Assembly (NCBI RefSeq): GCF_014529625.1
Contig: NZ_CP076039.1
Coordinates: 868,001-932,000, forward strand
Direction of reading: 5' to 3'
DNA from: Candidatus Pelagisphaera phototrophica
GTDB taxonomy: Bacteria > Verrucomicrobiota > Verrucomicrobiia > Opitutales > Opitutaceae
DNA: 64,000 nt
Shown here in pieces: positions 1 to 64,000 of the stretch. The notes under the pieces are model-generated. The model was not told the DNA's origin and made no database searches. It saw nothing but the letters and a program-made list of their open reading frames with translations. The position numbers were made by a program, and so were the translations under genes. Numbering within the stretch: the stretch's first letter is position 1; each line of letters starts with the position of its first letter.

Positions 1-98
<98 letters not shown>

Positions 99-211
99 TT
101 AGAACCACCTATCGGGACGAGGTCTTCGCCAGCGAAGCACCCATGGGGAACGAAGCTATCAGACCTGAAGCAGGGGAGCATTTTGAATCTTAGGGTCCTT
201 TGTGATTACTT

Positions 212-1642
212 TCAGTTGAGCGGTAGGACGTTCGAGGCGATCATGGAGACAATCAAGCCAACCACTGCCATTATCGTCGCCATGACAGAGAAGTTAGTCA
301 GTGTTTCTCCTTCGGTCATACCGCTCATCTTGCTAATTACCCAGAATCCACTGTCATTCATCCAGGGGACCGGCTTGGAGCCAAATCCAATTACCATGGC
401 GAGATAGATGGGATGGAAGCCTAGGATTTCCGGAGCGGCCATAGGACCTAGGATTCCGACGGAGGTAATCATGGCCACGGTAGCCGAGCCTTGCACGGTA
501 CGAATCATGGCAGTCAAAAAGAACGCCATCGGCAGAAACCACATGCCTCCTGCGACATCAATCTGTTCGACGACTCCTCGAATGCCTGATTGTTGTAGCA
601 TGCCTCCGAAGGCGCCTCCTGCACAGGTGATCATCAATACGATCCCGCCACTGGAGAGAGCCGATTGCATCGCGCTTTTGACGGCCATTTGACCGCCGCC
701 TTTTGTTTGAAAAAGAGTGAACAACCCTACGCTTGCTCCCAGCGTTAGGGCGACATTTTTATCACCGAGCAAACTAACGATACTGGATATCGCTGCGGGT
801 AAGGTCAGGCCAGCGCTTCCGGCGATACCCGTGATTATGGTTTTACCGGACAGAAGAATCAGCGGCAATATGATGGGGGTCATCGAAAGCCACAGATTGG
901 GCAAGTCCCTATCGGTAATATCATCCCACTTTTGCATCTTTTCGTCGCCGCCTTCTTCCAAGTCGCGAAAGGGAATCGGCTTTCTCTTGTTGATCCACTT
1001 CGCATAGACCATTCCGCTTATGGCCGCGATTCCCCCAACTATAATACCGGAAATCATCATCATGCCAATATCGATTCCCAATTGCTCCGCTACAAACAGC
1101 GGTCCAGGGGTGGGAGGAATCTGGGAATGCGCTATGGATCCGCCTGCGATAATTGCTAGGACATACAGGCCATAGTTTTTCTTGGTTGATGCGGCGAGGG
1201 CTTTTGCGAGAGGTACTAGTAAATAGAATACAGTGTCAAAAAATACAGGTATGCCTAAAAAGAAGCCACTTGCGCCCATGGCAGCAGGGGCTCGTTTTTC
1301 GCCTAACACTTTGAGGATGGCTCGTACGATTCGGAGGGCGGCCCCGCTGTCTAGCAGGCATTTGCCGATAATGGAGGCCATACAAATAACAATCCCTATC
1401 TTCCCGCAGGTAACCCCGAACGCCGTGGCCACCCTAAGCCCAAAAGGAGAGCTTGCTAGGCTAGCGGCTTCAGCGGCTGACTTTCCTTCACCCATCCAAT
1501 AGCCACTAATGAGTTCTGGGGCGGAAAGGGCCGCCACGGCCATCGCGGCTAGTGTGAGGGTAAAAAAGGCGTGTAATTTAAAATAGAGGATGCCAACGAA
1601 AACGATGACAATTCCAACGAGGAGAACAAACAGGGGGTCCAT
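212..1642 (-). CDS. GntP-family sugar-acid permease
   Basis: This is a 476-residue, very hydrophobic inner-membrane protein of the GntP (gluconate:H+ symporter) family. The N-terminus has back-to-back membrane segments, and a glycine- and proline-rich stretch (HSQIPPTPGPLFVAEQLG, about residue 170) is the family hallmark. Length fits the family (about 440-460 aa, with slightly longer loops here). Substrate is likely gluconate or a related aldonate or hydroxy-acid; sequence alone does not decide. It is transcribed divergently from a PQQ-dependent sugar dehydrogenase whose product would be an aldonolactone, which supports a sugar-acid substrate. A sulfatase follows on the same strand. The ATG at 1642 is the only sensible start; no clear Shine-Dalgarno is seen. 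Confidence 0.88.
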   Translation of the reverse strand: MDPLFVLLVGIVIVFVGILYFKLHAFFTLTLAAMAVAALSAPELISGYWMGEGKSAAEAASLASSPFGLRVATAFGVTCGKIGIVICMASIIGKCLLDSGAALRIVRAILKVLGEKRAPAAMGASGFFLGIPVFFDTVFYLLVPLAKALAASTKKNYGLYVLAIIAGGSIAHSQIPPTPGPLFVAEQLGIDIGMMMISGIIVGGIAAISGMVYAKWINKRKPIPFRDLEEGGDEKMQKWDDITDRDLPNLWLSMTPIILPLILLSGKTIITGIAGSAGLTLPAAISSIVSLLGDKNVALTLGASVGLFTLFQTKGGGQMAVKSAMQSALSSGGIVLMITCAGGAFGGMLQQSGIRGVVEQIDVAGGMWFLPMAFFLTAMIRTVQGSATVAMITSVGILGPMAAPEILGFHPIYLAMVIGFGSKPVPWMNDSGFWVISKMSGMTEGETLTNFSVMATIMAVVGLIVSMIASNVLPLN

Positions 1643-1780
1643 AGGGGCTCGTTTCTAGGGATGCTACCCCGCGATGTCATGCAAATTATGAGTTTGATTG
1701 CTGTGGTTGGCTATCCCGGGAGCGTCATCGGGGTTGCGCATCAGCGGTATTTTTGATTTAAGCCCAAAATTGACCTGAAA

Positions 1781-3256
1781 ATGAAAATGCAGAACCCCCC
1801 AAGCCAATCGAAAGCCTGGCGGCTGGCCGCTGTTGCTTTGATATTTCTTCCCAATTCCTACGGAGCGCACCATGAAATATCTGAGGCCAGTGAGGCTTTA
1901 GTTCCACTTCACAATCCCATTGAGCAGAAGATAGAGAAGGGCGACATTATGGTTGCGGTGGAGAAACGCTTCCGACTGCCGCGCCTAGAGGATATGAGTA
2001 CGGGTGGAGCAACTACGGATGCTCACGCCCGGATACAATACCTCAATGCGGTGGGTGATAGATCAGGTCGTATGGCCATTTGCGATTTGCGGGGAGCACT
2101 CTATTTGGCGGATGCGGAGGGAAAGGCGGCCCAACTTTACCTTAATCATCGCGACTACCCCATTTCCTTCGACAATTCATCCATGCCGAATGAAACCGGA
2201 TTAGCGGGATTTGCCTTTCATCCCGATTTCTCTGCCAAAGGTCGACCCGGCTATGGGAAATTTTATACGGCTTTCAGCGCGACCAGCGGGTCGGGCGAGG
2301 TGACTTATTTAAAGGACGATGCCGGCAGCCATGAGAGCGTAATCGTGGAATGGACGGCGACAGATCCTGCGGCCATTCCGTTCAAGGGCACCTATCGCGA
2401 GATTTTTCGTATCGGCCAATTTGCGCCGAACCATAACATTGGTACCCTATCCTTCAATCCTAGTGCCAAAAGAAGATCATCCGACTACGGAAATTTGTAC
2501 TTTAGTTTGGGAGATGGAGGAGCGTCATTCGATCCCAAGGAATATGGGCAGTCATTGGAGGTCCCTCAAAGTGCTATTCTTAGGATCAATCCGCTCAGTC
2601 GTTCGAAGGACCGAGCGTACGGAATTCCCAATGACAACCCCTTTGTCTCAGAATCGAACGCGGCCCCCGAAATTTGGGCCTATGGTCTGAGGCACCCGCA
2701 GCACTTCTCTTTTGATAAAAAGGGAAGGATGTTCATATGCGACATTGGTCAAAAGGAGGTAGAGGAGGTAAATATCGGTGTAATTGGGGGTAATTTCGGA
2801 TGGCGAATCCGGGAGGGCACCTTTGCCACGGGGTTCGGAATCGAAGGAGTCGAAGTGGGCCCGGTATTTGAGCTCCCTCACGATGGGCCAGAAACGTTTA
2901 TCGATCCCGTCGCCCAATACGATCATGAGGAAGGAAGGGCGATCGGCAGCGGCTTCGCCTATGAGGGACGGAAAATCAAATCACTGAAAGGGAAATTCGT
3001 ATTCGCAGATATAGTACGCGGTCGGCTATTTTACATCGATGCGGGGAATTTAGAGCCCGGAACCCCAGCAGAAATAAAGGAGTTGCGGTTGATGATCGAA
3101 GGTCGTGAGCAAGACTTGTTAGATGCTGCAGGGTATCCAAATACCTACAATCGGGGAATGCGAGCAGACCTTCGACTGGGAATTGATGAAGACAAGGAGC
3201 TATATCTGCTAACGAAGGGCGATGGTTGGGTACGAAAGCTCGTACCTGCAGAATGA
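1781..3256 (+). CDS. Secreted PQQ-dependent sugar dehydrogenase (GSDH family)
   Basis: This 491-residue protein has an N-terminal signal peptide (about residues 1-28, ending near NSYGA) and then a six-bladed beta-propeller of the glucose/sorbosone dehydrogenase family. Family hallmarks are NHNIGTLSFNP (about 219), LYFSLGDGG and the WAYGLRHPQHFSFD stretch (about 297-310) followed by CDIGQKEVEEVNIG. Known members oxidise aldoses to lactones in the periplasm using PQQ and pass electrons to the respiratory chain. No PQQ synthesis genes are visible. It is divergent from the GntP-type permease with 138 bp between the starts. Two in-frame ATGs (1781, 1787) are equally plausible. The true substrate may not be glucose. 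Confidence 0.85.
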   Translation: MKMQNPPSQSKAWRLAAVALIFLPNSYGAHHEISEASEALVPLHNPIEQKIEKGDIMVAVEKRFRLPRLEDMSTGGATTDAHARIQYLNAVGDRSGRMAICDLRGALYLADAEGKAAQLYLNHRDYPISFDNSSMPNETGLAGFAFHPDFSAKGRPGYGKFYTAFSATSGSGEVTYLKDDAGSHESVIVEWTATDPAAIPFKGTYREIFRIGQFAPNHNIGTLSFNPSAKRRSSDYGNLYFSLGDGGASFDPKEYGQSLEVPQSAILRINPLSRSKDRAYGIPNDNPFVSESNAAPEIWAYGLRHPQHFSFDKKGRMFICDIGQKEVEEVNIGVIGGNFGWRIREGTFATGFGIEGVEVGPVFELPHDGPETFIDPVAQYDHEEGRAIGSGFAYEGRKIKSLKGKFVFADIVRGRLFYIDAGNLEPGTPAEIKELRLMIEGREQDLLDAAGYPNTYNRGMRADLRLGIDEDKELYLLTKGDGWVRKLVPAE

Positions 3257-3360
3257 GATAACGGCATTTCGAGTACGTACCAGCGGAAGCTTGAAAAGGT
3301 CCAGTCGTATTTTCTGGATGCCAAACAGTTCTAATCGATTTTAATAGATACTCAATCGGG

Positions 3361-4776
3361 TCATTTGGTTGGAGGCTTAACGTTTTTGCTCGGGAGCATC
3401 TTAGAGAGGGTTTGCTTTACCGGTTCAAACTCGGTGAGGCTGGCTAGGTTTGTAAACTCGTGCGGATCGTTTTGATGATTGTAGAGCTCCTCTCCCCCGT
3501 CCGCATACCGAATGTATCGCCAATTTTCAGTGCGAATGGCATGGTTATTAAATCCCTGTGTTGTGATTACGCCTCGGCCCGTTGACTGCTTAGGGTTTTT
3601 GATCAGGGGGAGAAGACTCTGGCCTTCCAAATGGGCCGGTTTCTCGAGATTGCAGAGGTCAACTAGAGTTGGATATAAATCGAGTAGGCTCACCGGCTGG
3701 GAACAGCGCGTAGCGGATTTCCCATTACGAGAATCCACAATGATCAGTGGGACATTGGTGGTTTGCTCCCAAAGCGCAAATTTCTCCCAGTGGTGCTTCT
3801 GGCCGATATGATATCCGTGATCCGACCAAAGAACAATTATGGTATTGTCGGCGAGAGGCCCTCTCTCGAGAGCTCGGAGCAATCGCCCCACCATGGCATC
3901 CGCAAACGTCATTGACGCGAGATAGCCCTGCATGGCCTGCTTGCGTTTTCCGTTTTCAAGTATCCAGTCATCCCACTTTTTTCGAACCATACTCCGGCCT
4001 GCATCAGGCAAGTCGTCGAGGTCATTGTCTGGGTCATCCAGAAATTCAATTTCTTCCAAGGGATGCTGATCAAAATAGGGTTGCGGGGTCCACCACGGCC
4101 AATGGGGACGGTAGATGCCAACGGCGAGAAACAACGGCTTTTCATGCGTTTTGGAAAGCTCGCCCTCGGCCCAGGCAACGACCTTGGCATCTCCCATTTC
4201 TGAATCGTCTATATCTAGAGGGGCCCAGTCGAATCGCCCCCGATAGAAAGTCCTATTGGTATTCACTGGCCACTTGGCAGGTTCTACTTCGGGAGGTAGT
4301 TGAAGATTCCGTGACGGAAAAAAGCCGTTCCAGGGTTCCGGATCCAAGTGCCCTTCGTTCGCTGATTCGCTTATGGTATGGGCATGGTAGAGCTTTCCGC
4401 CTCTCATGGTCTTGTACCCCCCGGCTTGTAAAGTATCCGGCAGCGTCTCCACGTCTCGGGTTGTCTCCATCTTCCGCCAGTCATGTCCGTTGGCATAGAT
4501 GCCTGTGCTGGAAGGCCGCAGACCGGTGAACAAACTGGATCTCGAGGAGTTGCAACCCGGAGCCGAGCAATGGGCATTCGTAAATACCATCCCTCTATCC
4601 GCCAAGCGATCCATATGGGGCGTCTTTACTCCCGGATGGTTCCTCAGAAAGCCTACCCAATTGTTCAGATCATCCACCGCGATGAACAGAACGTTGGGGG
4701 GCTCGCTCTGTGCAAATAGGCAGAGAGGCCAAAGGGTAACGAGAAGGGGTAGTTTCAGGAATTTTAGGAGCGTCAT
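3361..4776 (-). CDS. Secreted sulfatase, iduronate-2-sulfatase-like
   Basis: This 471-residue type I sulfatase has a signal peptide (about residues 1-22). The metal-site Asp pair is at D35-D36 (FIAVDDLNNW), and the formylglycine motif reads C75-N-S-S-R79, the Ser variant of C-x-P/S/A-x-R, so the Cys must be converted to formylglycine by a maturase not seen here. The metal-site DHG is in VLWSDHGYHIGQKHHWEK. The overall pattern (VDDLNNWVG, YGLHIGQ-type loop) is that of iduronate-2-sulfatase-like enzymes acting on sulfated polysaccharides. It is convergent with the PQQ dehydrogenase. A truncated sulfatase stub lies upstream of it. Substrate is inferred only from family resemblance. Confidence 0.9.
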   Translation of the reverse strand: MTLLKFLKLPLLVTLWPLCLFAQSEPPNVLFIAVDDLNNWVGFLRNHPGVKTPHMDRLADRGMVFTNAHCSAPGCNSSRSSLFTGLRPSSTGIYANGHDWRKMETTRDVETLPDTLQAGGYKTMRGGKLYHAHTISESANEGHLDPEPWNGFFPSRNLQLPPEVEPAKWPVNTNRTFYRGRFDWAPLDIDDSEMGDAKVVAWAEGELSKTHEKPLFLAVGIYRPHWPWWTPQPYFDQHPLEEIEFLDDPDNDLDDLPDAGRSMVRKKWDDWILENGKRKQAMQGYLASMTFADAMVGRLLRALERGPLADNTIIVLWSDHGYHIGQKHHWEKFALWEQTTNVPLIIVDSRNGKSATRCSQPVSLLDLYPTLVDLCNLEKPAHLEGQSLLPLIKNPKQSTGRGVITTQGFNNHAIRTENWRYIRYADGGEELYNHQNDPHEFTNLASLTEFEPVKQTLSKMLPSKNVKPPTK

Positions 4777-5248
4777 GAACGGCTTAAAACCTGACGATAT
4801 CCAGTTCGATTGGGAGAAAAAACATTAATAAAGTGTCGGATTTGTCAAAGCGTACGACGCCGTTGGATTTCTTTTGGTTTGGTGCGGCCTAGGCGAGGTA
4901 CCTCTTTGCATTTTTCGTCGATCGAAATTTCAATCGTTCCGAATTTGATTCGGGGGTGGGTTGAGTGGTTGGTTTTGCGTTATCAAGGTGTAATTTAGGT
5001 CGCTTTGCTGGGGATCGGGGCATTATGACGATCGATAGAAAAGCTCTACGGCTCCGACTCGCACTTAGCGAAGAAGATCTTTTACCTGATGCCCTCGGAT
5101 CATCTCTTTTTCCCCCAGGGCTCCGCCCAAAGCTTTTTCTTGATCCAGAGACCGAAGTAAGGGTTGGAGATTCTCGGAATGCCTTTAACCCGAAAAATGA
5201 TCCGGAGGTCCTCTAGGGGCTGGATCGCCTTCTCGATGCTTTGGTTGT
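4777..5248. other. Non-coding stretch, nothing firm; one small palindrome
   Basis: About 470 bases between the sulfatase start and the sulfatase stub hold no frame I can assign to a family. A short palindrome, GGGCTCCGCCC at 5118-5128 (arms GGGC/GCCC, 3-base loop), resembles the small palindromes near 16.0 kb. An open frame at 5025-5216 (plus strand) has no recognisable motif and I do not call it a gene. The rest may be eroded sulfatase DNA, but no residual sulfatase motif could be read in any minus-strand frame. Confidence 0.4.
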
Positions 5249-5383
5249 TCAACACTCCCGAACACTGATTGCGTGGGCGGCATGATCATCGGACATGATG
5301 AATAGGATGTTCGGCCTGTTTTGGCTGCTAGCAAAAACATACAATGCGAGAATGAGTGAAAGGGTGAGAAGGAGTAATTTCAT
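5249..5383 (-). pseudogene. Truncated sulfatase, N-terminal stub of 44 codons
   Basis: An ATG at 5383 opens a 44-codon frame that encodes a good signal peptide (Leu-rich, ending LYVFASS) directly followed by NRPNILFIMSDDHAAHAIS, the unmistakable sulfatase N-terminal strand with its Asp pair. The frame then ends at TGA 5249-5251, before the catalytic Cys motif. Known sulfatases run about 450-550 residues, so this is a remnant. No downstream sulfatase motif (C-x-P-x-R, GKWH, SDHG) is visible in any frame up to the next gene. It lies in the gap between a complete sulfatase and the PhoD-like phosphatase, which suggests an old tandem sulfatase array that has lost one member. Confidence 0.85.
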
Positions 5384-5515
5384 AGGTAGATTAAGTTAGG
5401 GCTGACTATCCGTTCGACTGAGCTCACGACCGAAGCCTGAGTCGCCCACACGTCTGAGTAGCGCCTCGCGCAACTTAAGGATCAGCAGCCCTGCCATCGG
5501 GAATGCTCATCGTAT

Positions 5516-7156
5516 TCAATCGATCTTAATCCTCTTAGGCCAGCCGGGAACTTCGATATCAATCGGATCGCGCGTGTCAGGGTCCATGGGATGAATATCC
5601 AAAATGATTTCGCGGGCTTCTTTGTCGAAAAGGACCATGCCGTAGCCGACTATGCCATCGGCTTTTGCGATTAAGGTGAGCTTGTTGCCAAAGCGATCAT
5701 GATAGTTGCCGGTACCGTTCATGCCAGGAATGGCCCCTCCCTGTGGCGGTTCCTCTGGTTCCCAGATACGTCCCTGTCCTGATCCGAAAGCAGGAAGCGA
5801 GTAGGTCCAAGGTCCGTCTCCCCAATTGTCGATACCCTGTTTTAGGATCGTCGCATAGTGCAGGTCTCCCGAAATCATGACCGCTTGCGATGGAGAGATG
5901 GCCCGCAGGGCATTATCGCGAGGGGTTTGCGGCCAGCCATTGGAATCCATATCGCCGTAATAAGGTTTGTAGTTGCCCACATTTACCAGGGGCGACTGGT
6001 GCAAGACGGCGGCTAGCCGACCTTTTTGTTCGACGTCTTCCACCCATCGGCGGACGAATTTCTCCTGGGCTTCACCCAAAAGATTCAAACCAGGCTGGTC
6101 GAGCGAGCTCGTGTCAAAGGCGGGATCCATAATAACTTCAAGCGTTGTATTCGGTTTATTGTTATGGGGATCGTCAATAGGCTCGGAGAGAACGTCGGTG
6201 GGAGGCGACTTGAACTTGCGATCCTCGAGCAGGGCGAAGCTGACGCCAGCGTAGTCTAAAGAGGTGAAGTAAGCCCTGATACCGGAGCCCCAGGGACCTG
6301 GCGCGACCGCATCGGGCAGATGCCCCATCTGCATGCGCTCAACCGCATTCGTCCACTTGGGGTGAAGGTAGCCGCCGCCTTCGCGGTAGATGAGCATTCG
6401 GGTTCTTTCTGGAGCGTTGCCGAAATTGTAGGGGGCGCTCGGATTGAATCCTTCCTCGCACTTGGTCTTCATGCGCTTGCCACCGACGCCCCAGAGGTCG
6501 GCCACGTAGACATCGTGGTCATCGGTAAGGATGATGGATGGCCGGTCTTTCAGTAGATCGCGAAAGATAAGGCCGAACTTTCGCCACTTCGGCAGGTAGT
6601 TCGCCAAAGCAGGCAGCACGTCCTTTTCGTCGTGGGCTTGGATCGTCTCGCCACCTGCATTGGTTTGGTAGAGCTGATCACCGGCAAAAAAGAGGATGTC
6701 AGGATCTTGCTCGATCATCTGCTGCACGGCTTTTCCATAGGGAAACCGATTATCGTTCACGCAGGAAACCGCCATGAGTTTCAGGGTTCGCTTGTCGATC
6801 GGCTCCGCTCTGATGATCCCCTCGATCAAGGTCGAGCCGCAGACTACCCGGTAGACATGGCTCGTATCCGAATCCCAATTCTCAATTCGGAAGGCGGCCA
6901 TTGCCGTCAGGGGTTCTACTTCTGCTGAGGCTACGGTCTTCCATGTGTCGCCAGACTTCAGCTCTAGGCTAGCTATTGCGTCCACGGGATCCATCGGGTC
7001 GAGGTCCGTATGAGCGGTCAGCTTTAGCGTGTTGTTCGCGAGACCATATTGAGCCCAGAGCAGGTTTACGGGGTCATGCTGGGCGTTGGCAGACAGCGGA
7101 ACCGCAATCGATACGACGCTCGCCAATGCGATCAGTGGGAAAAGGGTACATTTCAT
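5516..7156 (-). CDS. Secreted PhoD-like phosphatase/phosphodiesterase
   Basis: This 546-residue metallophosphatase belongs to the alkaline phosphatase D superfamily. I place the start at the ATG at 7156 because it begins the signal peptide (KCTLFPLIALASVV up to SANAQ); an upstream in-frame start at 7213 would bury it. Key motifs are VSCVNDNRFPYGKAV, DILFFAGDQLY (metal ligands), ILTDDHDVYVADLWG and MISGDLHYATIL. Family members release phosphate from phosphodiesters or phosphomonoesters outside the cytoplasm using Fe/Ca. The N-terminal part (about residues 20-120) is a beta-rich domain typical of the PVC versions. It lies downstream of the propeller/cytochrome gene on the same strand with 164 bp between. 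No Pho-box-like repeat was seen in front of it. Confidence 0.82.
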   Translation of the reverse strand: MKCTLFPLIALASVVSIAVPLSANAQHDPVNLLWAQYGLANNTLKLTAHTDLDPMDPVDAIASLELKSGDTWKTVASAEVEPLTAMAAFRIENWDSDTSHVYRVVCGSTLIEGIIRAEPIDKRTLKLMAVSCVNDNRFPYGKAVQQMIEQDPDILFFAGDQLYQTNAGGETIQAHDEKDVLPALANYLPKWRKFGLIFRDLLKDRPSIILTDDHDVYVADLWGVGGKRMKTKCEEGFNPSAPYNFGNAPERTRMLIYREGGGYLHPKWTNAVERMQMGHLPDAVAPGPWGSGIRAYFTSLDYAGVSFALLEDRKFKSPPTDVLSEPIDDPHNNKPNTTLEVIMDPAFDTSSLDQPGLNLLGEAQEKFVRRWVEDVEQKGRLAAVLHQSPLVNVGNYKPYYGDMDSNGWPQTPRDNALRAISPSQAVMISGDLHYATILKQGIDNWGDGPWTYSLPAFGSGQGRIWEPEEPPQGGAIPGMNGTGNYHDRFGNKLTLIAKADGIVGYGMVLFDKEAREIILDIHPMDPDTRDPIDIEVPGWPKRIKID

Positions 7157-7320
7157 GCTCGAAGTATACGCGAACCTAGGAGAAGCGGTCGAATACGAAA
7201 TCCTGAAAACCAAGAACTATTTGGCTTCCGTTTCTATTCACCAGAGGAGCTTTGGAGACTCCATTGTTCCGGGAGACCATCTGTTTTCTGCTTTCAGAAA
7301 AATTCAATGGTTGAGATTGA

Positions 7321-10017
7321 CTACAAATTCGCTTTTATTTCGTGAATGGTATTTTGAATCTCTCCTTCTATGGGCTCGCCATTGGCACCCTTGAGATAGT
7401 ACTTGATGGACATTTGCCAGACGGGCTCGAGGTCGGGAATTTTTAATCTAAGAATTTTCCCGTGGGGTGATAGACTGGCTCCGGCGACTTCGATCTCCTT
7501 TTTGTCGTAGTGGGCGGATCCGTAGTTGGCCGTTCGCTTGAGAGCCCAAGTTCGGACGATTATAGAGTTGCGGAGCATCTCAGGCGATAGCTGTGCCAGA
7601 GGATCTGAAAACTCTATCTCAATCTCCCGCTCACTGGCCCGAATACCGATCGGCAAGTGGGCGGGCGCGTCTGTCTTGCGGATACGATAGAACCCTCCAG
7701 CCTGGTGGAGTTGGGCCGTTGCCCAAGCCGACATGCCGCAAAGATAAAGGTGGCCATTTTGAGGATGAAAACGTCCACGCATGGTGCCGGTTGGGAAATC
7801 GGGAATAGGCAAACGTTGAAGCCCGCCTTGTGGTTGGCCATTGACGATTTCGTGTGGAACGATTTCCAGGCGGCCATGGCCGTAGGATAGGTTTAAGAGT
7901 TTTCCATCGAGCGGTCCCCAGGACGGGCTGTCGATCCAGAGTAGTTCAGAAGGCGAACGGTCGAAACCTATGTCAACCCAAGCCAGCGGGCGTTCCATTG
8001 CCGAATCGGAACTGTCGTCCGGAGCCCCGTAACTCCACATGTTGCCGTAGAAGCGTCCATCCGGATAAACCCAGTTCAATCGGTTCATCGGGTTCCAATG
8101 TCCCTCTTGGTCCGTAACGATGAAAGACCCATCCGAATTGATGCAAACGCCATTGGCGGCTCGAAATCCGTTGGCCAGAATTTCGGTTCGCTCTCCGTCG
8201 TTGCTTACTTTCAGCAATGTGCCGTGATGGGAGACCAAGGGTGGGCGAGCGTGGCGAGCGCTTTTGGCGTAGTAGAAATTGCCCTCATCATCGACCTGCA
8301 GTCCCATCGCGAATTCGTGGAAATGCTGGGTAACCTGGTGGTCCGAATTGAAAGCTTCGTGGAAGTCCATTTCTCCGTCTCTATTAAGATCATGGAGACG
8401 TACGAGTTGGTTGCGACAGGTGACGAAGATCTCTCCATTCATCAGCTTAATACCGAGTGGCTGAAAAAGCCCCGCGGCAATGCGATACCACTGGGCATTG
8501 ACCGCTGTCTCGTCGGCAATCCCTTCGACGCGCCAGACATCGCCATCCCAGGTACAGAGATAGGCGGTCTTCCCATCCGGCGAGAAATCGATACCGCTGG
8601 TACGCAGCCAGCTCTTCCATGGATTCGCCCTCGGTAGGGTGAAGCTATCCCATTGGAATGGGCCCTCTTGTTGGCCGCGAATGATTTGAGATGGTATCGC
8701 CGTTTGCCACTCTGATGGGCTTCCTTTAGTCAGTGCCGCCAGATCCAAGTCTTGATTAGAAACGGAGCCTCGTCCCGAAATGAAGGCCACCTTTAACGGT
8801 GTGGGTCTGGCTGGTATTGTGGCTGTCAGGAAACCGTCTTTGTCTACCATCTTGACGGTGTCATTTCCGTCTACCGACATCGCATTTCCGGCATTGGCCA
8901 GCCTCAGGGTGATATCCTTTTCGGATTTCCCTATGTTTAGAATTCGGGCGATGCCTCCAGAGTCAGTTAGCAAATGACTCTCTAAAATTTCGGATTCTCC
9001 GACTGTGTAGGCGATGACGATACGGTTGGCATGGCGGTAAAGCCCCTTAAAATGCACCCAGTCGCGCGGGAGGGGTCCATAGCGGCGGCCGTCCAGACCA
9101 ACGAAGCGCTGGTCATCGAAGGATCCAGTAAAGGGATTGGCCCAGCCGGGAACGTCTTTCGTTTCGTAGACGACTTTTCCGCGAGTCCGTGGCCAATACC
9201 AATGTTTATGGTCGAAGTTGATCCCCTGCCAATCGGTAAATCCTTCTCCGGTCCATACACCGGCAACGCGCATGGTGTCGTGCTCGAATGCTAGCCAGGT
9301 GTTGCCTTTGGAAATGCCGCCCTCGCCAGGATCGAGCCGAATGGCGATGGCTTTGTAGGCGATATTGGCATTTGGGGCGACGTAGCCTCTCGTTCCGATT
9401 AAAGGTGATCTTGCAATGTCATCGCCTTCAGGCCAGCGATAGAGCTCGGTTTCTTCGGGTACGATTTCGAATGTCCCAGTAAGGAATGGCCCGTAATCCA
9501 TATCGCTCCACGGTTCGCTTTTTTTTGGTTCAGGACCGATCTGATCGCCTTTTGGAAGACTGGAAAGATACTCATCGGTGACCGCGAAAAGCTGATCGGG
9601 ATTTCGATCTTCTATAAAGTGCTCTCGAATATAACGAATAACCGAATACTTTTCCCGAGGGCTCAGTTGATTTTGCGGAGCCATTAGCCGCCAACCCCGG
9701 GTTATGGTCTGATATATGGTGAAGGGATCGTTACCATGCTGGAATTGCCCTTCGGCGAATCTCAGGGAATTGGGAATGGAACCTGGCAGGTTGATATCTC
9801 CGTGGCAGTTATGACAGACCTGCTGATAGACCTTCTGCCCCATATTGTAACTGGCCAGCTTACCGTCTTGGATCAGTCGTGCGTGATCGATCTCCGACTC
9901 GTAGGACGGAAGGGCGGACTCTGGCAAAATCATTTCACCAGGAGGTAGCTCTTGGGATAGGCCAACTCGAGAAGCGAGGATAAGAAATGAAAGCGAGAGT
10001 ATTTGCGTCTGAATCAT
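7321..10017 (-). CDS. Secreted cytochrome c / DUF6797-type / beta-propeller fusion
   Basis: This is a large (898 aa) exported protein. A signal peptide (about 1-21) precedes a single class I cytochrome c domain with heme motif C68-H-N-C-H72 and a candidate Met ligand in RGWRLMAPQ. A middle region (about 150-430), rich in Trp and beta strands (TWLAFEHDTMRVAGVWTGEGF), matches the domain I know as DUF6797 in planctomycetes and verrucomicrobia. The C-terminal half (about 460-790) is a propeller related to NHL/GSDH folds (GIDFSPDGKTAYLCTWDGDVWRV, ANGVCINSDGSFIVTDQEG), then an Ig-like tail. The layout suggests an electron-transferring extracytoplasmic oxidoreductase, but no substrate is known. Domain naming is from memory; the heme site is read directly. 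Confidence 0.8.
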   Translation of the reverse strand: MIQTQILSLSFLILASRVGLSQELPPGEMILPESALPSYESEIDHARLIQDGKLASYNMGQKVYQQVCHNCHGDINLPGSIPNSLRFAEGQFQHGNDPFTIYQTITRGWRLMAPQNQLSPREKYSVIRYIREHFIEDRNPDQLFAVTDEYLSSLPKGDQIGPEPKKSEPWSDMDYGPFLTGTFEIVPEETELYRWPEGDDIARSPLIGTRGYVAPNANIAYKAIAIRLDPGEGGISKGNTWLAFEHDTMRVAGVWTGEGFTDWQGINFDHKHWYWPRTRGKVVYETKDVPGWANPFTGSFDDQRFVGLDGRRYGPLPRDWVHFKGLYRHANRIVIAYTVGESEILESHLLTDSGGIARILNIGKSEKDITLRLANAGNAMSVDGNDTVKMVDKDGFLTATIPARPTPLKVAFISGRGSVSNQDLDLAALTKGSPSEWQTAIPSQIIRGQQEGPFQWDSFTLPRANPWKSWLRTSGIDFSPDGKTAYLCTWDGDVWRVEGIADETAVNAQWYRIAAGLFQPLGIKLMNGEIFVTCRNQLVRLHDLNRDGEMDFHEAFNSDHQVTQHFHEFAMGLQVDDEGNFYYAKSARHARPPLVSHHGTLLKVSNDGERTEILANGFRAANGVCINSDGSFIVTDQEGHWNPMNRLNWVYPDGRFYGNMWSYGAPDDSSDSAMERPLAWVDIGFDRSPSELLWIDSPSWGPLDGKLLNLSYGHGRLEIVPHEIVNGQPQGGLQRLPIPDFPTGTMRGRFHPQNGHLYLCGMSAWATAQLHQAGGFYRIRKTDAPAHLPIGIRASEREIEIEFSDPLAQLSPEMLRNSIIVRTWALKRTANYGSAHYDKKEIEVAGASLSPHGKILRLKIPDLEPVWQMSIKYYLKGANGEPIEGEIQNTIHEIKANL

Positions 10018-10084
10018 CTTACAGTAATTCTATGATCGGAAAGAGTAGGCGAATCGGACTGATTGGGAAAGGAAAACCATTTCA

Positions 10085-10368
10085 TTGACCAAAACAGGGT
10101 ACGTAGACTATTTTGCGGCCAATGGTAAGTCCCTCTCAATCAATGACACACCAGACAACCCTCCTTCCACCGGATCAGGGGGAAGAAAACGATCGATCTG
10201 GTTTCATCTGCATTTTTGGATTGGCTGGATTTCGGTGGTGCCCGTTGCACTGGTATGCCTAACAGGGGCACTTCTGATTTTTTAGGGAGACCTATTCCGG
10301 TGGGAGCCCCACTTTCGATCGCTGAAGCACTGGCTCGTCACAAAACCGCTCTTAGGTTGATAGATTAG
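10085..10368 (+). pseudogene. PepSY-associated membrane protein, decayed remnant
   Basis: The frame from 10085 gives 66 residues ending RKRSIWFHLHFWIGWISVV and then a hydrophobic helix up to LTGALLIF, followed by TAG at 10283-10285. This is the first membrane helix of a PepSY-associated (iron-uptake/reductase-like) protein, whose members normally continue for 350-500 residues. A later frame, 10291-10368, reads PIPVGAPLSIAEALARHKTA, which is PepSY-domain-like, so the DNA between the helix and the PepSY start has been deleted and the frame lost. The remaining gene is missing; the next gene starts 21 bp later. Family call rests on the HFWIGW...LTGALLIF pattern. Confidence 0.7.
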
Positions 10369-10389
10369 ACTCCGCTACTGCTTGACACG

Positions 10390-10752
10390 ATGAGCGTCGA
10401 TGATGGGCTGGCTGAGGTGCCTGCTTCTGACCTTACCTCAACAATGTCTCAGGAGAAGGAGTACGATTGTATGGAATGTGGAGCCTGTTGCGGCTGCTTT
10501 CCCATATTTGCCACTGAGGATGATGTGGTACTTGAGCCGCAGATCAAAGAGAAAGGGATTCGAGTTGAGAACTTTCTTAGGACTGATCGAGTCGCTTATC
10601 GGATGCACCCTTTGCCGTTCTTGGAAGCCTGCGCGTTTTTGAAAGAGGACAAACTCTGTCGCATATACGAAACACGACCTGAGGTTTGCCGCAAATTCGA
10701 GCCCGGCAGCGAACAATGCATCGAGGCGCGTCATAGATTGGGGATTGGGTAA
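10390..10752 (+). CDS. YkgJ-family cysteine-cluster protein
   Basis: This 120-residue protein has the YkgJ/UPF0153 zinc- or iron-chelating cysteine pattern: YDCMECGACCGCFP near residues 25-38, then EACAFL, KLCRIYETRPEVCRKF and a final Cys in the C-terminal third. Members are small cytoplasmic proteins thought to bind Fe-S or Zn; no precise role is established. Two starts are possible: ATG 10390, or ATG 10447, which begins just before the first Cys and is closer to the usual family length. It follows the decayed PepSY gene, so the present neighbourhood says little about its job. Confidence 0.85.
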   Translation: MSVDDGLAEVPASDLTSTMSQEKEYDCMECGACCGCFPIFATEDDVVLEPQIKEKGIRVENFLRTDRVAYRMHPLPFLEACAFLKEDKLCRIYETRPEVCRKFEPGSEQCIEARHRLGIG

Positions 10753-11244
10753 AAATTGGAGTTGTTACGGCAGTTGTAAGCTGGAAGTTTGTGCCATTAT
10801 CCAAATCATGAGAGTACCTCTCGAGGAGTGATACAATTGGTGCTGATGAGCAAATGCTTAGATCACGCTGCGGAGATGCTTAACCAAAAGGCGGCGATTA
10901 GCCGTAAGATTTGGATACGGGGAGAACAGGGCGATTACAATGAGACCAACATCGCCATTGAGTGGGCAGATGAGTTTGGGGATAGCTGGCGAGGATGGAG
11001 ACTCTTGAAATATACCTTTGTTGCCGTGAAATGCTCTATAGATATATACCTTAGCGTGTTACCTTTTGCCCGAAAGTTAGTTGTGTGATTTGTCTGCTTA
11101 CCGAAGGTAACCAGGCAGTTCGTACATTATGGCTGACAGTGCTAAATTGAATTCTCTTCAAGCGGTCAGCTAGCCAAAAGTGTTTTGATTGCGTTTTGAG
11201 GTAATACGGATCGACAACCTGCAGTTTAGGTATGTTGTATAGCA
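10753..11244. other. 492-base gap, no gene assigned
   Basis: There is no recognisable gene here. A 99-codon open frame at 10789-11088 (plus) contains RKIWIRGEQGDYNETNIAIE and a Trp-rich stretch that look protein-like, but I recognise no family and the last 25 residues look random. It may be an eroded gene fragment. The last 150 bases before the propeller/diheme gene at 11245 would carry that gene's promoter; no clear -35/-10 pair or operator repeat is seen. Confidence 0.35.
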
Positions 11245-13554
11245 ATGGTATTTCCCTTAAGACTCGTTATAATGCTTTTTAGATACCTCAGTTCCCTCAC
11301 TTTCTTATTGGTTCCTTTCCTCTTGTTAGGCGAAGAGCGCGAAGCGTGGACTTCTTCGAAAATCTCTGGCTCTCCTGATTTGCCTCCACCGTATGTGGCG
11401 GAAGCTGTCTGGCCACATATCACCTTTAATCAGGGATTGGATATAACGTTGCTTGAGTCGGAGGGTCTGATATTCGTAACTGAGCGATTTGGAAAAATTT
11501 GGCAGGTGCCATCGGATTTGAAAAGCCGGCCAAAATCGGCGATCCTTTTTGCGGATATGAAAGAACATATTCCCAGTCTGAATCGGCTGCTGGGTTTGGC
11601 GTTTCACCCTGAATTCGCGAGAAACAGGAAATTCTATCTATACTATGCACTAAATACCCAGGAACCAGGATTCGCTTGTGGATTGAGTCAGTTTGAAGTG
11701 GATGCGAAGGGAAACATTGTTCCGGGGAGTCGAGTAAGACTGATGCATTTCCCCGCGGACGGTCATACCGGAGGCGATTTACAGTTTGGACCTGATAGGA
11801 TGCTATATGTGCCGATTGGTGACTTGGTTCCTCCTTCTCCTCCTGATCCAAAAAGGGCCGCCCAAGACTTGGGGCAAATTGCGGGTAAGATCCTTCGTAT
11901 CGATGTTGATAGCAAAGACCGTGGGTTGCCTTATGGTATCCCGAAAGACAATCCCTTCCTTGGTGTCGAAGGAGCACGTCCCGAGGTCTGGGCTTACGGG
12001 CTGCGCAATCCATGGAAGATCGCTTTTCATCCTGAGAACGGTGAATTGTGGCTAGGCGATGTCGGATGGGAGCAATGGGAAATGGTCTATCGTATTGAAA
12101 AGGGAGGAAATTATGGTTGGTCCGTGATGGAAGGCCCCATGCCGACCAATCCCTACCAGGATACCGGTCCCTCTCCGATTTCGCATCCAATCGTAAATTA
12201 CGATCACTATTCGGGGGCGTCGATAACGGGAGGCTATTTCGTTTCGAGTGACCGGCTTCCTCGTTTGAAAGGATCGTATGTGTATGGTGACTACGTAACA
12301 GGTAAGGTCTGGGCTATGTCGTGGGATGGTGGGAAAGTGACCGCAAATCTTGAAATTGCGGATACGCGACAAGATATTGTCACCTTTGGAATAGATGAGA
12401 GTGGCGATATCCTTTTTCTCGAATTGGGTCCGAGCGCACCACTACAGCGTCTGGTTTCCAACCCAAACCTGGAGGAGACCAGCCAATTCCCGACAAAGTT
12501 GAGTGAGACAGGCTTGTTTAGGGATGCCGCCGACCAAATTGCCTCGGTGGGTGTGTACGAATTCAAAATTAATACACCCATGTGGCAAGATGGTTATGAA
12601 TCTGACTACTGGGTGGGGATGCCGGATCGTAGCGGTCTCAAGACTACGGCTGAAGCGCGTCGAGGGTCCCCAGTTATGAATTACTTGAAGCCTGACGACA
12701 TGGTACTCGCGAAGACGATTCACAAAGACGGCCATCGAGTAGAAACACAGATCCTCCATTTCGATGGGTTCTGGAAGGGATATAGTTACCGGTGGAATGA
12801 GAGTCAAACCGACGCAACGCTCGTTGATAAGGAAGGATTGAATACTGAGATTCAAGGACGACCCTATCGATTCCCTAGTCGATCCGAGTGTATTCGTTGC
12901 CACGGAAGCAACTTCAATCGACCGCTCGCATTTTTTCCAGGTCAGATGAACAGGGATGGGCAGCTCGACCGATTCAAAGACCTTGGGCTTGTAGATAAGG
13001 AGTTCGTGGAAATGGCAGCGGCTCAGCCATTGGTAAATCCGAACAGAAGTGAAGAACCGATCGAATCACGGGCTCGTTCGTGGCTCCACTCGAATTGCGC
13101 CCATTGCCACAAGGTCTCGGGAGGTTCCGGATTAACGGCTCAAATGAATATCGCCGTTCCCACCAGCCAGCTCGAGCTGATGGGGCATGCTCCGAAGCGG
13201 GGCTATTTTGGACTGGATCAGGCTTCCCAAATCGAACCGGGCAATCCGTATCGGTCAATTCTCTACTATCGCGTTGCGACGAAAGGAGCCGGGCACATGC
13301 CTATGGTAGGTGCTCAGACGCTCGACAAAGAAGGTGTGCGACTCGTGCATGACTGGATACGTTCCATGAGTCCGGATGCGTCCGTTCCAGCATATTCTCT
13401 CGAGCCAAAAAGTGTTGAAGAGGCGCTCGTCTTGTATCACAAAATCCAGTCGGGTGAACTTTCGATCGAGGAGCGAGAGAAGGCAATTGCGGTTTGTTCG
13501 AATCACGCGGAACCATTTATCGCCAATCTGTTTATAGGAATTGAACTAGAGTAG
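11245..13554 (+). CDS. Secreted GSDH-type propeller fused to diheme cytochrome c domain
   Basis: This 769-residue exported protein combines two parts. Residues about 45-400 form a PQQ sugar-dehydrogenase-like propeller (LGLAFHPEFARNRKFYLYY, WAYGLRNPWKIAFHPENG, GNYGWSVMEG). The remainder contains two c-type heme motifs, C549-I-R-C-H553 and C618-A-H-C-H622, plus a Met-rich stretch GAGHMPMVG near 680. The C-terminal part resembles the SO2930/HNE_0200-like diheme family (TIGR03806 as I recall). Substrate oxidation in the propeller with direct electron transfer to the hemes is a reasonable inference. Start is ATG 11245, or ATG 11272, which gives a shorter signal-peptide n-region (MLFRYLSSLTFLLVPFLLL). 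It stands alone between a gap and a broken isomerase gene. Confidence 0.83.
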   Translation: MVFPLRLVIMLFRYLSSLTFLLVPFLLLGEEREAWTSSKISGSPDLPPPYVAEAVWPHITFNQGLDITLLESEGLIFVTERFGKIWQVPSDLKSRPKSAILFADMKEHIPSLNRLLGLAFHPEFARNRKFYLYYALNTQEPGFACGLSQFEVDAKGNIVPGSRVRLMHFPADGHTGGDLQFGPDRMLYVPIGDLVPPSPPDPKRAAQDLGQIAGKILRIDVDSKDRGLPYGIPKDNPFLGVEGARPEVWAYGLRNPWKIAFHPENGELWLGDVGWEQWEMVYRIEKGGNYGWSVMEGPMPTNPYQDTGPSPISHPIVNYDHYSGASITGGYFVSSDRLPRLKGSYVYGDYVTGKVWAMSWDGGKVTANLEIADTRQDIVTFGIDESGDILFLELGPSAPLQRLVSNPNLEETSQFPTKLSETGLFRDAADQIASVGVYEFKINTPMWQDGYESDYWVGMPDRSGLKTTAEARRGSPVMNYLKPDDMVLAKTIHKDGHRVETQILHFDGFWKGYSYRWNESQTDATLVDKEGLNTEIQGRPYRFPSRSECIRCHGSNFNRPLAFFPGQMNRDGQLDRFKDLGLVDKEFVEMAAAQPLVNPNRSEEPIESRARSWLHSNCAHCHKVSGGSGLTAQMNIAVPTSQLELMGHAPKRGYFGLDQASQIEPGNPYRSILYYRVATKGAGHMPMVGAQTLDKEGVRLVHDWIRSMSPDASVPAYSLEPKSVEEALVLYHKIQSGELSIEEREKAIAVCSNHAEPFIANLFIGIELE

Positions 13555-13573
13555 CATTAAAGTACTCTCTTCC

Positions 13574-14406
13574 TTACGAAAGAAAGGATGCGAAGATATC
13601 CCGTGCTCTCGCGAGGGAGATTTTGTGGGCGGCCAAGCTATCCATGGTATTTGGAGAGGTTTCCTCTGCGGCTTGTTCGACTGTCACGAGAGGGTGAATA
13701 CAAATTTCACGTGTGAATTTCGTGAGAAAGCTGTAATCGATGTCCCCATCGCCTAGTGTTTCGGTCCAGATACTTTCTCTCGACTGTCGGATATGGAGCT
13801 CGACGATTCGATCGCCGTAAAGTTTGATTACGGCGTACAGGGCGACATTTGAATCTCCGAAGCCACGGGATATCCAGTGTGAGTCAAGGCAGAATTTTAC
13901 ATACCGAGGATCGGTTGAAGCGAGTATGTGATGGAATTCGCGGCCGGCCAATCTCAGTTCTGGGTCGTGGTTGTGATAGGCTAGGGTTAGCCCTTCTCTC
14001 GACAAGGCTTCCCCGAGGGTGGTGAGTGACTCGCCTTGCAGCTTGATTTGATCATCGTTTTTGTTTTCCGGTCCAACCCAGCGGATGGGATGGGGTTAGT
14101 GACGATGATTTTTGTCCCCATTCGGTCCTGGGCGATACGGGCGAGCTTAAGAACCGTTTCGATGGAATCCTGAATGTCTGCTTTCTCATGCAACTTGCTA
14201 TTCACGTAGGCAGAAACCATGGCAACGCCTTGATCGATCAAGACGTCCGCAAGCTGGACCGTCTTCTCCGCAGTGCTGAGAATGGGTTCCAGGCTATCGG
14301 TGCCGCTTTGTTTGATTTCTTTGATGGAGCTTTCGAGATTGGCTTCGAAATCGCGTCCTTGTCGTCGGTAGAAGGTAAGCCAGGGGTAAATATTCGTTAC
14401 GAGCAT
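13574..14406 (-). pseudogene. Sugar phosphate isomerase/epimerase (TIM barrel), frameshifted
   Basis: Two overlapping minus-strand frames make one gene. 14406 to about 14093 gives the N-terminal half (SIKEIKQSGTDSLEPI, VAMVSAYVNSKLHE, TKIIVTNPIP). The C-terminal half (REGLTLAYHNHDPELR, YVKFCLDSHWISRG, IVELHIRQSRESIWTETLG) continues in another frame to 13574. The family is xylose-isomerase-like TIM barrels; AYHNHD and CLDSHW are its metal-site strands. The break is a perfect 5-base tandem repeat, GGATG twice at 14083-14092 (plus strand). Removing one copy restores NPIRWVGPENKNDD and a single frame of about 275 codons. Everything else in both halves looks intact, so the mutation is recent or is a sequencing error. 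Confidence 0.85.
14083..14092. repeat. 5-bp tandem duplication (GGATG x2) causing frameshift
   Basis: The plus strand reads GGATGGGATG here, a direct duplication of five bases inside the isomerase gene. Deleting one copy rejoins the two halves in frame. Slippage is the likely origin. Confidence 0.8.
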
Positions 14407-14546
14407 TTAAGATGTATCGGAAACTTGAGGATTGATTTCCTGGGACACTGATTGGGCTAGGGTATATCGAGTTGAGTTAATTAGAGTGGATCCCAACGCT
14501 ACCTAGGATAGTCCTTTTATAAACCTCCTTCGATTAGTAAGTTTTT

Positions 14547-15917
14547 TCACTGTTCCGAAGTGAGAGTTTCTTGAATACTCATCGAGAAATCGTTTTGAAG
14601 CCCAGAAAGGCGTTTAACGACTTCTGGGTATTGGGTAGCGAGATTAGACATTTCCGTAGGATCTAATCTAAGATTAGCCAGAAACAAGGCATCGTCCTTT
14701 CCAAGGGGAGCTTTGTCGGAACGGTCTTCCGGGTTGCCGAGCAGTTTCCAGTCGCCTTCGCGGACAACCCATTCCGGATTTTTACCGCTGCCGAGGTGCC
14801 AATAGAAGGTTTCGTGGGGAGAGTTTGCGTTGTTGTCCAAAACGACGTCTTTAATGGATTTGCCATCGATGTGGTGTCCGGGAAGTTCGATGCCACAAAA
14901 TTCCGCAAGCGTGGGGAACCAGTCGACTCCGGTTACCATTTGGTCCCTCACTTGGTTTTCAGGGATCACTTCGGGAAGCGTAATGATTGAAGGGACGCGG
15001 ATGCCCCCTTCGAACAAGCAGCCTTTGGCCCCGCGATAAATGCCTGCCGAGCCGCCTCCGAAGAAGGTCCGTTCTTCGGTGGAGTGCCCATGATCGGATT
15101 GGAAAATGATAAGCGTATTGTCAGTTAACCCGGTTTGATCGAGATGGGTCAGCATTTCGCCGATCTTTTCATCGAGCGTGGAGACGAAGGCATTGTACTT
15201 GTTTCGCGGTGACGAGAGATCTTTGTAGTAGTCGCGCCACTTGGCAGTACCTTGAAGAGGGTAGTGGGGTGAATTCAGAGCCCAGTAGACAAAGAACGGT
15301 TTATCGCGGTTTCGGGTAATGAAGCCATTGATCTCGCGAGCCATACTATCTTGGAAAAAGAAGCCATCCTCATGAATGTGCTCACCGTTCCGCCAGAGAT
15401 CGTGCCGATTGGGCCCTTTCCAGTAGAAGAAATGGGAGTAGTTGTCGATACATCCGCCCATGTGGCCCCATGAGTAGTCGAAGCCTTGAGCGTTGGGCAT
15501 TGTTTCGGGTGTGTATCCAAGATGCCATTTTCCGATGTGCCCAGTTTTGTATCCAGCTCCTTTCATGAGCTCGGCGATTGTTACTTCTTCAGTCGGCATT
15601 CCAGGAACGCCTTCCTCCGAGCTTACGTTGCCGGGAACGCCTGCTCGGGCAGGAAAGCGCCCAGTTAGCAAACCGGCCCGACTGGCGGAGCAGATAGCGG
15701 AGGGCGAATACATCTGCCGGAAACGGACCCCGCGTTCAGCGAGCGAATCAATGTGTGGCGTGTGAATGTCGGAGGTTCCATAGCAGCTCAGGTCTACAGT
15801 GCCCTGATCATCGGTGTAAATGATGATGACGTTGGGTTGATTGCTTGCGGCGTGGACAGTCTGGAAGGAGGCGAGCGAGAGTAGGATGGCTAGGAGGGAG
15901 TATAGAATTGATTTCAT
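14547..15917 (-). CDS. Secreted sulfatase with CSASR active-site motif
   Basis: This 456-residue arylsulfatase-type enzyme has a signal peptide (about 1-23, ending VHAAS). Metal-site Asp pair D36-D37 is in YTDDQGTVDLSCYG, and the formylglycine motif is C76-S-A-S-R80, the Ala variant of C-x-P/A-x-R. GHIGKWHLG and IFQSDHGHSTEERTFFGGG carry the remaining catalytic and metal residues. The DDQGTVDLSCYG form is common in verrucomicrobial and planctomycete sulfatases acting on algal polysaccharides; the substrate here is not known. It is followed by the frameshifted isomerase and preceded, across a block of small palindromes, by another sulfatase on the same strand. Confidence 0.9.
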   Translation of the reverse strand: MKSILYSLLAILLSLASFQTVHAASNQPNVIIIYTDDQGTVDLSCYGTSDIHTPHIDSLAERGVRFRQMYSPSAICSASRAGLLTGRFPARAGVPGNVSSEEGVPGMPTEEVTIAELMKGAGYKTGHIGKWHLGYTPETMPNAQGFDYSWGHMGGCIDNYSHFFYWKGPNRHDLWRNGEHIHEDGFFFQDSMAREINGFITRNRDKPFFVYWALNSPHYPLQGTAKWRDYYKDLSSPRNKYNAFVSTLDEKIGEMLTHLDQTGLTDNTLIIFQSDHGHSTEERTFFGGGSAGIYRGAKGCLFEGGIRVPSIITLPEVIPENQVRDQMVTGVDWFPTLAEFCGIELPGHHIDGKSIKDVVLDNNANSPHETFYWHLGSGKNPEWVVREGDWKLLGNPEDRSDKAPLGKDDALFLANLRLDPTEMSNLATQYPEVVKRLSGLQNDFSMSIQETLTSEQ

Positions 15918-15944
15918 TGGTTATTCTAGAGCTTTAAGATTAGA

Positions 15945-16025
15945 ACAGGCAATCCTGTCTATTTAGATTTTACTGGGAACAGGCTGGAAGCCTGCACTAC
16001 TTTATATGGGCAATCGGAGATCGCC
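15945..16025. repeat. Cluster of three short palindromes (REP-like)
   Basis: Three small inverted repeats are packed into the 110-bp gap between two sulfatase genes: ACAGG-CAAT-CCTGT (15945-15958), CAGGCT-GGA-AGCCTG (15980-15994) and GGCAATC-GGA-GATCGCC (16009-16025, one mismatch). The last two share a GGA loop. They look like a repetitive extragenic palindrome unit. Similar AGGCTGGAAGCCT elements are, to my knowledge, frequent between genes in verrucomicrobia, but copy number cannot be counted from one window. They might also act as bidirectional hairpins. Confidence 0.55.
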
Positions 16026-16027
16026 CC

Positions 16028-17638
16028 CTACCGTTTGCCAAGGTCGGTTCGCTTGACCCATTCGGTGTGGCGTTTTTCTAGAAGGGCTACCTTTTCCGGC
16101 ATTTCAGAAACGAGGTTGTTTAGTTCAGTGGGGTCGTCCGCGAGATTATAGAGCTCCCACGGCTTCCTGTTTTCGGATACGAGTTTCCAGTCGCCGATAC
16201 GAACGGCTTTTCCTTTGCTGTGGGCCCAGAAAAGAGCTTCGTGAGGTTTGAATTTTTGAGGCTCTCCTTCGAGAACTGAGAAGAATGACTGGCCTTCGAT
16301 TGGAAGGGGTTTCTGGATTACACTCTCGACCCCCGCCGCTTCGATAAGCGTGGGCATGAGATCGATTACGTGACAAACTTCATCGGTGAGGCCACCTTTG
16401 AGCTCCGGTTTGAGCCTTTTGGGCCACGACATTATGAGAGGGGAACGCGTGCCGCCTTCGTGGTCGTGTTGCTTGAAAAGTCGGTAGGGCGTATTGGAAG
16501 CGTTGGCCCAGCCGTAGCCGTAGGATTGCCAGGTGCTTTGGGGACCGGGCATGATGTGGGGGAGATTGCCGGGTGTGATGGGAGTCCGCTTCCCGTCGGT
16601 CGTGAAGGGCCTTGTCCAGGACCCAGTCCGTTCGGGTGGATACTCTACGTGGCAGCCTCCATTGTCCTGCTGGTAAATGAAAAGAGTATTGTTCAGTTCG
16701 CCAGTCGCTTCGAGATGCTCTACGATGCGGCTAATGTTTCGGTCCATGGAGGTAATTTGGGCGGCGTATACTTCCATGCGACGCTCCTGCCATGCTTTGT
16801 GAGCCTCATCTTCCCAGGCGGGAATGTCCGGGTGCCGAGGAGACAATTGCCATGAAGGATCGACGATGCCTAGTTCCACCATGCGTTGGTAGCGCTGTTT
16901 TCTCAGATTGTCCCAGCCTTGGGCGTATTTGCCTTTGTAGTGTTCGATATCCTCTGGCCTGGCGTGCAAGGGCCAGTGGGCGGCATTGTAGGCTACGTAG
17001 AGGAAGAAGGGATTCTCTTTCTTAGAGCCATCCGAAGAATGATCTTCTATAAATTCAAGCGCGTAGTCGGTGATCGCGTCGGTGTAGTAGAAATCTGGAT
17101 TGTTTTTCCATTCATGATCTCGACGTTCGCCATTCAGGTAAAGATCTACAGGCGCGAAAAAGTCGGAGGTCCCCCAATAGGTGCTGTAGGCTCGATCGAA
17201 CCCTCGTTTGTGTGGGGCGCCGGGGCCATTGGGCTGTTCGGGATCGGACAAGTGCCACTTGCCGGACATGAAAGTAGCATAGCCAGCGGTTTTGAGAGCT
17301 TGGGGAAGCGTCGTGACATCGGGATGAAACCCGCCCGTAGGGGATCCGTCAGATAGGGAGGTTTTTGGATACAATCCCGTCATTAAGCTGGCTCGAGTGG
17401 GCCAGCACATATTGTTGACGTAGAAATTCGTGAATCGAATTCCGGTGGCGGCGAGGGCGTCTAGTTGGGGAGTCTCAATTTCACCGCCATAGCAGCTGAG
17501 ATCCGAGTAACCCATGTCGTCCGAAATGATGAGTACGATGTTGGGTTTGCCAGGGTTGGCTGCGGCTTCGCTTTTTAGGTTAGATAGACCAAGCAGAGTA
17601 AAACTGAGAATGAAAAAGAGAATTGGGGTGATCTTCAT
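16028..17638 (-). CDS. Secreted sulfatase with CWPTR active-site motif
   Basis: This is a 536-residue type I sulfatase. I start it at ATG 17638, where the signal peptide begins (KITPILFFILSFTLLGL); an in-frame ATG at 17656 adds six residues. D40-D41 (IISDDMGYSDLSCYGGE) and C78-W-P-T-R82 (MCWPTRASLMTG) are the metal and formylglycine sites, here the canonical C-x-P-x-R. FMSGKWHLSDPEQPNG and YQQDNGGCHVEYPPERTG complete the active site. The DMGYSDLSCYGGEI pattern is like the partial sulfatase at 1-92, so the two are probably paralogues of the arylsulfatase A-like type. It is divergent from the DEAD-box helicase and runs towards the next sulfatase. Confidence 0.92.
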   Translation of the reverse strand: MKITPILFFILSFTLLGLSNLKSEAAANPGKPNIVLIISDDMGYSDLSCYGGEIETPQLDALAATGIRFTNFYVNNMCWPTRASLMTGLYPKTSLSDGSPTGGFHPDVTTLPQALKTAGYATFMSGKWHLSDPEQPNGPGAPHKRGFDRAYSTYWGTSDFFAPVDLYLNGERRDHEWKNNPDFYYTDAITDYALEFIEDHSSDGSKKENPFFLYVAYNAAHWPLHARPEDIEHYKGKYAQGWDNLRKQRYQRMVELGIVDPSWQLSPRHPDIPAWEDEAHKAWQERRMEVYAAQITSMDRNISRIVEHLEATGELNNTLFIYQQDNGGCHVEYPPERTGSWTRPFTTDGKRTPITPGNLPHIMPGPQSTWQSYGYGWANASNTPYRLFKQHDHEGGTRSPLIMSWPKRLKPELKGGLTDEVCHVIDLMPTLIEAAGVESVIQKPLPIEGQSFFSVLEGEPQKFKPHEALFWAHSKGKAVRIGDWKLVSENRKPWELYNLADDPTELNNLVSEMPEKVALLEKRHTEWVKRTDLGKR

Positions 17639-17696
17639 TTGAACTTCAATGATCAACGTTTGGTAGGCTGGCTGTCAACGGCGAGATTTCAGTGTC

Positions 17697-17903
17697 TTGT
17701 CGATGATGGGAGACGAACTACGGTGGCGAGCCTTGTCGGATGGGTTGTCGCCTCGACGAGAAGCCCTACAATTCGTGTTTTTGCAGGATGGGTCTTTGAC
17801 CTTTCAGGGCAGGGAAGGGCGCCATTTTCGGCCCTCGCGAATCTTCTTGCTGCCTGAAGAGAAGCGGTCCCTAATGCGCGACCTTTTTTGCGGGCCTGGT
17901 TGA
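17697..17903 (+). CDS. Possible small protein in front of the helicase
   Basis: A 68-codon frame starts near 17697 and ends at TGA 17901-17903, 20 bp before the helicase start. It contains REALQFVFLQDGSLTFQ and IFLLPEEKRSLMRDLF, which look protein-like (mixed hydrophobic and charged, not low-complexity). I recognise no family. It could be a leader peptide gene co-transcribed with the helicase, or chance: the opposite strand is also open over this stretch. Without homologues this stays speculative. Confidence 0.25.
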   Translation: MSMMGDELRWRALSDGLSPRREALQFVFLQDGSLTFQGREGRHFRPSRIFLLPEEKRSLMRDLFCGPG

Positions 17904-17923
17904 GGATCGCTAATCGTTTAACG

Positions 17924-19762
17924 ATGTTTGATATGAGCGAAGACAAAGATAACATACAGGTTTTCAATGATTTAGGACTTTCCGATTCGGTGATGAAAGG
18001 GTTGGTTGAAATTGGCTACGAATCGCCCTCGCCAATCCAAGCGGCGATTATTCCGTATGTGCTCCAAGGGCGCGATGTGATTGGACAGGCCCAAACAGGG
18101 ACTGGAAAAACAGCCGCATTTGCCCTTCCTCTCCTTTCGAAGATTGATTTTTCGATTACGAAAAAGCCGCAGGTAATCGTACTGACACCGACTCGGGAGC
18201 TCGCCATCCAGGTGGCAGAAGCGTTTCAAAAGTACGCGGCAAAGCTAAAAAATTTCCATGTAATCCCAATCTATGGAGGTACGGACTTTCGTGCCCAGTT
18301 GCGACAGTTGAACCGCGGAGTTCATGTCATAGTCGGCACTCCAGGCCGGGTGATGGACCACATGCGCCGTGAGACTCTGGATTTGGGAGCACTGTCTTGC
18401 GTCGTTCTTGATGAGGCAGACGAGATGCTCCGGATGGGATTCATCGATGATGTTGACTGGATTATGGAACGGACTCCTGCGGGCCGACAAGTCGCTCTCT
18501 TTTCCGCGACGGTGCCAGCTCCTATAAAGCGGATTGCCCAGCGTCACCTGAATGATCCTGTCGAGATTAAGATCAAGACGACGACCTCGACCGCTGAGAC
18601 GATCCGCCAGCGCTATTGGATGGTGAGTGGGCTCCACAAGCTAGATGCTTTGACTCGAGTTCTCGAAGGTGAGGAGTTTGACGCGATGATCATATTTGTC
18701 CGGACCAAGCTGGCTACGGCGGAGTTGACCGAGCGCCTTCAGGCTAGAGGCTTCGCGGCCGCGCCACTCAGTGGGGACATCCCTCAGGCTAAGCGCGAAA
18801 AGACAATCAATCGGCTTAAGACGGGGAAGCTGGATATATTGATCGCCACCGATGTGGCAGCGCGGGGATTGGATGTCGATCGTGTGAGCCACGTAGTCAA
18901 TTACGACATTCCGTACGACAATGAATCCTATATCCATCGGATTGGCCGAACAGGCCGTGCGGGCCGTGCGGGTGATGCGATTCTGTTTGTGACACCGCGT
19001 GAAAAGCGTCTCTTGAAGTCGATAGAGCGAACGACCAACAAGAAGATCGAGTTGATGGAGATGCCAACTACTCAGGATATCAACGATAAACGTATCGAGA
19101 AGTTTAAGACGAAAATTACGGAAGTCCTCGACCAGAATGGGCTGGATTTTTTCAAAGACATAATCGAGCAGTACCGTCAGGAACACGATGTTCCCTCTTC
19201 GGAAATTGCAGCAGCGTTGGCAAAAATCGCTCAAGGAGATTCGCCTTTGCTGCTATCCGAACGAAAGGCTGTCCGCCAGGAACGGAACGACGACCGGGAA
19301 CCTCGTGAGCGGCGTTCCGGTATTGGCGGAGATTCGGAAAGTCCTCCTCCTCGGCGCGATAAGAGTGAGTACAAGCGGATGCCCCCTGAAACTGGGACAG
19401 AGCGATTTCGTATCGAGGTGGGTTATACGCATGGAGTAAAGCCAGGAAATATAGTCGGCGCGATTTCCAACGAGGCGGGACTAGACAGCAAATTTATTGG
19501 CAGGATCGAGCTCTACGAGGACTACAGTACGGTTGATTTGCCAGAAGGAATGCCGCGTGAAGTGGTCCAGATTTTGAAGAAAGCCTGGGTATCGGGCCAG
19601 CAAATGCGTATTTCGCGGATGGATGTTTCGTCCAAGAAAAACAAGGAAAACAAAAACCGGGACTTTGATAGAGAGGCTCGAGCTGGGAGCAGTGGGAGAC
19701 CCGCTCGCGCGAAGAGCGGAAAGCCGCCGTTCAAAAAACGTCGAGCGGGTCGCGATGTCTAA
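17924..19762 (+). CDS. deaD: DEAD-box ATP-dependent RNA helicase (DeaD/CsdA type)
   Basis: This 612-residue cytoplasmic RNA helicase has all core motifs: AQTGTGKTAA (Walker A), PTREL, GTPGR, VLDEADEM (DEAD box), LFSATVP, and HRIGRTGRAGR in the second RecA domain. The C-terminal region has a DbpA-type RNA-binding fold (RFRIEVGYTHGVKPGNIVGA to about 560) and a basic Lys/Arg/Gly tail, as in E. coli DeaD/CsdA, which helps ribosome assembly and RNA decay in the cold. ATG 17924 is chosen as start; ATG 17933 and a TTG at 17888 are alternatives. A weak GAGGA at 17902-17906 is rather far from either ATG. It is divergent from the CWPTR sulfatase. Confidence 0.93.
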   Translation: MFDMSEDKDNIQVFNDLGLSDSVMKGLVEIGYESPSPIQAAIIPYVLQGRDVIGQAQTGTGKTAAFALPLLSKIDFSITKKPQVIVLTPTRELAIQVAEAFQKYAAKLKNFHVIPIYGGTDFRAQLRQLNRGVHVIVGTPGRVMDHMRRETLDLGALSCVVLDEADEMLRMGFIDDVDWIMERTPAGRQVALFSATVPAPIKRIAQRHLNDPVEIKIKTTTSTAETIRQRYWMVSGLHKLDALTRVLEGEEFDAMIIFVRTKLATAELTERLQARGFAAAPLSGDIPQAKREKTINRLKTGKLDILIATDVAARGLDVDRVSHVVNYDIPYDNESYIHRIGRTGRAGRAGDAILFVTPREKRLLKSIERTTNKKIELMEMPTTQDINDKRIEKFKTKITEVLDQNGLDFFKDIIEQYRQEHDVPSSEIAAALAKIAQGDSPLLLSERKAVRQERNDDREPRERRSGIGGDSESPPPRRDKSEYKRMPPETGTERFRIEVGYTHGVKPGNIVGAISNEAGLDSKFIGRIELYEDYSTVDLPEGMPREVVQILKKAWVSGQQMRISRMDVSSKKNKENKNRDFDREARAGSSGRPARAKSGKPPFKKRRAGRDV

Positions 19763-19954
19763 CCTGTAGGCAGCTTTGTCCGACGTTGGAAGATCTCTTT
19801 GGGTATTTCGGAATCATTTCCGATAGATCCGTACCCAATAATAGGTTAAGCTTGATCAATGTTGCCTTATCATGGCCGTGGCCATGGTTTACGAGGAGCA
19901 GTGTCTTGCATTCAACGGTTTACACGATTAGCTACCCATTATCGTTAGCCCAAA

Positions 19955-20185
19955 TTACGGCACTAATTTGAATATGATAATGGTTATCTTATAGTTTGCG
20001 AGGTAGTGGAAATAAGCTTTCAAAATATTCTCTCGATAGGCCTGTCGATTTTTCAACTTGTTCCCAACGCCATGGGGCACTAACCATGTGCATGTTGTGG
20101 GAACGCTTTCATCGACTGCGAGTAGGCAATTACCGGATACTACGAGGGCTTCGGCGATTTGTTGCAATGAACTAATGTACTTCAC
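19955..20185 (-). pseudogene. Class I fructose-bisphosphate aldolase, N-terminal remnant
   Basis: The minus-strand frame from 20185 reads SSLQQIAEALVVSGNCLLAV then DESVPTT, and later KNRQAYRENI. This matches the N-terminus of class I fructose-bisphosphate aldolase, which normally reads IAxALVxPGKGLLAADES, then ENRRAYRE. After about 55 codons the match stops and the frame ends at 19955; a complete enzyme has about 340-360 residues and the catalytic Lys region is absent. PGKG has changed to SGNC, another sign of decay. It lies between the helicase and the SpoIIAA-like remnant. The active class I or class II aldolase is presumably elsewhere. Confidence 0.65.
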
Positions 20186-20214
20186 ATACGTCCATTATCC
20201 TTGAGTTTCTTGAA

Positions 20215-20395
20215 CTAGGTTTTGACGGATGGATCTTTGTAGGACACCAGATTCCGTCTGTAATCCAGTCGTTGGCCGATTCGATCTCCGAAATATCGAA
20301 TCTTTGCTTTGGTGAAGGGCTGGCAAGCAACGACCATTGCTTTTTCCCATTTTTTGTCTCCAACCACAGCGACTCTCTCGATATCGCTGGAGTGT
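20215..20395 (-). pseudogene. SpoIIAA-like protein, C-terminal remnant with frameshift
   Basis: Directly after the pcaC stop, a minus-strand frame reads SSDIERVAVVGDKKWEKAMV, then CQPFTKAKIRYF, the C-terminal half of SpoIIAA-like (STAS-fold) proteins, which normally continue RYFD..E...A..WL. Here that continuation, FDISEIESANDWITDG, is in a different frame. The two frames meet at CGATATTTCGG; an 8-base tandem CGATATTT reduced from two copies to one would explain the shift exactly. The N-terminal half is missing. Known members are small cytoplasmic proteins of unclear role. No start or promoter is left, so this is a fossil. Confidence 0.7.
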
Positions 20396-20785
20396 TTACA
20401 GCTGACCGAGTTCCTGTAGCACAGGAATTGCCAGTTTGAAAGCATGATTGGCTGAAGGCAATCCACAGTAAATGGCGGCGTGCATGAAGACCTCCTTGAT
20501 GTCCTCAACCGAGACTCCGTTGGTGACGGCCGCCCGAACATGCATTTGAAGTTCGTCGTCTTTTCCTTCAGCAACGAGTATCGCCAAGGTTAACAAGCTG
20601 CGGGTCTTTTTATCGAGGCCGGGGCGATCCCAAATTTCACCCCACGCATAGCGAGTAATAAATTCTTGGAAATCAGCGTTGAGCTCATTGGTACCCTCGA
20701 TCGCTTTATCGACATGATCATCGCCTAGAACGGCTCGACGGTTTTGCATTCCTCGTTTGCGTGCTTCCTGTTTATCGTTTTCCAT
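20396..20785 (-). CDS. pcaC: 4-carboxymuconolactone decarboxylase
   Basis: This 129-residue protein of the carboxymuconolactone decarboxylase family converts 4-carboxymuconolactone to 3-oxoadipate enol-lactone in the protocatechuate branch of the beta-ketoadipate pathway. Visible family features are RRAVLGDDHVDKAI, the helical stretch DKKTRSLLTLAILVAEGKDD, and HVRAAVTNGVSVEDIKEVFMHAAIYCGLP with the conserved His. Length is normal for the stand-alone enzyme. Its start codon overlaps the stop of pcaD by one base (TAATG), typical of translational coupling. It is the last intact gene of the operon. Confidence 0.92.
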   Translation of the reverse strand: MENDKQEARKRGMQNRRAVLGDDHVDKAIEGTNELNADFQEFITRYAWGEIWDRPGLDKKTRSLLTLAILVAEGKDDELQMHVRAAVTNGVSVEDIKEVFMHAAIYCGLPSANHAFKLAIPVLQELGQL

Positions 20786-21576
20786 TAGGCTACGTGTGCT
20801 AAGAATTTTGATACGGTTGAGTTAAAGGAGTCTTCCTGCTCGATATTGGAAAGATGCGCGGCGTTCTCGATCTCCACATACCGACTTCCGGCAATCCCCG
20901 CGGCAATGAGTTTTCCATGTTCAGGAGGAGTAGCTTGGTCACCCTGCCCTACAATGACAAGGCAGGTCTTTTCTATTTTCGCGAGCTCAGGTCGAAGGTC
21001 CGTGTCACGGATGGCGGCACAACACCCCACGTAACCCGTGGCGGAGGCGCATAGAAATTGACCTCTCACAGTGGCGATCGCAAAGGGCTTATCTTCGATA
21101 AAGGAAGGAGTAAACCAGCGGCTCAATACTACGTCGCTTACCGAGGCCATGCCCTGATCGAGTACCAGTTGAATACGTGCGTCCCACATATCAGGATTAG
21201 GAAGATGGGCCGAGGTGCAACAAAGCGCGAGTGACCGCACTCGATCGGCGGCATGTATCCCGAGCCACATCCCGGTCATGCCACCTAAGGAGAGCCCACA
21301 GAAGTGAACGGATTTGAAATTCAGCGCATCCAGCAATTCCACGACATCCTGCCCTAGGCGCTCCAGCGCGTAGGAAGCATTCGGAGCGTCCGATTGGCCG
21401 TGACCGCGAGTATCGTAGCGGAGGATGTGAAATTTATCGGAGAACGCTTCGGCTTGTTTGTCCCACATGGATCGTGTGGTACCTAACGAATTGGAAAACA
21501 TCAGCACAGGCTGGGATGGATCACCCCTGAGCTCGTAGTCGATCTCAATTCCATCACTGGTCCGAATACTGGGCAT
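20785..21576 (-). CDS. pcaD: 3-oxoadipate enol-lactonase
   Basis: This 263-residue alpha/beta hydrolase cleaves 3-oxoadipate enol-lactone to 3-oxoadipate (beta-ketoadipate). Motifs are the oxyanion region FSNSLGTTRSMWD, the nucleophile elbow CGLSLGGMTG (catalytic Ser), the late Asp in VIVGQGDQATPPEHG, and the catalytic His in NAAHLSNIEQ. Length and order fit PcaD; the TPPEHG motif is typical. It lies two bases after pcaB and overlaps pcaC, so the three are one transcription unit. Confidence 0.92.
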   Translation of the reverse strand: MPSIRTSDGIEIDYELRGDPSQPVLMFSNSLGTTRSMWDKQAEAFSDKFHILRYDTRGHGQSDAPNASYALERLGQDVVELLDALNFKSVHFCGLSLGGMTGMWLGIHAADRVRSLALCCTSAHLPNPDMWDARIQLVLDQGMASVSDVVLSRWFTPSFIEDKPFAIATVRGQFLCASATGYVGCCAAIRDTDLRPELAKIEKTCLVIVGQGDQATPPEHGKLIAAGIAGSRYVEIENAAHLSNIEQEDSFNSTVSKFLAHVA

Positions 21577-21578
21577 GA

Positions 21579-22901
21579 TCAGGAACGTTTCCTTTTCAGT
21601 AGACGAATTAAGAGTTCTTCGCTCGAGCCCAAGGCTTGTTCGATATCGAATACCCTCTCCAAACTATCTTCATCGAGGGCGGATTGAATAGTCGGCTCTT
21701 CTGAGGCTAACCTAGATAAGGGCCTATCTTGCTCAATCGATTGAGCCACAAGGTTCCCAACCAATTTTTGCGCCTCCAGTCGGCCCAATTTGGGCAGGAG
21801 GGCAGACGAAAGTCGTTCGGAAAATATAAGCTCCTGCGTGGCATCCAAATTAGCCTTCATCCTAGCGACATCGACTTCCAAACCTTCCGAAACCTCAACC
21901 ATCGCTACCGAGGCTAACTCAGCAGCCGCGAACAGCGTCTTGAGTGTAGGCCACTCGGACTGCCAACCGCCAAGTCCGCGTTCGTGTTCCTGCGGCATAG
22001 CTGATAGCAGAGACGAGACCAACCCAGGGGCCTGATTAGCTGCCGCAAGAACCCGCATGCAACCGACCGGATTGCGTTTGTGCGGCATAGCCGAGGAGCC
22101 GCCTTTGACAGGCGTTGATGCTTCCCGTAGCTCGCCAACCTCTCCCTGGCAATGGAGCGAGATGTCGCGGGCAATTTTACCCAAGCTACCGACCAAAATT
22201 CCAGTCGCCGATGCTAGTTCAACCAGCCGATCACGATGAGCGTGCCAGGGAGCGTCTGGCAGGGGTAGTTCCAATTCTTCAGCCAAATGCTTGGCGACAT
22301 GCATTCCCTTTTTATCAAGACTAGATAAGTTCCCAACCGCTCCACCGAATTGCAAAACGAGTGCACTGCTTGCCGACGTCTCCAAACGTTGTCTACATCG
22401 CCTGACAGCTGCTTTCCAGGAGGCAACCTTGAGGCCGAAACTTATAGGCGGCCCCGGCTGGAGAAGGGTTCGTCCCAAGGCTATCGTCTTAGAGTGTTCC
22501 TCCGCCAGGTTTACGAAGGCCGATTCTACTTTGAGCAACTGACGGCAAATTTGACTAACGACTTCCTGTAACTGCAGGACAGTAGCTGTATCCAAAATAT
22601 CCTGACTAGTCGCGCCGAAGTGAACGAAGCGTGCAGCTTCTTCGGACTTGCTACGAGCGTGGGCGACAATTTCTTTAACCAGTGGGATAACAGGAGTTCC
22701 GGATTTTGAACCATTGGCATAGATGGCATTTGCGTCAAACGATTCTGAAGCGCACGCCTCCGAGATCGCATCAGCCTGTTTCTCGGAAATGATTCCTGAC
22801 TTATGTAGAGCAACCGCCAGCGCGGCCTCTACTACAAGCATGGCTTTGAGCCTTTGCTCCGAGGACAAAACGTCCAATCTATCGTCTGAGGAATTCATCA
22901 T
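21579..22901 (-). CDS. pcaB: 3-carboxy-cis,cis-muconate cycloisomerase
   Basis: This 440-residue enzyme of the fumarase/aspartase superfamily cyclises 3-carboxy-cis,cis-muconate to 4-carboxymuconolactone. The superfamily signature GGSSAMPHKRNPVG (about residue 270-283) and the N-terminal HFGATSQDILDTA stretch are clear, as is QFGGAVGN. Length matches bacterial PcaB (about 450). ATG 22901 is preceded by a second ATG-like triplet in the ATGATGAAT context. Its 5' end overlaps the 3' end of the pcaF remnant. It sits between the dioxygenase genes and pcaD, as expected for the pathway. Confidence 0.92.
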   Translation of the reverse strand: MMNSSDDRLDVLSSEQRLKAMLVVEAALAVALHKSGIISEKQADAISEACASESFDANAIYANGSKSGTPVIPLVKEIVAHARSKSEEAARFVHFGATSQDILDTATVLQLQEVVSQICRQLLKVESAFVNLAEEHSKTIALGRTLLQPGPPISFGLKVASWKAAVRRCRQRLETSASSALVLQFGGAVGNLSSLDKKGMHVAKHLAEELELPLPDAPWHAHRDRLVELASATGILVGSLGKIARDISLHCQGEVGELREASTPVKGGSSAMPHKRNPVGCMRVLAAANQAPGLVSSLLSAMPQEHERGLGGWQSEWPTLKTLFAAAELASVAMVEVSEGLEVDVARMKANLDATQELIFSERLSSALLPKLGRLEAQKLVGNLVAQSIEQDRPLSRLASEEPTIQSALDEDSLERVFDIEQALGSSEELLIRLLKRKRS

Positions 22902-23193
22902 AATATACCGCCTCTAAGAGAATGGCTATCCCTGGCCTACGGTCATACACATGGTTGCAATCGCTCGATTCAAACCCTTGCGTTTGAGCTCTAAGGCCGC
23001 CGTCCCCGTAGTGCGCGCGCCCGACATGCCCAAAAGGTGCCCTTGAACGATTGCTCCTCCGCTTATGCTGACGTGATCGGCATCGTCGGAAATTCCGAGT
23101 TAGCGAAGCATCGGCCCTAACGGAAGATATCGCCCCTCCAAAACGTCCGATGGGCGTTCGGGTGCAGTCGTAAATGAAAGCAGGTTGGTTCAT
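22879..23193 (-). pseudogene. pcaF: 3-oxoadipyl-CoA thiolase (pcaF), internally deleted remnant
   Basis: The ATG at 23193 opens NQPAFIYDCTRTPIGRFGGA then ISSVRADA, the exact N-terminus of a beta-ketoadipyl-CoA thiolase. About 30 codons in, the sequence jumps, in another frame, to LGISDDADHVSISGGAIVQG, then GMSGARTTGTAALELKRKGL and RAIATMCMTVGQG, the C-terminal region that normally follows residue about 330. A further base is missing at GQG before IAILLEAV. So some 290 internal codons and the catalytic Cys are gone, and two frameshifts remain. GHPLG has become GHLLG. The gene lies exactly where a functional pcaF would sit in the operon. Confidence 0.87.
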
Positions 23194-23217
23194 GGAAATG
23201 GGAAAGCAATCCTCAGC

Positions 23218-23799
23218 CTAGAATTCCAGGAACACCGTTTCCTGGTCTCCCTGCATATGAATATCAAATTGGTATACGATCTCGGTTCCTTCTTCAATCC
23301 TTTGCGCAATGAGGGTGGGACGTCGATCTAACGGCAGCTGTTTTAGTAAAGGGTCCAGAGCATTTGCTTTGGCCTCATCAGAAAAATAGAGACGAGTATA
23401 AGCGTGGTGCATGAGTCCGCGAGAGAAGATGGTTAAAGTGATGTGAGGAGCCTGTTCACTATCAACCTTGCCGGGCTTGATCGTGCGGATGCTGTAGCGC
23501 GAGTCTTCACCTCTACCAGTCCCGACCCGACCAAAACCCGAAAAACGGTCTTTCAATATGACGTCCGCATATTTGCCTGCGTTGTCAGCCTGCCAGCATT
23601 CAACGACCCCATGTTTCATCTCAGCACCATCGCCATTGAATAAGGTCCCGGTAATCGTGATTACCTCTCCTTCGGTTCCATCAATAACCAGATCACCCGA
23701 GCCCAAATCGGAATAGTCGTATCCATATTGCTGGGGCGTCAAGCCGTAGGAGAAAAAAGGTCCAACTGTCTGAGACGGCGTTTGTTTTATCGGACTCAT
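23218..23799 (-). CDS. pcaG: Protocatechuate 3,4-dioxygenase, alpha subunit
   Basis: This alpha subunit (194 aa from ATG 23799) partners PcaH in the Fe(III) intradiol dioxygenase that opens protocatechuate to 3-carboxy-cis,cis-muconate. Features: QTPSQTVGPFFSYGL at the N-terminus, GDGAEMKHGVVECWQADNAG, and PHITLTIFSRGLMHHAYTR, the alpha-type version that lacks the full iron ligand set. I chose ATG 23799, one base after the pcaH stop; a TTG at 23811 overlaps pcaH and is less likely. It is followed by the pcaF remnant. Confidence 0.92.
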   Translation of the reverse strand: MSPIKQTPSQTVGPFFSYGLTPQQYGYDYSDLGSGDLVIDGTEGEVITITGTLFNGDGAEMKHGVVECWQADNAGKYADVILKDRFSGFGRVGTGRGEDSRYSIRTIKPGKVDSEQAPHITLTIFSRGLMHHAYTRLYFSDEAKANALDPLLKQLPLDRRPTLIAQRIEEGTEIVYQFDIHMQGDQETVFLEF

Positions 23800-23800
23800 A

Positions 23801-24499
23801 TTAATCTTCAAACGGAGTTGACTTGGGACCGCGTATTACAATGTCCCACAAATACCCTAGAGCAAACCCTTCTTCGGTGTGCTCCAAGGAAAAGTCGGCA
23901 ATCATTCTAACGCACGCTTCTTCGGACGCGCCACCATAAATCGGATCATGTTTCAGTAATGGGTCGCCTTCGAAATACATCTGCGTGATCAAACGAGTCA
24001 TGATATTGGGGCCAAATATAGAAAAGTGAATATGGGGTGGCCGCCAGGCGTTCGAGTGGTTTCCCCAGGGATAAGCGCCCGGGCGAAGGGTTAAAAAGCG
24101 GTACCAACCATCATCGCCCGTTATTATTCGACCTGCCCCAAGAAAGTTTGGATCCTTTGGGGCGTGATGCTGGTCTTCGCGATCCACGTATCTGCCCGCT
24201 GCATTAGCCTGCCAGATTTCTACCATCGCGCCTGAAATAGGGTCTTCGTTCTCATCGAGAATGCGACCGGTTACGATAATCCGCTCTCCGATCGGTTCAC
24301 CTGCTTTTCTACCATTCATTGTGAGATCAGCGCTGTGATCGGGAAGCGATGAGTAGTCGAATGCGGGACCCGTCAATTCGGTAATCGTCTGCGGGACAAT
24401 GACTGGATCCTTGGTCGGACTACGCGTTGTGCTCGATTTGTAAAGCGGATGAATAAGAGGCGGATGACTCTCTGGATCCTTGGGTGTGAAGGAATTCAT
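23801..24499 (-). CDS. pcaH: Protocatechuate 3,4-dioxygenase, beta subunit
   Basis: This 232-residue beta subunit carries the iron site of the intradiol dioxygenase. Candidate ligands are the Tyr in AAGRYVDRED, the Tyr in LTLRPGAYPWGN, and the two His of RPPHIHFSIFG, the family's Tyr-Tyr-His-His set. The N-terminal PLYKSSTTRSPTKDPV and VEIWQANAAGRY are typical of PcaH. It lies 36 bp after pobA and is immediately followed by pcaG, the usual order for the heteromeric enzyme. Confidence 0.93.
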   Translation of the reverse strand: MNSFTPKDPESHPPLIHPLYKSSTTRSPTKDPVIVPQTITELTGPAFDYSSLPDHSADLTMNGRKAGEPIGERIIVTGRILDENEDPISGAMVEIWQANAAGRYVDREDQHHAPKDPNFLGAGRIITGDDGWYRFLTLRPGAYPWGNHSNAWRPPHIHFSIFGPNIMTRLITQMYFEGDPLLKHDPIYGGASEEACVRMIADFSLEHTEEGFALGYLWDIVIRGPKSTPFED

Positions 24500-24535
24500 T
24501 GAAGCAATGGGATATCGTTTGGGGAAAGGATAAGG

Positions 24536-25720
24536 TTAGAATGGCAAACCCACATAATTTTCTGCTAGACTGGCTTTCGCCGACTCCGATTGTACGAGGT
24601 ATTCGAGTTCAGCAATTTGAAGTTTGTAGGCCATGCCGTGCGTTTCGTTCTCAGGAAAACGGTGGGTCAAATGGGTAAACCACCAAGAAAACCGAATCGC
24701 AGTCCAAACCCGAGCGAGCGCACGGTCTGAATAGAGATCAAGCCCGCTTGTAGAGCCAGTCGAAAAATAATCGACCAACCCTTCGGTAAGGTAGTGGACA
24801 TCCGACGCGGCAAGGTTTAATCCTTTTGCGCCAGTGGGAGGCACCACGTGGGCCGAATCGCCGGCAAGAAACAAGGATTTGTAGCGCATTGGCTCGGCTA
24901 CAAAACTACGAAGCGGGGCGATACTTTTTTCGATTGAGGGACCAGTTTCGATTTTGGGACCGACTTCTTCACCAAACATGTGGATCAAGGTTTCCCAGAA
25001 GCGATCATCTGACCATTCTTCAACCGACTCGTTCAATTCACATTGGATGTAGTAACGGCTCCGCGTTGCGGATCGTTGGCTAGCTAGGGCAAATCCGTTT
25101 TTGTGGTTATTGTATATTAGTTCTTCGGATACAGGCTTAACGTCCGCCAATACCCCTAGCCATCCAAAGGGATAGACGCGTTCAAATGTATTCAAAACAT
25201 CTGAGGGAAAAGATTGCCTGGAAACGCCGTGATAGCCATCGCAGCCTACAATGATTTTGCATTGAACCTCCAGTCCCTTGCCTTGGAACAGGCATTTAAG
25301 AGTCGGGGTCCCTGCTTCAATTCCGGAAATACGAACATCCTCCGCTTCGTAAAACGGATCTTGTCCACGAGCCGCGTGGGCGTCCATCAGATCCTTGGTG
25401 ACCTCCGTTTGTCCATAGACGGTCACCGTTTTTCCAGTGTCGCGAGCTTTGAAGCCGATCCGATGATTAACGCCGTTGAATTGTATGCCAATTCCATCGT
25501 GAATGAGCCCTTCCTCATGCAGCCGTTCGCCAACCCCAGCTTCGTCTAACATATCGACCGTTCCCTGTTCCAAGATGCCTGCACGAATGCGTCCTTCCAC
25601 ATGGGCTCGGGAATGCTTTTCCAGAATGACCGAATCGATGCCCTGCTTATGTAGCAATTGGGAAAGCAGAAGTCCTGCCGGACCACTTCCAATAATTCCT
25701 ACTTGGGTCTTCAAAGTCAT
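24536..25720 (-). CDS. pobA: 4-hydroxybenzoate 3-monooxygenase
   Basis: This 394-residue FAD-dependent hydroxylase converts 4-hydroxybenzoate to protocatechuate using NAD(P)H and O2. GIIGSGPAGLLLSQLL is the N-terminal FAD dinucleotide-binding motif, CDGYHGVSRQSF the DG motif, and LFLAGDSAHVVPPTGAKGLN the second FAD-binding motif. REGxRAG-like residues (VEGRIRAGILEQG) near 45 are diagnostic of PobA. The length equals that of the Pseudomonas enzyme. It sits 3 bp after the marR stop and feeds pcaHG just downstream, so the operon starts from 4-hydroxybenzoate. Confidence 0.95.
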   Translation of the reverse strand: MTLKTQVGIIGSGPAGLLLSQLLHKQGIDSVILEKHSRAHVEGRIRAGILEQGTVDMLDEAGVGERLHEEGLIHDGIGIQFNGVNHRIGFKARDTGKTVTVYGQTEVTKDLMDAHAARGQDPFYEAEDVRISGIEAGTPTLKCLFQGKGLEVQCKIIVGCDGYHGVSRQSFPSDVLNTFERVYPFGWLGVLADVKPVSEELIYNNHKNGFALASQRSATRSRYYIQCELNESVEEWSDDRFWETLIHMFGEEVGPKIETGPSIEKSIAPLRSFVAEPMRYKSLFLAGDSAHVVPPTGAKGLNLAASDVHYLTEGLVDYFSTGSTSGLDLYSDRALARVWTAIRFSWWFTHLTHRFPENETHGMAYKLQIAELEYLVQSESAKASLAENYVGLPF

Positions 25721-25723
25721 CCT

Positions 25724-26194
25724 TCAGAACAAGTCGCTTTCTAGCGAGTCGACTAAGTTTTTCAAATGCTTTCCGAAATCGGATAGCTGCTTAGAAGTAA
25801 AGTTGGTAGCTATCCGGTCCTCAAGCTGGATGGCCAGTTGATAATAATCCGATTCCAATCGTCTAGCCAAGGGCGTCAATACTACCCGCGAAGCCCTTCC
25901 ATCGCGATCGTCGGCTTCGATTGTTACCAGCTTTTGCTTTTCCACGTCCCTAACCAGACGCGTGATAGTCATTTTCGAAAGACGAAGCTTTCGGGCTAAT
26001 TCCGTTTTTGACTGACCATCCCGCTCATAGAGTGCGAACATAAGATTTCCCATGCCGGGCTTGATGTAATCGCTAAGCGAGGACGCCTCCAGAGACTGTT
26101 TGAGCAACTCCCGGAACACAATATTGGCTCGACTCAGATAAAACCCAACCGAGTCGGTACCTACTTGGAGTTTCTTCGGTGGAGATATTGACAT
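25724..26194 (-). CDS. MarR-family transcriptional regulator
   Basis: This 156-residue winged-helix regulator has the MarR DNA-binding core QSKTELARKLRLSKMTITRL and the wing KLVTIEADDRDGRASRVVLT, flanked by dimerisation helices. MarR proteins repress and are released by small, often aromatic ligands. As first gene of the pob/pca operon it is the likely local regulator, with 4-hydroxybenzoate or protocatechuate as a plausible inducer; this is inference. A perfect 18-bp inverted repeat lies 12 bp in front of its start codon. The next gene upstream (EF-hand esterase) is divergent, so the operator might serve both. Confidence 0.9.
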   Translation of the reverse strand: MSISPPKKLQVGTDSVGFYLSRANIVFRELLKQSLEASSLSDYIKPGMGNLMFALYERDGQSKTELARKLRLSKMTITRLVRDVEKQKLVTIEADDRDGRASRVVLTPLARRLESDYYQLAIQLEDRIATNFTSKQLSDFGKHLKNLVDSLESDLF

Positions 26195-26205
26195 GGCCTG
26201 TTTTT

Positions 26206-26223
26206 TAGTAACATATTTTACTA
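26206..26223. promoter_or_regulatory. Candidate MarR operator (TAGTAA-N6-TTACTA)
   Basis: A perfect inverted repeat, TAGTAA-CATATT-TTACTA, lies in the 63-bp gap between divergent marR and the EF-hand esterase. Size (18 bp), AT-richness and position 12 bp ahead of the marR start fit a MarR dimer site that would block the promoter. Binding is inferred. Confidence 0.6.
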
Positions 26224-26257
26224 TCTGTCAATAGAATTCTATAAAATTGCACGAAAC

Positions 26258-27499
26258 ATGAAGCATCTCCCCACCCTCATTTTGTCAGTTTCGCTGGCTA
26301 TTATCGGCGCTCCCCATTTCGCCTCCGCTCAATCCTCCGAAGAAGATTCTCAGAAGGAGAGCCGCATCCAGATGTGGCTCAATGATCAGGATAAAAACCA
26401 GGATGGCAAAGTCTCTCCCGATGAGGCCATTCGTCAGATGAAGTCTAACTTCAACAACCTGGATCGTAACCAAGATGGTTTTATCGATCGGGCAGAGCTG
26501 GGTCAGTTAGCTGATCGCTTGGCAGGCAATCGAAACCGAACAGAAGAAAATCGCTCTCAAGCCACATCCGAAAACCGAAACAATCGTCAGCAAAACCCGG
26601 CAGCCCGTTCTGCTTCCGATTCGGTACAACTAATCGAAAACATAGCTTATGCCGATACAAACAACCCTCGCCAAACGCTTGACTTGATGCTGCCGAAAGA
26701 ACGCAAAGGAGAAGCGTCACCGGTGGTCGTATTCATCCACGGAGGTGGCTGGCGCAATGGCGATAAGGAGCGCGGTCGCAACCGAATTGAACCTTTCGTT
26801 GCCAGCGGCGACTACGCCGGAGTGACCGTTGGCTACCGACTGAGCGGAGAATCTAAATGGCCTTCTCAGATCCACGACTGCAAGGCCGCCATTCGTTGGA
26901 TTCGCGCTAACGCCGAAAAACACAATCTCAATGCCGACCGCATTGGCGTTTGGGGAACTTCCGCAGGCGGACATCTCGTATCAATGCTTGGAACAAGTGG
27001 AGGCGTTGAAGCCATGGACGGATCACTGGGGTCAAATAATCAGTACTCAAGTCGCGTGACCTGCGTGGCTGACTTTTACGGACCCACCAACTTCCTGACC
27101 ATGAATGCAACGGCTATTAAGACAGCGCGACTGGACCACGACGCTGCGGACTCTCCCGAATCGCTGCTCATCGGCGGGGCCATTCAGGAAAATCCGGACA
27201 AGGTAGCTACTGCCGATCCGATTACCTATGTCAGTGCCGATGATCCCGCATTTCTCATCGCCCATGGAACAATGGATCCTACAGTCTCCTTCAATCAGTC
27301 GGAGCTTCTCTATGCCGCATTGGAGAAAAAAGGAGTCGAAAAAACCTTTATCACCATTGACGGTGGCGAGCACGGACGGGGTTTCCCTCCCAAAACCACA
27401 GAGCTCGTCGAAGCATTCTTCGATCACCATCTTCGAGGGAATCAAACAAGTTGGTCCGATCAGACGATCCAGGCAGTCGCGATCGAGCGGCGCCGCTAA
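26258..27499 (+). CDS. Secreted EF-hand / alpha-beta hydrolase esterase
   Basis: This 413-residue protein has a signal peptide (about 1-24), two EF-hand calcium loops (DQDKNQDGKVSPDE and DRNQDGFIDRAE, about residues 43-80), a Gln/Asn/Arg-rich linker, and a C-terminal esterase/lipase domain of the BD-FAE/alpha-beta hydrolase-3 type: oxyanion HGGGWRNGD, nucleophile GTSAGGHL, Asp in AHGTMDPTVS and His in DGGEHGRGF. Such enzymes remove acetyl or feruloyl groups from plant or algal polysaccharides; the actual substrate is not known. It is divergent from marR and might share its control, which would fit if it releases hydroxybenzoate-type esters, but this is a guess. Confidence 0.85.
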   Translation: MKHLPTLILSVSLAIIGAPHFASAQSSEEDSQKESRIQMWLNDQDKNQDGKVSPDEAIRQMKSNFNNLDRNQDGFIDRAELGQLADRLAGNRNRTEENRSQATSENRNNRQQNPAARSASDSVQLIENIAYADTNNPRQTLDLMLPKERKGEASPVVVFIHGGGWRNGDKERGRNRIEPFVASGDYAGVTVGYRLSGESKWPSQIHDCKAAIRWIRANAEKHNLNADRIGVWGTSAGGHLVSMLGTSGGVEAMDGSLGSNNQYSSRVTCVADFYGPTNFLTMNATAIKTARLDHDAADSPESLLIGGAIQENPDKVATADPITYVSADDPAFLIAHGTMDPTVSFNQSELLYAALEKKGVEKTFITIDGGEHGRGFPPKTTELVEAFFDHHLRGNQTSWSDQTIQAVAIERRR

Positions 27500-27511
27500 C
27501 AGCAAAAAGAA

Positions 27512-27557
27512 ACTCTCGATTTCAACAAGGTAGTTAGCTTGAAATCAAATTGAGAGT
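27512..27557 (+). terminator. Inverted repeat after the EF-hand esterase
   Basis: ACTCTC-G-ATTTCAA and its partner TTGAAAT...GAGAGT are separated by 13 bases. The stem is long but no T-run follows, so it may be a termination or mRNA-end hairpin of the esterase gene, or chance. Confidence 0.3.
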
Positions 27558-27692
27558 GGTTCTTGTAGGGAAAGTAGCTAGCCTTGCGATCTAGTATAAG
27601 TATTCCAACTTTCAAGGCGGCCCGATATCTTAGTTAAGGATCTCCTTTGACAGGAATGTCCATATTCCTTGGGCTGGGTGGAAATGCTTCGA

Positions 27693-29615
27693 ATGACTAT
27701 GATTAAACTATTTTTGGCAACACTCTCAATGCTTTTTGGATTACTGTCGCTTTCCGCGGCCGACTTTGGTCCCGATTGGGAACAGCTAGATACCGCCGTC
27801 AATGGACGATGGTGGGAGAAAACCCACACGGGAAACAATGCCTGGTTGGAGATGGTCAAGGTTCCGCGCGACGAAGTGGTTGCGTTTGCAGTCTACACCG
27901 TGGATCGAAGAACGGTGAAAATGACGGCCCAGATGTATCCGCTCTATCCGGACGAATCACGAGAAGTGCGACTTGAGCTAATGATCGACGGTGTTTGGCA
28001 GGAGGTTGGGTCAGCGCCTATCTACGAGCTTGGCTGGTCAGCCCACTTTCGTATCAACGGCTGGGACGAGAGTAAAAGTGTGCCCTATCGTGTGCGCCAT
28101 GGAGGAGAAGCTCAGTTTGAGGGAACCATCCGAGCGAATGACAAGAGCAAGAATGAAATCGTTGTCGGGAATCTGTCCTGTAATTCACGTTGGGATCGCG
28201 GGGACCGCAATGCGATTGTAGCGAATTTGAAAAAGCTAGATCCTGACTTGCTGTTTTTTGCGGGTGACCAGACATATGACCACACGGAGCACACCTCTGG
28301 ATGGATCCTGTTTGGGACACAATTTGCCGCAATTATCAAGGATCGGCCCACGGTAACGATTCCTGACGACCATGATATTGGTCAAGGCAACCTTTGGGGA
28401 GAGGGGGGCATCAAAGCGGATACGCTTCGGGATCACAATAAGGGAGGTTATTACTACTCTGAGGACTACGTGCGCACGGTAGAGCGCTGCCAGACATGGC
28501 ATCTTCCTGATGCGTATGACCCTACACCCATCGCCCAAGGTATTGGAGTTTACTATACGAGTTATAATGTAGGCGGAATCGATTTTGCTATCATCGAAGA
28601 CAGGAAATTCAAGTCGGGCCCGAGCGGAAAGATTCCTGATATGGGGCCGCGCCCTGATCATATAAACGACCCCAGTTATATTCGCTCCGCGGTGGACATC
28701 GAAGGAGTTCATCTTCTGGGACCCAGACAGTTGGCATTTTTGCGAAACTGGTCTGAAGATTGGACGGGAGCGGATATGAAGTGCGTGCTTTCCGCCACCA
28801 ACTTTGCAGGTGCCGTTCATCTGCATGGCAGTTTTGAGAATCGGTTGCTGGCTGATTTGGATAGCAATGGTTGGCCGCAAACCGGTCGCAAAAACGCTCT
28901 AACTGAAATGCGTCGTGGAATGGCGTTTCACTTAGCCGGGGACCAGCACCTGTCCGTGATGACGCGTCATGGAATTGAAAATTGGAGAGATGGTCCGGTG
29001 ACGTTTGTCAGTCCAGCCATCGTTAACAGCATTTACGGTCGTTGGTGGTGGCCAGAGGGCGGAGAGTCAGGAGCCAATCCGGTCGAAGAGAGCCCGCTTC
29101 CATGGACGGGCGACTACGAAGATGGTTTAGGCAATAAAATCACCATGCTCGCTTATGCAAATCCTGATCCTCAAGCGAACCGTCGTGGCGAGCGTGGTCC
29201 GGACGATGATTGGGCCGACGGTTTTGGCATCGCTCGATTCTTCAAAGATTCCCAGGAAGTCGTATTTGAATGTTGGCCACGATACAGCGATGTAAGCAAG
29301 GGTCATTCAGCGCAATTTCCGGGATGGCCAATGCGGTTCAAGATGAGCGACAACGATGGTCGTGACCCGGCGGCGTACCTTCCCGAGTTGAGTTTCAAAG
29401 GAATCGAAAACCCCGTAGTTCAAGTCATTGAAGAATCGACAGGTAATGTGCTGTATACCACTCGAGTTAAAAGCAAAACTTATCGCCCTAAAGTGTACAC
29501 AAATGGCAAATACACGATTAGGGTCGGGGAAGGCTTGCCCATTCTCAAAACTGTGAAAGGTGTGCAATCCGTTGCAGCGAGCAATACGAAGAAGATGACT
29601 ATCAGCGTAAGGTAA
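27693..29615 (+). CDS. Secreted PhoD-like phosphatase, long form
   Basis: This 640-residue exported metallophosphatase is a second member of the PhoD superfamily in the window. Motifs are VGNLSCNSRWDRGDRNAI, DLLFFAGDQTYDHTEH, VTIPDDHDIGQGNLWGEGG and HLAGDQHLSVMTRHG. I use ATG 27693, with GGGTGGA ten bases upstream and a signal peptide (MIKLFLATLSMLFGLLSLSA) just inside; ATG 27684 and 27699 are alternatives. The C-terminal 90 residues are a beta-rich add-on (NGKYTIRVGEGLP). It shares only core motifs with the PhoD-like protein at 5.5-7.2 kb. It stands alone between the esterase and a sulfatase. Confidence 0.82.
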   Translation: MTMIKLFLATLSMLFGLLSLSAADFGPDWEQLDTAVNGRWWEKTHTGNNAWLEMVKVPRDEVVAFAVYTVDRRTVKMTAQMYPLYPDESREVRLELMIDGVWQEVGSAPIYELGWSAHFRINGWDESKSVPYRVRHGGEAQFEGTIRANDKSKNEIVVGNLSCNSRWDRGDRNAIVANLKKLDPDLLFFAGDQTYDHTEHTSGWILFGTQFAAIIKDRPTVTIPDDHDIGQGNLWGEGGIKADTLRDHNKGGYYYSEDYVRTVERCQTWHLPDAYDPTPIAQGIGVYYTSYNVGGIDFAIIEDRKFKSGPSGKIPDMGPRPDHINDPSYIRSAVDIEGVHLLGPRQLAFLRNWSEDWTGADMKCVLSATNFAGAVHLHGSFENRLLADLDSNGWPQTGRKNALTEMRRGMAFHLAGDQHLSVMTRHGIENWRDGPVTFVSPAIVNSIYGRWWWPEGGESGANPVEESPLPWTGDYEDGLGNKITMLAYANPDPQANRRGERGPDDDWADGFGIARFFKDSQEVVFECWPRYSDVSKGHSAQFPGWPMRFKMSDNDGRDPAAYLPELSFKGIENPVVQVIEESTGNVLYTTRVKSKTYRPKVYTNGKYTIRVGEGLPILKTVKGVQSVAASNTKKMTISVR

Positions 29616-29868
29616 AACGGAGTCTCGCTTCTCTAATGAAGCTAGGATGGCGTGGGCTGGACCGACTAGGGCACCACGTGAATACCGGACGACCAACCGT
29701 GGGGAGCGTCCGCTTTTTCCATGGTAATTGGGACCGCTGCTTGTGCGTCCGAATTGGAGGACATCATTATTTTACAGTAACCCATATCACTTCGATCTGG
29801 GGGGAATTTAACTCTTCTTTCTCACCTTACTCCTTGATTGCTCAACTCGTGGGGCTAGGGTGTTTTTT

Positions 29869-31236
29869 ATGAACACTATCCACCGGATTATTTTAGCCTT
29901 GCTGACTTTGGTGTTGGTGGGGTTTCGCGCTGCAGCGGATTCGCATGAAAAGCCTAACTTCGTTTTCATTTTGGCTGACGACTTAACTTACAATTTGTTG
30001 GGCTGCTATGGGGGTGTCGATGCGGAGACACCACGTATTGACGAACTGGCGAGCGAAGGGATGCGGTTTACTCGAGCATATGCGGCAATGGCGATGTGTG
30101 CGCCTTTTCGGGCGGAACTCTATACGGGTCTGTATCCAGTACGCAATGGCGTAGCTTGGAATCACTCTTCGGCCAAACTAGGGACGAAAAGCGTTTGCCA
30201 CTATCTCGAGGAGCAGGGTTATCGCGTCGGGCTATCGGGGAAGAAACATGCGTCGCCTGAGTCGACTTTTCCCTTCGAGGTTCTGAAGGGATTTCCCGCG
30301 GGAGAGGGTGTTCGCGAATTCATGACACGCGATTCGGACCAGCCTTACTGCCTTTTCATCTGCTCAAGCAACGCTCACGCGGCGTGGACAACGGGTGATT
30401 CGTCGCGTTTTGATCCGGACACGGTATCTCTGAATCCTCTGCAGTTTGATACGCCCGCGATCCGCGAAGTGATGACACGCTATTTGGCGGAGGTTGAGGA
30501 TTTCGATCGGGAGACAGGAGAAATTCTGGATTTGCTTTCGGGCTTGGACCAGGGGGACGACACGCTGGTCATGTTATCTTCGGAGCAAGGCTGGGCACTG
30601 GGTTTTGCCAAGTGGAGCAACTGGGACTTGGGCGTTCATACCGGGCTGATTGCTCGCTGGCCGGGCAAAATTGAAGCGGGTAGTGTCTCAAATGCCCTTG
30701 TGCAAATGGCGGATGTGTTGCCGACATTTTTGGAGGCGACGGGAACTAAGGAAGATGAGGAAATGTTCGACGGGATTAGCTTTTATCGGCACTTGAGAGG
30801 TGAGGATCAGCCGTTGCGAAAATTTGTATATGGAGTTCACAATAACGTTCCGGAGGGGAATCCGTATCCTATTCGTTCGATACGGAATGAACAGTTTCAC
30901 TACTTGCTGAACCTGACTCCTGATGCGTCCTACCATGAAAAGCATGTCATGCTGATGGACTCGCGATTGACCTGGTGGCCGGAGTTGAAAAAGGCGGAGG
31001 CCAAAGGCGATTCGGAGGCGATCGCGCTTTTGAAAAAGTATCACAAACGCCCTGCCGAAGAGCTGTACAGGGTAGATGAGGACATTTACGAAATGAACAA
31101 CCTCGCAAGCAACCCTGAGTACGCGGAAGTGAAAGAGGCTCTGAGGGAAGAGTTAAAGAGATGGATGGAAGAGCAAGGTGACGCTGGAGCGGCTATGGAC
31201 GATGTCGCAGTGCATGCTGAAAACAGGCAAAGGTAG
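29869..31236 (+). CDS. Secreted sulfatase, SEQG subtype
   Basis: This 455-residue sulfatase starts at ATG 29869 (AGGG lies eight bases upstream; a GTG at 29860 is less likely). A signal peptide ends near FRAAADS. D37-D38 (ILADDLTYNLLGCYGG) and C77-A-P-F-R81 are the metal and formylglycine sites. The usual SDHG metal motif is replaced by MLSSEQGWALGFAKW, and GKWH by GLSGKKHASPE; I know such SEQG...FAKW signatures from a bacterial sulfatase subgroup related to sulfamidases, so this is probably a real subfamily rather than decay. It ends just before an eroded membrane-protein gene on the other strand. Confidence 0.87.
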   Translation: MNTIHRIILALLTLVLVGFRAAADSHEKPNFVFILADDLTYNLLGCYGGVDAETPRIDELASEGMRFTRAYAAMAMCAPFRAELYTGLYPVRNGVAWNHSSAKLGTKSVCHYLEEQGYRVGLSGKKHASPESTFPFEVLKGFPAGEGVREFMTRDSDQPYCLFICSSNAHAAWTTGDSSRFDPDTVSLNPLQFDTPAIREVMTRYLAEVEDFDRETGEILDLLSGLDQGDDTLVMLSSEQGWALGFAKWSNWDLGVHTGLIARWPGKIEAGSVSNALVQMADVLPTFLEATGTKEDEEMFDGISFYRHLRGEDQPLRKFVYGVHNNVPEGNPYPIRSIRNEQFHYLLNLTPDASYHEKHVMLMDSRLTWWPELKKAEAKGDSEAIALLKKYHKRPAEELYRVDEDIYEMNNLASNPEYAEVKEALREELKRWMEEQGDAGAAMDDVAVHAENRQR

Positions 31237-31389
31237 AAGCATTAATTTGGTTTGCTCGTGCTCAGTGTGAGCAATCAGCCGCAGGTTCCATTGTGTCATT
31301 TGGGCTTCGCGCTGGCTTGCCAGATCCGACCACCTTCGATGGTAGGAAGCGCTTCTTTTGTTGCCTGGCTGGCCCTTAAAGGTTGCTGC

Positions 31390-31600
31390 GTTTATTATGG
31401 ACCAAAGATGTAAAATCAGAGCGAAAGGCCAGGGGATCATCAGAAAGCTGGTGAAGTAGAGTGTGGCGGTCGTTACGACGAAGAAAGCTGTCCAGAGAAT
31501 GCGACCTTGGACAAGCTGGCCGAGTCCGGGTATAAAAAAGCTAGCGAGAGCGGCGATAACGTTGCCGGATTCGCCTCGGCGAGAGGGATTAGCGGTTTTG
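31390..31600 (-). pseudogene. Small membrane protein, fragment without a start codon
   Basis: The minus strand here encodes RRGESGNVIAALASFFIPGL, then GQLVQGRILWTAFFVV and two further hydrophobic segments. The GLGQLVQGR motif between helices is typical of small TM2-like bacterial membrane proteins of about 80-110 residues. No ATG, GTG or TTG in frame lies close to the expected N-terminus; the open frame runs on to 31776 with random-looking sequence and overlaps the sulfatase gene at its other end. So the gene appears to have lost its ends or start. I do not know its function. Confidence 0.45.
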
Positions 31601-31805
31601 CTTATGGTAGGAGAAATTGCGTTAGTATCGTAAGATACACGGGAAATGGGCCTAGAGTTGCAAGAAAAGAGCACGGAGGAGTAAATGGGGATGGTCGTTT
31701 TCGTTTGGTGACTTAGATGCAGTAGCGTATGGCGTTGTGATATATTTTGGCTGATTCGAACCGAGTGGGGTTGCAATTCTCTCAGGGAAGATTTTTCTAG
31801 GCAGA

Positions 31806-32591
31806 GTGAATCGTAAATCGGGGATCAGGTATCTGGCAGTCGGGTTTTTCTTGGCCGTGGGTGCGAATGTTCTTGGGGAAGATTTCCAGGTCCAAAAGGG
31901 CGACGGGTATTTTGAAGGTTCGCTCCGGTACGTCGTTTCGCGCTATTCAGTCCAAACAGGCAGGGCGGTTGAGCGAAAGCAGGTTGATGTCTTGGCAACA
32001 GAAAACCGGCTTAGTGTACCTTCGCTTGATGTCGCGGACGTGTTCGCGAACAATGCTCCACCTGGGGTTTCATCTGCCTTGTTTCGTCACGATGCGGACG
32101 ACTTTATATTGTATGGCGATGATATCGATGCGTATCGCTTCCGCGGATATGACAAGGTTTTGCTTGGGCTAGCTTTTCGGGCGTTGGCATTGTCGGGTGC
32201 GCCGGTGGATATGAAGCCGCCAGAAAAATCTGGCCCCTATGCGTTGCGGAACTTTCGGGCGAATTTGAGTCGTTATTTGGGCGATGCCGGAATCCGTTAC
32301 GACATGTATTTCTCGAACGACTACAGGGTGAATTGGGGTTCATTAGCGGATTCCTGGCTCTTCGGTTCGGGTGGGCTCAAGGTGCCGGAGCTGGATGATC
32401 GACTGAGGGGAGGAGAAGTGCCGGTGCGGGTCGAGGTTTTTAGAAACGCTTCAAAAGTGCTATCGATCAATCTGATGGCCGCAGAGGAATATCAGATCTC
32501 TCGAGCCCTAGTGGAGGTGCCACCGCAAAAGATTTTGCATTCCTCAACCAGTCTGCTGAGGCAGTTGGCTACGGAAGCGATGGGCCTTTGA
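31806..32591 (+). CDS. Secreted protein of unknown function
   Basis: This 261-residue protein begins with GTG at 31806 and has a hydrophobic signal peptide (YLAVGFFLAVGANVLG). I recognise no domain. The mature protein is mixed alpha/beta with repeated Tyr/Asp/Arg stretches (DDFILYGDDIDAYRF, NLSRYLGDAGIRYDMYF, RVNWGSLADSWLFGSGG) and no catalytic pattern I can name. It is followed on the same strand, 114 bp later, by a membrane-anchored VWA-like protein; the two may be a pair, but spacing is loose. Coding potential looks good throughout. Confidence 0.65.
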   Translation: MNRKSGIRYLAVGFFLAVGANVLGEDFQVQKGDGYFEGSLRYVVSRYSVQTGRAVERKQVDVLATENRLSVPSLDVADVFANNAPPGVSSALFRHDADDFILYGDDIDAYRFRGYDKVLLGLAFRALALSGAPVDMKPPEKSGPYALRNFRANLSRYLGDAGIRYDMYFSNDYRVNWGSLADSWLFGSGGLKVPELDDRLRGGEVPVRVEVFRNASKVLSINLMAAEEYQISRALVEVPPQKILHSSTSLLRQLATEAMGL

Positions 32592-32705
32592 TAAATCGTA
32601 AGGCTAAAGTGAGATTGGTTCTTGGTAGAGCATGTCGTATTCTACCTTTTGGTTGACGGCTTTAAAGAGGCAATTAGGTATAAGGTTGGATCCAATATTT
32701 CTCGA

Positions 32706-33713
32706 ATGGCCCGCCGAATCCATCGTAATCGTTCTCGTCGTGGGAAACCTCGCGTTTACAAGGGGACCTTGTTTATAGCGTTGATGATTCAGTGTGTCCT
32801 GTTGGCAGTGACCGTTTTTGTCATCGTGCTCGACACTCCAGAAAGCGAGCCGCCTCGATTTGAGGGAAAGGCGAGCGTTGCGGTGAAAAAAGAGGACTTT
32901 AAGGAGGCTCAACGGCGAGAACGCTTTATGAAACGGATGAGGCAGTTAGAGCCGATTCAGCGACTATCGGTCGACTCGGTTTTGAACAGTGAACTCCCAC
33001 CGATGCCTGACCTGCCTACAGAGGCGTTTGAACTGGATGGTGAGGATCTTGAGATACTGGAAGATGCGAGCACGATGTTTGAGCAATCAGGCTTGTTGGG
33101 AGGCAGCATGCAGGGGAAAGGAAGTTCATCTGCGGCGTCTTTTTTTGGAGTTCAGGATTCTGGTCGTCGAATCGTGATCGTGGTCAACACGTCTGCATCA
33201 GTTGTGCGAAAAGCACGGAACCACGGAGTATCAATTGAAGCGATACACGAAGAAGTCGTTTCGCTAATTGATAATCTCTACAGTGGCACTCTTTTTGGAA
33301 TCGTGCAATTCAGTCAGGGGTCGCGACGCTTTGCTCCTTACCTGGCTCCGGCGATTAGTCGCAATAAGGAGGCGGCAAGTCACTGGACTAGAAAGGAAAT
33401 GCGGGGGAACCCAAAGGTCGAAAGCGAGCTCCTGCTGGGTCATGAAGGAGGATTAAAATTAGCTGTAGATATGGAGCCAGACTTGATATTTCTCGTTACG
33501 GATGGGGTTCTGAACAAAAGGGTCAGAGTGGATGGCACCTACAAGTATCCTGAGATACCTTACGAGATTTTGATTGGGTCGGTAGAAGCCGATTTACGGC
33601 GCTCGGGAGCCCGAACGCGCATTCATGCGATTGGGTTTGAATTGAACGACAAAGACCGGAGAGGGCTGGAGCGATTGACGCGTCGCTTCGGCGGGACTTT
33701 GAGGGAATTCTGA
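32706..33713 (+). CDS. Membrane-anchored VWA-like protein with degenerate MIDAS
   Basis: This 335-residue protein starts best at ATG 32706, giving a basic N-terminus (ARRIHRNRSRRGKPR) and one membrane helix (TLFIALMIQCVLLAVTVFVI). An acidic linker (PPMPDLPTEAFELDGEDLEI) leads to a von Willebrand A fold from about residue 150: RRIVIVVNTSASVVRKA, FGIVQFSQGSRRFAPY, PDLIFLVTDGVLNKR. The metal-site DxSxS motif reads NTSAS, so the first Asp is missing and metal binding may be weak. VWA proteins usually assemble complexes or bind partners at the envelope. Role unknown; it follows another unknown secreted protein. Confidence 0.7.
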   Translation: MARRIHRNRSRRGKPRVYKGTLFIALMIQCVLLAVTVFVIVLDTPESEPPRFEGKASVAVKKEDFKEAQRRERFMKRMRQLEPIQRLSVDSVLNSELPPMPDLPTEAFELDGEDLEILEDASTMFEQSGLLGGSMQGKGSSSAASFFGVQDSGRRIVIVVNTSASVVRKARNHGVSIEAIHEEVVSLIDNLYSGTLFGIVQFSQGSRRFAPYLAPAISRNKEAASHWTRKEMRGNPKVESELLLGHEGGLKLAVDMEPDLIFLVTDGVLNKRVRVDGTYKYPEIPYEILIGSVEADLRRSGARTRIHAIGFELNDKDRRGLERLTRRFGGTLREF

Positions 33714-33764
33714 GGGCTCTAAGGCTCGATTCAGTAGAGTTTTTGCTAGGTATTGATGCCGGCT

Positions 33765-34379
33765 TTAGTCGATCGCTTGGAGGATCGATTTCCAGAGCTT
33801 CGTCTCTTCAATGTGGCCGTATTGGTCTAGTTTCTGGGCGATCTTCTCTAACGAAGGTTCCTCAACATCGTGATCGGGGTCGCTTTGAAAGTCGGGACGC
33901 GCTTTGCAGGAGAGGGCCCAGCAGGCCCAGGATCGCCATTTTCGCTGTTCGAGTCGCGGTTCGCCGAGGCGGTCGGCGTAGTGCTGGAAGTGGATGCGAG
34001 GGTTTCCCAGGAAAACTCCGGTGGGCGCATTTTGGAGAATGTAGACCAGTGCTTGATACGGAAGCGGCCAGGATTCGAGAATAGGCTCATCCCCTGTTAG
34101 GTCGGCTCCCCATGCCCGATCGAGGCAAAGAATGGCACGAGCGGGAAGTCTCTGCCTCCAGAGGACTTGGCTGTAGTCGAGACAGGTTTTATAGAAATCG
34201 GAGCCGCGGTCACTCGATTTAAAGCGATTGAGGTCCCTCCAATTCATATCTCGGGCTGGCGAAGGAAGATAAGGAATGTTGGAAATATCAGGGAGGTCGG
34301 GCATATGGATGGATGCGGGAAAGCGTCTCAGGCGAAACTCTTGCGGAGCTGAGAAAAAATGATTCGAAGAAAGGCGCAA
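33765..34379 (-). CDS. Conserved-looking protein of unknown function
   Basis: This frame of up to 204 codons reads as a real protein with many Trp residues: MNWRDLNRFKSSDRGSDFYK, CLDYSQVLWRQRLPARAILC, LQNAPTGVFLGNPRIHFQHY and KWRSWACWALSCKARP. It is predicted soluble with no signal peptide. ATG 34379 starts the longest form; ATG 34304 (PDLPDISNIPYLPSP) is a good alternative. I recall similar short unnamed proteins in verrucomicrobia, but not a function. It is convergent with the VWA-like gene and divergent from purF. Confidence 0.7.
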   Translation of the reverse strand: MRLSSNHFFSAPQEFRLRRFPASIHMPDLPDISNIPYLPSPARDMNWRDLNRFKSSDRGSDFYKTCLDYSQVLWRQRLPARAILCLDRAWGADLTGDEPILESWPLPYQALVYILQNAPTGVFLGNPRIHFQHYADRLGEPRLEQRKWRSWACWALSCKARPDFQSDPDHDVEEPSLEKIAQKLDQYGHIEETKLWKSILQAID

Positions 34380-34692
34380 TGATTTGTTGCAACACGGGTA
34401 GATTTTCGCGTAGGAGATGGCCCTAAGTTTTTACACACCCATTAGAGCGACAAAGTGAACCTTTTCTTCCCCGAAGCTAGCCTCTGTTATCGACCGACTG
34501 CCGTAATCCCGAAAGGGAGAGAGGCCTACTTTAAGCGCGGGCAGCACTCGAGATGCGTTGTTGGGACTGATGGAAAGGAAGCCGCCAGATGACTGAGGCG
34601 GTTTGCCTGTTTTTGGAGGAGATTAATCGCCATACGTGGTGTGGCTGTAGAGCCGATTTCGGTAGTTAGGGATTTTTAGCGAGAACTTTTAG
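34380..34692. other. 313-base leader/intergenic region before purF
   Basis: No gene is seen. Two tight hairpins stand out: TCCC-GAAA-GGGA (34507-34518, a stable GNRA tetraloop) and GCCGCC-N10-GGCGGT (34581-34602) followed by a broken T-run. They might form a structured purF leader (attenuator or unknown riboswitch), but I could not match the purine, ZTP, PRPP/ykkC or cobalamin consensus. The sequence also contains the promoters of the divergent genes. Confidence 0.35.
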
Positions 34693-36609
34693 ATGAGCGA
34701 GCTGATCAAACACGAATGCGGAGTGGCCCAAGTGCGGCTGAAAAAACCATTGGAATACTTCGCCGAGAAATACGGCACTCCGCTTTATGGCTACTACAAG
34801 CTTTTCCTTCTGATGGAGAAACAGCGTAATCGCGGCCAAGACGGGGCTGGAGTGGCGGCTATCAAGTTCGACATGCCAGCGGGCGAGCCGTACATGTTTC
34901 GCGAACGAAGCGTGAAAACCAATGCATTGGACCGGATCTTTAAAGATACTCTCAAGCAGTACGAGAAGCTTCAGCGAAATGGTGACATTCTTCCTGACTA
35001 CGTTCCTTCGATAAAATCCAAGTACGACTTTTGCGCAGAGTATTACATGGGGCATTTGAGGTATGGGACCTCTGGGGGCTATTCGCTGAGTGTGTGCCAT
35101 CCGTTCTTTCGCCGAAGCAGCTGGCCGACGAAAAACCTGATGTTGGCGGGCAACTTCAACATGACCAATACGAAGGAGCTTAACGAGAGCTTGATTGCGA
35201 TGGGTCAGCATCCGATTTTCGCAACGGATACACAGGCATTGCTAGAGAAAGTGGGATACCACCTCGATGAAGCGCACGACAATCTTTATCGCTATCTGCG
35301 AGATGAAGGGCACGATGCGCGTGAAATCTCGGAGCGAATTTTGGGGGAGATCGATTTGGTCAAAGTTTTCTGCAAGGCGTCCAAGTCATGGGATGGTGGT
35401 TACGCCCTCATCGGAGCGATAGGCAACGGCGACAATTTCATCCTGAGAGACCCTTTGGGAATTCGGCCTGTTTTCTATTTTGAAGACGACGAGGTGTTTG
35501 CGTCCGCCTCGGAACGAGCGCCGCTCATGACGATTTTCAACAAGCAGATTGAAGATATCGAAGAGGTTCCGCCGGGTCACATCATCGTTGTAAAGCGTAG
35601 CGGTGAGCTAATAAACGAGCAGTTTAAAGAGCCAAATCCAGAGCGCAAACAATGTTCTTTTGAGAGGATCTATTTCTCCAGAGGGAATGACGCGGATATC
35701 TACAAAGAGCGCAAAGCCCTAGGAGCGCAGCTTTCGGAGCAGGTTTTAAAGGAGGTCGGGCATGACCTTGAGAATACGGTGGTCAGCTTTATTCCCAACA
35801 CATCGGAGATAGGCTATTTCGGCTTTCTGGAAAAGCTTCGGGTGGATCGGCGTAATCAAGTAAAAGACGCAATTCTCGACGCCCAGGAAAAAGGCGAGTT
35901 GAGCGAGGAGCTCCTCGACGACCTGATCATGAAGAACTGGCCTCGGGGTGAAAAGATCGCGCACAAGGACCAGAAGCTGAGAACGTTTATATCCACTGAG
36001 AATTCCCGAAATGAAATGGCAACCCACGTCTATGATGTGACTTATGGGATTGTACAGAAGACAGATAATCTAGTTTGTATCGATGACTCTATCGTTCGTG
36101 GAACGACTTTGCGGAAGTCGATCTTAAAAATATTGAGTAGCCTGAATCCCAAAAAGATTATCATTGCATCAACCGCTCCTCAAATACGGTATCCAGATTG
36201 TTATGGCATTGACATGTCGGAGCTTGGTAAGTTTATTGCCTTTGAAGCGGCGATTGCCCTGCTGCGCGAGGTGGGCAAACGCGATATGCTTTTAGAAGTT
36301 TACCGCAAGTGCATCGATTGTCTGAACTCTGAAGAGTCCTGTCGAATCAACTACGTCAAGGAAATCTATGCTCCGTTTACTGCAGAGCAGATTTCAAAAA
36401 AAATCGCTGAAATCGTCTATCCTCAAGACCGCGGGTGGAGCGGTGAGGTTTCAGTCGTCTATCAATCGATTGAAGGACTGCGAAAAGCCCTGCCTGATCA
36501 TAGAGGAGACTGGTATTTTACAGGAGACTATCCGACGCAAGGGGGCTACCGAGTTGTCAATCAGGCGTTCGTGAACTATTACAAGAAATCAACCGGAAGA
36601 AGCTACTGA
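34693..36609 (+). CDS. purF: Amidophosphoribosyltransferase, long form
   Basis: This 638-residue enzyme makes phosphoribosylamine from PRPP and glutamine, the first step of purine synthesis. The N-terminal glutaminase has its nucleophile Cys at position 9 (HECGVAQ), GQDGAGVA, MGHLRYGTSGG and GNFNMTN. The PRPP-binding P-loop reads VCIDDSIVRGTT. It is longer than the E. coli enzyme (505 aa), with insertions around FEDDEVFASASERAPLM and a C-terminal extension ending YYKKSTGRSY; the long version is known from Bacteroidetes and PVC bacteria. A conversion of the N-terminal eight residues to expose Cys is expected. purM follows after 85 bp. Confidence 0.93.
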   Translation: MSELIKHECGVAQVRLKKPLEYFAEKYGTPLYGYYKLFLLMEKQRNRGQDGAGVAAIKFDMPAGEPYMFRERSVKTNALDRIFKDTLKQYEKLQRNGDILPDYVPSIKSKYDFCAEYYMGHLRYGTSGGYSLSVCHPFFRRSSWPTKNLMLAGNFNMTNTKELNESLIAMGQHPIFATDTQALLEKVGYHLDEAHDNLYRYLRDEGHDAREISERILGEIDLVKVFCKASKSWDGGYALIGAIGNGDNFILRDPLGIRPVFYFEDDEVFASASERAPLMTIFNKQIEDIEEVPPGHIIVVKRSGELINEQFKEPNPERKQCSFERIYFSRGNDADIYKERKALGAQLSEQVLKEVGHDLENTVVSFIPNTSEIGYFGFLEKLRVDRRNQVKDAILDAQEKGELSEELLDDLIMKNWPRGEKIAHKDQKLRTFISTENSRNEMATHVYDVTYGIVQKTDNLVCIDDSIVRGTTLRKSILKILSSLNPKKIIIASTAPQIRYPDCYGIDMSELGKFIAFEAAIALLREVGKRDMLLEVYRKCIDCLNSEESCRINYVKEIYAPFTAEQISKKIAEIVYPQDRGWSGEVSVVYQSIEGLRKALPDHRGDWYFTGDYPTQGGYRVVNQAFVNYYKKSTGRSY

Positions 36610-36694
36610 CTTTAACTCAAGAATAAGGAAGGCAGAATTAAAAATTTCTTCTTTGAAATTTTCACTTTTATTTCCTCGATCCTACTTTAATCAA

Positions 36695-37777
36695 ATGCCA
36701 TCAAAAAAGAAAACGAAAGCGTACGCTCAAGCGGGTGTGAATATCGATCTGGGTGATCGCATGAAAGGAGATTTGAAAGAGTCTCTCAAAGGAGCCTCCC
36801 GTCCAGAAGTTATGGGAGCGGTCGGAGGTTTTGGCGGATTGTTTGATCTGTCTAAAACGAAATGCAAGGAGCCCGTTTTGGTTAGCAGTATTGATGGAGT
36901 GGGTACTAAGCTAAAACTGGCATTCGACTCGGGGCAGCACAAAAGCGTGGGTATGGATATTGTGAATCACTGTATCGACGATATCACGGTGATTGGTGCG
37001 GAACCTTTGTTTTTTCTGGACTATCTTGGTTTAGGGAAACTTGAACCGAAGGTTTTCAAACAGCTGATTTCTGGGATGAAGGAAGCTTGTGCCGCGGCAA
37101 ATTGCGCCCTTATCGGTGGGGAGACTGCTCAGTTACCCGGATTCTATCAGCCGGGTGAGTATGATATCGCTGGTGTGATCGTCGGCATTGCCGAGAAAAA
37201 GAAAATGCTTTCCGGATCTACGATCCGACCTGGAGATGTGGTGATTGGGCTCCCTTCCAATGGATTGCACACGAATGGATACACATTGGCTCGAAAAGTC
37301 GTTTTCGAAAAGGCGAAGCTAAAGGGTTCAGATCTGGTTCCGGGAACGCGGCAAAGCGTGTTCAAGGCACTTCAAGCTCCTCACACCAATTACGCGCCGC
37401 TAGTGCAGTCGCTTCTGAAGGCGTTCAATACAGGCCGTTCGTCAGCCTTCCGGAAGGGAAATGCGATCTTCGGCATCGCCCACATTACCGGTGGAGGCTT
37501 CTGCGGAAACATTCCTCGCATTCTGCACAGCAAGGTAGACATAGAAATAGACACGAATTCTTGGAAGCCGCTTCCGATATTCAAATTGATTGGCGAGAAG
37601 GGGAAGATTGACTTCGACGAAATGTACGAGGTCTTCAACATGGGGATGGGAATGACGCTTTGTGTAGATGCATCTCAGGCAGATTCAGTTCTCGCTGCTT
37701 GCCATAAATTCGGCTGCAAAGCCGTTGCTATCGGAAAGGCAGTCAAAGGAGAGGGTAAGGTTTCGCTGAAGCGATAG
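36695..37777 (+). CDS. purM: Phosphoribosylformylglycinamidine cyclo-ligase (AIR synthetase)
   Basis: This 360-residue ATP-dependent enzyme closes FGAM to AIR in purine synthesis. Start is ATG 36695 (PSKKKTKAYAQAGVNIDLG); an upstream ATG at 36653 adds 14 residues without family support. Hallmarks are YAQAGVNID, VSSIDGVGTKLKLA, NHCIDDITVIGAEPLFFLDY, LIGGETAQLPGFY and LPSNGLHTNGYTLAR, plus HITGGGFCGNIPRI. It lies 85 bp after purF on the same strand, so a purFM unit is likely. Length is slightly above that of E. coli PurM (345). Confidence 0.95.
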   Translation: MPSKKKTKAYAQAGVNIDLGDRMKGDLKESLKGASRPEVMGAVGGFGGLFDLSKTKCKEPVLVSSIDGVGTKLKLAFDSGQHKSVGMDIVNHCIDDITVIGAEPLFFLDYLGLGKLEPKVFKQLISGMKEACAAANCALIGGETAQLPGFYQPGEYDIAGVIVGIAEKKKMLSGSTIRPGDVVIGLPSNGLHTNGYTLARKVVFEKAKLKGSDLVPGTRQSVFKALQAPHTNYAPLVQSLLKAFNTGRSSAFRKGNAIFGIAHITGGGFCGNIPRILHSKVDIEIDTNSWKPLPIFKLIGEKGKIDFDEMYEVFNMGMGMTLCVDASQADSVLAACHKFGCKAVAIGKAVKGEGKVSLKR

Positions 37778-37801
37778 CTTGGATATCGTTTTTAGTTACA
37801 A

Positions 37802-38389
37802 ATGATAAGAGCTTCACTGGGCCTTTGCTTCATCTGGATTGTTGTATCTTCAGGTTTCGGTGCCAGCGAGCGCGTCGCGGGCGCGGGACTGATTGAAGCG
37901 TCCGGTTCCGTGGAGGAGGTTCTTATGGATCTCGCCAAACTTCCGCTTGAAAAGAACGAGATCGAGTGGTTTATCCGTGGTTCCGAGACGGTTTTAATTT
38001 GGGCCGAAGATAATGTTGAGCTTTGGCTGAAGGCGGACGAGTCGGATGCCCCCCTTTTAGTCATTCGGTCTTTTCCTGTTTGGGAAGAGGTAGACTCGGC
38101 GGCTTCAGAACTGATTGCTACGCTCGCCAAATTACTTTTTCTGAGCGAGTTTATGCGGGAGCCCGATCAGCTCAAAGGACTAAAGAACGAAATTGCCCAA
38201 ATGAAGCAGGCGGTTGATACGGGGCGGCTGTCTGGCCATGTGGAAGAAATGGCTCATCGTGAGATCGCGAAGAAGCAACAATTTATTGACATACTCGAGG
38301 CTGTGGGAACTAGAAACCTAAAGCTTTACATGGCTAACCAGGAGCGCATTGATGCTATTTTAGACCGCTTTGGTCAAATAGGCGAATAG
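37802..38389 (+). CDS. Secreted protein of unknown function
   Basis: This 195-residue protein has a signal peptide (IRASLGLCFIWIVVSSGFGA) and a mature part rich in Glu/Leu/Ala with helical, partly coiled-coil character in its C-terminal half (KNEIAQMKQAVDTGRLSG, AHREIAKKQQFIDILEAVG). It starts 24 bp after purM and may be on the same transcript. I recognise no family. Confidence 0.7.
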   Translation: MIRASLGLCFIWIVVSSGFGASERVAGAGLIEASGSVEEVLMDLAKLPLEKNEIEWFIRGSETVLIWAEDNVELWLKADESDAPLLVIRSFPVWEEVDSAASELIATLAKLLFLSEFMREPDQLKGLKNEIAQMKQAVDTGRLSGHVEEMAHREIAKKQQFIDILEAVGTRNLKLYMANQERIDAILDRFGQIGE

Positions 38390-38419
38390 CCAACATTTAA
38401 CTTAGATTCAATCGAAGCC

Positions 38420-38722
38420 ATGCTTGTTCACACTGTTTTATTCAAATTCACTCCCGAATCTTCCGATGCCCAGATCGAGGCATGCGCTGATGACGCTCGC
38501 AACCTTCTTGCGAAAATAGAGGCCGTCCACTCGCTTTACATTGGCGCTCCAGCGGATACTGAAGTGAGACCCGTGAGTGTTCGCGATTATGGTTTGATGT
38601 TGACCGTCCTTTTCGAGTCGATTGCCGATCACGACGTTTACCAAACACATCCTTTGCACGACGAATTCATCGCCAATAACAAGGATAGCTGGTCGAGGGT
38701 AGCAGTGCACGACGCGGAGTAG
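38420..38722 (+). CDS. Dabb (stress-responsive A/B barrel) protein
   Basis: This 100-residue Dabb-family protein forms a dimeric ferredoxin-like barrel. Visible hallmarks are the N-terminal VHTVLFKFTPESSDAQIE, a central YDYGL-like strand (VRDYGLMLTVLFES) and the C-terminal YQTHPLHDEFI with its conserved His. Family members are small cytoplasmic proteins; some are enzymes, many have no known role. It lies 30 bp after the unknown secreted protein. Confidence 0.85.
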   Translation: MLVHTVLFKFTPESSDAQIEACADDARNLLAKIEAVHSLYIGAPADTEVRPVSVRDYGLMLTVLFESIADHDVYQTHPLHDEFIANNKDSWSRVAVHDAE

Positions 38723-38853
38723 TCTAGACAGCTGCCAAGACGGACTGCCGTATTTGTCATCCCGTTACGTCAAAGCTAAAAAAGGTCCTTTGTGACAAGA
38801 CTTTGAATCCTCCTTTCTTGACAGACTGAAGTTGAGAGTTAGAAGGTGGGCTC

Positions 38854-39471
38854 ATGGAAGTTGCCCTAACAGAACCTGTGCTCGTTCTTAATCGGTTATG
38901 GCAAGCCGTGAATGTGATCGCCGCAAAGCGAGCCTTTTCTTTACTCGCTTCGGGTCACGCAAGTGTTGTTTACGAGGAAAACGAGGATTTTCAAATCTTT
39001 GACATGATGGATTGGGTCGACTTTTCCCAATACAACCAGCCCGTTTCCGAGATGAAAATCGTTCACACGGTGCGATATTCGATCCGGGTGCCCAAGATCA
39101 TTCTGCTTTCGATTTTTGACAAAGTTCCCAAGAAAGAGCTGAAATTGACCCGGAAGAACGTCTTCGAGCGGGACAAGTATCAATGCCAGTATTGTGGCAA
39201 AAGGCTACCTTCGGAGGAGCTAAACCTAGACCATGTGATCCCACGGCATTATGGAGGGAAAACGACTTGGGAGAACATCGTCTGCTCCTGCGTGAAATGC
39301 AATTCGAGAAAGGCGAATCGTTTGCCCCATGAAGCGAGTATGCGTCTCACTCGGAAACCTTCCAAGCCGCAGTGGCGTCCGGTGATTAGCATAGCGGCTC
39401 GAGGTAGGAAGCACGATGAGTGGAAGCATTTTATCGACGTCGCTTACTGGAACGTTGAGCTTGAAAGCTAG
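38854..39471 (+). CDS. HNH endonuclease
   Basis: This 205-residue protein has a C-terminal HNH nuclease/zinc module: ERDKYQCQYCGKRLPSEELN, then LDHVIPRHYGG and NIVCSCVKCNSRKANRL, giving the four zinc Cys and the catalytic His. The N-terminal half (PVLVLNRLWQAVNVIAAKRA) is the family's usual extension. Such stand-alone HNH proteins are common chromosomal genes in many phyla, and no intron, phage or restriction neighbours are seen here. A good AAGGTGG lies just upstream of ATG 38854. Role not established. Confidence 0.88.
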   Translation: MEVALTEPVLVLNRLWQAVNVIAAKRAFSLLASGHASVVYEENEDFQIFDMMDWVDFSQYNQPVSEMKIVHTVRYSIRVPKIILLSIFDKVPKKELKLTRKNVFERDKYQCQYCGKRLPSEELNLDHVIPRHYGGKTTWENIVCSCVKCNSRKANRLPHEASMRLTRKPSKPQWRPVISIAARGRKHDEWKHFIDVAYWNVELES

Positions 39472-39495
39472 AATCGGAACAGCAGCGTCGGCCCT

Positions 39496-41220
39496 TCATT
39501 GAGCCAGAGGCATCTCGATTCGGAGGGTCGTGCCGAGGCTGCTTGAGTTGGCTACCGAGATGTCACCGTGGTGCGTCCTCATTATTCGTTTTACGATGGA
39601 AAGGCCTAACCCGGTCCCTTCTGGTTTATCCGTCAGAAACGATTCGAAAATTTTCTCCTGAATATTTTCCGGTATGCCAGAACCTGTATCGGTAAAGTAA
39701 ACGGCGATTCGTTCCTCTTCGGGACTTTCTTCGACAATCGAGTAAATCGTGAGGGTTCCCCCATCAGGCATCGCTTCGGCGGCATTGATTATGAGATTGA
39801 GAAATACTTGCTGCAACTGGCCTTTGCTCGCGTTGACCATGATGGGAGCGTTGGTCTTTTTATGATTCAACACGATTCGATGCTGTTGCATTTTCAGGCG
39901 TACAAGGAGAAGCGTATCCTGAATAAGCTCGTCGATCGACCAAACCGTGTGCAGATCCTCGGGAGCCTTTCCAAACGACAGGACTTTGGACACGATCTCC
40001 TCGAGCTGGTTGATTTTTTCGATGATGATTTGCGTGTCTTTGTTCCGAGGGTCGGCTTCGTCGTATTGGAGCCCAAGCGAGCCAAAGAGCAGCTTGATGA
40101 CCGTAAGGGGATTGCGAATTTCATGGGCAATTTCGGCAGAGAGAAGACCTAGAGTGGTTAGCCGTTCGCTTTTTCGCAGCAGATCCTCGCTATTAAAGAC
40201 TCTGGCGTACAGGTTGGCGTTTTGGGCGGCGGCGGCGGATAGCGAGGCGAACGCTTGCAGCAGGCGTTTTTCGTCATTGGGAAACCGATGCCGCGTGCGG
40301 GTGAAAATGTTGATAATTCCAATGACGCGATCTTCGTAGATCATTGGTGTTGAAAGGCAGGATACAACATCGTCTCTTTGGGGAGCGTCTTTTAAATCCA
40401 AATAGTCTGGAGTAGTAATATTAGGAAATTCTACCTGCCGTTTAGTTCGAATAGCCGCTGCGTTCATGCTCTCCTCGAGGCGAAGCGTCTCGACTTTTGA
40501 GAGAAACTCCTGATAGGGGGGCTTGATCGCTTGCATGGTGACTTGCTCCTTGGTTTCGTCGTATAATTGAAGCGTGACCATGCGAGACTTTGTTAAATCA
40601 AGAGCGGCCTCGGTGATGCTCTCCCAGAGGCCCTGTAGCTCGAGATTGGATACTACTTTCTGACCGACGCTTATGAGCGCTTTAAGCTGGTCAGACTGGG
40701 TGATCAGCTGTCTTTGTTTCCAGACACTCTGTAGAGATGTGATGGATTCATCTGCCACCGCCTCTAGCCGTTTCAGATCGCGGGCGGTGAAATTTGCTAC
40801 CTTGTCAGAATCTACGTCGATGACCCCTGCGATCTGCCCTTCCGAAAAGAGAGGGACGGCCATTTTACTCCTGATGCCGTCGATTAGTTTTACATATCGC
40901 GAGTCTTGTTCTACATCGTTAGATATTGTGGCGACCCCATTGAAAGCGACCCTGCCAGTGATGCCCTTGCCAATGTGAAGCGAAAGATCCTTTGTGTCAG
41001 TTGGGTAACCCAGCGCGTATTCGATTTCCAGTAAACCAGAGTTCGGACTAATTAATGAGATCGAAGCGGATTTGGGCTGGAAGAGAATTTGTATCTCTTC
41101 AATGATTCGTTTGAAAGCGTCTCGAATATTAAAGGCAGAGCTCCCGATCTGGCTGATCCGATAGAGTGCTAGTAGCAGGTTCGGATCTTCAATCGGACTG
41201 TTGTTGGAATCGTCGAGCAT
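39496..41220 (-). CDS. Sensor histidine kinase with two GAF domains
   Basis: This 574-residue soluble kinase has GAF domain 1 (about 15-165, FQPKSASISLISPNSGLLEI, HIGKGITGRVAFNG), GAF domain 2 (about 190-345), a HisKA dimerisation/phosphorylation helix (LLSAEIAHEIRNPLTVIKLL, phospho-His about 370) and a HATPase domain with N-box FLNLIINAAEAMPDGG and G-boxes TDTGSGIPENI and GTGLGLSIVKRI. No membrane segment or signal peptide, so it senses an internal or diffusible signal through the GAFs. No response regulator is adjacent; a lone receiver gene at 50.5 kb is a possible partner. It sits 16 bp downstream of mnmA. Confidence 0.9.
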   Translation of the reverse strand: MLDDSNNSPIEDPNLLLALYRISQIGSSAFNIRDAFKRIIEEIQILFQPKSASISLISPNSGLLEIEYALGYPTDTKDLSLHIGKGITGRVAFNGVATISNDVEQDSRYVKLIDGIRSKMAVPLFSEGQIAGVIDVDSDKVANFTARDLKRLEAVADESITSLQSVWKQRQLITQSDQLKALISVGQKVVSNLELQGLWESITEAALDLTKSRMVTLQLYDETKEQVTMQAIKPPYQEFLSKVETLRLEESMNAAAIRTKRQVEFPNITTPDYLDLKDAPQRDDVVSCLSTPMIYEDRVIGIINIFTRTRHRFPNDEKRLLQAFASLSAAAAQNANLYARVFNSEDLLRKSERLTTLGLLSAEIAHEIRNPLTVIKLLFGSLGLQYDEADPRNKDTQIIIEKINQLEEIVSKVLSFGKAPEDLHTVWSIDELIQDTLLLVRLKMQQHRIVLNHKKTNAPIMVNASKGQLQQVFLNLIINAAEAMPDGGTLTIYSIVEESPEEERIAVYFTDTGSGIPENIQEKIFESFLTDKPEGTGLGLSIVKRIMRTHHGDISVANSSSLGTTLRIEMPLAQ

Positions 41221-41236
41221 AAAGGTTTGTCACTTT

Positions 41237-42316
41237 CTAATCGATACGGGCATAGATGCCGCCCCCCAAGAGTCGCTCTCCATCGTAAAGTGCTATCACC
41301 TGGCCTAGGGCTAAAGCTCTTTGTGGGTCGTCGAAGGTGATTTCGACAGAATGATCACTCGTAGGCGAATAGGATATGGGAACGCGAGGGTCTCTGTAGC
41401 GCACTTTCGCCTCGATACGAGATTCGCTGGAGATTGCAGGCCCTATAAAGCTCAGACTGGATACGGCACATCGAGACGAATAAAGCCTGGGAGCATGAGG
41501 AGATTCGAACGAGATGAGGAGGGCGTTGCGGTCTCGGTCTTTGCCGACGACAACGTAGTTTTGATGGTCTGTGTTGGATGGTATCCCGATACCCTTGCGT
41601 TGACCGATGGTGAAGTAGTGAAGGCCTCTGTGCTCACCCAGCGGCATGTCATCCTCTGCTCTGATGATTGGACCTGGTCGGTCGGGGACGTACTCCCGCA
41701 GGAAGTCCTGCATTTTGATATTTCCGATGAAGCAGATCCCCTGACTGTCCTTTTTCTTTGCGTTGGGCAGATCTGACTCAAGCGCGAGCTTGCGGATATC
41801 CGGTTTCGTCAAGTGGCCGATAGGGAATAGGGCTCGATCCACCTGGTCCGATTTCATCAGCGCGAGAAAGTAGGTCTGGTCCTTGTTTTTGTCGACTCCT
41901 TCGAGGATCGAGTTTCCCGAAGCGGTCTCTTCCAGTCGGGCGTAGTGCCCGGTGGCGACTTGATCAAACCCGTGTTCGAGAGCGTAGTCCAGAAGTACTC
42001 CGAACTTGATTTCACGATTGCACATCACATCTGGATTCGGGGTGATACCGGATTGGTACCCTTCTAGCAGATAGTCCACAATCCTCTCTCGATAGTCCTT
42101 CATCAAATTCACGACTCGGAAAGGGATACCTAGCTTTTCGGCAACCGCTGCCGCATCCTCGATATCTTGCTGCCAGGGACAATCGCCAAGAATTTCATCC
42201 TCGTTGATCCAGTTTTTCATGTAGGCCCCCTCCACATCGTATCCTTGCTCTTGCAGGAGCAAAGCGGCGACGCTGCTGTCAACGCCTCCAGACATTGCGA
42301 GGAGGACCTTCTTCAT
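41237..42316 (-). CDS. mnmA: tRNA-specific 2-thiouridylase
   Basis: This 359-residue enzyme thiolates U34 of tRNA-Lys/Glu/Gln. The PP-loop [20 protein letters not shown], the catalytic Cys in [11 protein letters not shown] (first) and SQGICFIGN (second), and DQTYFLAL are all present. C-terminal domain motifs ([15 protein letters not shown]) are intact. It is the first gene of a two-gene unit with the GAF histidine kinase 16 bp downstream, an odd pairing given their unrelated functions. Confidence 0.96.
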
Positions 42317-42415
42317 GAGTCCACTCAGGCAATTACACTCCCGTCTCGCAAGCCTGTAGATTGAGAAAGGTCTAAGGCGGGTCGGCGTGGCATTTCGCTC
42401 TCCATGAGGACGTAA

Positions 42416-43717
42416 TTATTCGGCTTCGATTTTTATCAAACATAGTGATAGCAGCCGAGCGTCCTCGTTTTCTCCTGTTAGAGCCGGCACGAAGTATCGA
42501 TTGCAGTGGAGTACAACGTGCGCGGAGCCAGATCTGCTTGACGGGATTGGGACTTCTAGCTCCCTGAAGTGTTCGGAACTAGATTTCCAGTCTCCGTGGA
42601 CGATACCATCAATCGAGAGTTTTAAAGACAGAGTATTCTTTGAGAGCTGTTCGGGAATCTCGACCTGGATGCGAATCACTTTGTTCGGCGAGGCCAGACT
42701 TAATCTCGTTTCGAAAAATGGACCGATCCAAAAATTGGGACAAAGTTCATCGGTAGTTTCGGACTGAAATAGCCTCGCTAATTGGGTCCAACCTCGTGTA
42801 GCGGCGATCGGGTAGAGAATGCGAGGGGCTAGCTCAAGCGGCGTGTTCCAGGCTGCGGCGAGGGATAGGAAGAAGGCTTTGAGGGGTGTGTTATCTAAGA
42901 TTGCAGCCTCCGCTTTTCGAACTGCTTGAATCGCTTTGGGTCTCCGGCTCCTTTGGTAGAGTCCGTATGAAATCTCGCAGCGCCAACGCAGCGGTTTTAA
43001 CCAGGTGCCCCAGTAACGTCTACTAATTTCGATGCATTCTTCCATGAGACGTTCTCGAGTCTTGTTTACCGTTTTGGATGAATCGTGGAGGCGATATCGG
43101 CTCCAGACTTCCGCTACGGGATGGAAGCGGAACGTTTGGCTGAAACGACAGAAGAGATCGTAGTCGATCGCATGGGAGATTTTAGAGTCAATCCCGCTAC
43201 AAGTGTCCCAAGCGGTTCGGTGCCAGAACGTGGAGGGTTGAGGGATCTGGTTATACCGGCGTTTCCAGATCGCGAGCTGATCGAAGTGCGAGGTGTACCT
43301 GAAAGGATGGTCTTTCCCTTCTTTGGTGGGATCATTTCCGAAAAACAGGCTTCGCCCAAATACGATGTACCGACCGCGTTTAGGATCGATTTCTTGGGCG
43401 ACGCGTTGAAGACATTCATCAAGGAGGACATCGTCGGAGTTGAGGAAGCCGAGGATTTCACCAGTTGCCTTTTCAAACCCGCGATTGAGGGCGTCTGCCT
43501 GCCCCCGATCGGATTCTACGTAGAGGTTGAAAAGTTCCGGGTGCTGCTGAACGAAGGCTTCTGCAATTTTCACCGAATCGTCCGTCGATTTTCCATCTTG
43601 GATAATCACTTCAAGATGGGGGTAGTTCTGATCGACGAGGCTTTGAAGTGTTTCCTCCAGAAAAGCTCCCTGATTAAAAGAGGGAGTGACGATGGATATT
43701 TTAGGCAACTCATTCAT
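42416..43717 (-). CDS. Family 2 glycosyltransferase
   Basis: This 433-residue protein has a GT-A fold glycosyltransferase 2 domain at residues 1-260: ISIVTPSFNQGAFLEETLQS, IIQDGKSTDDSV, SDRGQADALNRGF and the metal-binding GFLNSDDVLL. A C-terminal beta-rich extension (about 340-433) is not recognised. No membrane segments. It is probably involved in exopolysaccharide or cell-envelope glycan synthesis, but it stands alone, with no other glycan genes next to it. Donor and acceptor are unknown. Confidence 0.88.
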   Translation of the reverse strand: MNELPKISIVTPSFNQGAFLEETLQSLVDQNYPHLEVIIQDGKSTDDSVKIAEAFVQQHPELFNLYVESDRGQADALNRGFEKATGEILGFLNSDDVLLDECLQRVAQEIDPKRGRYIVFGRSLFFGNDPTKEGKDHPFRYTSHFDQLAIWKRRYNQIPQPSTFWHRTAWDTCSGIDSKISHAIDYDLFCRFSQTFRFHPVAEVWSRYRLHDSSKTVNKTRERLMEECIEISRRYWGTWLKPLRWRCEISYGLYQRSRRPKAIQAVRKAEAAILDNTPLKAFFLSLAAAWNTPLELAPRILYPIAATRGWTQLARLFQSETTDELCPNFWIGPFFETRLSLASPNKVIRIQVEIPEQLSKNTLSLKLSIDGIVHGDWKSSSEHFRELEVPIPSSRSGSAHVVLHCNRYFVPALTGENEDARLLSLCLIKIEAE

Positions 43718-43883
43718 TCACAAGACGCGACGCAACGGTTCGGCTATCGCAAGAATTCGGAACGAAGGGAAACTGTCGAGTAGATTGGGTCTGGGTAGCA
43801 AGCGTTATGGAAGGGATAAATTTGCGTTTGTGAAGTGCGGGCTGGCATTTCTTTACCCATTGGCCTAATTTCGCCCCCTTCTC

Positions 43884-44597
43884 ATGACCTCAGAGTATTT
43901 TACTGAACAATTGCGAGATTTGCTAGGCGACTCGTTAGTTTCAGTGGTCTTGTATGGTTCGGCGACAACGGGCGAGCAATCTGAGAAATATTCTGATTAA
44001 AATCTGACGGTCGTCTGCTCGAGGCTTGGGCTGGAGGAGCTTGATGTGATCAGGCCTTTAACTGCCCAATGGGCAGAATTCGGGAATGCTCCGCCTTTAC
44101 TCTTCACTTGGAAGATTTTTAAGAATTCCTCGGACGTATTCCCGATCGAGCTTCTCGATATGAAGGAGAATCACATAATTTTGCATGGCGAGGACGTGCT
44201 AAAGCGGTTGCCCATCAGCCTTGCCAATATGCGTTTCCAGCTCGAGCAAGAGCTGAAAGGAAAGCTCATCCAGCTCCGGGAATGCTACTTGCTCACTGAC
44301 GGATCGAAGTAGGAGTTGGCGGGTCTTCTCATTGCGACCCTTTCCACGTTTCAAATACTGCTTAGAGGAGAGCTTCGGTTTTTCGAAGTGACGGGTCCTT
44401 TTCGAAAGTATGAGGCCGTTCGCCGGTTTGCGATGCATGCGCCGTTTGAGCTAGCAGTATTTGATGAAATCTAGGAGATGAAGGATGGGAAGATTGAGCT
44501 AGAGATGGTTGATGTTCGTAATCTTTTCCAACGTTTTCTTCAAACAGTGGAGAGCGCTGCCGATTTGATTCATCAGATAGGGCATCGCAGAGGGTAA
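43884..44597 (+). pseudogene. Nucleotidyltransferase-domain gene with three in-frame stops
   Basis: From ATG 43884 to TAA 44595-44597 one frame of 237 codons stays open apart from three stops: TAA 43998-44000, TAG 44310-44312 and TAG 44472-44474. The coding on both sides of each stop is in the same frame, with no indel. It begins EYFTEQLRDLLGDSLVSVVL, YGSATTGE...YSD, then NLTVVC after the first stop. This is the GS...D motif of the minimal nucleotidyltransferase fold. It continues PLTAQWAEFGNAPPLLFTWK and PFRKYEAVRRFAMHAPFELA. The first stop likely replaced Tyr in YSDYN, removing nothing but ending translation. So it is probably a recent pseudogene by point mutation. Function of the parent family: small nucleotidyltransferases, often with a HEPN-like or helical tail. 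Confidence 0.8.
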
Positions 44598-44677
44598 TCG
44601 AGATCTTCTGGCTTCCTAGCTTGTCAATCAATCGGATTTAAAGTTGAGCTTTTAGTTCATCCCTCAACGAGGCAATT

Positions 44678-47113
44678 ATGTCGTCACACGAATCACATCG
44701 CATCGCAAAGGCCTTTCTGACGTCCCCTAACGAAGGTGTAGTGGAGCTTTCGCATGATTGGAAAGCCCAACGGCGTCCTCTTATTAGCTTCGGTGGCGAG
44801 CGGGACGGGTTCTCGAAGGTCGAACCTATTCCCGCAAGCGACTTCGCCTTTGAGAGTCGATACTATGTCGATGAAAACAGCTTTGGAGTGTTTGTTTTCG
44901 ACCCGATCGAACATCCGATCTTTGAATACGAGGAGCTTTCGATTTATCTAGCCGGTTCTTTCAATGGATGGCAGGATGCAGTTGGAAAGGCAAAGTGGCG
45001 GATGTCGCGCACCCAGTTGGAAGGGCGGGAGGTCTACTCTCTGAAACTTCCACTGGAGTTGCTGACTATCGAGGAAGCCATCCTTTTCAAATTTGTGACT
45101 GATCAGCATTACTGGATCCCCGCTGATCCAGAAGCTCCGAATTTCGTTAGCGACGATGAAGGAAATGGCAATTACCGCTTTAGCTTGAAGCGAAGCGGGA
45201 GGCATCGCTTGCGATTTAAGCTATCCCGACCGCTCGATCTTTCAGAAAACCACTCGCTTGTCTATCACGGAAGGTTGCACTCGCACGAAGCGGATCTTGA
45301 CCCCGGCCCATTCTTTTTCGGTCTTAAATCGGATAAGCCTCTCGGCGCGATTGTGGAAGGGGAGTGCACCACGTTTCGACTTTTTGCGCCTCGAGCGAAA
45401 TGGGTAAAAGTCGGTGTTTTTCAAAAGGGTGAGTCGAAGGATGAATTGGATTGGTCCCTCATGGAGCGATCGGACGACTACGTTTGGGAGGCGATGTTCC
45501 ACCAAAATCTTACGGGAGCTCGCTACTGGTATCGACTTGATGGTCCGAGTGGTTCCACCGGGAATTTCGATCCGGATTTCAAAATCCTTGATCCCTACGC
45601 GAAAGCAACTGTGAGCTGCGATGGGCCTGGCATCGTAGTGGATGAAAAAATGTATTTGCCTGTCCGGAATTTCCAGCCGGTGGCGTGGCAAGACTTGGTT
45701 GTGATGGAAGCTCATACCCGTGACTTGGTGGCGGGAATTCCTGAAAGTGGGAGAAATAGGGTTCCGTTGGGTTTTTCCGATCTCAGCCGTTTTGTTCAAG
45801 AAGAGAATTTCTATCCGGCCACCCTGGGTATAAACGCATTAGAGCTTCAGCCAGTCCAGGAGAATGATAGCCAGTCTTATGTAGAATACCATTGGGGTTA
45901 TATGACGGCGAATTTCTTTTCTCCTGCCTCCTCGTATGCCAGTGATCCGGAAAGTGCGTCTCAAATCGAGGAATTTCGTGATCTTGTATCCAGTATCCAC
46001 GGTCGAGGAATGGCAGTTATTCTCGATGTCGTTTACAATCATGTAGGGGAGCCCGCCCACTTAATGTACATCGACAAGCTGTACTACTTTCATCTGCAGG
46101 GCGATGGTGTATTGACGAATTGGAGTGGCTGTGGAAACGACATGAGATGCGACGCCCCAATGAGCCGACGCCTAATTGTTGAGAGCCTAAAGCACTTAGT
46201 TGCTTTTTATGGGGTCGACGGTTTTCGTTTTGATTTGGCGGACTTGGTGGGAAGAGCGGCGCTGCAGGAGGTTGAACGAGAGCTAAAATCGATCAAGCCG
46301 GATGTTATTCTGATCGCAGAACCGTGGAGCTTTCGTGGCCACATCGGCCGCGACTTGAGAGATACGGGTTTCGCGTCATGGAACGATGGTTACAGGGAAA
46401 GCGTTAAGTCATATGTCAGGGGCGGTTCGAGCTCTGAAGCGCTTAGCTATTTTCTAATGGGATCTCCTGGCGACTATGCTAGTTGGCCTGCCCAGACGGT
46501 GAACTACACGGAATCGCATGATGATCGGACGTGGATCGATGCCATTACGGAGTACCCGGACAACAATGGCTCCCATCCGTCGGTAAGCGATCAGAGGCGG
46601 ACACGGATGATGGGAGCTATCATGATGATGTCGATTGGGATACCCATGATTCATGCGGGCCAGGATTTTCTTTTCTCCAAGAACGGGGTAAACAACACCT
46701 ACCAAAGGGGCGACTTGAACGCCTTAGACTACGAAAGACGGATCGAGTATGCCCTGACCAGTGACTATTTCAAAGACTGGATCAGTTTCAGGAAGTCGGA
46801 GCTGGGCGAATTGGTTCGCCACTATTCGAGGGCGAGCGAAGGTTTTTTTCAATTTATAAAGACCGAAGGGCGGAATGCTTTGGCTGCTGTGTTCAACGCA
46901 GACCGAAGCAAGGGGAACGCCCGGCTGCTTTTTGCGGTGAATCCCGAGCGGGAGCCTCTCCGTATAACACTTGGGAATTGGGAGGCCGATTGGATTCAAC
47001 TTGCGGATCACGATCGATTTTGGGGCTTTGAGGAGAAATCCCTGAACAATAATCTAAGTTTGGAATTGACGCTTCCGCCTCTAGGGACGGGGTTGTGGGT
47101 TTCGCGCAGCTGA
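44678..47113 (+). CDS. GH13 glycogen-debranching/pullulanase-type enzyme
   Basis: This 811-residue glycoside hydrolase family 13 protein has two N-terminal CBM48-like beta domains (about 85-175, YLAGSFNGWQDA, and 225-310, TFRLFAPRAKWVKV), a catalytic barrel (about 345-700) and a C-terminal beta domain. GH13 motifs: DVVYNHV, GVDGFRFDLADL (nucleophile Asp519), LIAEPWSF (acid Glu548), NYTESHDD (Asp615). The order CBM48-barrel with YNHV/ESHDD fits the isoamylase/pullulanase group acting on alpha-1,6 links of glycogen or starch. No signal peptide, so it likely debranches internal glycogen. It stands upstream of gapA but with its own spacing (138 bp). Confidence 0.87.
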   Translation: MSSHESHRIAKAFLTSPNEGVVELSHDWKAQRRPLISFGGERDGFSKVEPIPASDFAFESRYYVDENSFGVFVFDPIEHPIFEYEELSIYLAGSFNGWQDAVGKAKWRMSRTQLEGREVYSLKLPLELLTIEEAILFKFVTDQHYWIPADPEAPNFVSDDEGNGNYRFSLKRSGRHRLRFKLSRPLDLSENHSLVYHGRLHSHEADLDPGPFFFGLKSDKPLGAIVEGECTTFRLFAPRAKWVKVGVFQKGESKDELDWSLMERSDDYVWEAMFHQNLTGARYWYRLDGPSGSTGNFDPDFKILDPYAKATVSCDGPGIVVDEKMYLPVRNFQPVAWQDLVVMEAHTRDLVAGIPESGRNRVPLGFSDLSRFVQEENFYPATLGINALELQPVQENDSQSYVEYHWGYMTANFFSPASSYASDPESASQIEEFRDLVSSIHGRGMAVILDVVYNHVGEPAHLMYIDKLYYFHLQGDGVLTNWSGCGNDMRCDAPMSRRLIVESLKHLVAFYGVDGFRFDLADLVGRAALQEVERELKSIKPDVILIAEPWSFRGHIGRDLRDTGFASWNDGYRESVKSYVRGGSSSEALSYFLMGSPGDYASWPAQTVNYTESHDDRTWIDAITEYPDNNGSHPSVSDQRRTRMMGAIMMMSIGIPMIHAGQDFLFSKNGVNNTYQRGDLNALDYERRIEYALTSDYFKDWISFRKSELGELVRHYSRASEGFFQFIKTEGRNALAAVFNADRSKGNARLLFAVNPEREPLRITLGNWEADWIQLADHDRFWGFEEKSLNNNLSLELTLPPLGTGLWVSRS

Positions 47114-47245
47114 CTTTCAAATTGTAACGTTTTAAACCCTTGATTTTCTTTCGAGGGTACCATCTACTCCCGACACGCTAGATCTTTGGGGCAATTCCAG
47201 AGTGAAGGAATCTTCTAAACTAAGACGTCAACCAGTAAAAATTAG

Positions 47246-48274
<1,029 letters not shown>

Positions 48275-48291
48275 TTGCGTTTAATTTCGGT

Positions 48292-48330
48292 CCTTTGTCT
48301 GGAATGCCAGGCAAAGGGCTTTCTTTTTTT
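48292..48330 (+). terminator. Rho-independent terminator after gapA
   Basis: Stem CCTTTGTCTGG / CCAGGCAAAGG (11 pairs, one T-G wobble) with loop AATG, followed by GCTTTCTTTTTTT. It starts 17 bases after the gapA stop and separates gapA from pgk. Confidence 0.85.
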
Positions 48331-48333
48331 GTG

Positions 48334-48348
48334 GCGCCTTTCAGGCGC
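48334..48348. repeat. Small palindrome GCGCCT-TTC-AGGCGC
   Basis: A perfect 6-bp inverted repeat with 3-base loop directly after the gapA terminator. Same build as the short palindromes at 15980-16025 and 5118-5128 (loop TTC/GAA or TCC/GGA). Confidence 0.45.
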
Positions 48349-48455
48349 ACGGTGTAATTGCTAGTCGCTCACAATTCTGAGCCGGCACAGGCTTTCAAAC
48401 CCACAACTCCAATTTTAATAATTCAGATTTTTGGCGGGCGCCAAACCATGTAGCC

Positions 48456-49658
48456 ATGGCGAAAAAAACGATTCAAGATTTAGACCTCAAGGGCAAACGA
48501 GCGGTGTTCCGCGTTGATTTCAATGTACCTTTGAGAGGAGACGAAATCACTGACAAAACGCGTATTCTGGGAGCGCTTCCAACGATCAGATACGTTGTCG
48601 AGCAGGGTGGCACCGCAATATTGCTGAGCCACTTGGGACGTCCGAAGGGTGAGGTGAATGCCAAATACTCATTGGCCCCTGTCGCCAAGGTGCTCGCTGA
48701 CGAACTCGGTCAGCCCGTTTTCTTTGTGCCAGAATCGCGTGGACCGGCAGCCGAAAAAGCAGTTTCAGAACTCTCTCCCGGTTCAGTAGCTCTGATGGAA
48801 AACGTCCGTTTTCATGTGGGCGAGGAAAAGAACGACTTAGATCTGGCCCAAGATTTTTCTAAACTTGGGGATGTGTTTATTAATGACGCTTTCGGTACAG
48901 CGCACCGAGCTCATGCTTCAACGGTGGGTATAGCTCAGTTCTTGAAACCTGCAGTTGCCGGTTTGCTGATACAGAGGGAGCTCGAGTATCTCGGAGACAA
49001 AACCGAGAACGCGGAAAGCCCATTTGTAGTGATTCTTGGAGGGGCGAAAGTCAGTGACAAAATAACCGTCATTGATCGATTGCTAGACAAGGCGGACACG
49101 ATTTTGATCGGCGGAGCCATGGCCTATACATTCGCACTCGCTTTAGGAAAAACGGTAGGCGACAGTTTGTCCGAACCGGCATTTATTGACACGGCAAAAG
49201 CGGCTTTGAAGAAAGCGAAAGAAAAAGGCGTCAAGTTTCTGCTTCCGGTGGACAACGTTACGGTTGATTCGCTCGACTTCGACAATATGAGTGTGGGCAA
49301 TATTGGGGTCTCAGACGTGGAGGGAAATATCCGCGATGGCTGGGAGGGCGTTGATATCGGTCCCCAAACGGTTGCACTATACGCTGGAGAGTTAGCCAAT
49401 GCGAAAACGATACTGATGAACGGCCCCATGGGTATTTTCGAGATAGAGGCCTGCAGCAAAGGGTCCTTTGCGATCGCGGAAGCAGTAGCCAAGAATAAGG
49501 AGGCTATCTCAATTATTGGCGGTGGCGATTCCGTGAAAGCGGTAAATCAGGCAGGGTTTGGAGGAGATGTATCCTTCATCAGCACAGGCGGCGGAGCCAG
49601 TCTCGAATTTCTCGAGGGCAAGGCGCTCCCGGGAGTTGAGGCCCTCGATGAAAAATAG
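48456..49658 (+). CDS. pgk: Phosphoglycerate kinase
   Basis: This 400-residue enzyme transfers phosphate from 1,3-bisphosphoglycerate to [22 protein letters not shown] (substrate Arg/Asp), [25 protein letters not shown], the C-domain [11 protein letters not shown] and NGPMGIFE are all intact, as is [10 protein letters not shown] near the end. It is the second gene of the glycolysis cluster and 39 bp ahead of tpiA. Confidence 0.97.
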
Positions 49659-49697
49659 ACTTTGTACCCAACTAGAAATTTAGACTAATCAAAACAA

Positions 49698-50465
49698 ATG
49701 AGCCGGAAATATTTTATCGCAGGAAACTGGAAAATGAACAAAACACCGGAAGAGGGCAAGAAGCTCGCTTCGGAAATCGCTTCGGTCGTTTCGAAAGACG
49801 CAGCTGTCGACGTGGTTGTTTGCCCGTCGTTTATTGCTTTGGATCGCGTGTCCCAAGCGATTGAAGGTTCAGCGGTCAAGTTGGGGGCCCAGAATTTCTA
49901 TCCGAAAACGAATGGAGCCTACACGGGTGAATCCTCCCCAGAAATGCTGAGAGAAGTATTTGCTAAGTATGTGATTCTTGGGCATAGTGAGCGGAGGGAG
50001 TATTTTGGTGAGTCGGATTCCTTTGTGAACGAAAAGGTAAGATTCTCTTTGGAGAACCTGCTCAACCCGATTCTCTGTATCGGTGAAACCTTGGAAGAAC
50101 GCGAAGCCAACGAGACTCTCGAGGTCGTCAAAAGGCAGCTACTGGGAGGACTTGAAGGCGTGGATACAGACGGCCTGAGTAATGTGGTTGTTGCCTACGA
50201 ACCCGTTTGGGCCATCGGCACAGGCAAGACAGCGACACCTGAGATGGCCCAAGAAGTTCACGGCTCGATCCGATCTCTTTTGACTGAGAAGTACGGTGAG
50301 GCGGCAGCGGAAAAAGTTCGAATCCTCTACGGAGGCTCAATGAAGCCATCGAATGCCCCCGAGCTTTTGGCTCAGACGGATATCGACGGAGGACTGATTG
50401 GCGGAGCTTCGCTGGATTCCAAGTCGTTTTGTGAGCTGATCGATGCGGCTCGGACTGCCTCGTAG
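49698..50465 (+). CDS. tpiA: Triosephosphate isomerase
   Basis: This 255-residue TIM barrel interconverts DHAP and GAP. AGNWKMNKTPEEG (catalytic Lys), ILGHSERREYFGE (catalytic His), VVAYEPVWAIGTGKTA (catalytic Glu) and ILYGGSMKPSN are present; normal length. It closes the gapA-pgk-tpiA cluster. Its transcript terminator appears to lie inside the convergent response-regulator gene. Confidence 0.97.
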   Translation: MSRKYFIAGNWKMNKTPEEGKKLASEIASVVSKDAAVDVVVCPSFIALDRVSQAIEGSAVKLGAQNFYPKTNGAYTGESSPEMLREVFAKYVILGHSERREYFGESDSFVNEKVRFSLENLLNPILCIGETLEEREANETLEVVKRQLLGGLEGVDTDGLSNVVVAYEPVWAIGTGKTATPEMAQEVHGSIRSLLTEKYGEAAAEKVRILYGGSMKPSNAPELLAQTDIDGGLIGGASLDSKSFCELIDAARTAS

Positions 50466-50473
50466 CGGGACGA

Positions 50474-50974
50474 TCAAGATCGAGAGGGTCGATTTTTAAT
50501 GCGTCTCCAGCTCTTTAGGAGCTGGTTTTTGATCCTGTCCTGATCAATGGGTTTTTCCAGGAAACCGTCCATTCCGGCAAGTTTACATCTCAATTTGGTT
50601 TCAGGGCTGACGTTGGCGGTGATCGCAATAATTTCGGTCTTGTTTGATCCCATGGTGCTGGATTTTTCGTGTTCCCTCAACGCTTGAGCGAGTTCGACCC
50701 CATCCATTTCAGGCATGTCAATGTCGGTAAATAAGATATCGAACGGTTCCTTTTTCAAGAGGCCCATAGCCTTTTCCCCTCCGGATGCTTCGATCGGTTG
50801 GTAACCGAGCCGGTCTAGGATGGTTTGTACGACGTTTCTATTAATGGCATTGTCGTCCGCTACGAGGATCCGCAATGGCCGCTTTTCCGCGAAACTTGCA
50901 GTGGTTTGGGGAAGCGGAATTGAAGGATCGGATGCGAATAGGTCTTCCTGGCTCTCGTTCATGCTCATCCCCAT
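50474..50974 (-). CDS. Stand-alone response regulator (receiver domain only)
   Basis: This 166-residue protein is a single receiver domain: RILVADDNAINRNVVQTIL (acidic pair), the phospho-acceptor Asp in ILFTDIDMPEMDG, IIAITANVS (switch Thr/Ala) and FLEKPI (Lys). The sequence style is that of receivers from hybrid kinases, so it may act in a phosphorelay, or may be a receiver that has separated from a hybrid protein; no kinase lies upstream. N-terminal 30 residues are disordered. Convergent with tpiA, 8 bp apart. The double-GAF kinase at 39.5-41.2 kb is one possible partner. Confidence 0.88.
   Translation of the reverse strand: MGMSMNESQEDLFASDPSIPLPQTTASFAEKRPLRILVADDNAINRNVVQTILDRLGYQPIEASGGEKAMGLLKKEPFDILFTDIDMPEMDGVELAQALREHEKSSTMGSNKTEIIAITANVSPETKLRCKLAGMDGFLEKPIDQDRIKNQLLKSWRRIKNRPSRS
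50507..50530 (+). terminator. Terminator of tpiA inside the convergent receiver gene
   Basis: Perfect stem CCAGCTC / GAGCTGG (50507-50513, 50519-50525), loop TTTAG, then TTTTT on the plus strand. It lies 42 bp past the tpiA stop, within the last codons of the minus-strand response-regulator gene. Confidence 0.8.
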
Positions 50975-51244
50975 CCCTTTGGTACTTTGTTCGCAGTTGG
51001 TGACTTCGCCATTGCGATGAATTCATTCGGTCTTTCTGGCATCATTCCAAAGTTAAAGCTGTGCCATATGGCCTTTTTGGTCAACCAGGTAACTAGTACG
51101 GAGAAATGAGTCTGTTCGAGAGGGCTTGATCGAATCCCCTGTCTAAATCGATGTTGGTTGCTTTAGTTATTTTCAGGGAAAATGCCAAAACAGCGCTTGA
51201 CTTGGGTAACCTGAAACTTAATTTGTCCGGCCTCTCAACATCAC

Positions 51245-51321
51245 GGGGTAGTAGCTCAGTTGGTTAGAGCGCCTGCCTGTCACGCAGGAGGCCGCGAGTT
51301 CAAGTCTCGTCTATCCCGCCA
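51245..51321 (+). tRNA. tRNA-Asp (GTC)
   Basis: A complete tRNA of 77 bases with encoded CCA. Acceptor GGGGTAG (51245-51251) pairs with CTATCCC (51311-51317, one G-T); D arm GCTC-AGTTGGTTA-GAGC; anticodon stem CCTGC/GCAGG with loop CTGTCAC, anticodon GTC at 51279-51281; T arm CGAGTTCAAGTCTCG. Discriminator G73, as required for Asp, then CCA. No other tRNA nearby. Confidence 0.97.
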
Positions 51322-51327
51322 CTTTTT

Positions 51328-51359
51328 AAAGGCCGTCCTTTCCAAAGGACGGCCTTTTT
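51328..51359 (+). terminator. Strong terminator after tRNA-Asp
   Basis: A perfect 14-bp inverted repeat AAAGGCCGTCCTTT / AAAGGACGGCCTTT with a 2-base spacer, ending in TTTTT, begins six bases after the tRNA CCA end. It can work in both directions (A-run on the other side), shielding the tRNA gene from the downstream receptor genes. Confidence 0.92.
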
Positions 51360-51662
51360 CGAAAACAGGGAAGACGGATCGTAGTGAGACTCGATTGGAG
51401 AAAGCTGACGGGTCGGGGCGCTGACAAAACGGGCACTCGTTGGGACGCTATTGGGTGGTTTTCTAATCCCAGTCGTTGGAAACGCCGTTTTTAGGGCCCG
51501 ACTGCGCCAATAGTGCGCCGATCTTGGCCCTGCAGTGTCGATTTTGTTACGGCAGTGTTACTAACATGTGTCGGTTGTTACAGAGGGGTGACAATGGACA
51601 GAGTTTAGTTTTTTCGCGTTGAAGAGGGCCATTTTTCGATTGGCATTTATGGTCTACAAATC
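51360..51662. other. 303-base upstream region of the TonB receptor
   Basis: No gene. The right half (51535-51592) carries the direct-repeat array described separately. The left half holds no repeat or motif that I can name. About 70 bases lie between the last repeat and the receptor start. Confidence 0.6.
51535..51592 (+). promoter_or_regulatory. Array of 11-bp-spaced direct repeats, Pho-box-like
   Basis: Pentamers GTGTC (51535), GTTAC (51546), GTTAC (51557) and GTGTC (51568) repeat at an exact 11-bp period; a second pair, GTTAC (51577) and GTGAC (51588), is also 11 bp apart. Four are preceded by T, giving TGTTAC/TGTGTC. PhoB boxes consist of 11-bp direct repeats built on TGTCA, so this is a good candidate for a Pho regulator array 70 bp in front of the TonB receptor. 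The consensus is not identical (TTAC for TCAT), so the regulator is inferred. Confidence 0.6.
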
Positions 51663-54572
51663 ATGAAACGAAACAGCTTTGCTTTCCGTAATCGGCAAAC
51701 GTTCGGCCTATCGATTAAAGGGTCTTTAATGTTCGTCATTGCCTACAATATCAACGTTCTATTTGCACAAGAACAAAAGTCTGGTACCCTCTCTGGTGCA
51801 GTCCAGGATGCTGACTACGGAGGTGCCGTATTGAACGCCAAGGTCACGATTTTGGAGAATCAGATGTCTGCAAAGACGAACGTTGATGGACGATACTTTT
51901 TTAGTGGAGTTCCGGAAGGCACCTACACGCTCATCGTTTCAGCTCCTTACTATAAGTCTTCCCAGGTGGAATCGCTTGATATTGAAGCAGGCGAGGTTAA
52001 GAAAATGGATGTTCCACTTTTCAATGACACTTCAGATGTTATCGAACTGGATTCCTTCTCGGTTAAGGCAGAAGTACTGGAGGATTCTGATATAGGTCTA
52101 CTGACCCAACGGCAAAAAGCGCCGGCCATCAGTGACGCTATGGGGTCTGAAACGTTTAGCAGGCTAGGACTTGGCGATGCAGCGGATGCGCTCGCCAAGG
52201 TGACAGGGGCTTCCATTCAGGACGGGAAGTACATGGTCGTTAGAGGACTTTCTGATCGTTACAATACAACGACCCTCAACGGGACGACCGTTCCCAGTGC
52301 GGACCCGAACCGCAAGTCGGTGCAACTGGATCAATTCCCGACGGGCTTGCTCGATGTGATCGAGACTACGAAGACCTTTACCCCAGACAAGTCGGGCGAA
52401 TTTACGGGTGGAGCTGTCAATATCCAGACGAAATCTTTTCCTGACCAGTTCTTCTACAATGTGTCCTACGGAATTGGGTACAATACAAACTCGACGGGGA
52501 CATCTTTCCTTTCTTATCCGGGCGGCTCGAGCGACTGGCGTGGCAAGGATGATGGAACGAGGGAGGTGCCTGATCGTCTAGCCCGGAATGAAAATCTTTC
52601 TACCTTGAGCAACGCTGAGCAGTCAGAGATACTAAATGACCTGTCACCGGTTATCTCTCCTATTGATTCGGGGGACGCTCCGCTGAACCGGAGTTTTTCG
52701 CTGGCGTTTGGAGACAGCGTCTTGCTGTCGAATGACGGCGAGAAGCGATTTGGCTACACGGCAAGCCTGACCCATAGTCGCGATTTTTCTACCCGCACGG
52801 GGGCGCCAGAAGTGCGCTATCAATTTGATCGCGGGGTGGATGGCTCTGTGTTGAACCCAGAATTCGACATGCTAGTTGATGAGTCGGAGAACTCCGCCAA
52901 CCTTGGGGGGCTGTTTAACGCGGCACTACAGCTATCCTCTGAGCATGAAATCGGGCTGAAGAATTTCTTCAACCAGTCTGCTAGCGACAAGGCGTTCTTG
53001 CAGCAAGGGGTGGTGAAGGGAAGTGAGGATCAATACCTCAGGGAGAGCAGGATTCACTTTACCGAGCGAAACATCCGCTCCAATCAGCTTTACGGAAAAC
53101 ATGTCTTCCCAAATCTGGGAAGGGCCAAATTTGAATGGAACTATGCCAAGTCAAATAGCACGCAGGACGAGCCTGACTTTATCGTGTTTTTCGACGCGGT
53201 AGGGCTAGAGGATTTCAATGATGCCGACAGAGATTTGTCCAGTGTTGATCCAGATGACTGGAAGTTTCCAACGGGATTCACTAATCGGAGGAACTTTCGC
53301 GAGCTTGAGGAAACCGCGGACGAATTTGGTTTCGATATAGAACTGCCATTCGCCTTTGGAGACAGGGAAGGATCGTACCTGAAAGCTGGCATGAGAAATA
53401 TCGAGGCGGATAGGCAGTATAATGCCTTGGCATTTAGCTGGAGCGATGGTGATCGATTCGTGAACTACACGGGGAATCGGGATGGCTTTTTGTCTCCAGA
53501 AAACATCAATTTGGACAGTAATGGCGAAACGGGCGTTGTCATGGTCAACCTGACTGACGCCTACCCAGAGTATATAGGGAATCGAGAAGTTTCGGCAGCC
53601 TACATTATGGCGGATATTCCGGTGACTAAGAAGATTCGCCTCATCGGAGGTGTGAGACATGAAGATACTTCGGTCCAGGTGACTTCCGTATCAGGACGCC
53701 CTCAGTACATCCCGAATTCCGAGTCAAGCATTGCCGACGATCACTTCCTGCCCTCAGCGAATCTGGTTTGGAGTATCAACGAACGCCAGAACCTGCGTTT
53801 TGCTTATTCGAATACAATCGCTCGTCCCAGCTTTCGTGAGCTCACTCCAGCGGCCGAGTTTGATTCGATCGGCTCTTTTCTCATAATAGGAAACCAAAAT
53901 CTGAAGATGTCTGAAATCGCGAATTACGACATCCGCTGGGAAATGTTTCCAAAGAATGGTGACGAGCTTTTCGCAGTGAGCCTGTTCTACAAGGATCTTG
54001 AGAACCCTATAGAGCAGGTTATCGACCGGTTTGGTTTCATCTCGTGGGACAATGTGGAAACGGGAAAAGTTAAAGGCGTGGAGCTGGAGGCTCGCAAGAA
54101 GATCAATCTGCTCTCCTCTGAATTCACGTCCTTTTCCCTTGGCGGCAACTTGGCTATCATTGATTCGGAGGTTAATCGATCCCAATTGGAGATCGATCGC
54201 AAGATAGCCGAGTTTCCTGATTTGTCACCGACTCGAGAACTCCAGGGGCAGTCATCTTCGATATTCAATTTTGACGCGTCCTGGGAGCATTACCGTAAGG
54301 GAGCGGCCATTACACTCTCCTATAATAACACCGGTGAACGCCTCTATGCGGTTACAAACGCTAATCTGCCATTGGTTGATGAAAAGCCCTCGGAAGTTCT
54401 GGACTTGATTGCCAGCCAGAGACTCGGTCCATCGTGGAAGCTCAAATTCAAGGTGAGCAATCTGCTCGATTCCGAGTCAAGGCGGTTCCACGCGTTCAAG
54501 GGGGTTGAGTTCCCATACTCTCTAGATGAGTCGGGCCGAACCTTTTCGCTAAGCGTAAGTTACGGAAAGTAG
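51663..54572 (+). CDS. TonB-dependent outer-membrane receptor
   Basis: This 969-residue receptor has a signal peptide (cleavage near FAQ, about 36), a carboxypeptidase-regulatory-like domain (about 40-118: GTLSGAVQDADYGGAVLNAK, TNVDGRYFFSGVPEGTYTL), a candidate TonB box (VIELDSFSVKAEVL), the plug (about 155-265, ADALAKVTGASIQDGKYMVV then RGLSDRYNTTTLNGTTVP) and a long beta-barrel that ends in an aromatic-rich strand (TFSLSVSYGK). Such receptors import iron chelates, oligosaccharides or phospho-compounds; this one is paired with a beta-helix protein and preceded by Pho-box-like repeats, so a phosphorus-containing ligand is a reasonable guess. No SusD partner follows. Confidence 0.92.
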   Translation: MKRNSFAFRNRQTFGLSIKGSLMFVIAYNINVLFAQEQKSGTLSGAVQDADYGGAVLNAKVTILENQMSAKTNVDGRYFFSGVPEGTYTLIVSAPYYKSSQVESLDIEAGEVKKMDVPLFNDTSDVIELDSFSVKAEVLEDSDIGLLTQRQKAPAISDAMGSETFSRLGLGDAADALAKVTGASIQDGKYMVVRGLSDRYNTTTLNGTTVPSADPNRKSVQLDQFPTGLLDVIETTKTFTPDKSGEFTGGAVNIQTKSFPDQFFYNVSYGIGYNTNSTGTSFLSYPGGSSDWRGKDDGTREVPDRLARNENLSTLSNAEQSEILNDLSPVISPIDSGDAPLNRSFSLAFGDSVLLSNDGEKRFGYTASLTHSRDFSTRTGAPEVRYQFDRGVDGSVLNPEFDMLVDESENSANLGGLFNAALQLSSEHEIGLKNFFNQSASDKAFLQQGVVKGSEDQYLRESRIHFTERNIRSNQLYGKHVFPNLGRAKFEWNYAKSNSTQDEPDFIVFFDAVGLEDFNDADRDLSSVDPDDWKFPTGFTNRRNFRELEETADEFGFDIELPFAFGDREGSYLKAGMRNIEADRQYNALAFSWSDGDRFVNYTGNRDGFLSPENINLDSNGETGVVMVNLTDAYPEYIGNREVSAAYIMADIPVTKKIRLIGGVRHEDTSVQVTSVSGRPQYIPNSESSIADDHFLPSANLVWSINERQNLRFAYSNTIARPSFRELTPAAEFDSIGSFLIIGNQNLKMSEIANYDIRWEMFPKNGDELFAVSLFYKDLENPIEQVIDRFGFISWDNVETGKVKGVELEARKKINLLSSEFTSFSLGGNLAIIDSEVNRSQLEIDRKIAEFPDLSPTRELQGQSSSIFNFDASWEHYRKGAAITLSYNNTGERLYAVTNANLPLVDEKPSEVLDLIASQRLGPSWKLKFKVSNLLDSESRRFHAFKGVEFPYSLDESGRTFSLSVSYGK

Positions 54573-54635
54573 GGCGGGACCGGATACGAATTTTTCCAAA
54601 CTCTTCTTATACATAAAACAAGAAACCCATATAAA

Positions 54636-56477
54636 ATGAAACGAGCAATAAAAATGATCACCGCTTCGGCTCTCCTTGCAGGAGCGGTTTACGCAGCTGA
54701 CGTGAACGTCACGACCAATATCACGTCAGACACTACATGGACATCGGATAATGTTTACCACATGTCTGGATTTATAACCGTAGATGGGGCTACTTTGACG
54801 ATTGAGGCAGGCACTGTTATCAAGTCCGCTGCAGGAACAGGTACAGATGCTACTGCGTTGATCATCTCACGAACGGGCAATATCAACGCGGTAGGGTTTC
54901 GTTCTGCACCGATCATTTTTACTGCAGAAGCGGATCCTATGGATGGATCTTGGGGACCTGAAAACGGTAATGCCTGGGGTGGGCTAATTATTCTCGGGAA
55001 CGCTCCTATCAACTCTGATCGGAACAAGAACAGTTGGACTGAGGGAACGACCATTACGGACACTGTGGAAGGCATTCCAGAGTTCCTGCCGGAAGCGTCC
55101 CGAGTCTTCGGTGGCACGGATCCAGAGGACAGCTCGGGAACCTTGAGCTACGTTTCGATTCGCTTTGGCGGTTCTGAATTGGCTCAGGATGCTGAGATCA
55201 ATGGGTTGACACTAGGAGGCGTGGGCAGAGGTACGCAGATCGACCACATCGAAGTTTTTGCCAACTCCGACGACAGTATCGAGTTCTTCGGTGGCACCGT
55301 AGATCTTAAATACGCAGTCGCTGCTTATGGGGGTGATGATGGATTTGACTACGACCAAGGCTGGGAAGGACGTGGTCAGTTTTGGGTATACGTTGGTGGA
55401 CCCGTTGCGAATTCCAAATTTAGTCCTGACAATGGGGGAGAGCACGACGGCGAGACTTCATTTAATGCCGGTCGGAATATCGGAGGGGGTACGATTTATA
55501 ACGCAACCTACGTAGGCAATGGTGAGGGTGGAGCAGCTCTTCGCATTCGCGACAACGCATATGCGCTTTACAAGAATTCCATCTTTACTGGGTGGCCCAC
55601 TGGCATTCGAATCGAAGCAGACTCCGGTCTTCGTATTCCTTCCAACGGTGAGACGGTTTCGTTGATGGATATTACCAACAATCTTTGGGATTTCGAAGCC
55701 GCGGACCTATTCCACGGTGATGAGGATGACACCCTCGGAGCGGGAGGGACAAACCTCGACGACGGAGAAGCTTTCTTAGCCGACGCAGGAAATAACAATA
55801 CGGTTGAGGCAGCCCTCCTGGCAGGGATCTCTCGCACGGCCGACGGGGGATTTGATCCTCGTCCCCTGTCTAGTAGCCCTGCCTTGTCAAATGCGTTGGC
55901 AGCTTACCCGCAAGACGACTTTTTCGACGAAGTCGCGTACCAGGGTGCTTTCTCTAGAAACGACAACTGGCTTGCCGGCTGGACGTATCTTTCTCAGGCT
56001 GGATACTTGGCGGCTTCATCGGAATCGAGTGGTGACCTCGTGAACTTGTCGACTCGGGGCTTTGTCGACGCGGGCGAAACGGTCACAGTCGGTTTTACAG
56101 TGATCGGTGCATCACAACAGTTGTTAATTCGTGCGGTTGGACCGAAATTGGCTGATCTTGGAGTTTCTTCTCCTATGGCGGATCCCCAATTCACGATCTT
56201 CAGGACCGACTATACACAGAGCCCTCCTGCCCAGATAGAAGTTGGGGTAGCAGACGACTGGGTCGAAGAGAACGTGGCTCAGCTTTCGGCAACAATGGCA
56301 CAGGTAGGTGCATTTCCGCTCGAGGTGACTGAATTCCAAGGAACTTCTTACGATACTGTAGATACAACCAGTTCCGCTGTCACTCGCAGCTTGGGAGAGG
56401 GTGTCTACACCATTCAAGTTTCTTCCCATGACGGTGGTGCAGGTGAAGTCCTCATCGAAGTGTACACTGTCGACTAG
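54636..56477 (+). CDS. Secreted beta-helix protein, partner of the TonB receptor
   Basis: This 613-residue exported protein starts with signal peptide RAIKMITASALLAGAVYA. Residues about 25-450 are a parallel-beta-helix-type, Gly/Asn/Asp-rich region (TVIKSAAGTGTDATALIISR, GRGTQIDHIEVFANSDDSIE, GFDYDQGWEGRGQFWVYVGG). The C-terminal 150 residues (SGDLVNLSTRGFVDAGETVT, LLIRAVGPKLADLG, TIQVSSHDGGAGEVLIEVYT) match the module seen at the end of many verrucomicrobial secreted proteins. Similar beta-helix genes often follow TonB receptors in Bacteroidetes and proteobacteria. It lies 63 bp after the receptor and is closed by a terminator. Surface location and ligand binding are inferred. Confidence 0.8.
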   Translation: MKRAIKMITASALLAGAVYAADVNVTTNITSDTTWTSDNVYHMSGFITVDGATLTIEAGTVIKSAAGTGTDATALIISRTGNINAVGFRSAPIIFTAEADPMDGSWGPENGNAWGGLIILGNAPINSDRNKNSWTEGTTITDTVEGIPEFLPEASRVFGGTDPEDSSGTLSYVSIRFGGSELAQDAEINGLTLGGVGRGTQIDHIEVFANSDDSIEFFGGTVDLKYAVAAYGGDDGFDYDQGWEGRGQFWVYVGGPVANSKFSPDNGGEHDGETSFNAGRNIGGGTIYNATYVGNGEGGAALRIRDNAYALYKNSIFTGWPTGIRIEADSGLRIPSNGETVSLMDITNNLWDFEAADLFHGDEDDTLGAGGTNLDDGEAFLADAGNNNTVEAALLAGISRTADGGFDPRPLSSSPALSNALAAYPQDDFFDEVAYQGAFSRNDNWLAGWTYLSQAGYLAASSESSGDLVNLSTRGFVDAGETVTVGFTVIGASQQLLIRAVGPKLADLGVSSPMADPQFTIFRTDYTQSPPAQIEVGVADDWVEENVAQLSATMAQVGAFPLEVTEFQGTSYDTVDTTSSAVTRSLGEGVYTIQVSSHDGGAGEVLIEVYTVD

Positions 56478-56519
56478 GCCAAAATATTTTCAAAGTCGCA
56501 AGGCTTTGTGATTACGGGG

Positions 56520-56547
56520 ACCAGCCTCTCTTTGAGGGGCTGGTTTT
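56520..56547 (+). terminator. Terminator after the beta-helix gene
   Basis: Stem ACCAGCCTC / GGGGCTGGT (nine pairs, one T-G) with loop TCTTTGA, followed by TTTTG and a later TTTTTT. It ends the receptor/beta-helix unit. Confidence 0.75.
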
Positions 56548-56632
56548 GTCGTTTTTTGTCGCTTGTCTTGGAAATGGGTTGTTTGTTTTGTAATGAATCC
56601 TAGCAGTGGCACCGTTAGATACAGTTAGAGTA

Positions 56633-57226
56633 ATGAGAGTTTTTGAAAAGGGAGTGCAAGGAGGACGCTTGTTTAAGGCGATGGTCATTCTTTTCCCGTT
56701 CGCAGCACCTTCCTTATTATGGGGTGAAGAGCCGAGATCTCCCTTTGAGCGGGCTAGCAAACCGGTCGTTGTGAACGCTCCAGCGAAAGCAGTTCCTTCG
56801 CGCCTGGATAAAATAGAGTTCACGGGGCTTCTGGGGTTTGGAGGCCAAGTTACCATCAGTCTCTATGACACCAAGACGAAGCAAAGTCTCTGGATACCTC
56901 TTGGCGGGGCTCAAGATGGGATTTCCGTTTCTGGATTTGATGAGGACAACGGGACGATTTCGGTCAGTCTTCAGGGCAGATCGCGAGAGATCGCTATAAA
57001 CGAGAATGAAATCGTCGCCTTGAAACGGACCGAACCGGTTGTCGCCGCTAATAGACGAACTCCTGCGCCCCCTAAAAAGCCCGTTCGAGTCAAGGATGAC
57101 GAGACCCTCCGGGAAGAGGAGGAAGCCCGTATATTTGTCAGTGACCTGCTTTCAAACGGCCTGCAGCAGCGGGAGAAATTTCGCAAAGCGAGAGAAGCTC
57201 GCATTGCCCAGGCCAAGGGGAATTGA
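56633..57226 (+). CDS. Exported protein of unknown function
   Basis: Up to 206 codons are open from 56606; I prefer ATG 56633 (197 aa), which starts just before a signal-anchor-like stretch (LFKAMVILFPFAAPSLLWG). The mature part has a small beta domain (IEFTGLLGFGGQVTISLYDT, ISVSGFDEDNGTISVSLQGR) and a charged helical tail (DDETLREEEEARIFVSDLLS, QQREKFRKAREARIAQAKG). The beta domain recalls the periplasmic PilP/GspC-like pieces in secretion systems, but there are no such neighbours, so I give no function. Confidence 0.65.
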   Translation: MRVFEKGVQGGRLFKAMVILFPFAAPSLLWGEEPRSPFERASKPVVVNAPAKAVPSRLDKIEFTGLLGFGGQVTISLYDTKTKQSLWIPLGGAQDGISVSGFDEDNGTISVSLQGRSREIAINENEIVALKRTEPVVAANRRTPAPPKKPVRVKDDETLREEEEARIFVSDLLSNGLQQREKFRKAREARIAQAKGN

Positions 57227-57374
57227 GAACTCTTCTTCTCGGTCAAGGTTCGATTTGATTGATCAAAGAACACCCTATCAGTCGTTAGCCCATTAGAATC
57301 TGATACCTAGAATAGCCTGATTTTGGGATCATTTGAGAGGGCCAGACGCAGTATTGGCTTGAATTTCTAAATAA

Positions 57375-57403
57375 CATATCAATAAATCAGGATATGTTGA
57401 TAT
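57375..57403. promoter_or_regulatory. Interlocked inverted repeats upstream of metK
   Basis: CATATC-N10-GATATG (57375-57396) and, overlapping it, ATATCAA-N14-TTGATAT (57376-57403) lie 45 bp ahead of the metK start. They form an AT-rich dyad of the sort bound by ArsR-family regulators; SahR, an ArsR-type regulator of metK/ahcY in proteobacteria, uses a related ATATC/GATAT-type site as I recall. The regulator is not in the window. Confidence 0.5.
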
Positions 57404-57447
57404 TTGAGTGCAATGCTCGAATGAATTCATCGAAATCAGATATACCT

Positions 57448-58629
57448 ATGGCCAAAAAATACGTATTCTCATCGGAATCGGTTGCGGAAGGGCATCCGGA
57501 CAAAGTTTCTGACTATATCTCAGACAGCGTTTTGGACGCTTGCCTCGCGCAGGACCGCAACAGCCGGGTTGCCTGCGAGACCTTGGTTAAGAGTAACCAG
57601 GTCGTATTAGCGGGAGAAATCTCGACCAAAGCGAAACTTAATTATGAAGAAATCGTTCGTCAGGCAATTCGTGAGATTGGATATGTGAATGACGATGACA
57701 TCTTTCACGCTGATAAGGTTTTCATAACGAACAACCTGACTAGTCAGTCAGAGGATATTGCCCAAGGTGTAGACGCTAAGAAGGCAAAGGACAAGGACAC
57801 CGCAGAGCAAGGCGCGGGTGACCAGGGAATCATGTTTGGCTATGCGTCAAACGAAACCAAAGAACTTATGCCGGCGGCAGTAATGTTTGCTCATCGGATT
57901 GGTCGCCAGATAGCGAAGATTCGTCATGCGGGTCGTCAAGCCAAGTGGCTTCGCCCCGATTGCAAGTCGCAGGTTTCGATTCGTTACGAAGGGGACAAGG
58001 CGATTGAGATCACGGCGGTTGTAATATCGACCCAACATACGGAGGACGTACGTCGCAAAGACATAGAGAAATTTATGATCGAGAAGGTCATCAAGAAATG
58101 CCTTCCGAAGAGTCTTCTCACTAAAAATACCCAATATTTGATCAATCCGACCGGGCGTTTCGTCATTGGCGGTCCCCAGGGCGATGCCGGATTAACCGGC
58201 CGCAAGATTATTGTAGATACCTACGGAGGATCCGGGCGTCACGGAGGGGGAGCTTTCTCAGGGAAAGACCCATCGAAAGTCGATCGTTCGGCAGCCTACA
58301 TGTGCCGCTGGGTAGCTAAAAACATCGTCGCGGCCAAGCTTGCTGATCGAGCCGAGCTCCAAGTGGCGTATGCCATTGGTCATCCCGAACCGGTATCGAT
58401 CACAGTGGATACATTCAAAACGGGCAAGGTAGACGAGGAAGTCATCGAAGCAGCGGTAAGCGAGGTATTCGATTTCAAGCCGGCTGGAATCGTCAGGCAG
58501 CTAAAACTGAAGCAGCCGATTTACCGTTCCACGACCAATTACGGTCACTTCGGGAAAGACCACCTTTCTTGGGAGCAAACAAATAAGGCGACTGCCCTCG
58601 CAAGAGCGGTTAAGAAATTTTCAAAGTAA
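57448..58629 (+). CDS. metK: S-adenosylmethionine synthetase
   Basis: This 393-residue enzyme makes SAM from methionine and ATP. Start is ATG 57448 ([20 protein letters not shown]); the upstream in-frame ATG at 57394 adds 18 residues with no family match. [38 protein letters not shown] and [16 protein letters not shown] are the usual motifs. It forms an SAM-cycle unit with ahcY, 9 bp downstream, and carries a dyad-symmetric operator candidate in front. Confidence 0.96.
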
Positions 58630-58638
58630 AATATACCT

Positions 58639-60090
58639 ATGAGCGATACACAAACACTTGATTACGTCACACAAAGACTAGATTATAAGGTAGCGGACAT
58701 TTCGCTTGCGGATTTTGGCCGCAAAGAAATCGAAATTGCCGAGCATGAAATGCCCGGATTGGTGGCGATTCGAGAAAAGTACGCGGCGGAAAAACCGCTG
58801 CAAGGCGTACGGATTATGGGTTCTCTCCATATGACGGTCCAAACTGCCGTGCTGATAGAAACGCTCGTTGCGCTGGGAGCGGATGTGCGCTGGGTCAGCT
58901 GCAATATCTATTCGACGCAAGACCATGCGGCGGCAGCGATTGCGAAAGCGGGTGTTCCCGTTTTTGCTTGGAAAGGTGAGACTCTAGAAGAGTACTGGTG
59001 GTGTACGGATCAAGCACTGGCATTCCCAGGGGGGCTGGGTCCTCAGTTGATCGTTGATGATGGGGGCGATGCGACTCTTCTTATCCACAAGGGATTGGAA
59101 CTTGAGAATGGTAGCGGCTGGGTGAATACAGAATCAGGATCTGAAGAGGAACAGGTGATTAAAGACCTACTCAAAAAGATACATGCCGGGAATCCTGGTC
59201 GCTGGGCAAAGGTTGTGGAAGAGTGGAAAGGTGTTTCCGAGGAAACGACCACCGGTGTTCACCGTCTTTACCAGATGATGGAGGAGGGGAAATTGCTCGT
59301 TCCTGCGATCAACGTAAACGACTCGGTTACCAAGTCAAAATTCGACAACCTTTACGGTTGCCGCGAATCGCTCATCGATGGCATCAAGCGGGCGACTGAT
59401 GTGATGACCGGTGGTAAAGTGGCTGTAGTTTGCGGTTACGGTGATGTCGGGAAAGGTTGTGCTCAAGCCCTCGTAGGAATGGGAGCTCGCGTCATCGTGA
59501 CAGAGATCGATCCGATATGTGCCTTGCAAGCCGCGATGGAGGGCTTTGAAGTTTGTCCAGTCGAGGAGACATTAGGCCGAGCGGATATTTATGTGACAAC
59601 TACTGGCAACAAGGACATTATCCGAATTGAGCACATGGAGAAAATGAAGGATCAGGCAATTGTCTGTAACATTGGCCACTTTGATAACGAGATTGAGATC
59701 GACAAGCTGAACGCTTACGAGGGAATCAGTATCGATGTGATAAAGGATGAATCGCAAGGGGCGGTAGACAAATACACTTTCCCAAGTGGAAACAGCATCT
59801 ACATGCTCGCCAAAGGCCGCCTCGTGAATTTGGGCTGTGCAACGGGACATCCATCTTTTGTGATGTCCAATTCGTTCGCGAATCAGACATTGGCTCAAAT
59901 CGATCTTTGGAGAAACAAGGAAATCTACAATCCAGGCGTTTACTTGCTCTCCAAGGCTCTGGATGAAGAGGTCGCCCGTCTGCATTTGGAGAAGATCGGT
60001 GTCAAATTAACCAAGCTCACAGAAGAGCAGGCTAACTACATTGGAGTGGATGTTGAAGGGCCCTACAAACCGAGCCATTATCGGTATTAG
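58639..60090 (+). CDS. ahcY: Adenosylhomocysteinase
   Basis: This 483-residue NAD-dependent enzyme splits S-adenosylhomocysteine to adenosine and homocysteine, completing the SAM cycle with Met[57 protein letters not shown] (NAD site), [12 protein letters not shown] and the C-terminal [20 protein letters not shown] then HYRY are all typical. Length is that of bacterial SahH with the 40-residue insert ([20 protein letters not shown]). The gene lies nine bases after metK. Confidence 0.96.
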
Positions 60091-60158
60091 TTGGCGTTTA
60101 GCGAGATCAGAGTTAGCGAAAATCCTTTGAAAAGGGGGTTGCTCAAGCTTTGTACGAG

Positions 60159-61061
60159 CTAAGGTATCTGCGGCTCGATTAGTTTCCACTTATCGCACAG
60201 ATCGAGCCACTTTTTGAGACTATGGCTTATGTGCTTTTGTTCATGGACAATGAGGTAGAGCTTGCGGCTAAAGTTTCGTTCGGGGCAGTTGATCCGAACT
60301 AGCTCGCCACGCTTGAGTTCTTCTTCGAGCGATAGTTCGGAGAGACAACCAACCCCAATGTTATGTTTTACTGCTCGCTTGATCGCCTCTGTCTCGCGTA
60401 GCTCGAGTATAATATTCATTTCCGGTATCAGGCCGTGCATCGCTCTGTTGAAGTTTTGGCGTGTGCCTGATCCAAGCTCACGAAGTATCCACTTCGCGTC
60501 GAGCAAGTCTTGGTCGTTGACAGCCTTTTTGGATGCCAGAGGGTGTTTCGTGCTGCAGAACAAGTTTAGTCGATCGTCCCGCCACGGAGTTACGCATAGC
60601 TTGGTTTGATGAGACTCGCCCTCTATTAAACCCATATCTAGCTCATAGTTGAGCACTTGTTCGACGATATGCTCGGTATTGTTTATCTCTAATGAGATTG
60701 GTGCGTTAGGATACTTTCCCAGGTATTCGGATACCATTTGCAGTGCGAGGAAGTTGGCGATTGTTAATGTTGCTCCTATTTTAACGGGACTCGTCTCGTC
60801 AGAATGAATTAGGCTTTGCTCCAATTCGCCCGCCTCGGCCATCAGTCTCTCGGCTTTGGGCCTAAGCTGGTTTCCCTGCTCGTTCAAATGAAGCCGCTTT
60901 CCCATGCGGTCGAATAGCAGAGTATTAAAATGGGTCTCCAGATCCTTCAAGGCACTACTGGCTGCACTCTGCGACATTTGGAGTTGCTGAGCCGCCCGGG
61001 TCATGTTGCCCGTTTTGGCGATAGCGAGAAAGACCTCCAACTGGCGTAAAGTGAACTGCAT
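60159..61061 (-). CDS. LysR-family regulator, CysL/YeiE-like
   Basis: This 300-residue LysR-type regulator has an N-terminal winged helix (TLRQLEVFLAIAKTGNMTRA, QQLQMSQSAASSALKDLE) and a C-terminal effector domain (about 90-295). Its N-terminus resembles E. coli YeiE and Bacillus CysL, regulators tied to sulfite or cysteine metabolism. It lies downstream of cysJ-cysI on the same strand with a 95-bp gap and so is probably their regulator; a sulfite or O-acetylserine effector is inferred, not shown. It converges with ahcY. Confidence 0.85.
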   Translation of the reverse strand: MQFTLRQLEVFLAIAKTGNMTRAAQQLQMSQSAASSALKDLETHFNTLLFDRMGKRLHLNEQGNQLRPKAERLMAEAGELEQSLIHSDETSPVKIGATLTIANFLALQMVSEYLGKYPNAPISLEINNTEHIVEQVLNYELDMGLIEGESHQTKLCVTPWRDDRLNLFCSTKHPLASKKAVNDQDLLDAKWILRELGSGTRQNFNRAMHGLIPEMNIILELRETEAIKRAVKHNIGVGCLSELSLEEELKRGELVRINCPERNFSRKLYLIVHEQKHISHSLKKWLDLCDKWKLIEPQIP

Positions 61062-61156
61062 AATTTTTACTCAAGAAGTGTAATGACCTAGCCTTGAAAA
61101 ATTTGTGGCACATCGCACTTTTGGCGGGCGATCTAATTTAGTATTGTATGTTATTC

Positions 61157-62887
61157 CTAGTCCCAGAAATCGGTGGCACCTTGCTTCACTTCTTTTACAA
61201 TGCCGGCACGGATCACGAAATCACCGAATTCTTCGTCGGGATTGCCCTCCTTCGACCAGCGCCCGATGAGCTCGTCGGTCTTCTCGAGGATTTCAGCGGT
61301 GGTTACGTTTTCCAAGAGCTGTTTGGGAACCCTGGTCCCCGCACGATTACCCCCGATATACATATTATAACGGCCTAAGGCTTTTCCGATTAGACCGAGT
61401 TCGGCCAGCATGGCACGTCCGCAACCGTTTGGGCAACCGGCTATACGCGTGACCAGATAGTTGTCTCCGATACCGTGCTTTTCCAGCATTGTTTCGATGT
61501 GATCGATAAACTCTGGAAGGTAGCGTTCGGCTTCAGCCATCGCTAAAGGGCAGGTCGGCATGGATACACAGGCCATGGCGCGTTGGCGCTGTTGAGTCGT
61601 CTCTGAGATCAACCCGTAATCGCGTGCGATTTTTTCAATGCCTCTCTTATCCCCTTTGGCCACCCCGGCGATAATCAGATTTTGGTTAGCGGTCAGCCTG
61701 AAATCGCCTTTGTGGATACGGGCGATCTCAGCTGCGCCTTTTTTCTTTTTTCCGATCAATCGCCCGTTTTCAATAAAAAGCGTTAAGTGATGTAGCCCTT
61801 CTTCACCTTGTATCCAACCGATGCGGTCACCGCGTTCAGTTAACTCATAGGGCCGAGTGGGCTCGAATTTGCGATCCATGCGGCTCTCAACCTCGGCCTT
61901 GAAGACTTCGAGGCCTACGCGTTCGATTGTGTATCTTGTTTTCGCGTTTTTTCTGTCGACGCGATTTCCCCAGTCGCGCTGTAGGGTGACAACCGCTACC
62001 GCGCAATCAAGCAGCTTTTCTACAGGAATATATCCGAAGTCATGCGCAGTAGTTGGATAGGTAGAAGGGGTACCGTGAACGAATGAAAGGCCACCGCCGA
62101 GGACTACATTGAAACCCGCTAGCGCTTTTCCTGTTTTATTTGCGACCGCGACAAAGTTCATGTCGTTGGCGTGTATATCGACATCGTTATGCGGTGGGAT
62201 GATTACGGTCGTTTTGAACTTTCGAGGGAGGTAGTTCTTTCCTAAGATTGGTTCCTCATCCTGATAGTCATCTTCTGTTGAATGTCGTTTTTCGCCGTCT
62301 AGCCAGATTTCTGCATAAGCACGGGTTCTAGGTAGCAAATGCTCTGACAGTTTGGCTGCCCACTCGTAGGCTTCGCGATGAAGTTGGGACTCAACCGGGT
62401 TAGAAGAACATAAAACATTGCGGTTCACGTCGCCAGCGGTCGCTATGGAATCGAGCCCGAGATGATTCAACCATTTGTGCATCGGCTTGATTTTCTCCTT
62501 CAATACGCCGTGAAATTGGAAAGTCTGGCGATTTGTAATTCGAATACTCTGGTAATCCGAATTTTCTGTAGCGAACTCATCGATACCCAGCCATTGTGCC
62601 GGCTTTATGATTCCGCCAGGCAAACGGCAACGAAGCATCACGTTTTTGCGTGGTTCCAGCTTGCGAGCGACGAGATCGGGACGGATGTCGCGATCGTCTT
62701 GCGCATACATACCGTGAAAGCGGATGAGTTGAAAGTTATCGCCACGAAAACCGCCGCTAAGTTTGTCCTGCAGGTCATCCGCGATCGTTCCACGTAGAAA
62801 ATTGCTGTCGCCTTTGAGGCGTTCGTTATCCGCGAGTTTCCCTTTAACGATGAGCTCTGGACTCTCTTCCTTTTCAGCTTTCTTCAT
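61157..62887 (-). CDS. cysI: Sulfite reductase, hemoprotein subunit
   Basis: This 576-residue siroheme/4Fe-4S enzyme reduces sulfite to sulfide for cysteine synthesis. [46 protein letters not shown] and [18 protein letters not shown] mark the sulfite-reductase repeats. The four cluster Cys are in [20 protein letters not shown] and [16 protein letters not shown]. Length equals E. coli CysI (570). It lies 20 bp after the cysJ stop. The sulfide product would feed cysteine synthesis and thus methionine and the SAM-cycle genes next to it. Confidence 0.95.
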
Positions 62888-62907
62888 TGTTTCTAGGTCG
62901 TAATGTG

Positions 62908-64000
62908 TTAATAGACGTCGCGTTGATAGCGATTTGCTTCGCGCAGCTCATTTAGGTATTCGACGGCATCATCCTCATCTTTTTTGCCCTGCTCTTTGAT
63001 CACATCGAGGATTGCTTTTTCGACATCTTTGGCCATCCGTGAGGCATCGCCGCACACATAGATATGAGCACCTTTCTGGAGCCATTCCCAAAACTGCCGT
63101 GCATTTTCTCGGATCTTGTCTTGAACGTAAATTTTCTCTTCCCCGTCGCGTGACCACGCCAAAGAAAATTCGTGCAACAAACCTTGATCTCGGTATTCTA
63201 TCCAATCGGTTTGGTAGAGGAAGTCGCCACGGAAATAACGGTTACCGAAGAATAACCAGTTTTTGCCTTGTGCGTTTTCAGCCCGGCGTTGCTGCATGAA
63301 GGCTCTGAAAGGTGCGATACCAGTGCCCGGGCCAATCATTATTAAGGGAGTATCATTATTTTGCGGCAGTCGGAAGTGGGGATTGGGCTCTACGAATACC
63401 TCAATTTCATCGCCTTCCTCGAGTCGACTGCAGAGGAGTCCTGAAGCGCTACCGCTGTGCTTTTTTTTATCGTGTTCGATGTCCACACGGGCAACGCAAA
63501 GGTGAACTTCCTCGCCCACTTCCTCTTGTGAAGAAGCGATTGAATATAAGCGAGGGGTGAGTGGCTTGAGGCCATCAAACAATCGCTGTGCATCCAATTC
63601 TTGGGGATAGTCGCGCATCAAACCGACAACTGGGGTCCAGGCCTGATAGCTTGCGAGCTTCTCTTTGTTGCCTATTAAAGCACTTAGATCCGTGCTATCC
63701 GCGGTGCTTGCATAATCGGAAATGAACTTAGGAGTGAGTTGGTTGAGGTCGGTTTGAAATGTAAGGGCCTGACGGATGCTGATAGCTCCCTGACTTGCCT
63801 CGATGTTCTCATCTCCCGAGAGACCGTTCAGCTCCAATACCTCATTGACAACCTCAGCGGTATTGCTCGTAAGCACACCCAGTGAGTCTCCCGCTTGGTA
63901 TCTAAGGCCCGAGCCATCAAGATCGATTTCGACGTGGTTTACTATGCGAGTCGCATCGTCAGTCACGAGAGGAAGACTGTCCAACAAATTGGCGGTGAAA
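62908..64000 (-). CDS. cysJ: Sulfite reductase, flavoprotein subunit (partial)
   Basis: This frame is open to the right edge of the window, so the N-terminus is missing. The 364 visible residues are the FAD/NADPH reductase part of Cys[41 protein letters not shown], the FAD-binding [24 protein letters not shown]-binding [18 protein letters not shown], and the C-terminal [13 protein letters not shown] and NRYQRDVY. Whether an N-terminal flavodoxin domain exists (full CysJ is about 600 aa) cannot be seen. It delivers electrons from NADPH to CysI, encoded 20 bp downstream. Confidence 0.9.

Follow-up and report, generated by a model that had tools for sequence, protein, structure and literature searches.

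A conserved Pho-box-like array precedes a TonB receptor/beta-helix gene pair in Candidatus Pelagisphaera phototrophica, and its repeats recur at phosphate genes

The receptor/beta-helix locus

The window, that is the whole stretch of 64,000 nucleotides analysed here, is taken from a single-contig genome of 4.09 Mb. It contains the gene of a TonB-dependent receptor followed by that of a secreted right-handed beta-helix protein, and one Pho-box-like array precedes both (Table 1). The genes around this pair are tpiA, a single-domain regulator, tRNA-Asp, a third ORF and metK. The tpiA/tRNA-Asp neighbourhood of the array recurs across the genus, and the receptor gene is conserved beside the beta-helix gene in relatives. 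The third ORF, which matches no Pfam family, is conserved downstream in genus relatives and in some other genera and is possibly the last gene of the cluster. Since genes of the type II secretion system (T2SS) adjoin the pair elsewhere, a GspC-like identity was tried for this ORF; the comparison gave it no support.

Table 1. Coordinates of the features at the locus (positions in the window)
Feature	Position	Strand	Remark
tRNA-Asp, 5' of the array	51245..51321	+	boundary marker, outside the system
Extra GTGTC units (51535, 51568), in 11-bp register with the first pair	51535..51572	+	
Conserved 11-20-11 array, four GTNAC half-sites (51546, 51557, 51577, 51588)	51546..51592	+	
Conserved block TTTTCGCGTTGAA, beginning 18 bp after the last half-site	51611..51623	+	candidate core-promoter element
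TonB-dependent receptor, 969 aa; N-terminal carboxypeptidase-regulatory-like domain, plug, barrel	51663..54572	+	Pfam
Secreted right-handed beta-helix protein, 613 aa; ElpS/FI-like core ~1-455, C-terminal domain ~437-612	54636..56477	+	
Third ORF, 206 aa from GTG 56606	56606..57226	+	without known family

The plug (PF07715, 30.3 bits) and the barrel (PF00593, 119.8 bits, 3.7e-34) of the receptor were both recognised above cut-off, and PF13620 also matched. By contrast, the beta-helix protein has no Pfam or NCBIfam family, including no SusD family, and its N-terminal stretch MKRAIKMITASALLAGAVYAAD has no cysteine that would signal a lipoprotein. Its core (residues 1-455) is predicted to fold as a right-handed parallel beta-helix (pLDDT 87.7, pTM 0.90, from 66 sequences); an earlier fold model from 8 sequences was poor (pLDDT 68.4). 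The top structural match of the core model is the pectate lyase Pel9A (1ru4; Z 22.2, rmsd 3.6, 290 residues), with which phage tailspikes and alginate epimerases/lyases tie within one Z unit. Foldseek returned no match of the model below E 0.001, and the beta-helix profile found none among the sequences of solved structures at E<=1. The C-terminal part (~437-612) matches 18 further places in the same genome and would thus be a shared surface or secretion domain.

The array and its conservation in relatives

The sequence-only reading had described six pentamers of the form GTGTC or GTTAC in front of the receptor gene. All six are present where it placed them: GTGTC at 51535 and 51568, GTTAC at 51546, 51557 and 51577. 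The last of the six (51588) is GTGAC and hence of neither form. The 11-bp stepping that it had noticed was also confirmed, the successive steps being 11, 11, 11, 9 and 11. The core unit is GTTAC-N6, and the half-sites 51546/51557 and 51577/51588 make up two 11-bp pairs with a 20-bp step between them (11-20-11). These pairs are putatively two PhoB-dimer boxes, 31 bp apart from start to start.

Strict-pattern counts in the window and the genome are unconvincing when taken alone. In the 4.09-Mb genome the array holds the only exact copy of TGTTAC-N5-TGTTAC; with one mismatch the pattern is found at 3 places genome-wide versus 17 for the reversed control, hence no enrichment, and the stretches fetched around the other two places hold no longer array. 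With two mismatches, the two-unit pattern is met 5 times in the window against 2.0 expected. The four-unit layout behaves differently, as the 11-20-11 score of the upstream region was reached by 0 of 2000 dinucleotide-preserving shuffles. Moreover, no other array in the window has 3 or fewer mismatches to a four-unit layout (11-20-11 or 11-11-11).

Eighteen loci of relatives with the beta-helix gene were fetched, 17 of which had the receptor gene and upstream DNA; L060 was left out of the upstream set because its contig starts within the receptor gene. When scored as GTNAC-N6-GTNAC-N15-GTNAC-N6-GTNAC, the 11-20-11 pattern is present without mismatch in the window, in all four same-genus upstreams (L056-L059) and in 3 of the 13 from other genera (L062, L063, L066), and L073 fits it with one mismatch. 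The upstreams of L061, L064, L067 and L068 have instead an 11-11-11 run with 1-2 mismatches. In total, 14 of 18 upstreams (window counted) outscored every one of 2000 dinucleotide shuffles in one or the other layout. Against this, the arrays of L071 and L070 are marginal (equalled by 26 and 21 of 2000 shuffles, respectively), and L065 and L072 have no upstream array by the same 2000 shuffles in both layouts.

The GTGTC units are not general. Among the seven relatives with a perfect array, the middle-spacer unit reads GTGTC in L056 only, and the 51535 unit in none (0/7); both are carried by a copy of the receptor promoter in genome G006. A spacing scan over eight arrays found 11/20 to be best, which is circular as a test because these eight were already known to fit 11-20-11. 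In distant loci (from the best 80 of at least 594 beta-helix matches), an upstream array at p<=0.05 by 100 mononucleotide shuffles was seen in ten, among those loci that passed length and start filters; these ten carry little, several having 3-4 mismatches and one (L126) being the G008 locus repeated, and they were not used as evidence.

In the receptor promoters of the genus, the last half-site is followed after 18 bp by a block containing TTTC[AG]C; the porin-pst promoters described below have, at an equal offset, a block that resembles it loosely. When a pst-derived matrix was run on the receptor promoters, that offset was the best of 45, weakly so (mean -0.5 bits, the next offset having -0.9). 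The block is possibly a core-promoter element.

The same repeats at pst and phoB, and the pair beside pst genes

A single PstB of the genome passes the family cut-off; it belongs to a cluster porin-pstS-pstC-pstA-pstB-phoU (pstA by position), the promoter of which reads GTTAC-N6-ATTAC-N6-GTTAC-N6-GTAGC (2 mismatches). A GTTAC-N6 run with 0-1 mismatch precedes porin-pst in 9 of 10 same-genus stretches, the tenth (G004) ending at a contig edge, and the unit at these genus promoters is TGTTAC, as in the window array. Among eight stretches from other genera, G022 has the run with 0 mismatches and G029 and G030 with 1 each, G018 and G023 have three-unit runs, and L117, L118 and L119 have none. The weaker set at the genome's own pstS promoter (3 mismatches to 11-20-11) does not enter the argument. 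An exact GTNAC-N6-GTNAC pair, mostly GTAAC-N6-GTAAC, lies 76-81 bp before the phoB-like gene in all ten genus genomes with sequence upstream of phoB; outside the genus it is also found in G022, G012 and G020, most remaining loci being without it.

The sequence-only reading had suggested a search for arrays near pst and phoD genes, and had considered that their absence from other phosphate genes would speak against phosphate control. GTTAC-N6 arrays do stand at pst, and both pst and phoB carry the repeats. The remark on phoD is weak. Two PhoD-like phosphatases had been claimed for the window, in which Pfam, run on 20 of the 69 ORFs of >=120 aa, gave one sub-threshold PhoD match (27669-29615; 21.6 bits versus a cut-off of 27), and the array scan of the window placed no array near it.

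A sequence-only model of the pst promoter was built from 11 pst arrays of relatives, the genome under study being excluded. Searched against this genome at E<=10, it gave 3 matches, namely the genome's own pst promoter (6.0e-6) and the window array twice (0.30 and 6.86). The window array alone reaches only E 0.30 with this model because the two layouts differ. As 150 of 1221 first-look candidates were scored in that search, it may have passed over weaker sites such as the phoB pair, which is not among the matches. Across 11 genomes of the genus, the same model had 20 matches at E<=2, of which 18 are promoters of pst or of this receptor. The 11 at pst comprise 9 training members, the genome's own promoter and one (G004) inferred from its upstream neighbour. 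The seven at the receptor are the window's own, those of G001, G005, G008 and G010 (known before), that of G003 and a remnant locus in G006. The two matches elsewhere are G001 C24 and G005 C28, a weak match. Conversely, a receptor-promoter model built from relatives recovered the window promoter alone in this genome at E<=10 (3.7e-9).

In Verrucomicrobiota, Latescibacterota and Bacteroidota the pair itself neighbours pst genes; in other phyla it lies next to PhoB-like genes. In G030, one strand carries receptor, beta-helix, a pstS copy, porin, pstS, pstC, pstA, pstB and phoU; in G028, receptor and beta-helix are followed on one strand by a gap of ~1.5 kb, porin, two pstS, pstC, pstA, pstB, phoU and a PhoB-like gene. 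Among the best 80 of at least 594 beta-helix matches, a selection whose counts are no population frequencies, the locus includes a receptor match in 57, a pst-type gene in 8 and a PhoB-like regulator in 15, the last count being weak because such regulators are common. The other 23 loci show no TonB-dependent receptor, some over stretches of ~15 kb, which counts against the main reading given below. In 57 relatives, the beta-helix core occurs in 20 of 42 genomes with a PstS match versus 0 of 15 without (Fisher p 0.0005, groups sorted by eye); this association is given little weight since genome size and kinship confound it.

Probable phosphate control and the proposed role of the pair

Taken together, these data lead us to read the array as a Pho box and the receptor/beta-helix genes as a PhoB-controlled pair for phosphorus acquisition, with a probability of roughly 80%. 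Under phosphate limitation, phosphorylated PhoB would bind the GTTAC-N6-GTTAC pairs as two tandem dimers, which, at about three helical turns from each other, would lie on one face of the DNA. Bound PhoB would then activate one transcript that covers both genes of the pair and probably also the third ORF. Both proteins could together capture or process a phosphorus-containing compound at the cell surface, and its import would feed the periplasmic PstS/phosphatase route.

Phosphate control is the firmer part of this reading. Judged from sequence, it is very likely: since the pair shares its repeats with the phosphate-uptake genes, it is most likely turned on in phosphate shortage. The sequence-only reading had proposed phosphate control from the array, and the proposal gains from the recurrence of the repeats at pst and phoB in this genome and in relatives, from the pst-derived model singling out the receptor promoter, from the pst genes adjoining the pair in some relatives and from published homologues that are induced by low phosphate (PMC2996285, PMC8115612; both as far as their available text goes). 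Among the genome's regulators, the one at C1:410940, of OmpR type and with an adjoining kinase gene, matches PhoB best, although its 250.4 bits are below the NCBIfam PhoB cut-off of 296.2. Matches to this regulator lie within ~8 kb of pstS in G012, G013, G016 and G037; in G028 a match follows phoU.

It is improbable that the array is bound by a different OmpR-family response regulator and that the receptor serves another nutrient or a stress. Three other full-length regulators of the genome do match the PhoB model (217, 203 and 149 bits), and 11-bp direct repeats are described in the available part of PMC4832192 as general to the OmpR/PhoB family. However, the likeness to the pst and phoB promoters extends beyond spacing to the half-site itself, the pst-derived model ranks the receptor promoter directly after pst in this genome, and other genera and phyla have the pair next to pst genes. 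A chance pattern, for which one might invoke that the two-unit pattern with two mismatches is not rare in the window and not enriched in the genome, is hardly conceivable; it is refuted by the shuffles of the four-unit layout, the conservation in relatives and the recovery of the array by an independent model.

The proposed Pho box resembles known ones in having direct repeats with an 11-bp pitch at phosphate genes. In the OmpR/PhoB family these boxes are CTGTCAT repeats in E. coli and GTTCACC repeats in Streptomyces, and for a relative it is established that a dimer of this family binds direct repeats in tandem, with trimers and tetramers on longer repeats (PMC4832192, available part). The proposed box differs from the E. 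coli box in its unit, TGTTAC rather than a TGTCA/TGTCAT core, which counts against the identification, and from known boxes in being split into two pairs with a 20-bp step instead of forming a continuous 11-bp run. Among the papers listed in the literature search, no Pho operator was seen described for Verrucomicrobiota, and the available portions of PMC12872454 and PMC9723704 contain nothing on a Pho box.

Similar gene pairs have been reported in other bacteria. In Caulobacter crescentus, the hypothetical protein ElpS (CC0170) neighbours the TonB receptor CC0171; elpS is turned on by phosphate starvation, whereas cc0171 was reported as constitutive, with data not shown there (PMC2996285, available text). 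On plasmids of Sphingomonas and Indioceanicola, a beta-helix homologue is followed by a TonB receptor and T2SS genes. The window beta-helix protein matches the Sphingomonas protein, which is in an ElpS-like position and is neither ElpS nor FI (hhalign 100% probability, 2.9e-44, 36% identity), and the receptors also align (BLASTP 28% identity, 878 alignment columns, 7e-63). The window pair is thus homologous to a pair in a setting like that of ElpS/CC0171 (hypothetical protein, TonB receptor, T2SS). It nevertheless differs from the ElpS locus as there described: ElpS is a lipoprotein and the window protein is without the lipoprotein cysteine, and in the window the receptor gene comes first with no T2SS genes adjoining, while elpS neighbours such genes. 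A further difference is the Pho-box-like array of the window, a single one in front of the two genes.

In Flavobacterium johnsoniae, FI, FII and FIII are low-phosphate-induced lipoproteins with polygalacturonase-like models; TonB transporters are co-induced with them, and they were related to the Caulobacter protein (PMC8115612, available text). The PUSIII locus of this species, strongly induced by low phosphate, likewise has a TonB transporter beside a polygalacturonase-like extracellular protein, a likeness drawn by description; unlike the window pair it belongs to Bacteroidota, encodes lipoproteins and includes FecR/sigma regulators, a protease and other genes (same source). As in the outer-membrane complexes SusCD and PusCD, of which the Pus ones are phosphate-regulated (same source), a TonB barrel is encoded with a putative surface partner; here the partner is a beta-helix protein instead of a SusD family member. 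TonB receptors that are controlled by low phosphate together with a beta-helix protein of the ElpS/FI kind are already known, and what is new is the probable occurrence of such a pair in Verrucomicrobiota and the proposed split Pho box. More tentatively, the pair might be a widespread SusCD-like phosphorus importer in which a beta-helix replaces SusD and which has joined the Pho regulon in several phyla, with a split 11-20-11 box in this genus. The present data offer a concrete and testable Pho box for Verrucomicrobiota, from a little-studied bacterial group, and a widely distributed beta-helix/TonB-receptor pair whose promoter and synteny connect it with phosphate genes in lineages distant from Caulobacter and Flavobacterium. 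If the proposed reading is true, the role of ElpS/FI proteins, which are abundant at low phosphate, becomes testable in several phyla.

The pair's own function is less certain than its phosphate control. Import of a phosphorus compound is favoured, given the co-regulation and the synteny with phosphate porin and Pst. PhoB-controlled TonB receptors of Caulobacter likely import phosphate donors (PMC11208175, available part). It seems rather unlikely that the beta-helix protein is an extracellular helper of phosphatases, as reported for ElpS, with a receptor devoted to export, release or sensing instead of uptake. Over-production of ElpS goes along with a higher activity of secreted alkaline phosphatase, and the protein needs no T2SS to reach the surface (PMC2996285, same text); yet a single organism supplied these data, no phosphatase is among the ten ORFs scanned near the window pair, and the receptor has both plug and barrel domains. 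A possibility to be held with little confidence is that phosphate control is real and serves a polysaccharide-active beta-helix with a sugar receptor, or a surface change during starvation. The closest structural matches of the predicted core are indeed polysaccharide-active beta-helices, and glycan binding or hydrolysis was suggested for FI/FII/FIII (PMC8115612, same text). However, a common beta-helix fold proves no function, the Foldseek search is without a match at the threshold given above, and the synteny in other genera is with pst. A pullulanase-like ORF, which might also be cited for polysaccharide use, lies in the window at 44678-47113, set apart from the receptor pair by the genes gap, pgk and tpiA.

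The third open reading frame and the beta-helix protein

The third open reading frame, which follows the TonB-dependent receptor and beta-helix genes, has an identity of 84% in G006 and 60-62% in G008, two genomes of the same genus, and of about 30% in two other genera. Pfam gave no family for the window member. It may be an additional component of the receptor/beta-helix system. In G006, the array is retained, the receptor match is limited to the first 167 residues and the third frame comes directly after this remnant; no beta-helix core was found in this genome. The G006 locus, with array, receptor start and third frame, is an apparent deletion.

At its C-terminus, the beta-helix protein carries a domain with matches at 18 other places in the own genome, some of them within open frames of >1000 aa. 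This domain is probably a surface or export domain common in the lineage.

Positions of the features discussed
Feature	Location	Strand
Third open reading frame	window 56606-57226	+
Beta-helix protein (C-terminal domain, residues about 437-612)	window 54636-56477	+
G006 remnant locus (L266)	C3 around 228153	
Own-genome porin frame	L012:4656-6048 (C1 about 1396655-1398047)	
In-frame TAA codons of the porin frame	L012 5793-5795, 5886-5888	
G046 locus	C7:190691-196548	
Further G001 site (L262)	C24:12230-12251	
Single-domain response regulator	window 50474-50974	-

Arrays and sites elsewhere

The porin frame stands first in the pst cluster of the own genome and contains two in-frame TAA codons ahead of its end, and the gene looks interrupted. 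Its Pho array has 2 mismatches and is the most degraded among the genus arrays seen.

G046 belongs to a different family of the order; its receptor is preceded by an 11-20-11 array (1 mismatch), and a stretch of <=6 kb contains both a PhoB-like regulator and the beta-helix gene. Another strong GTTAC-N6-GTTAC site (E 0.0019, model of 11 pst-promoter arrays) was seen in G001; its surroundings appear to be intergenic, and no phosphate gene is obvious in the vicinity.

Neighbouring response regulator

In the window, a single-domain response regulator is encoded between tpiA and tRNA-Asp, and a similar one occupies the same position in G003 and G008.
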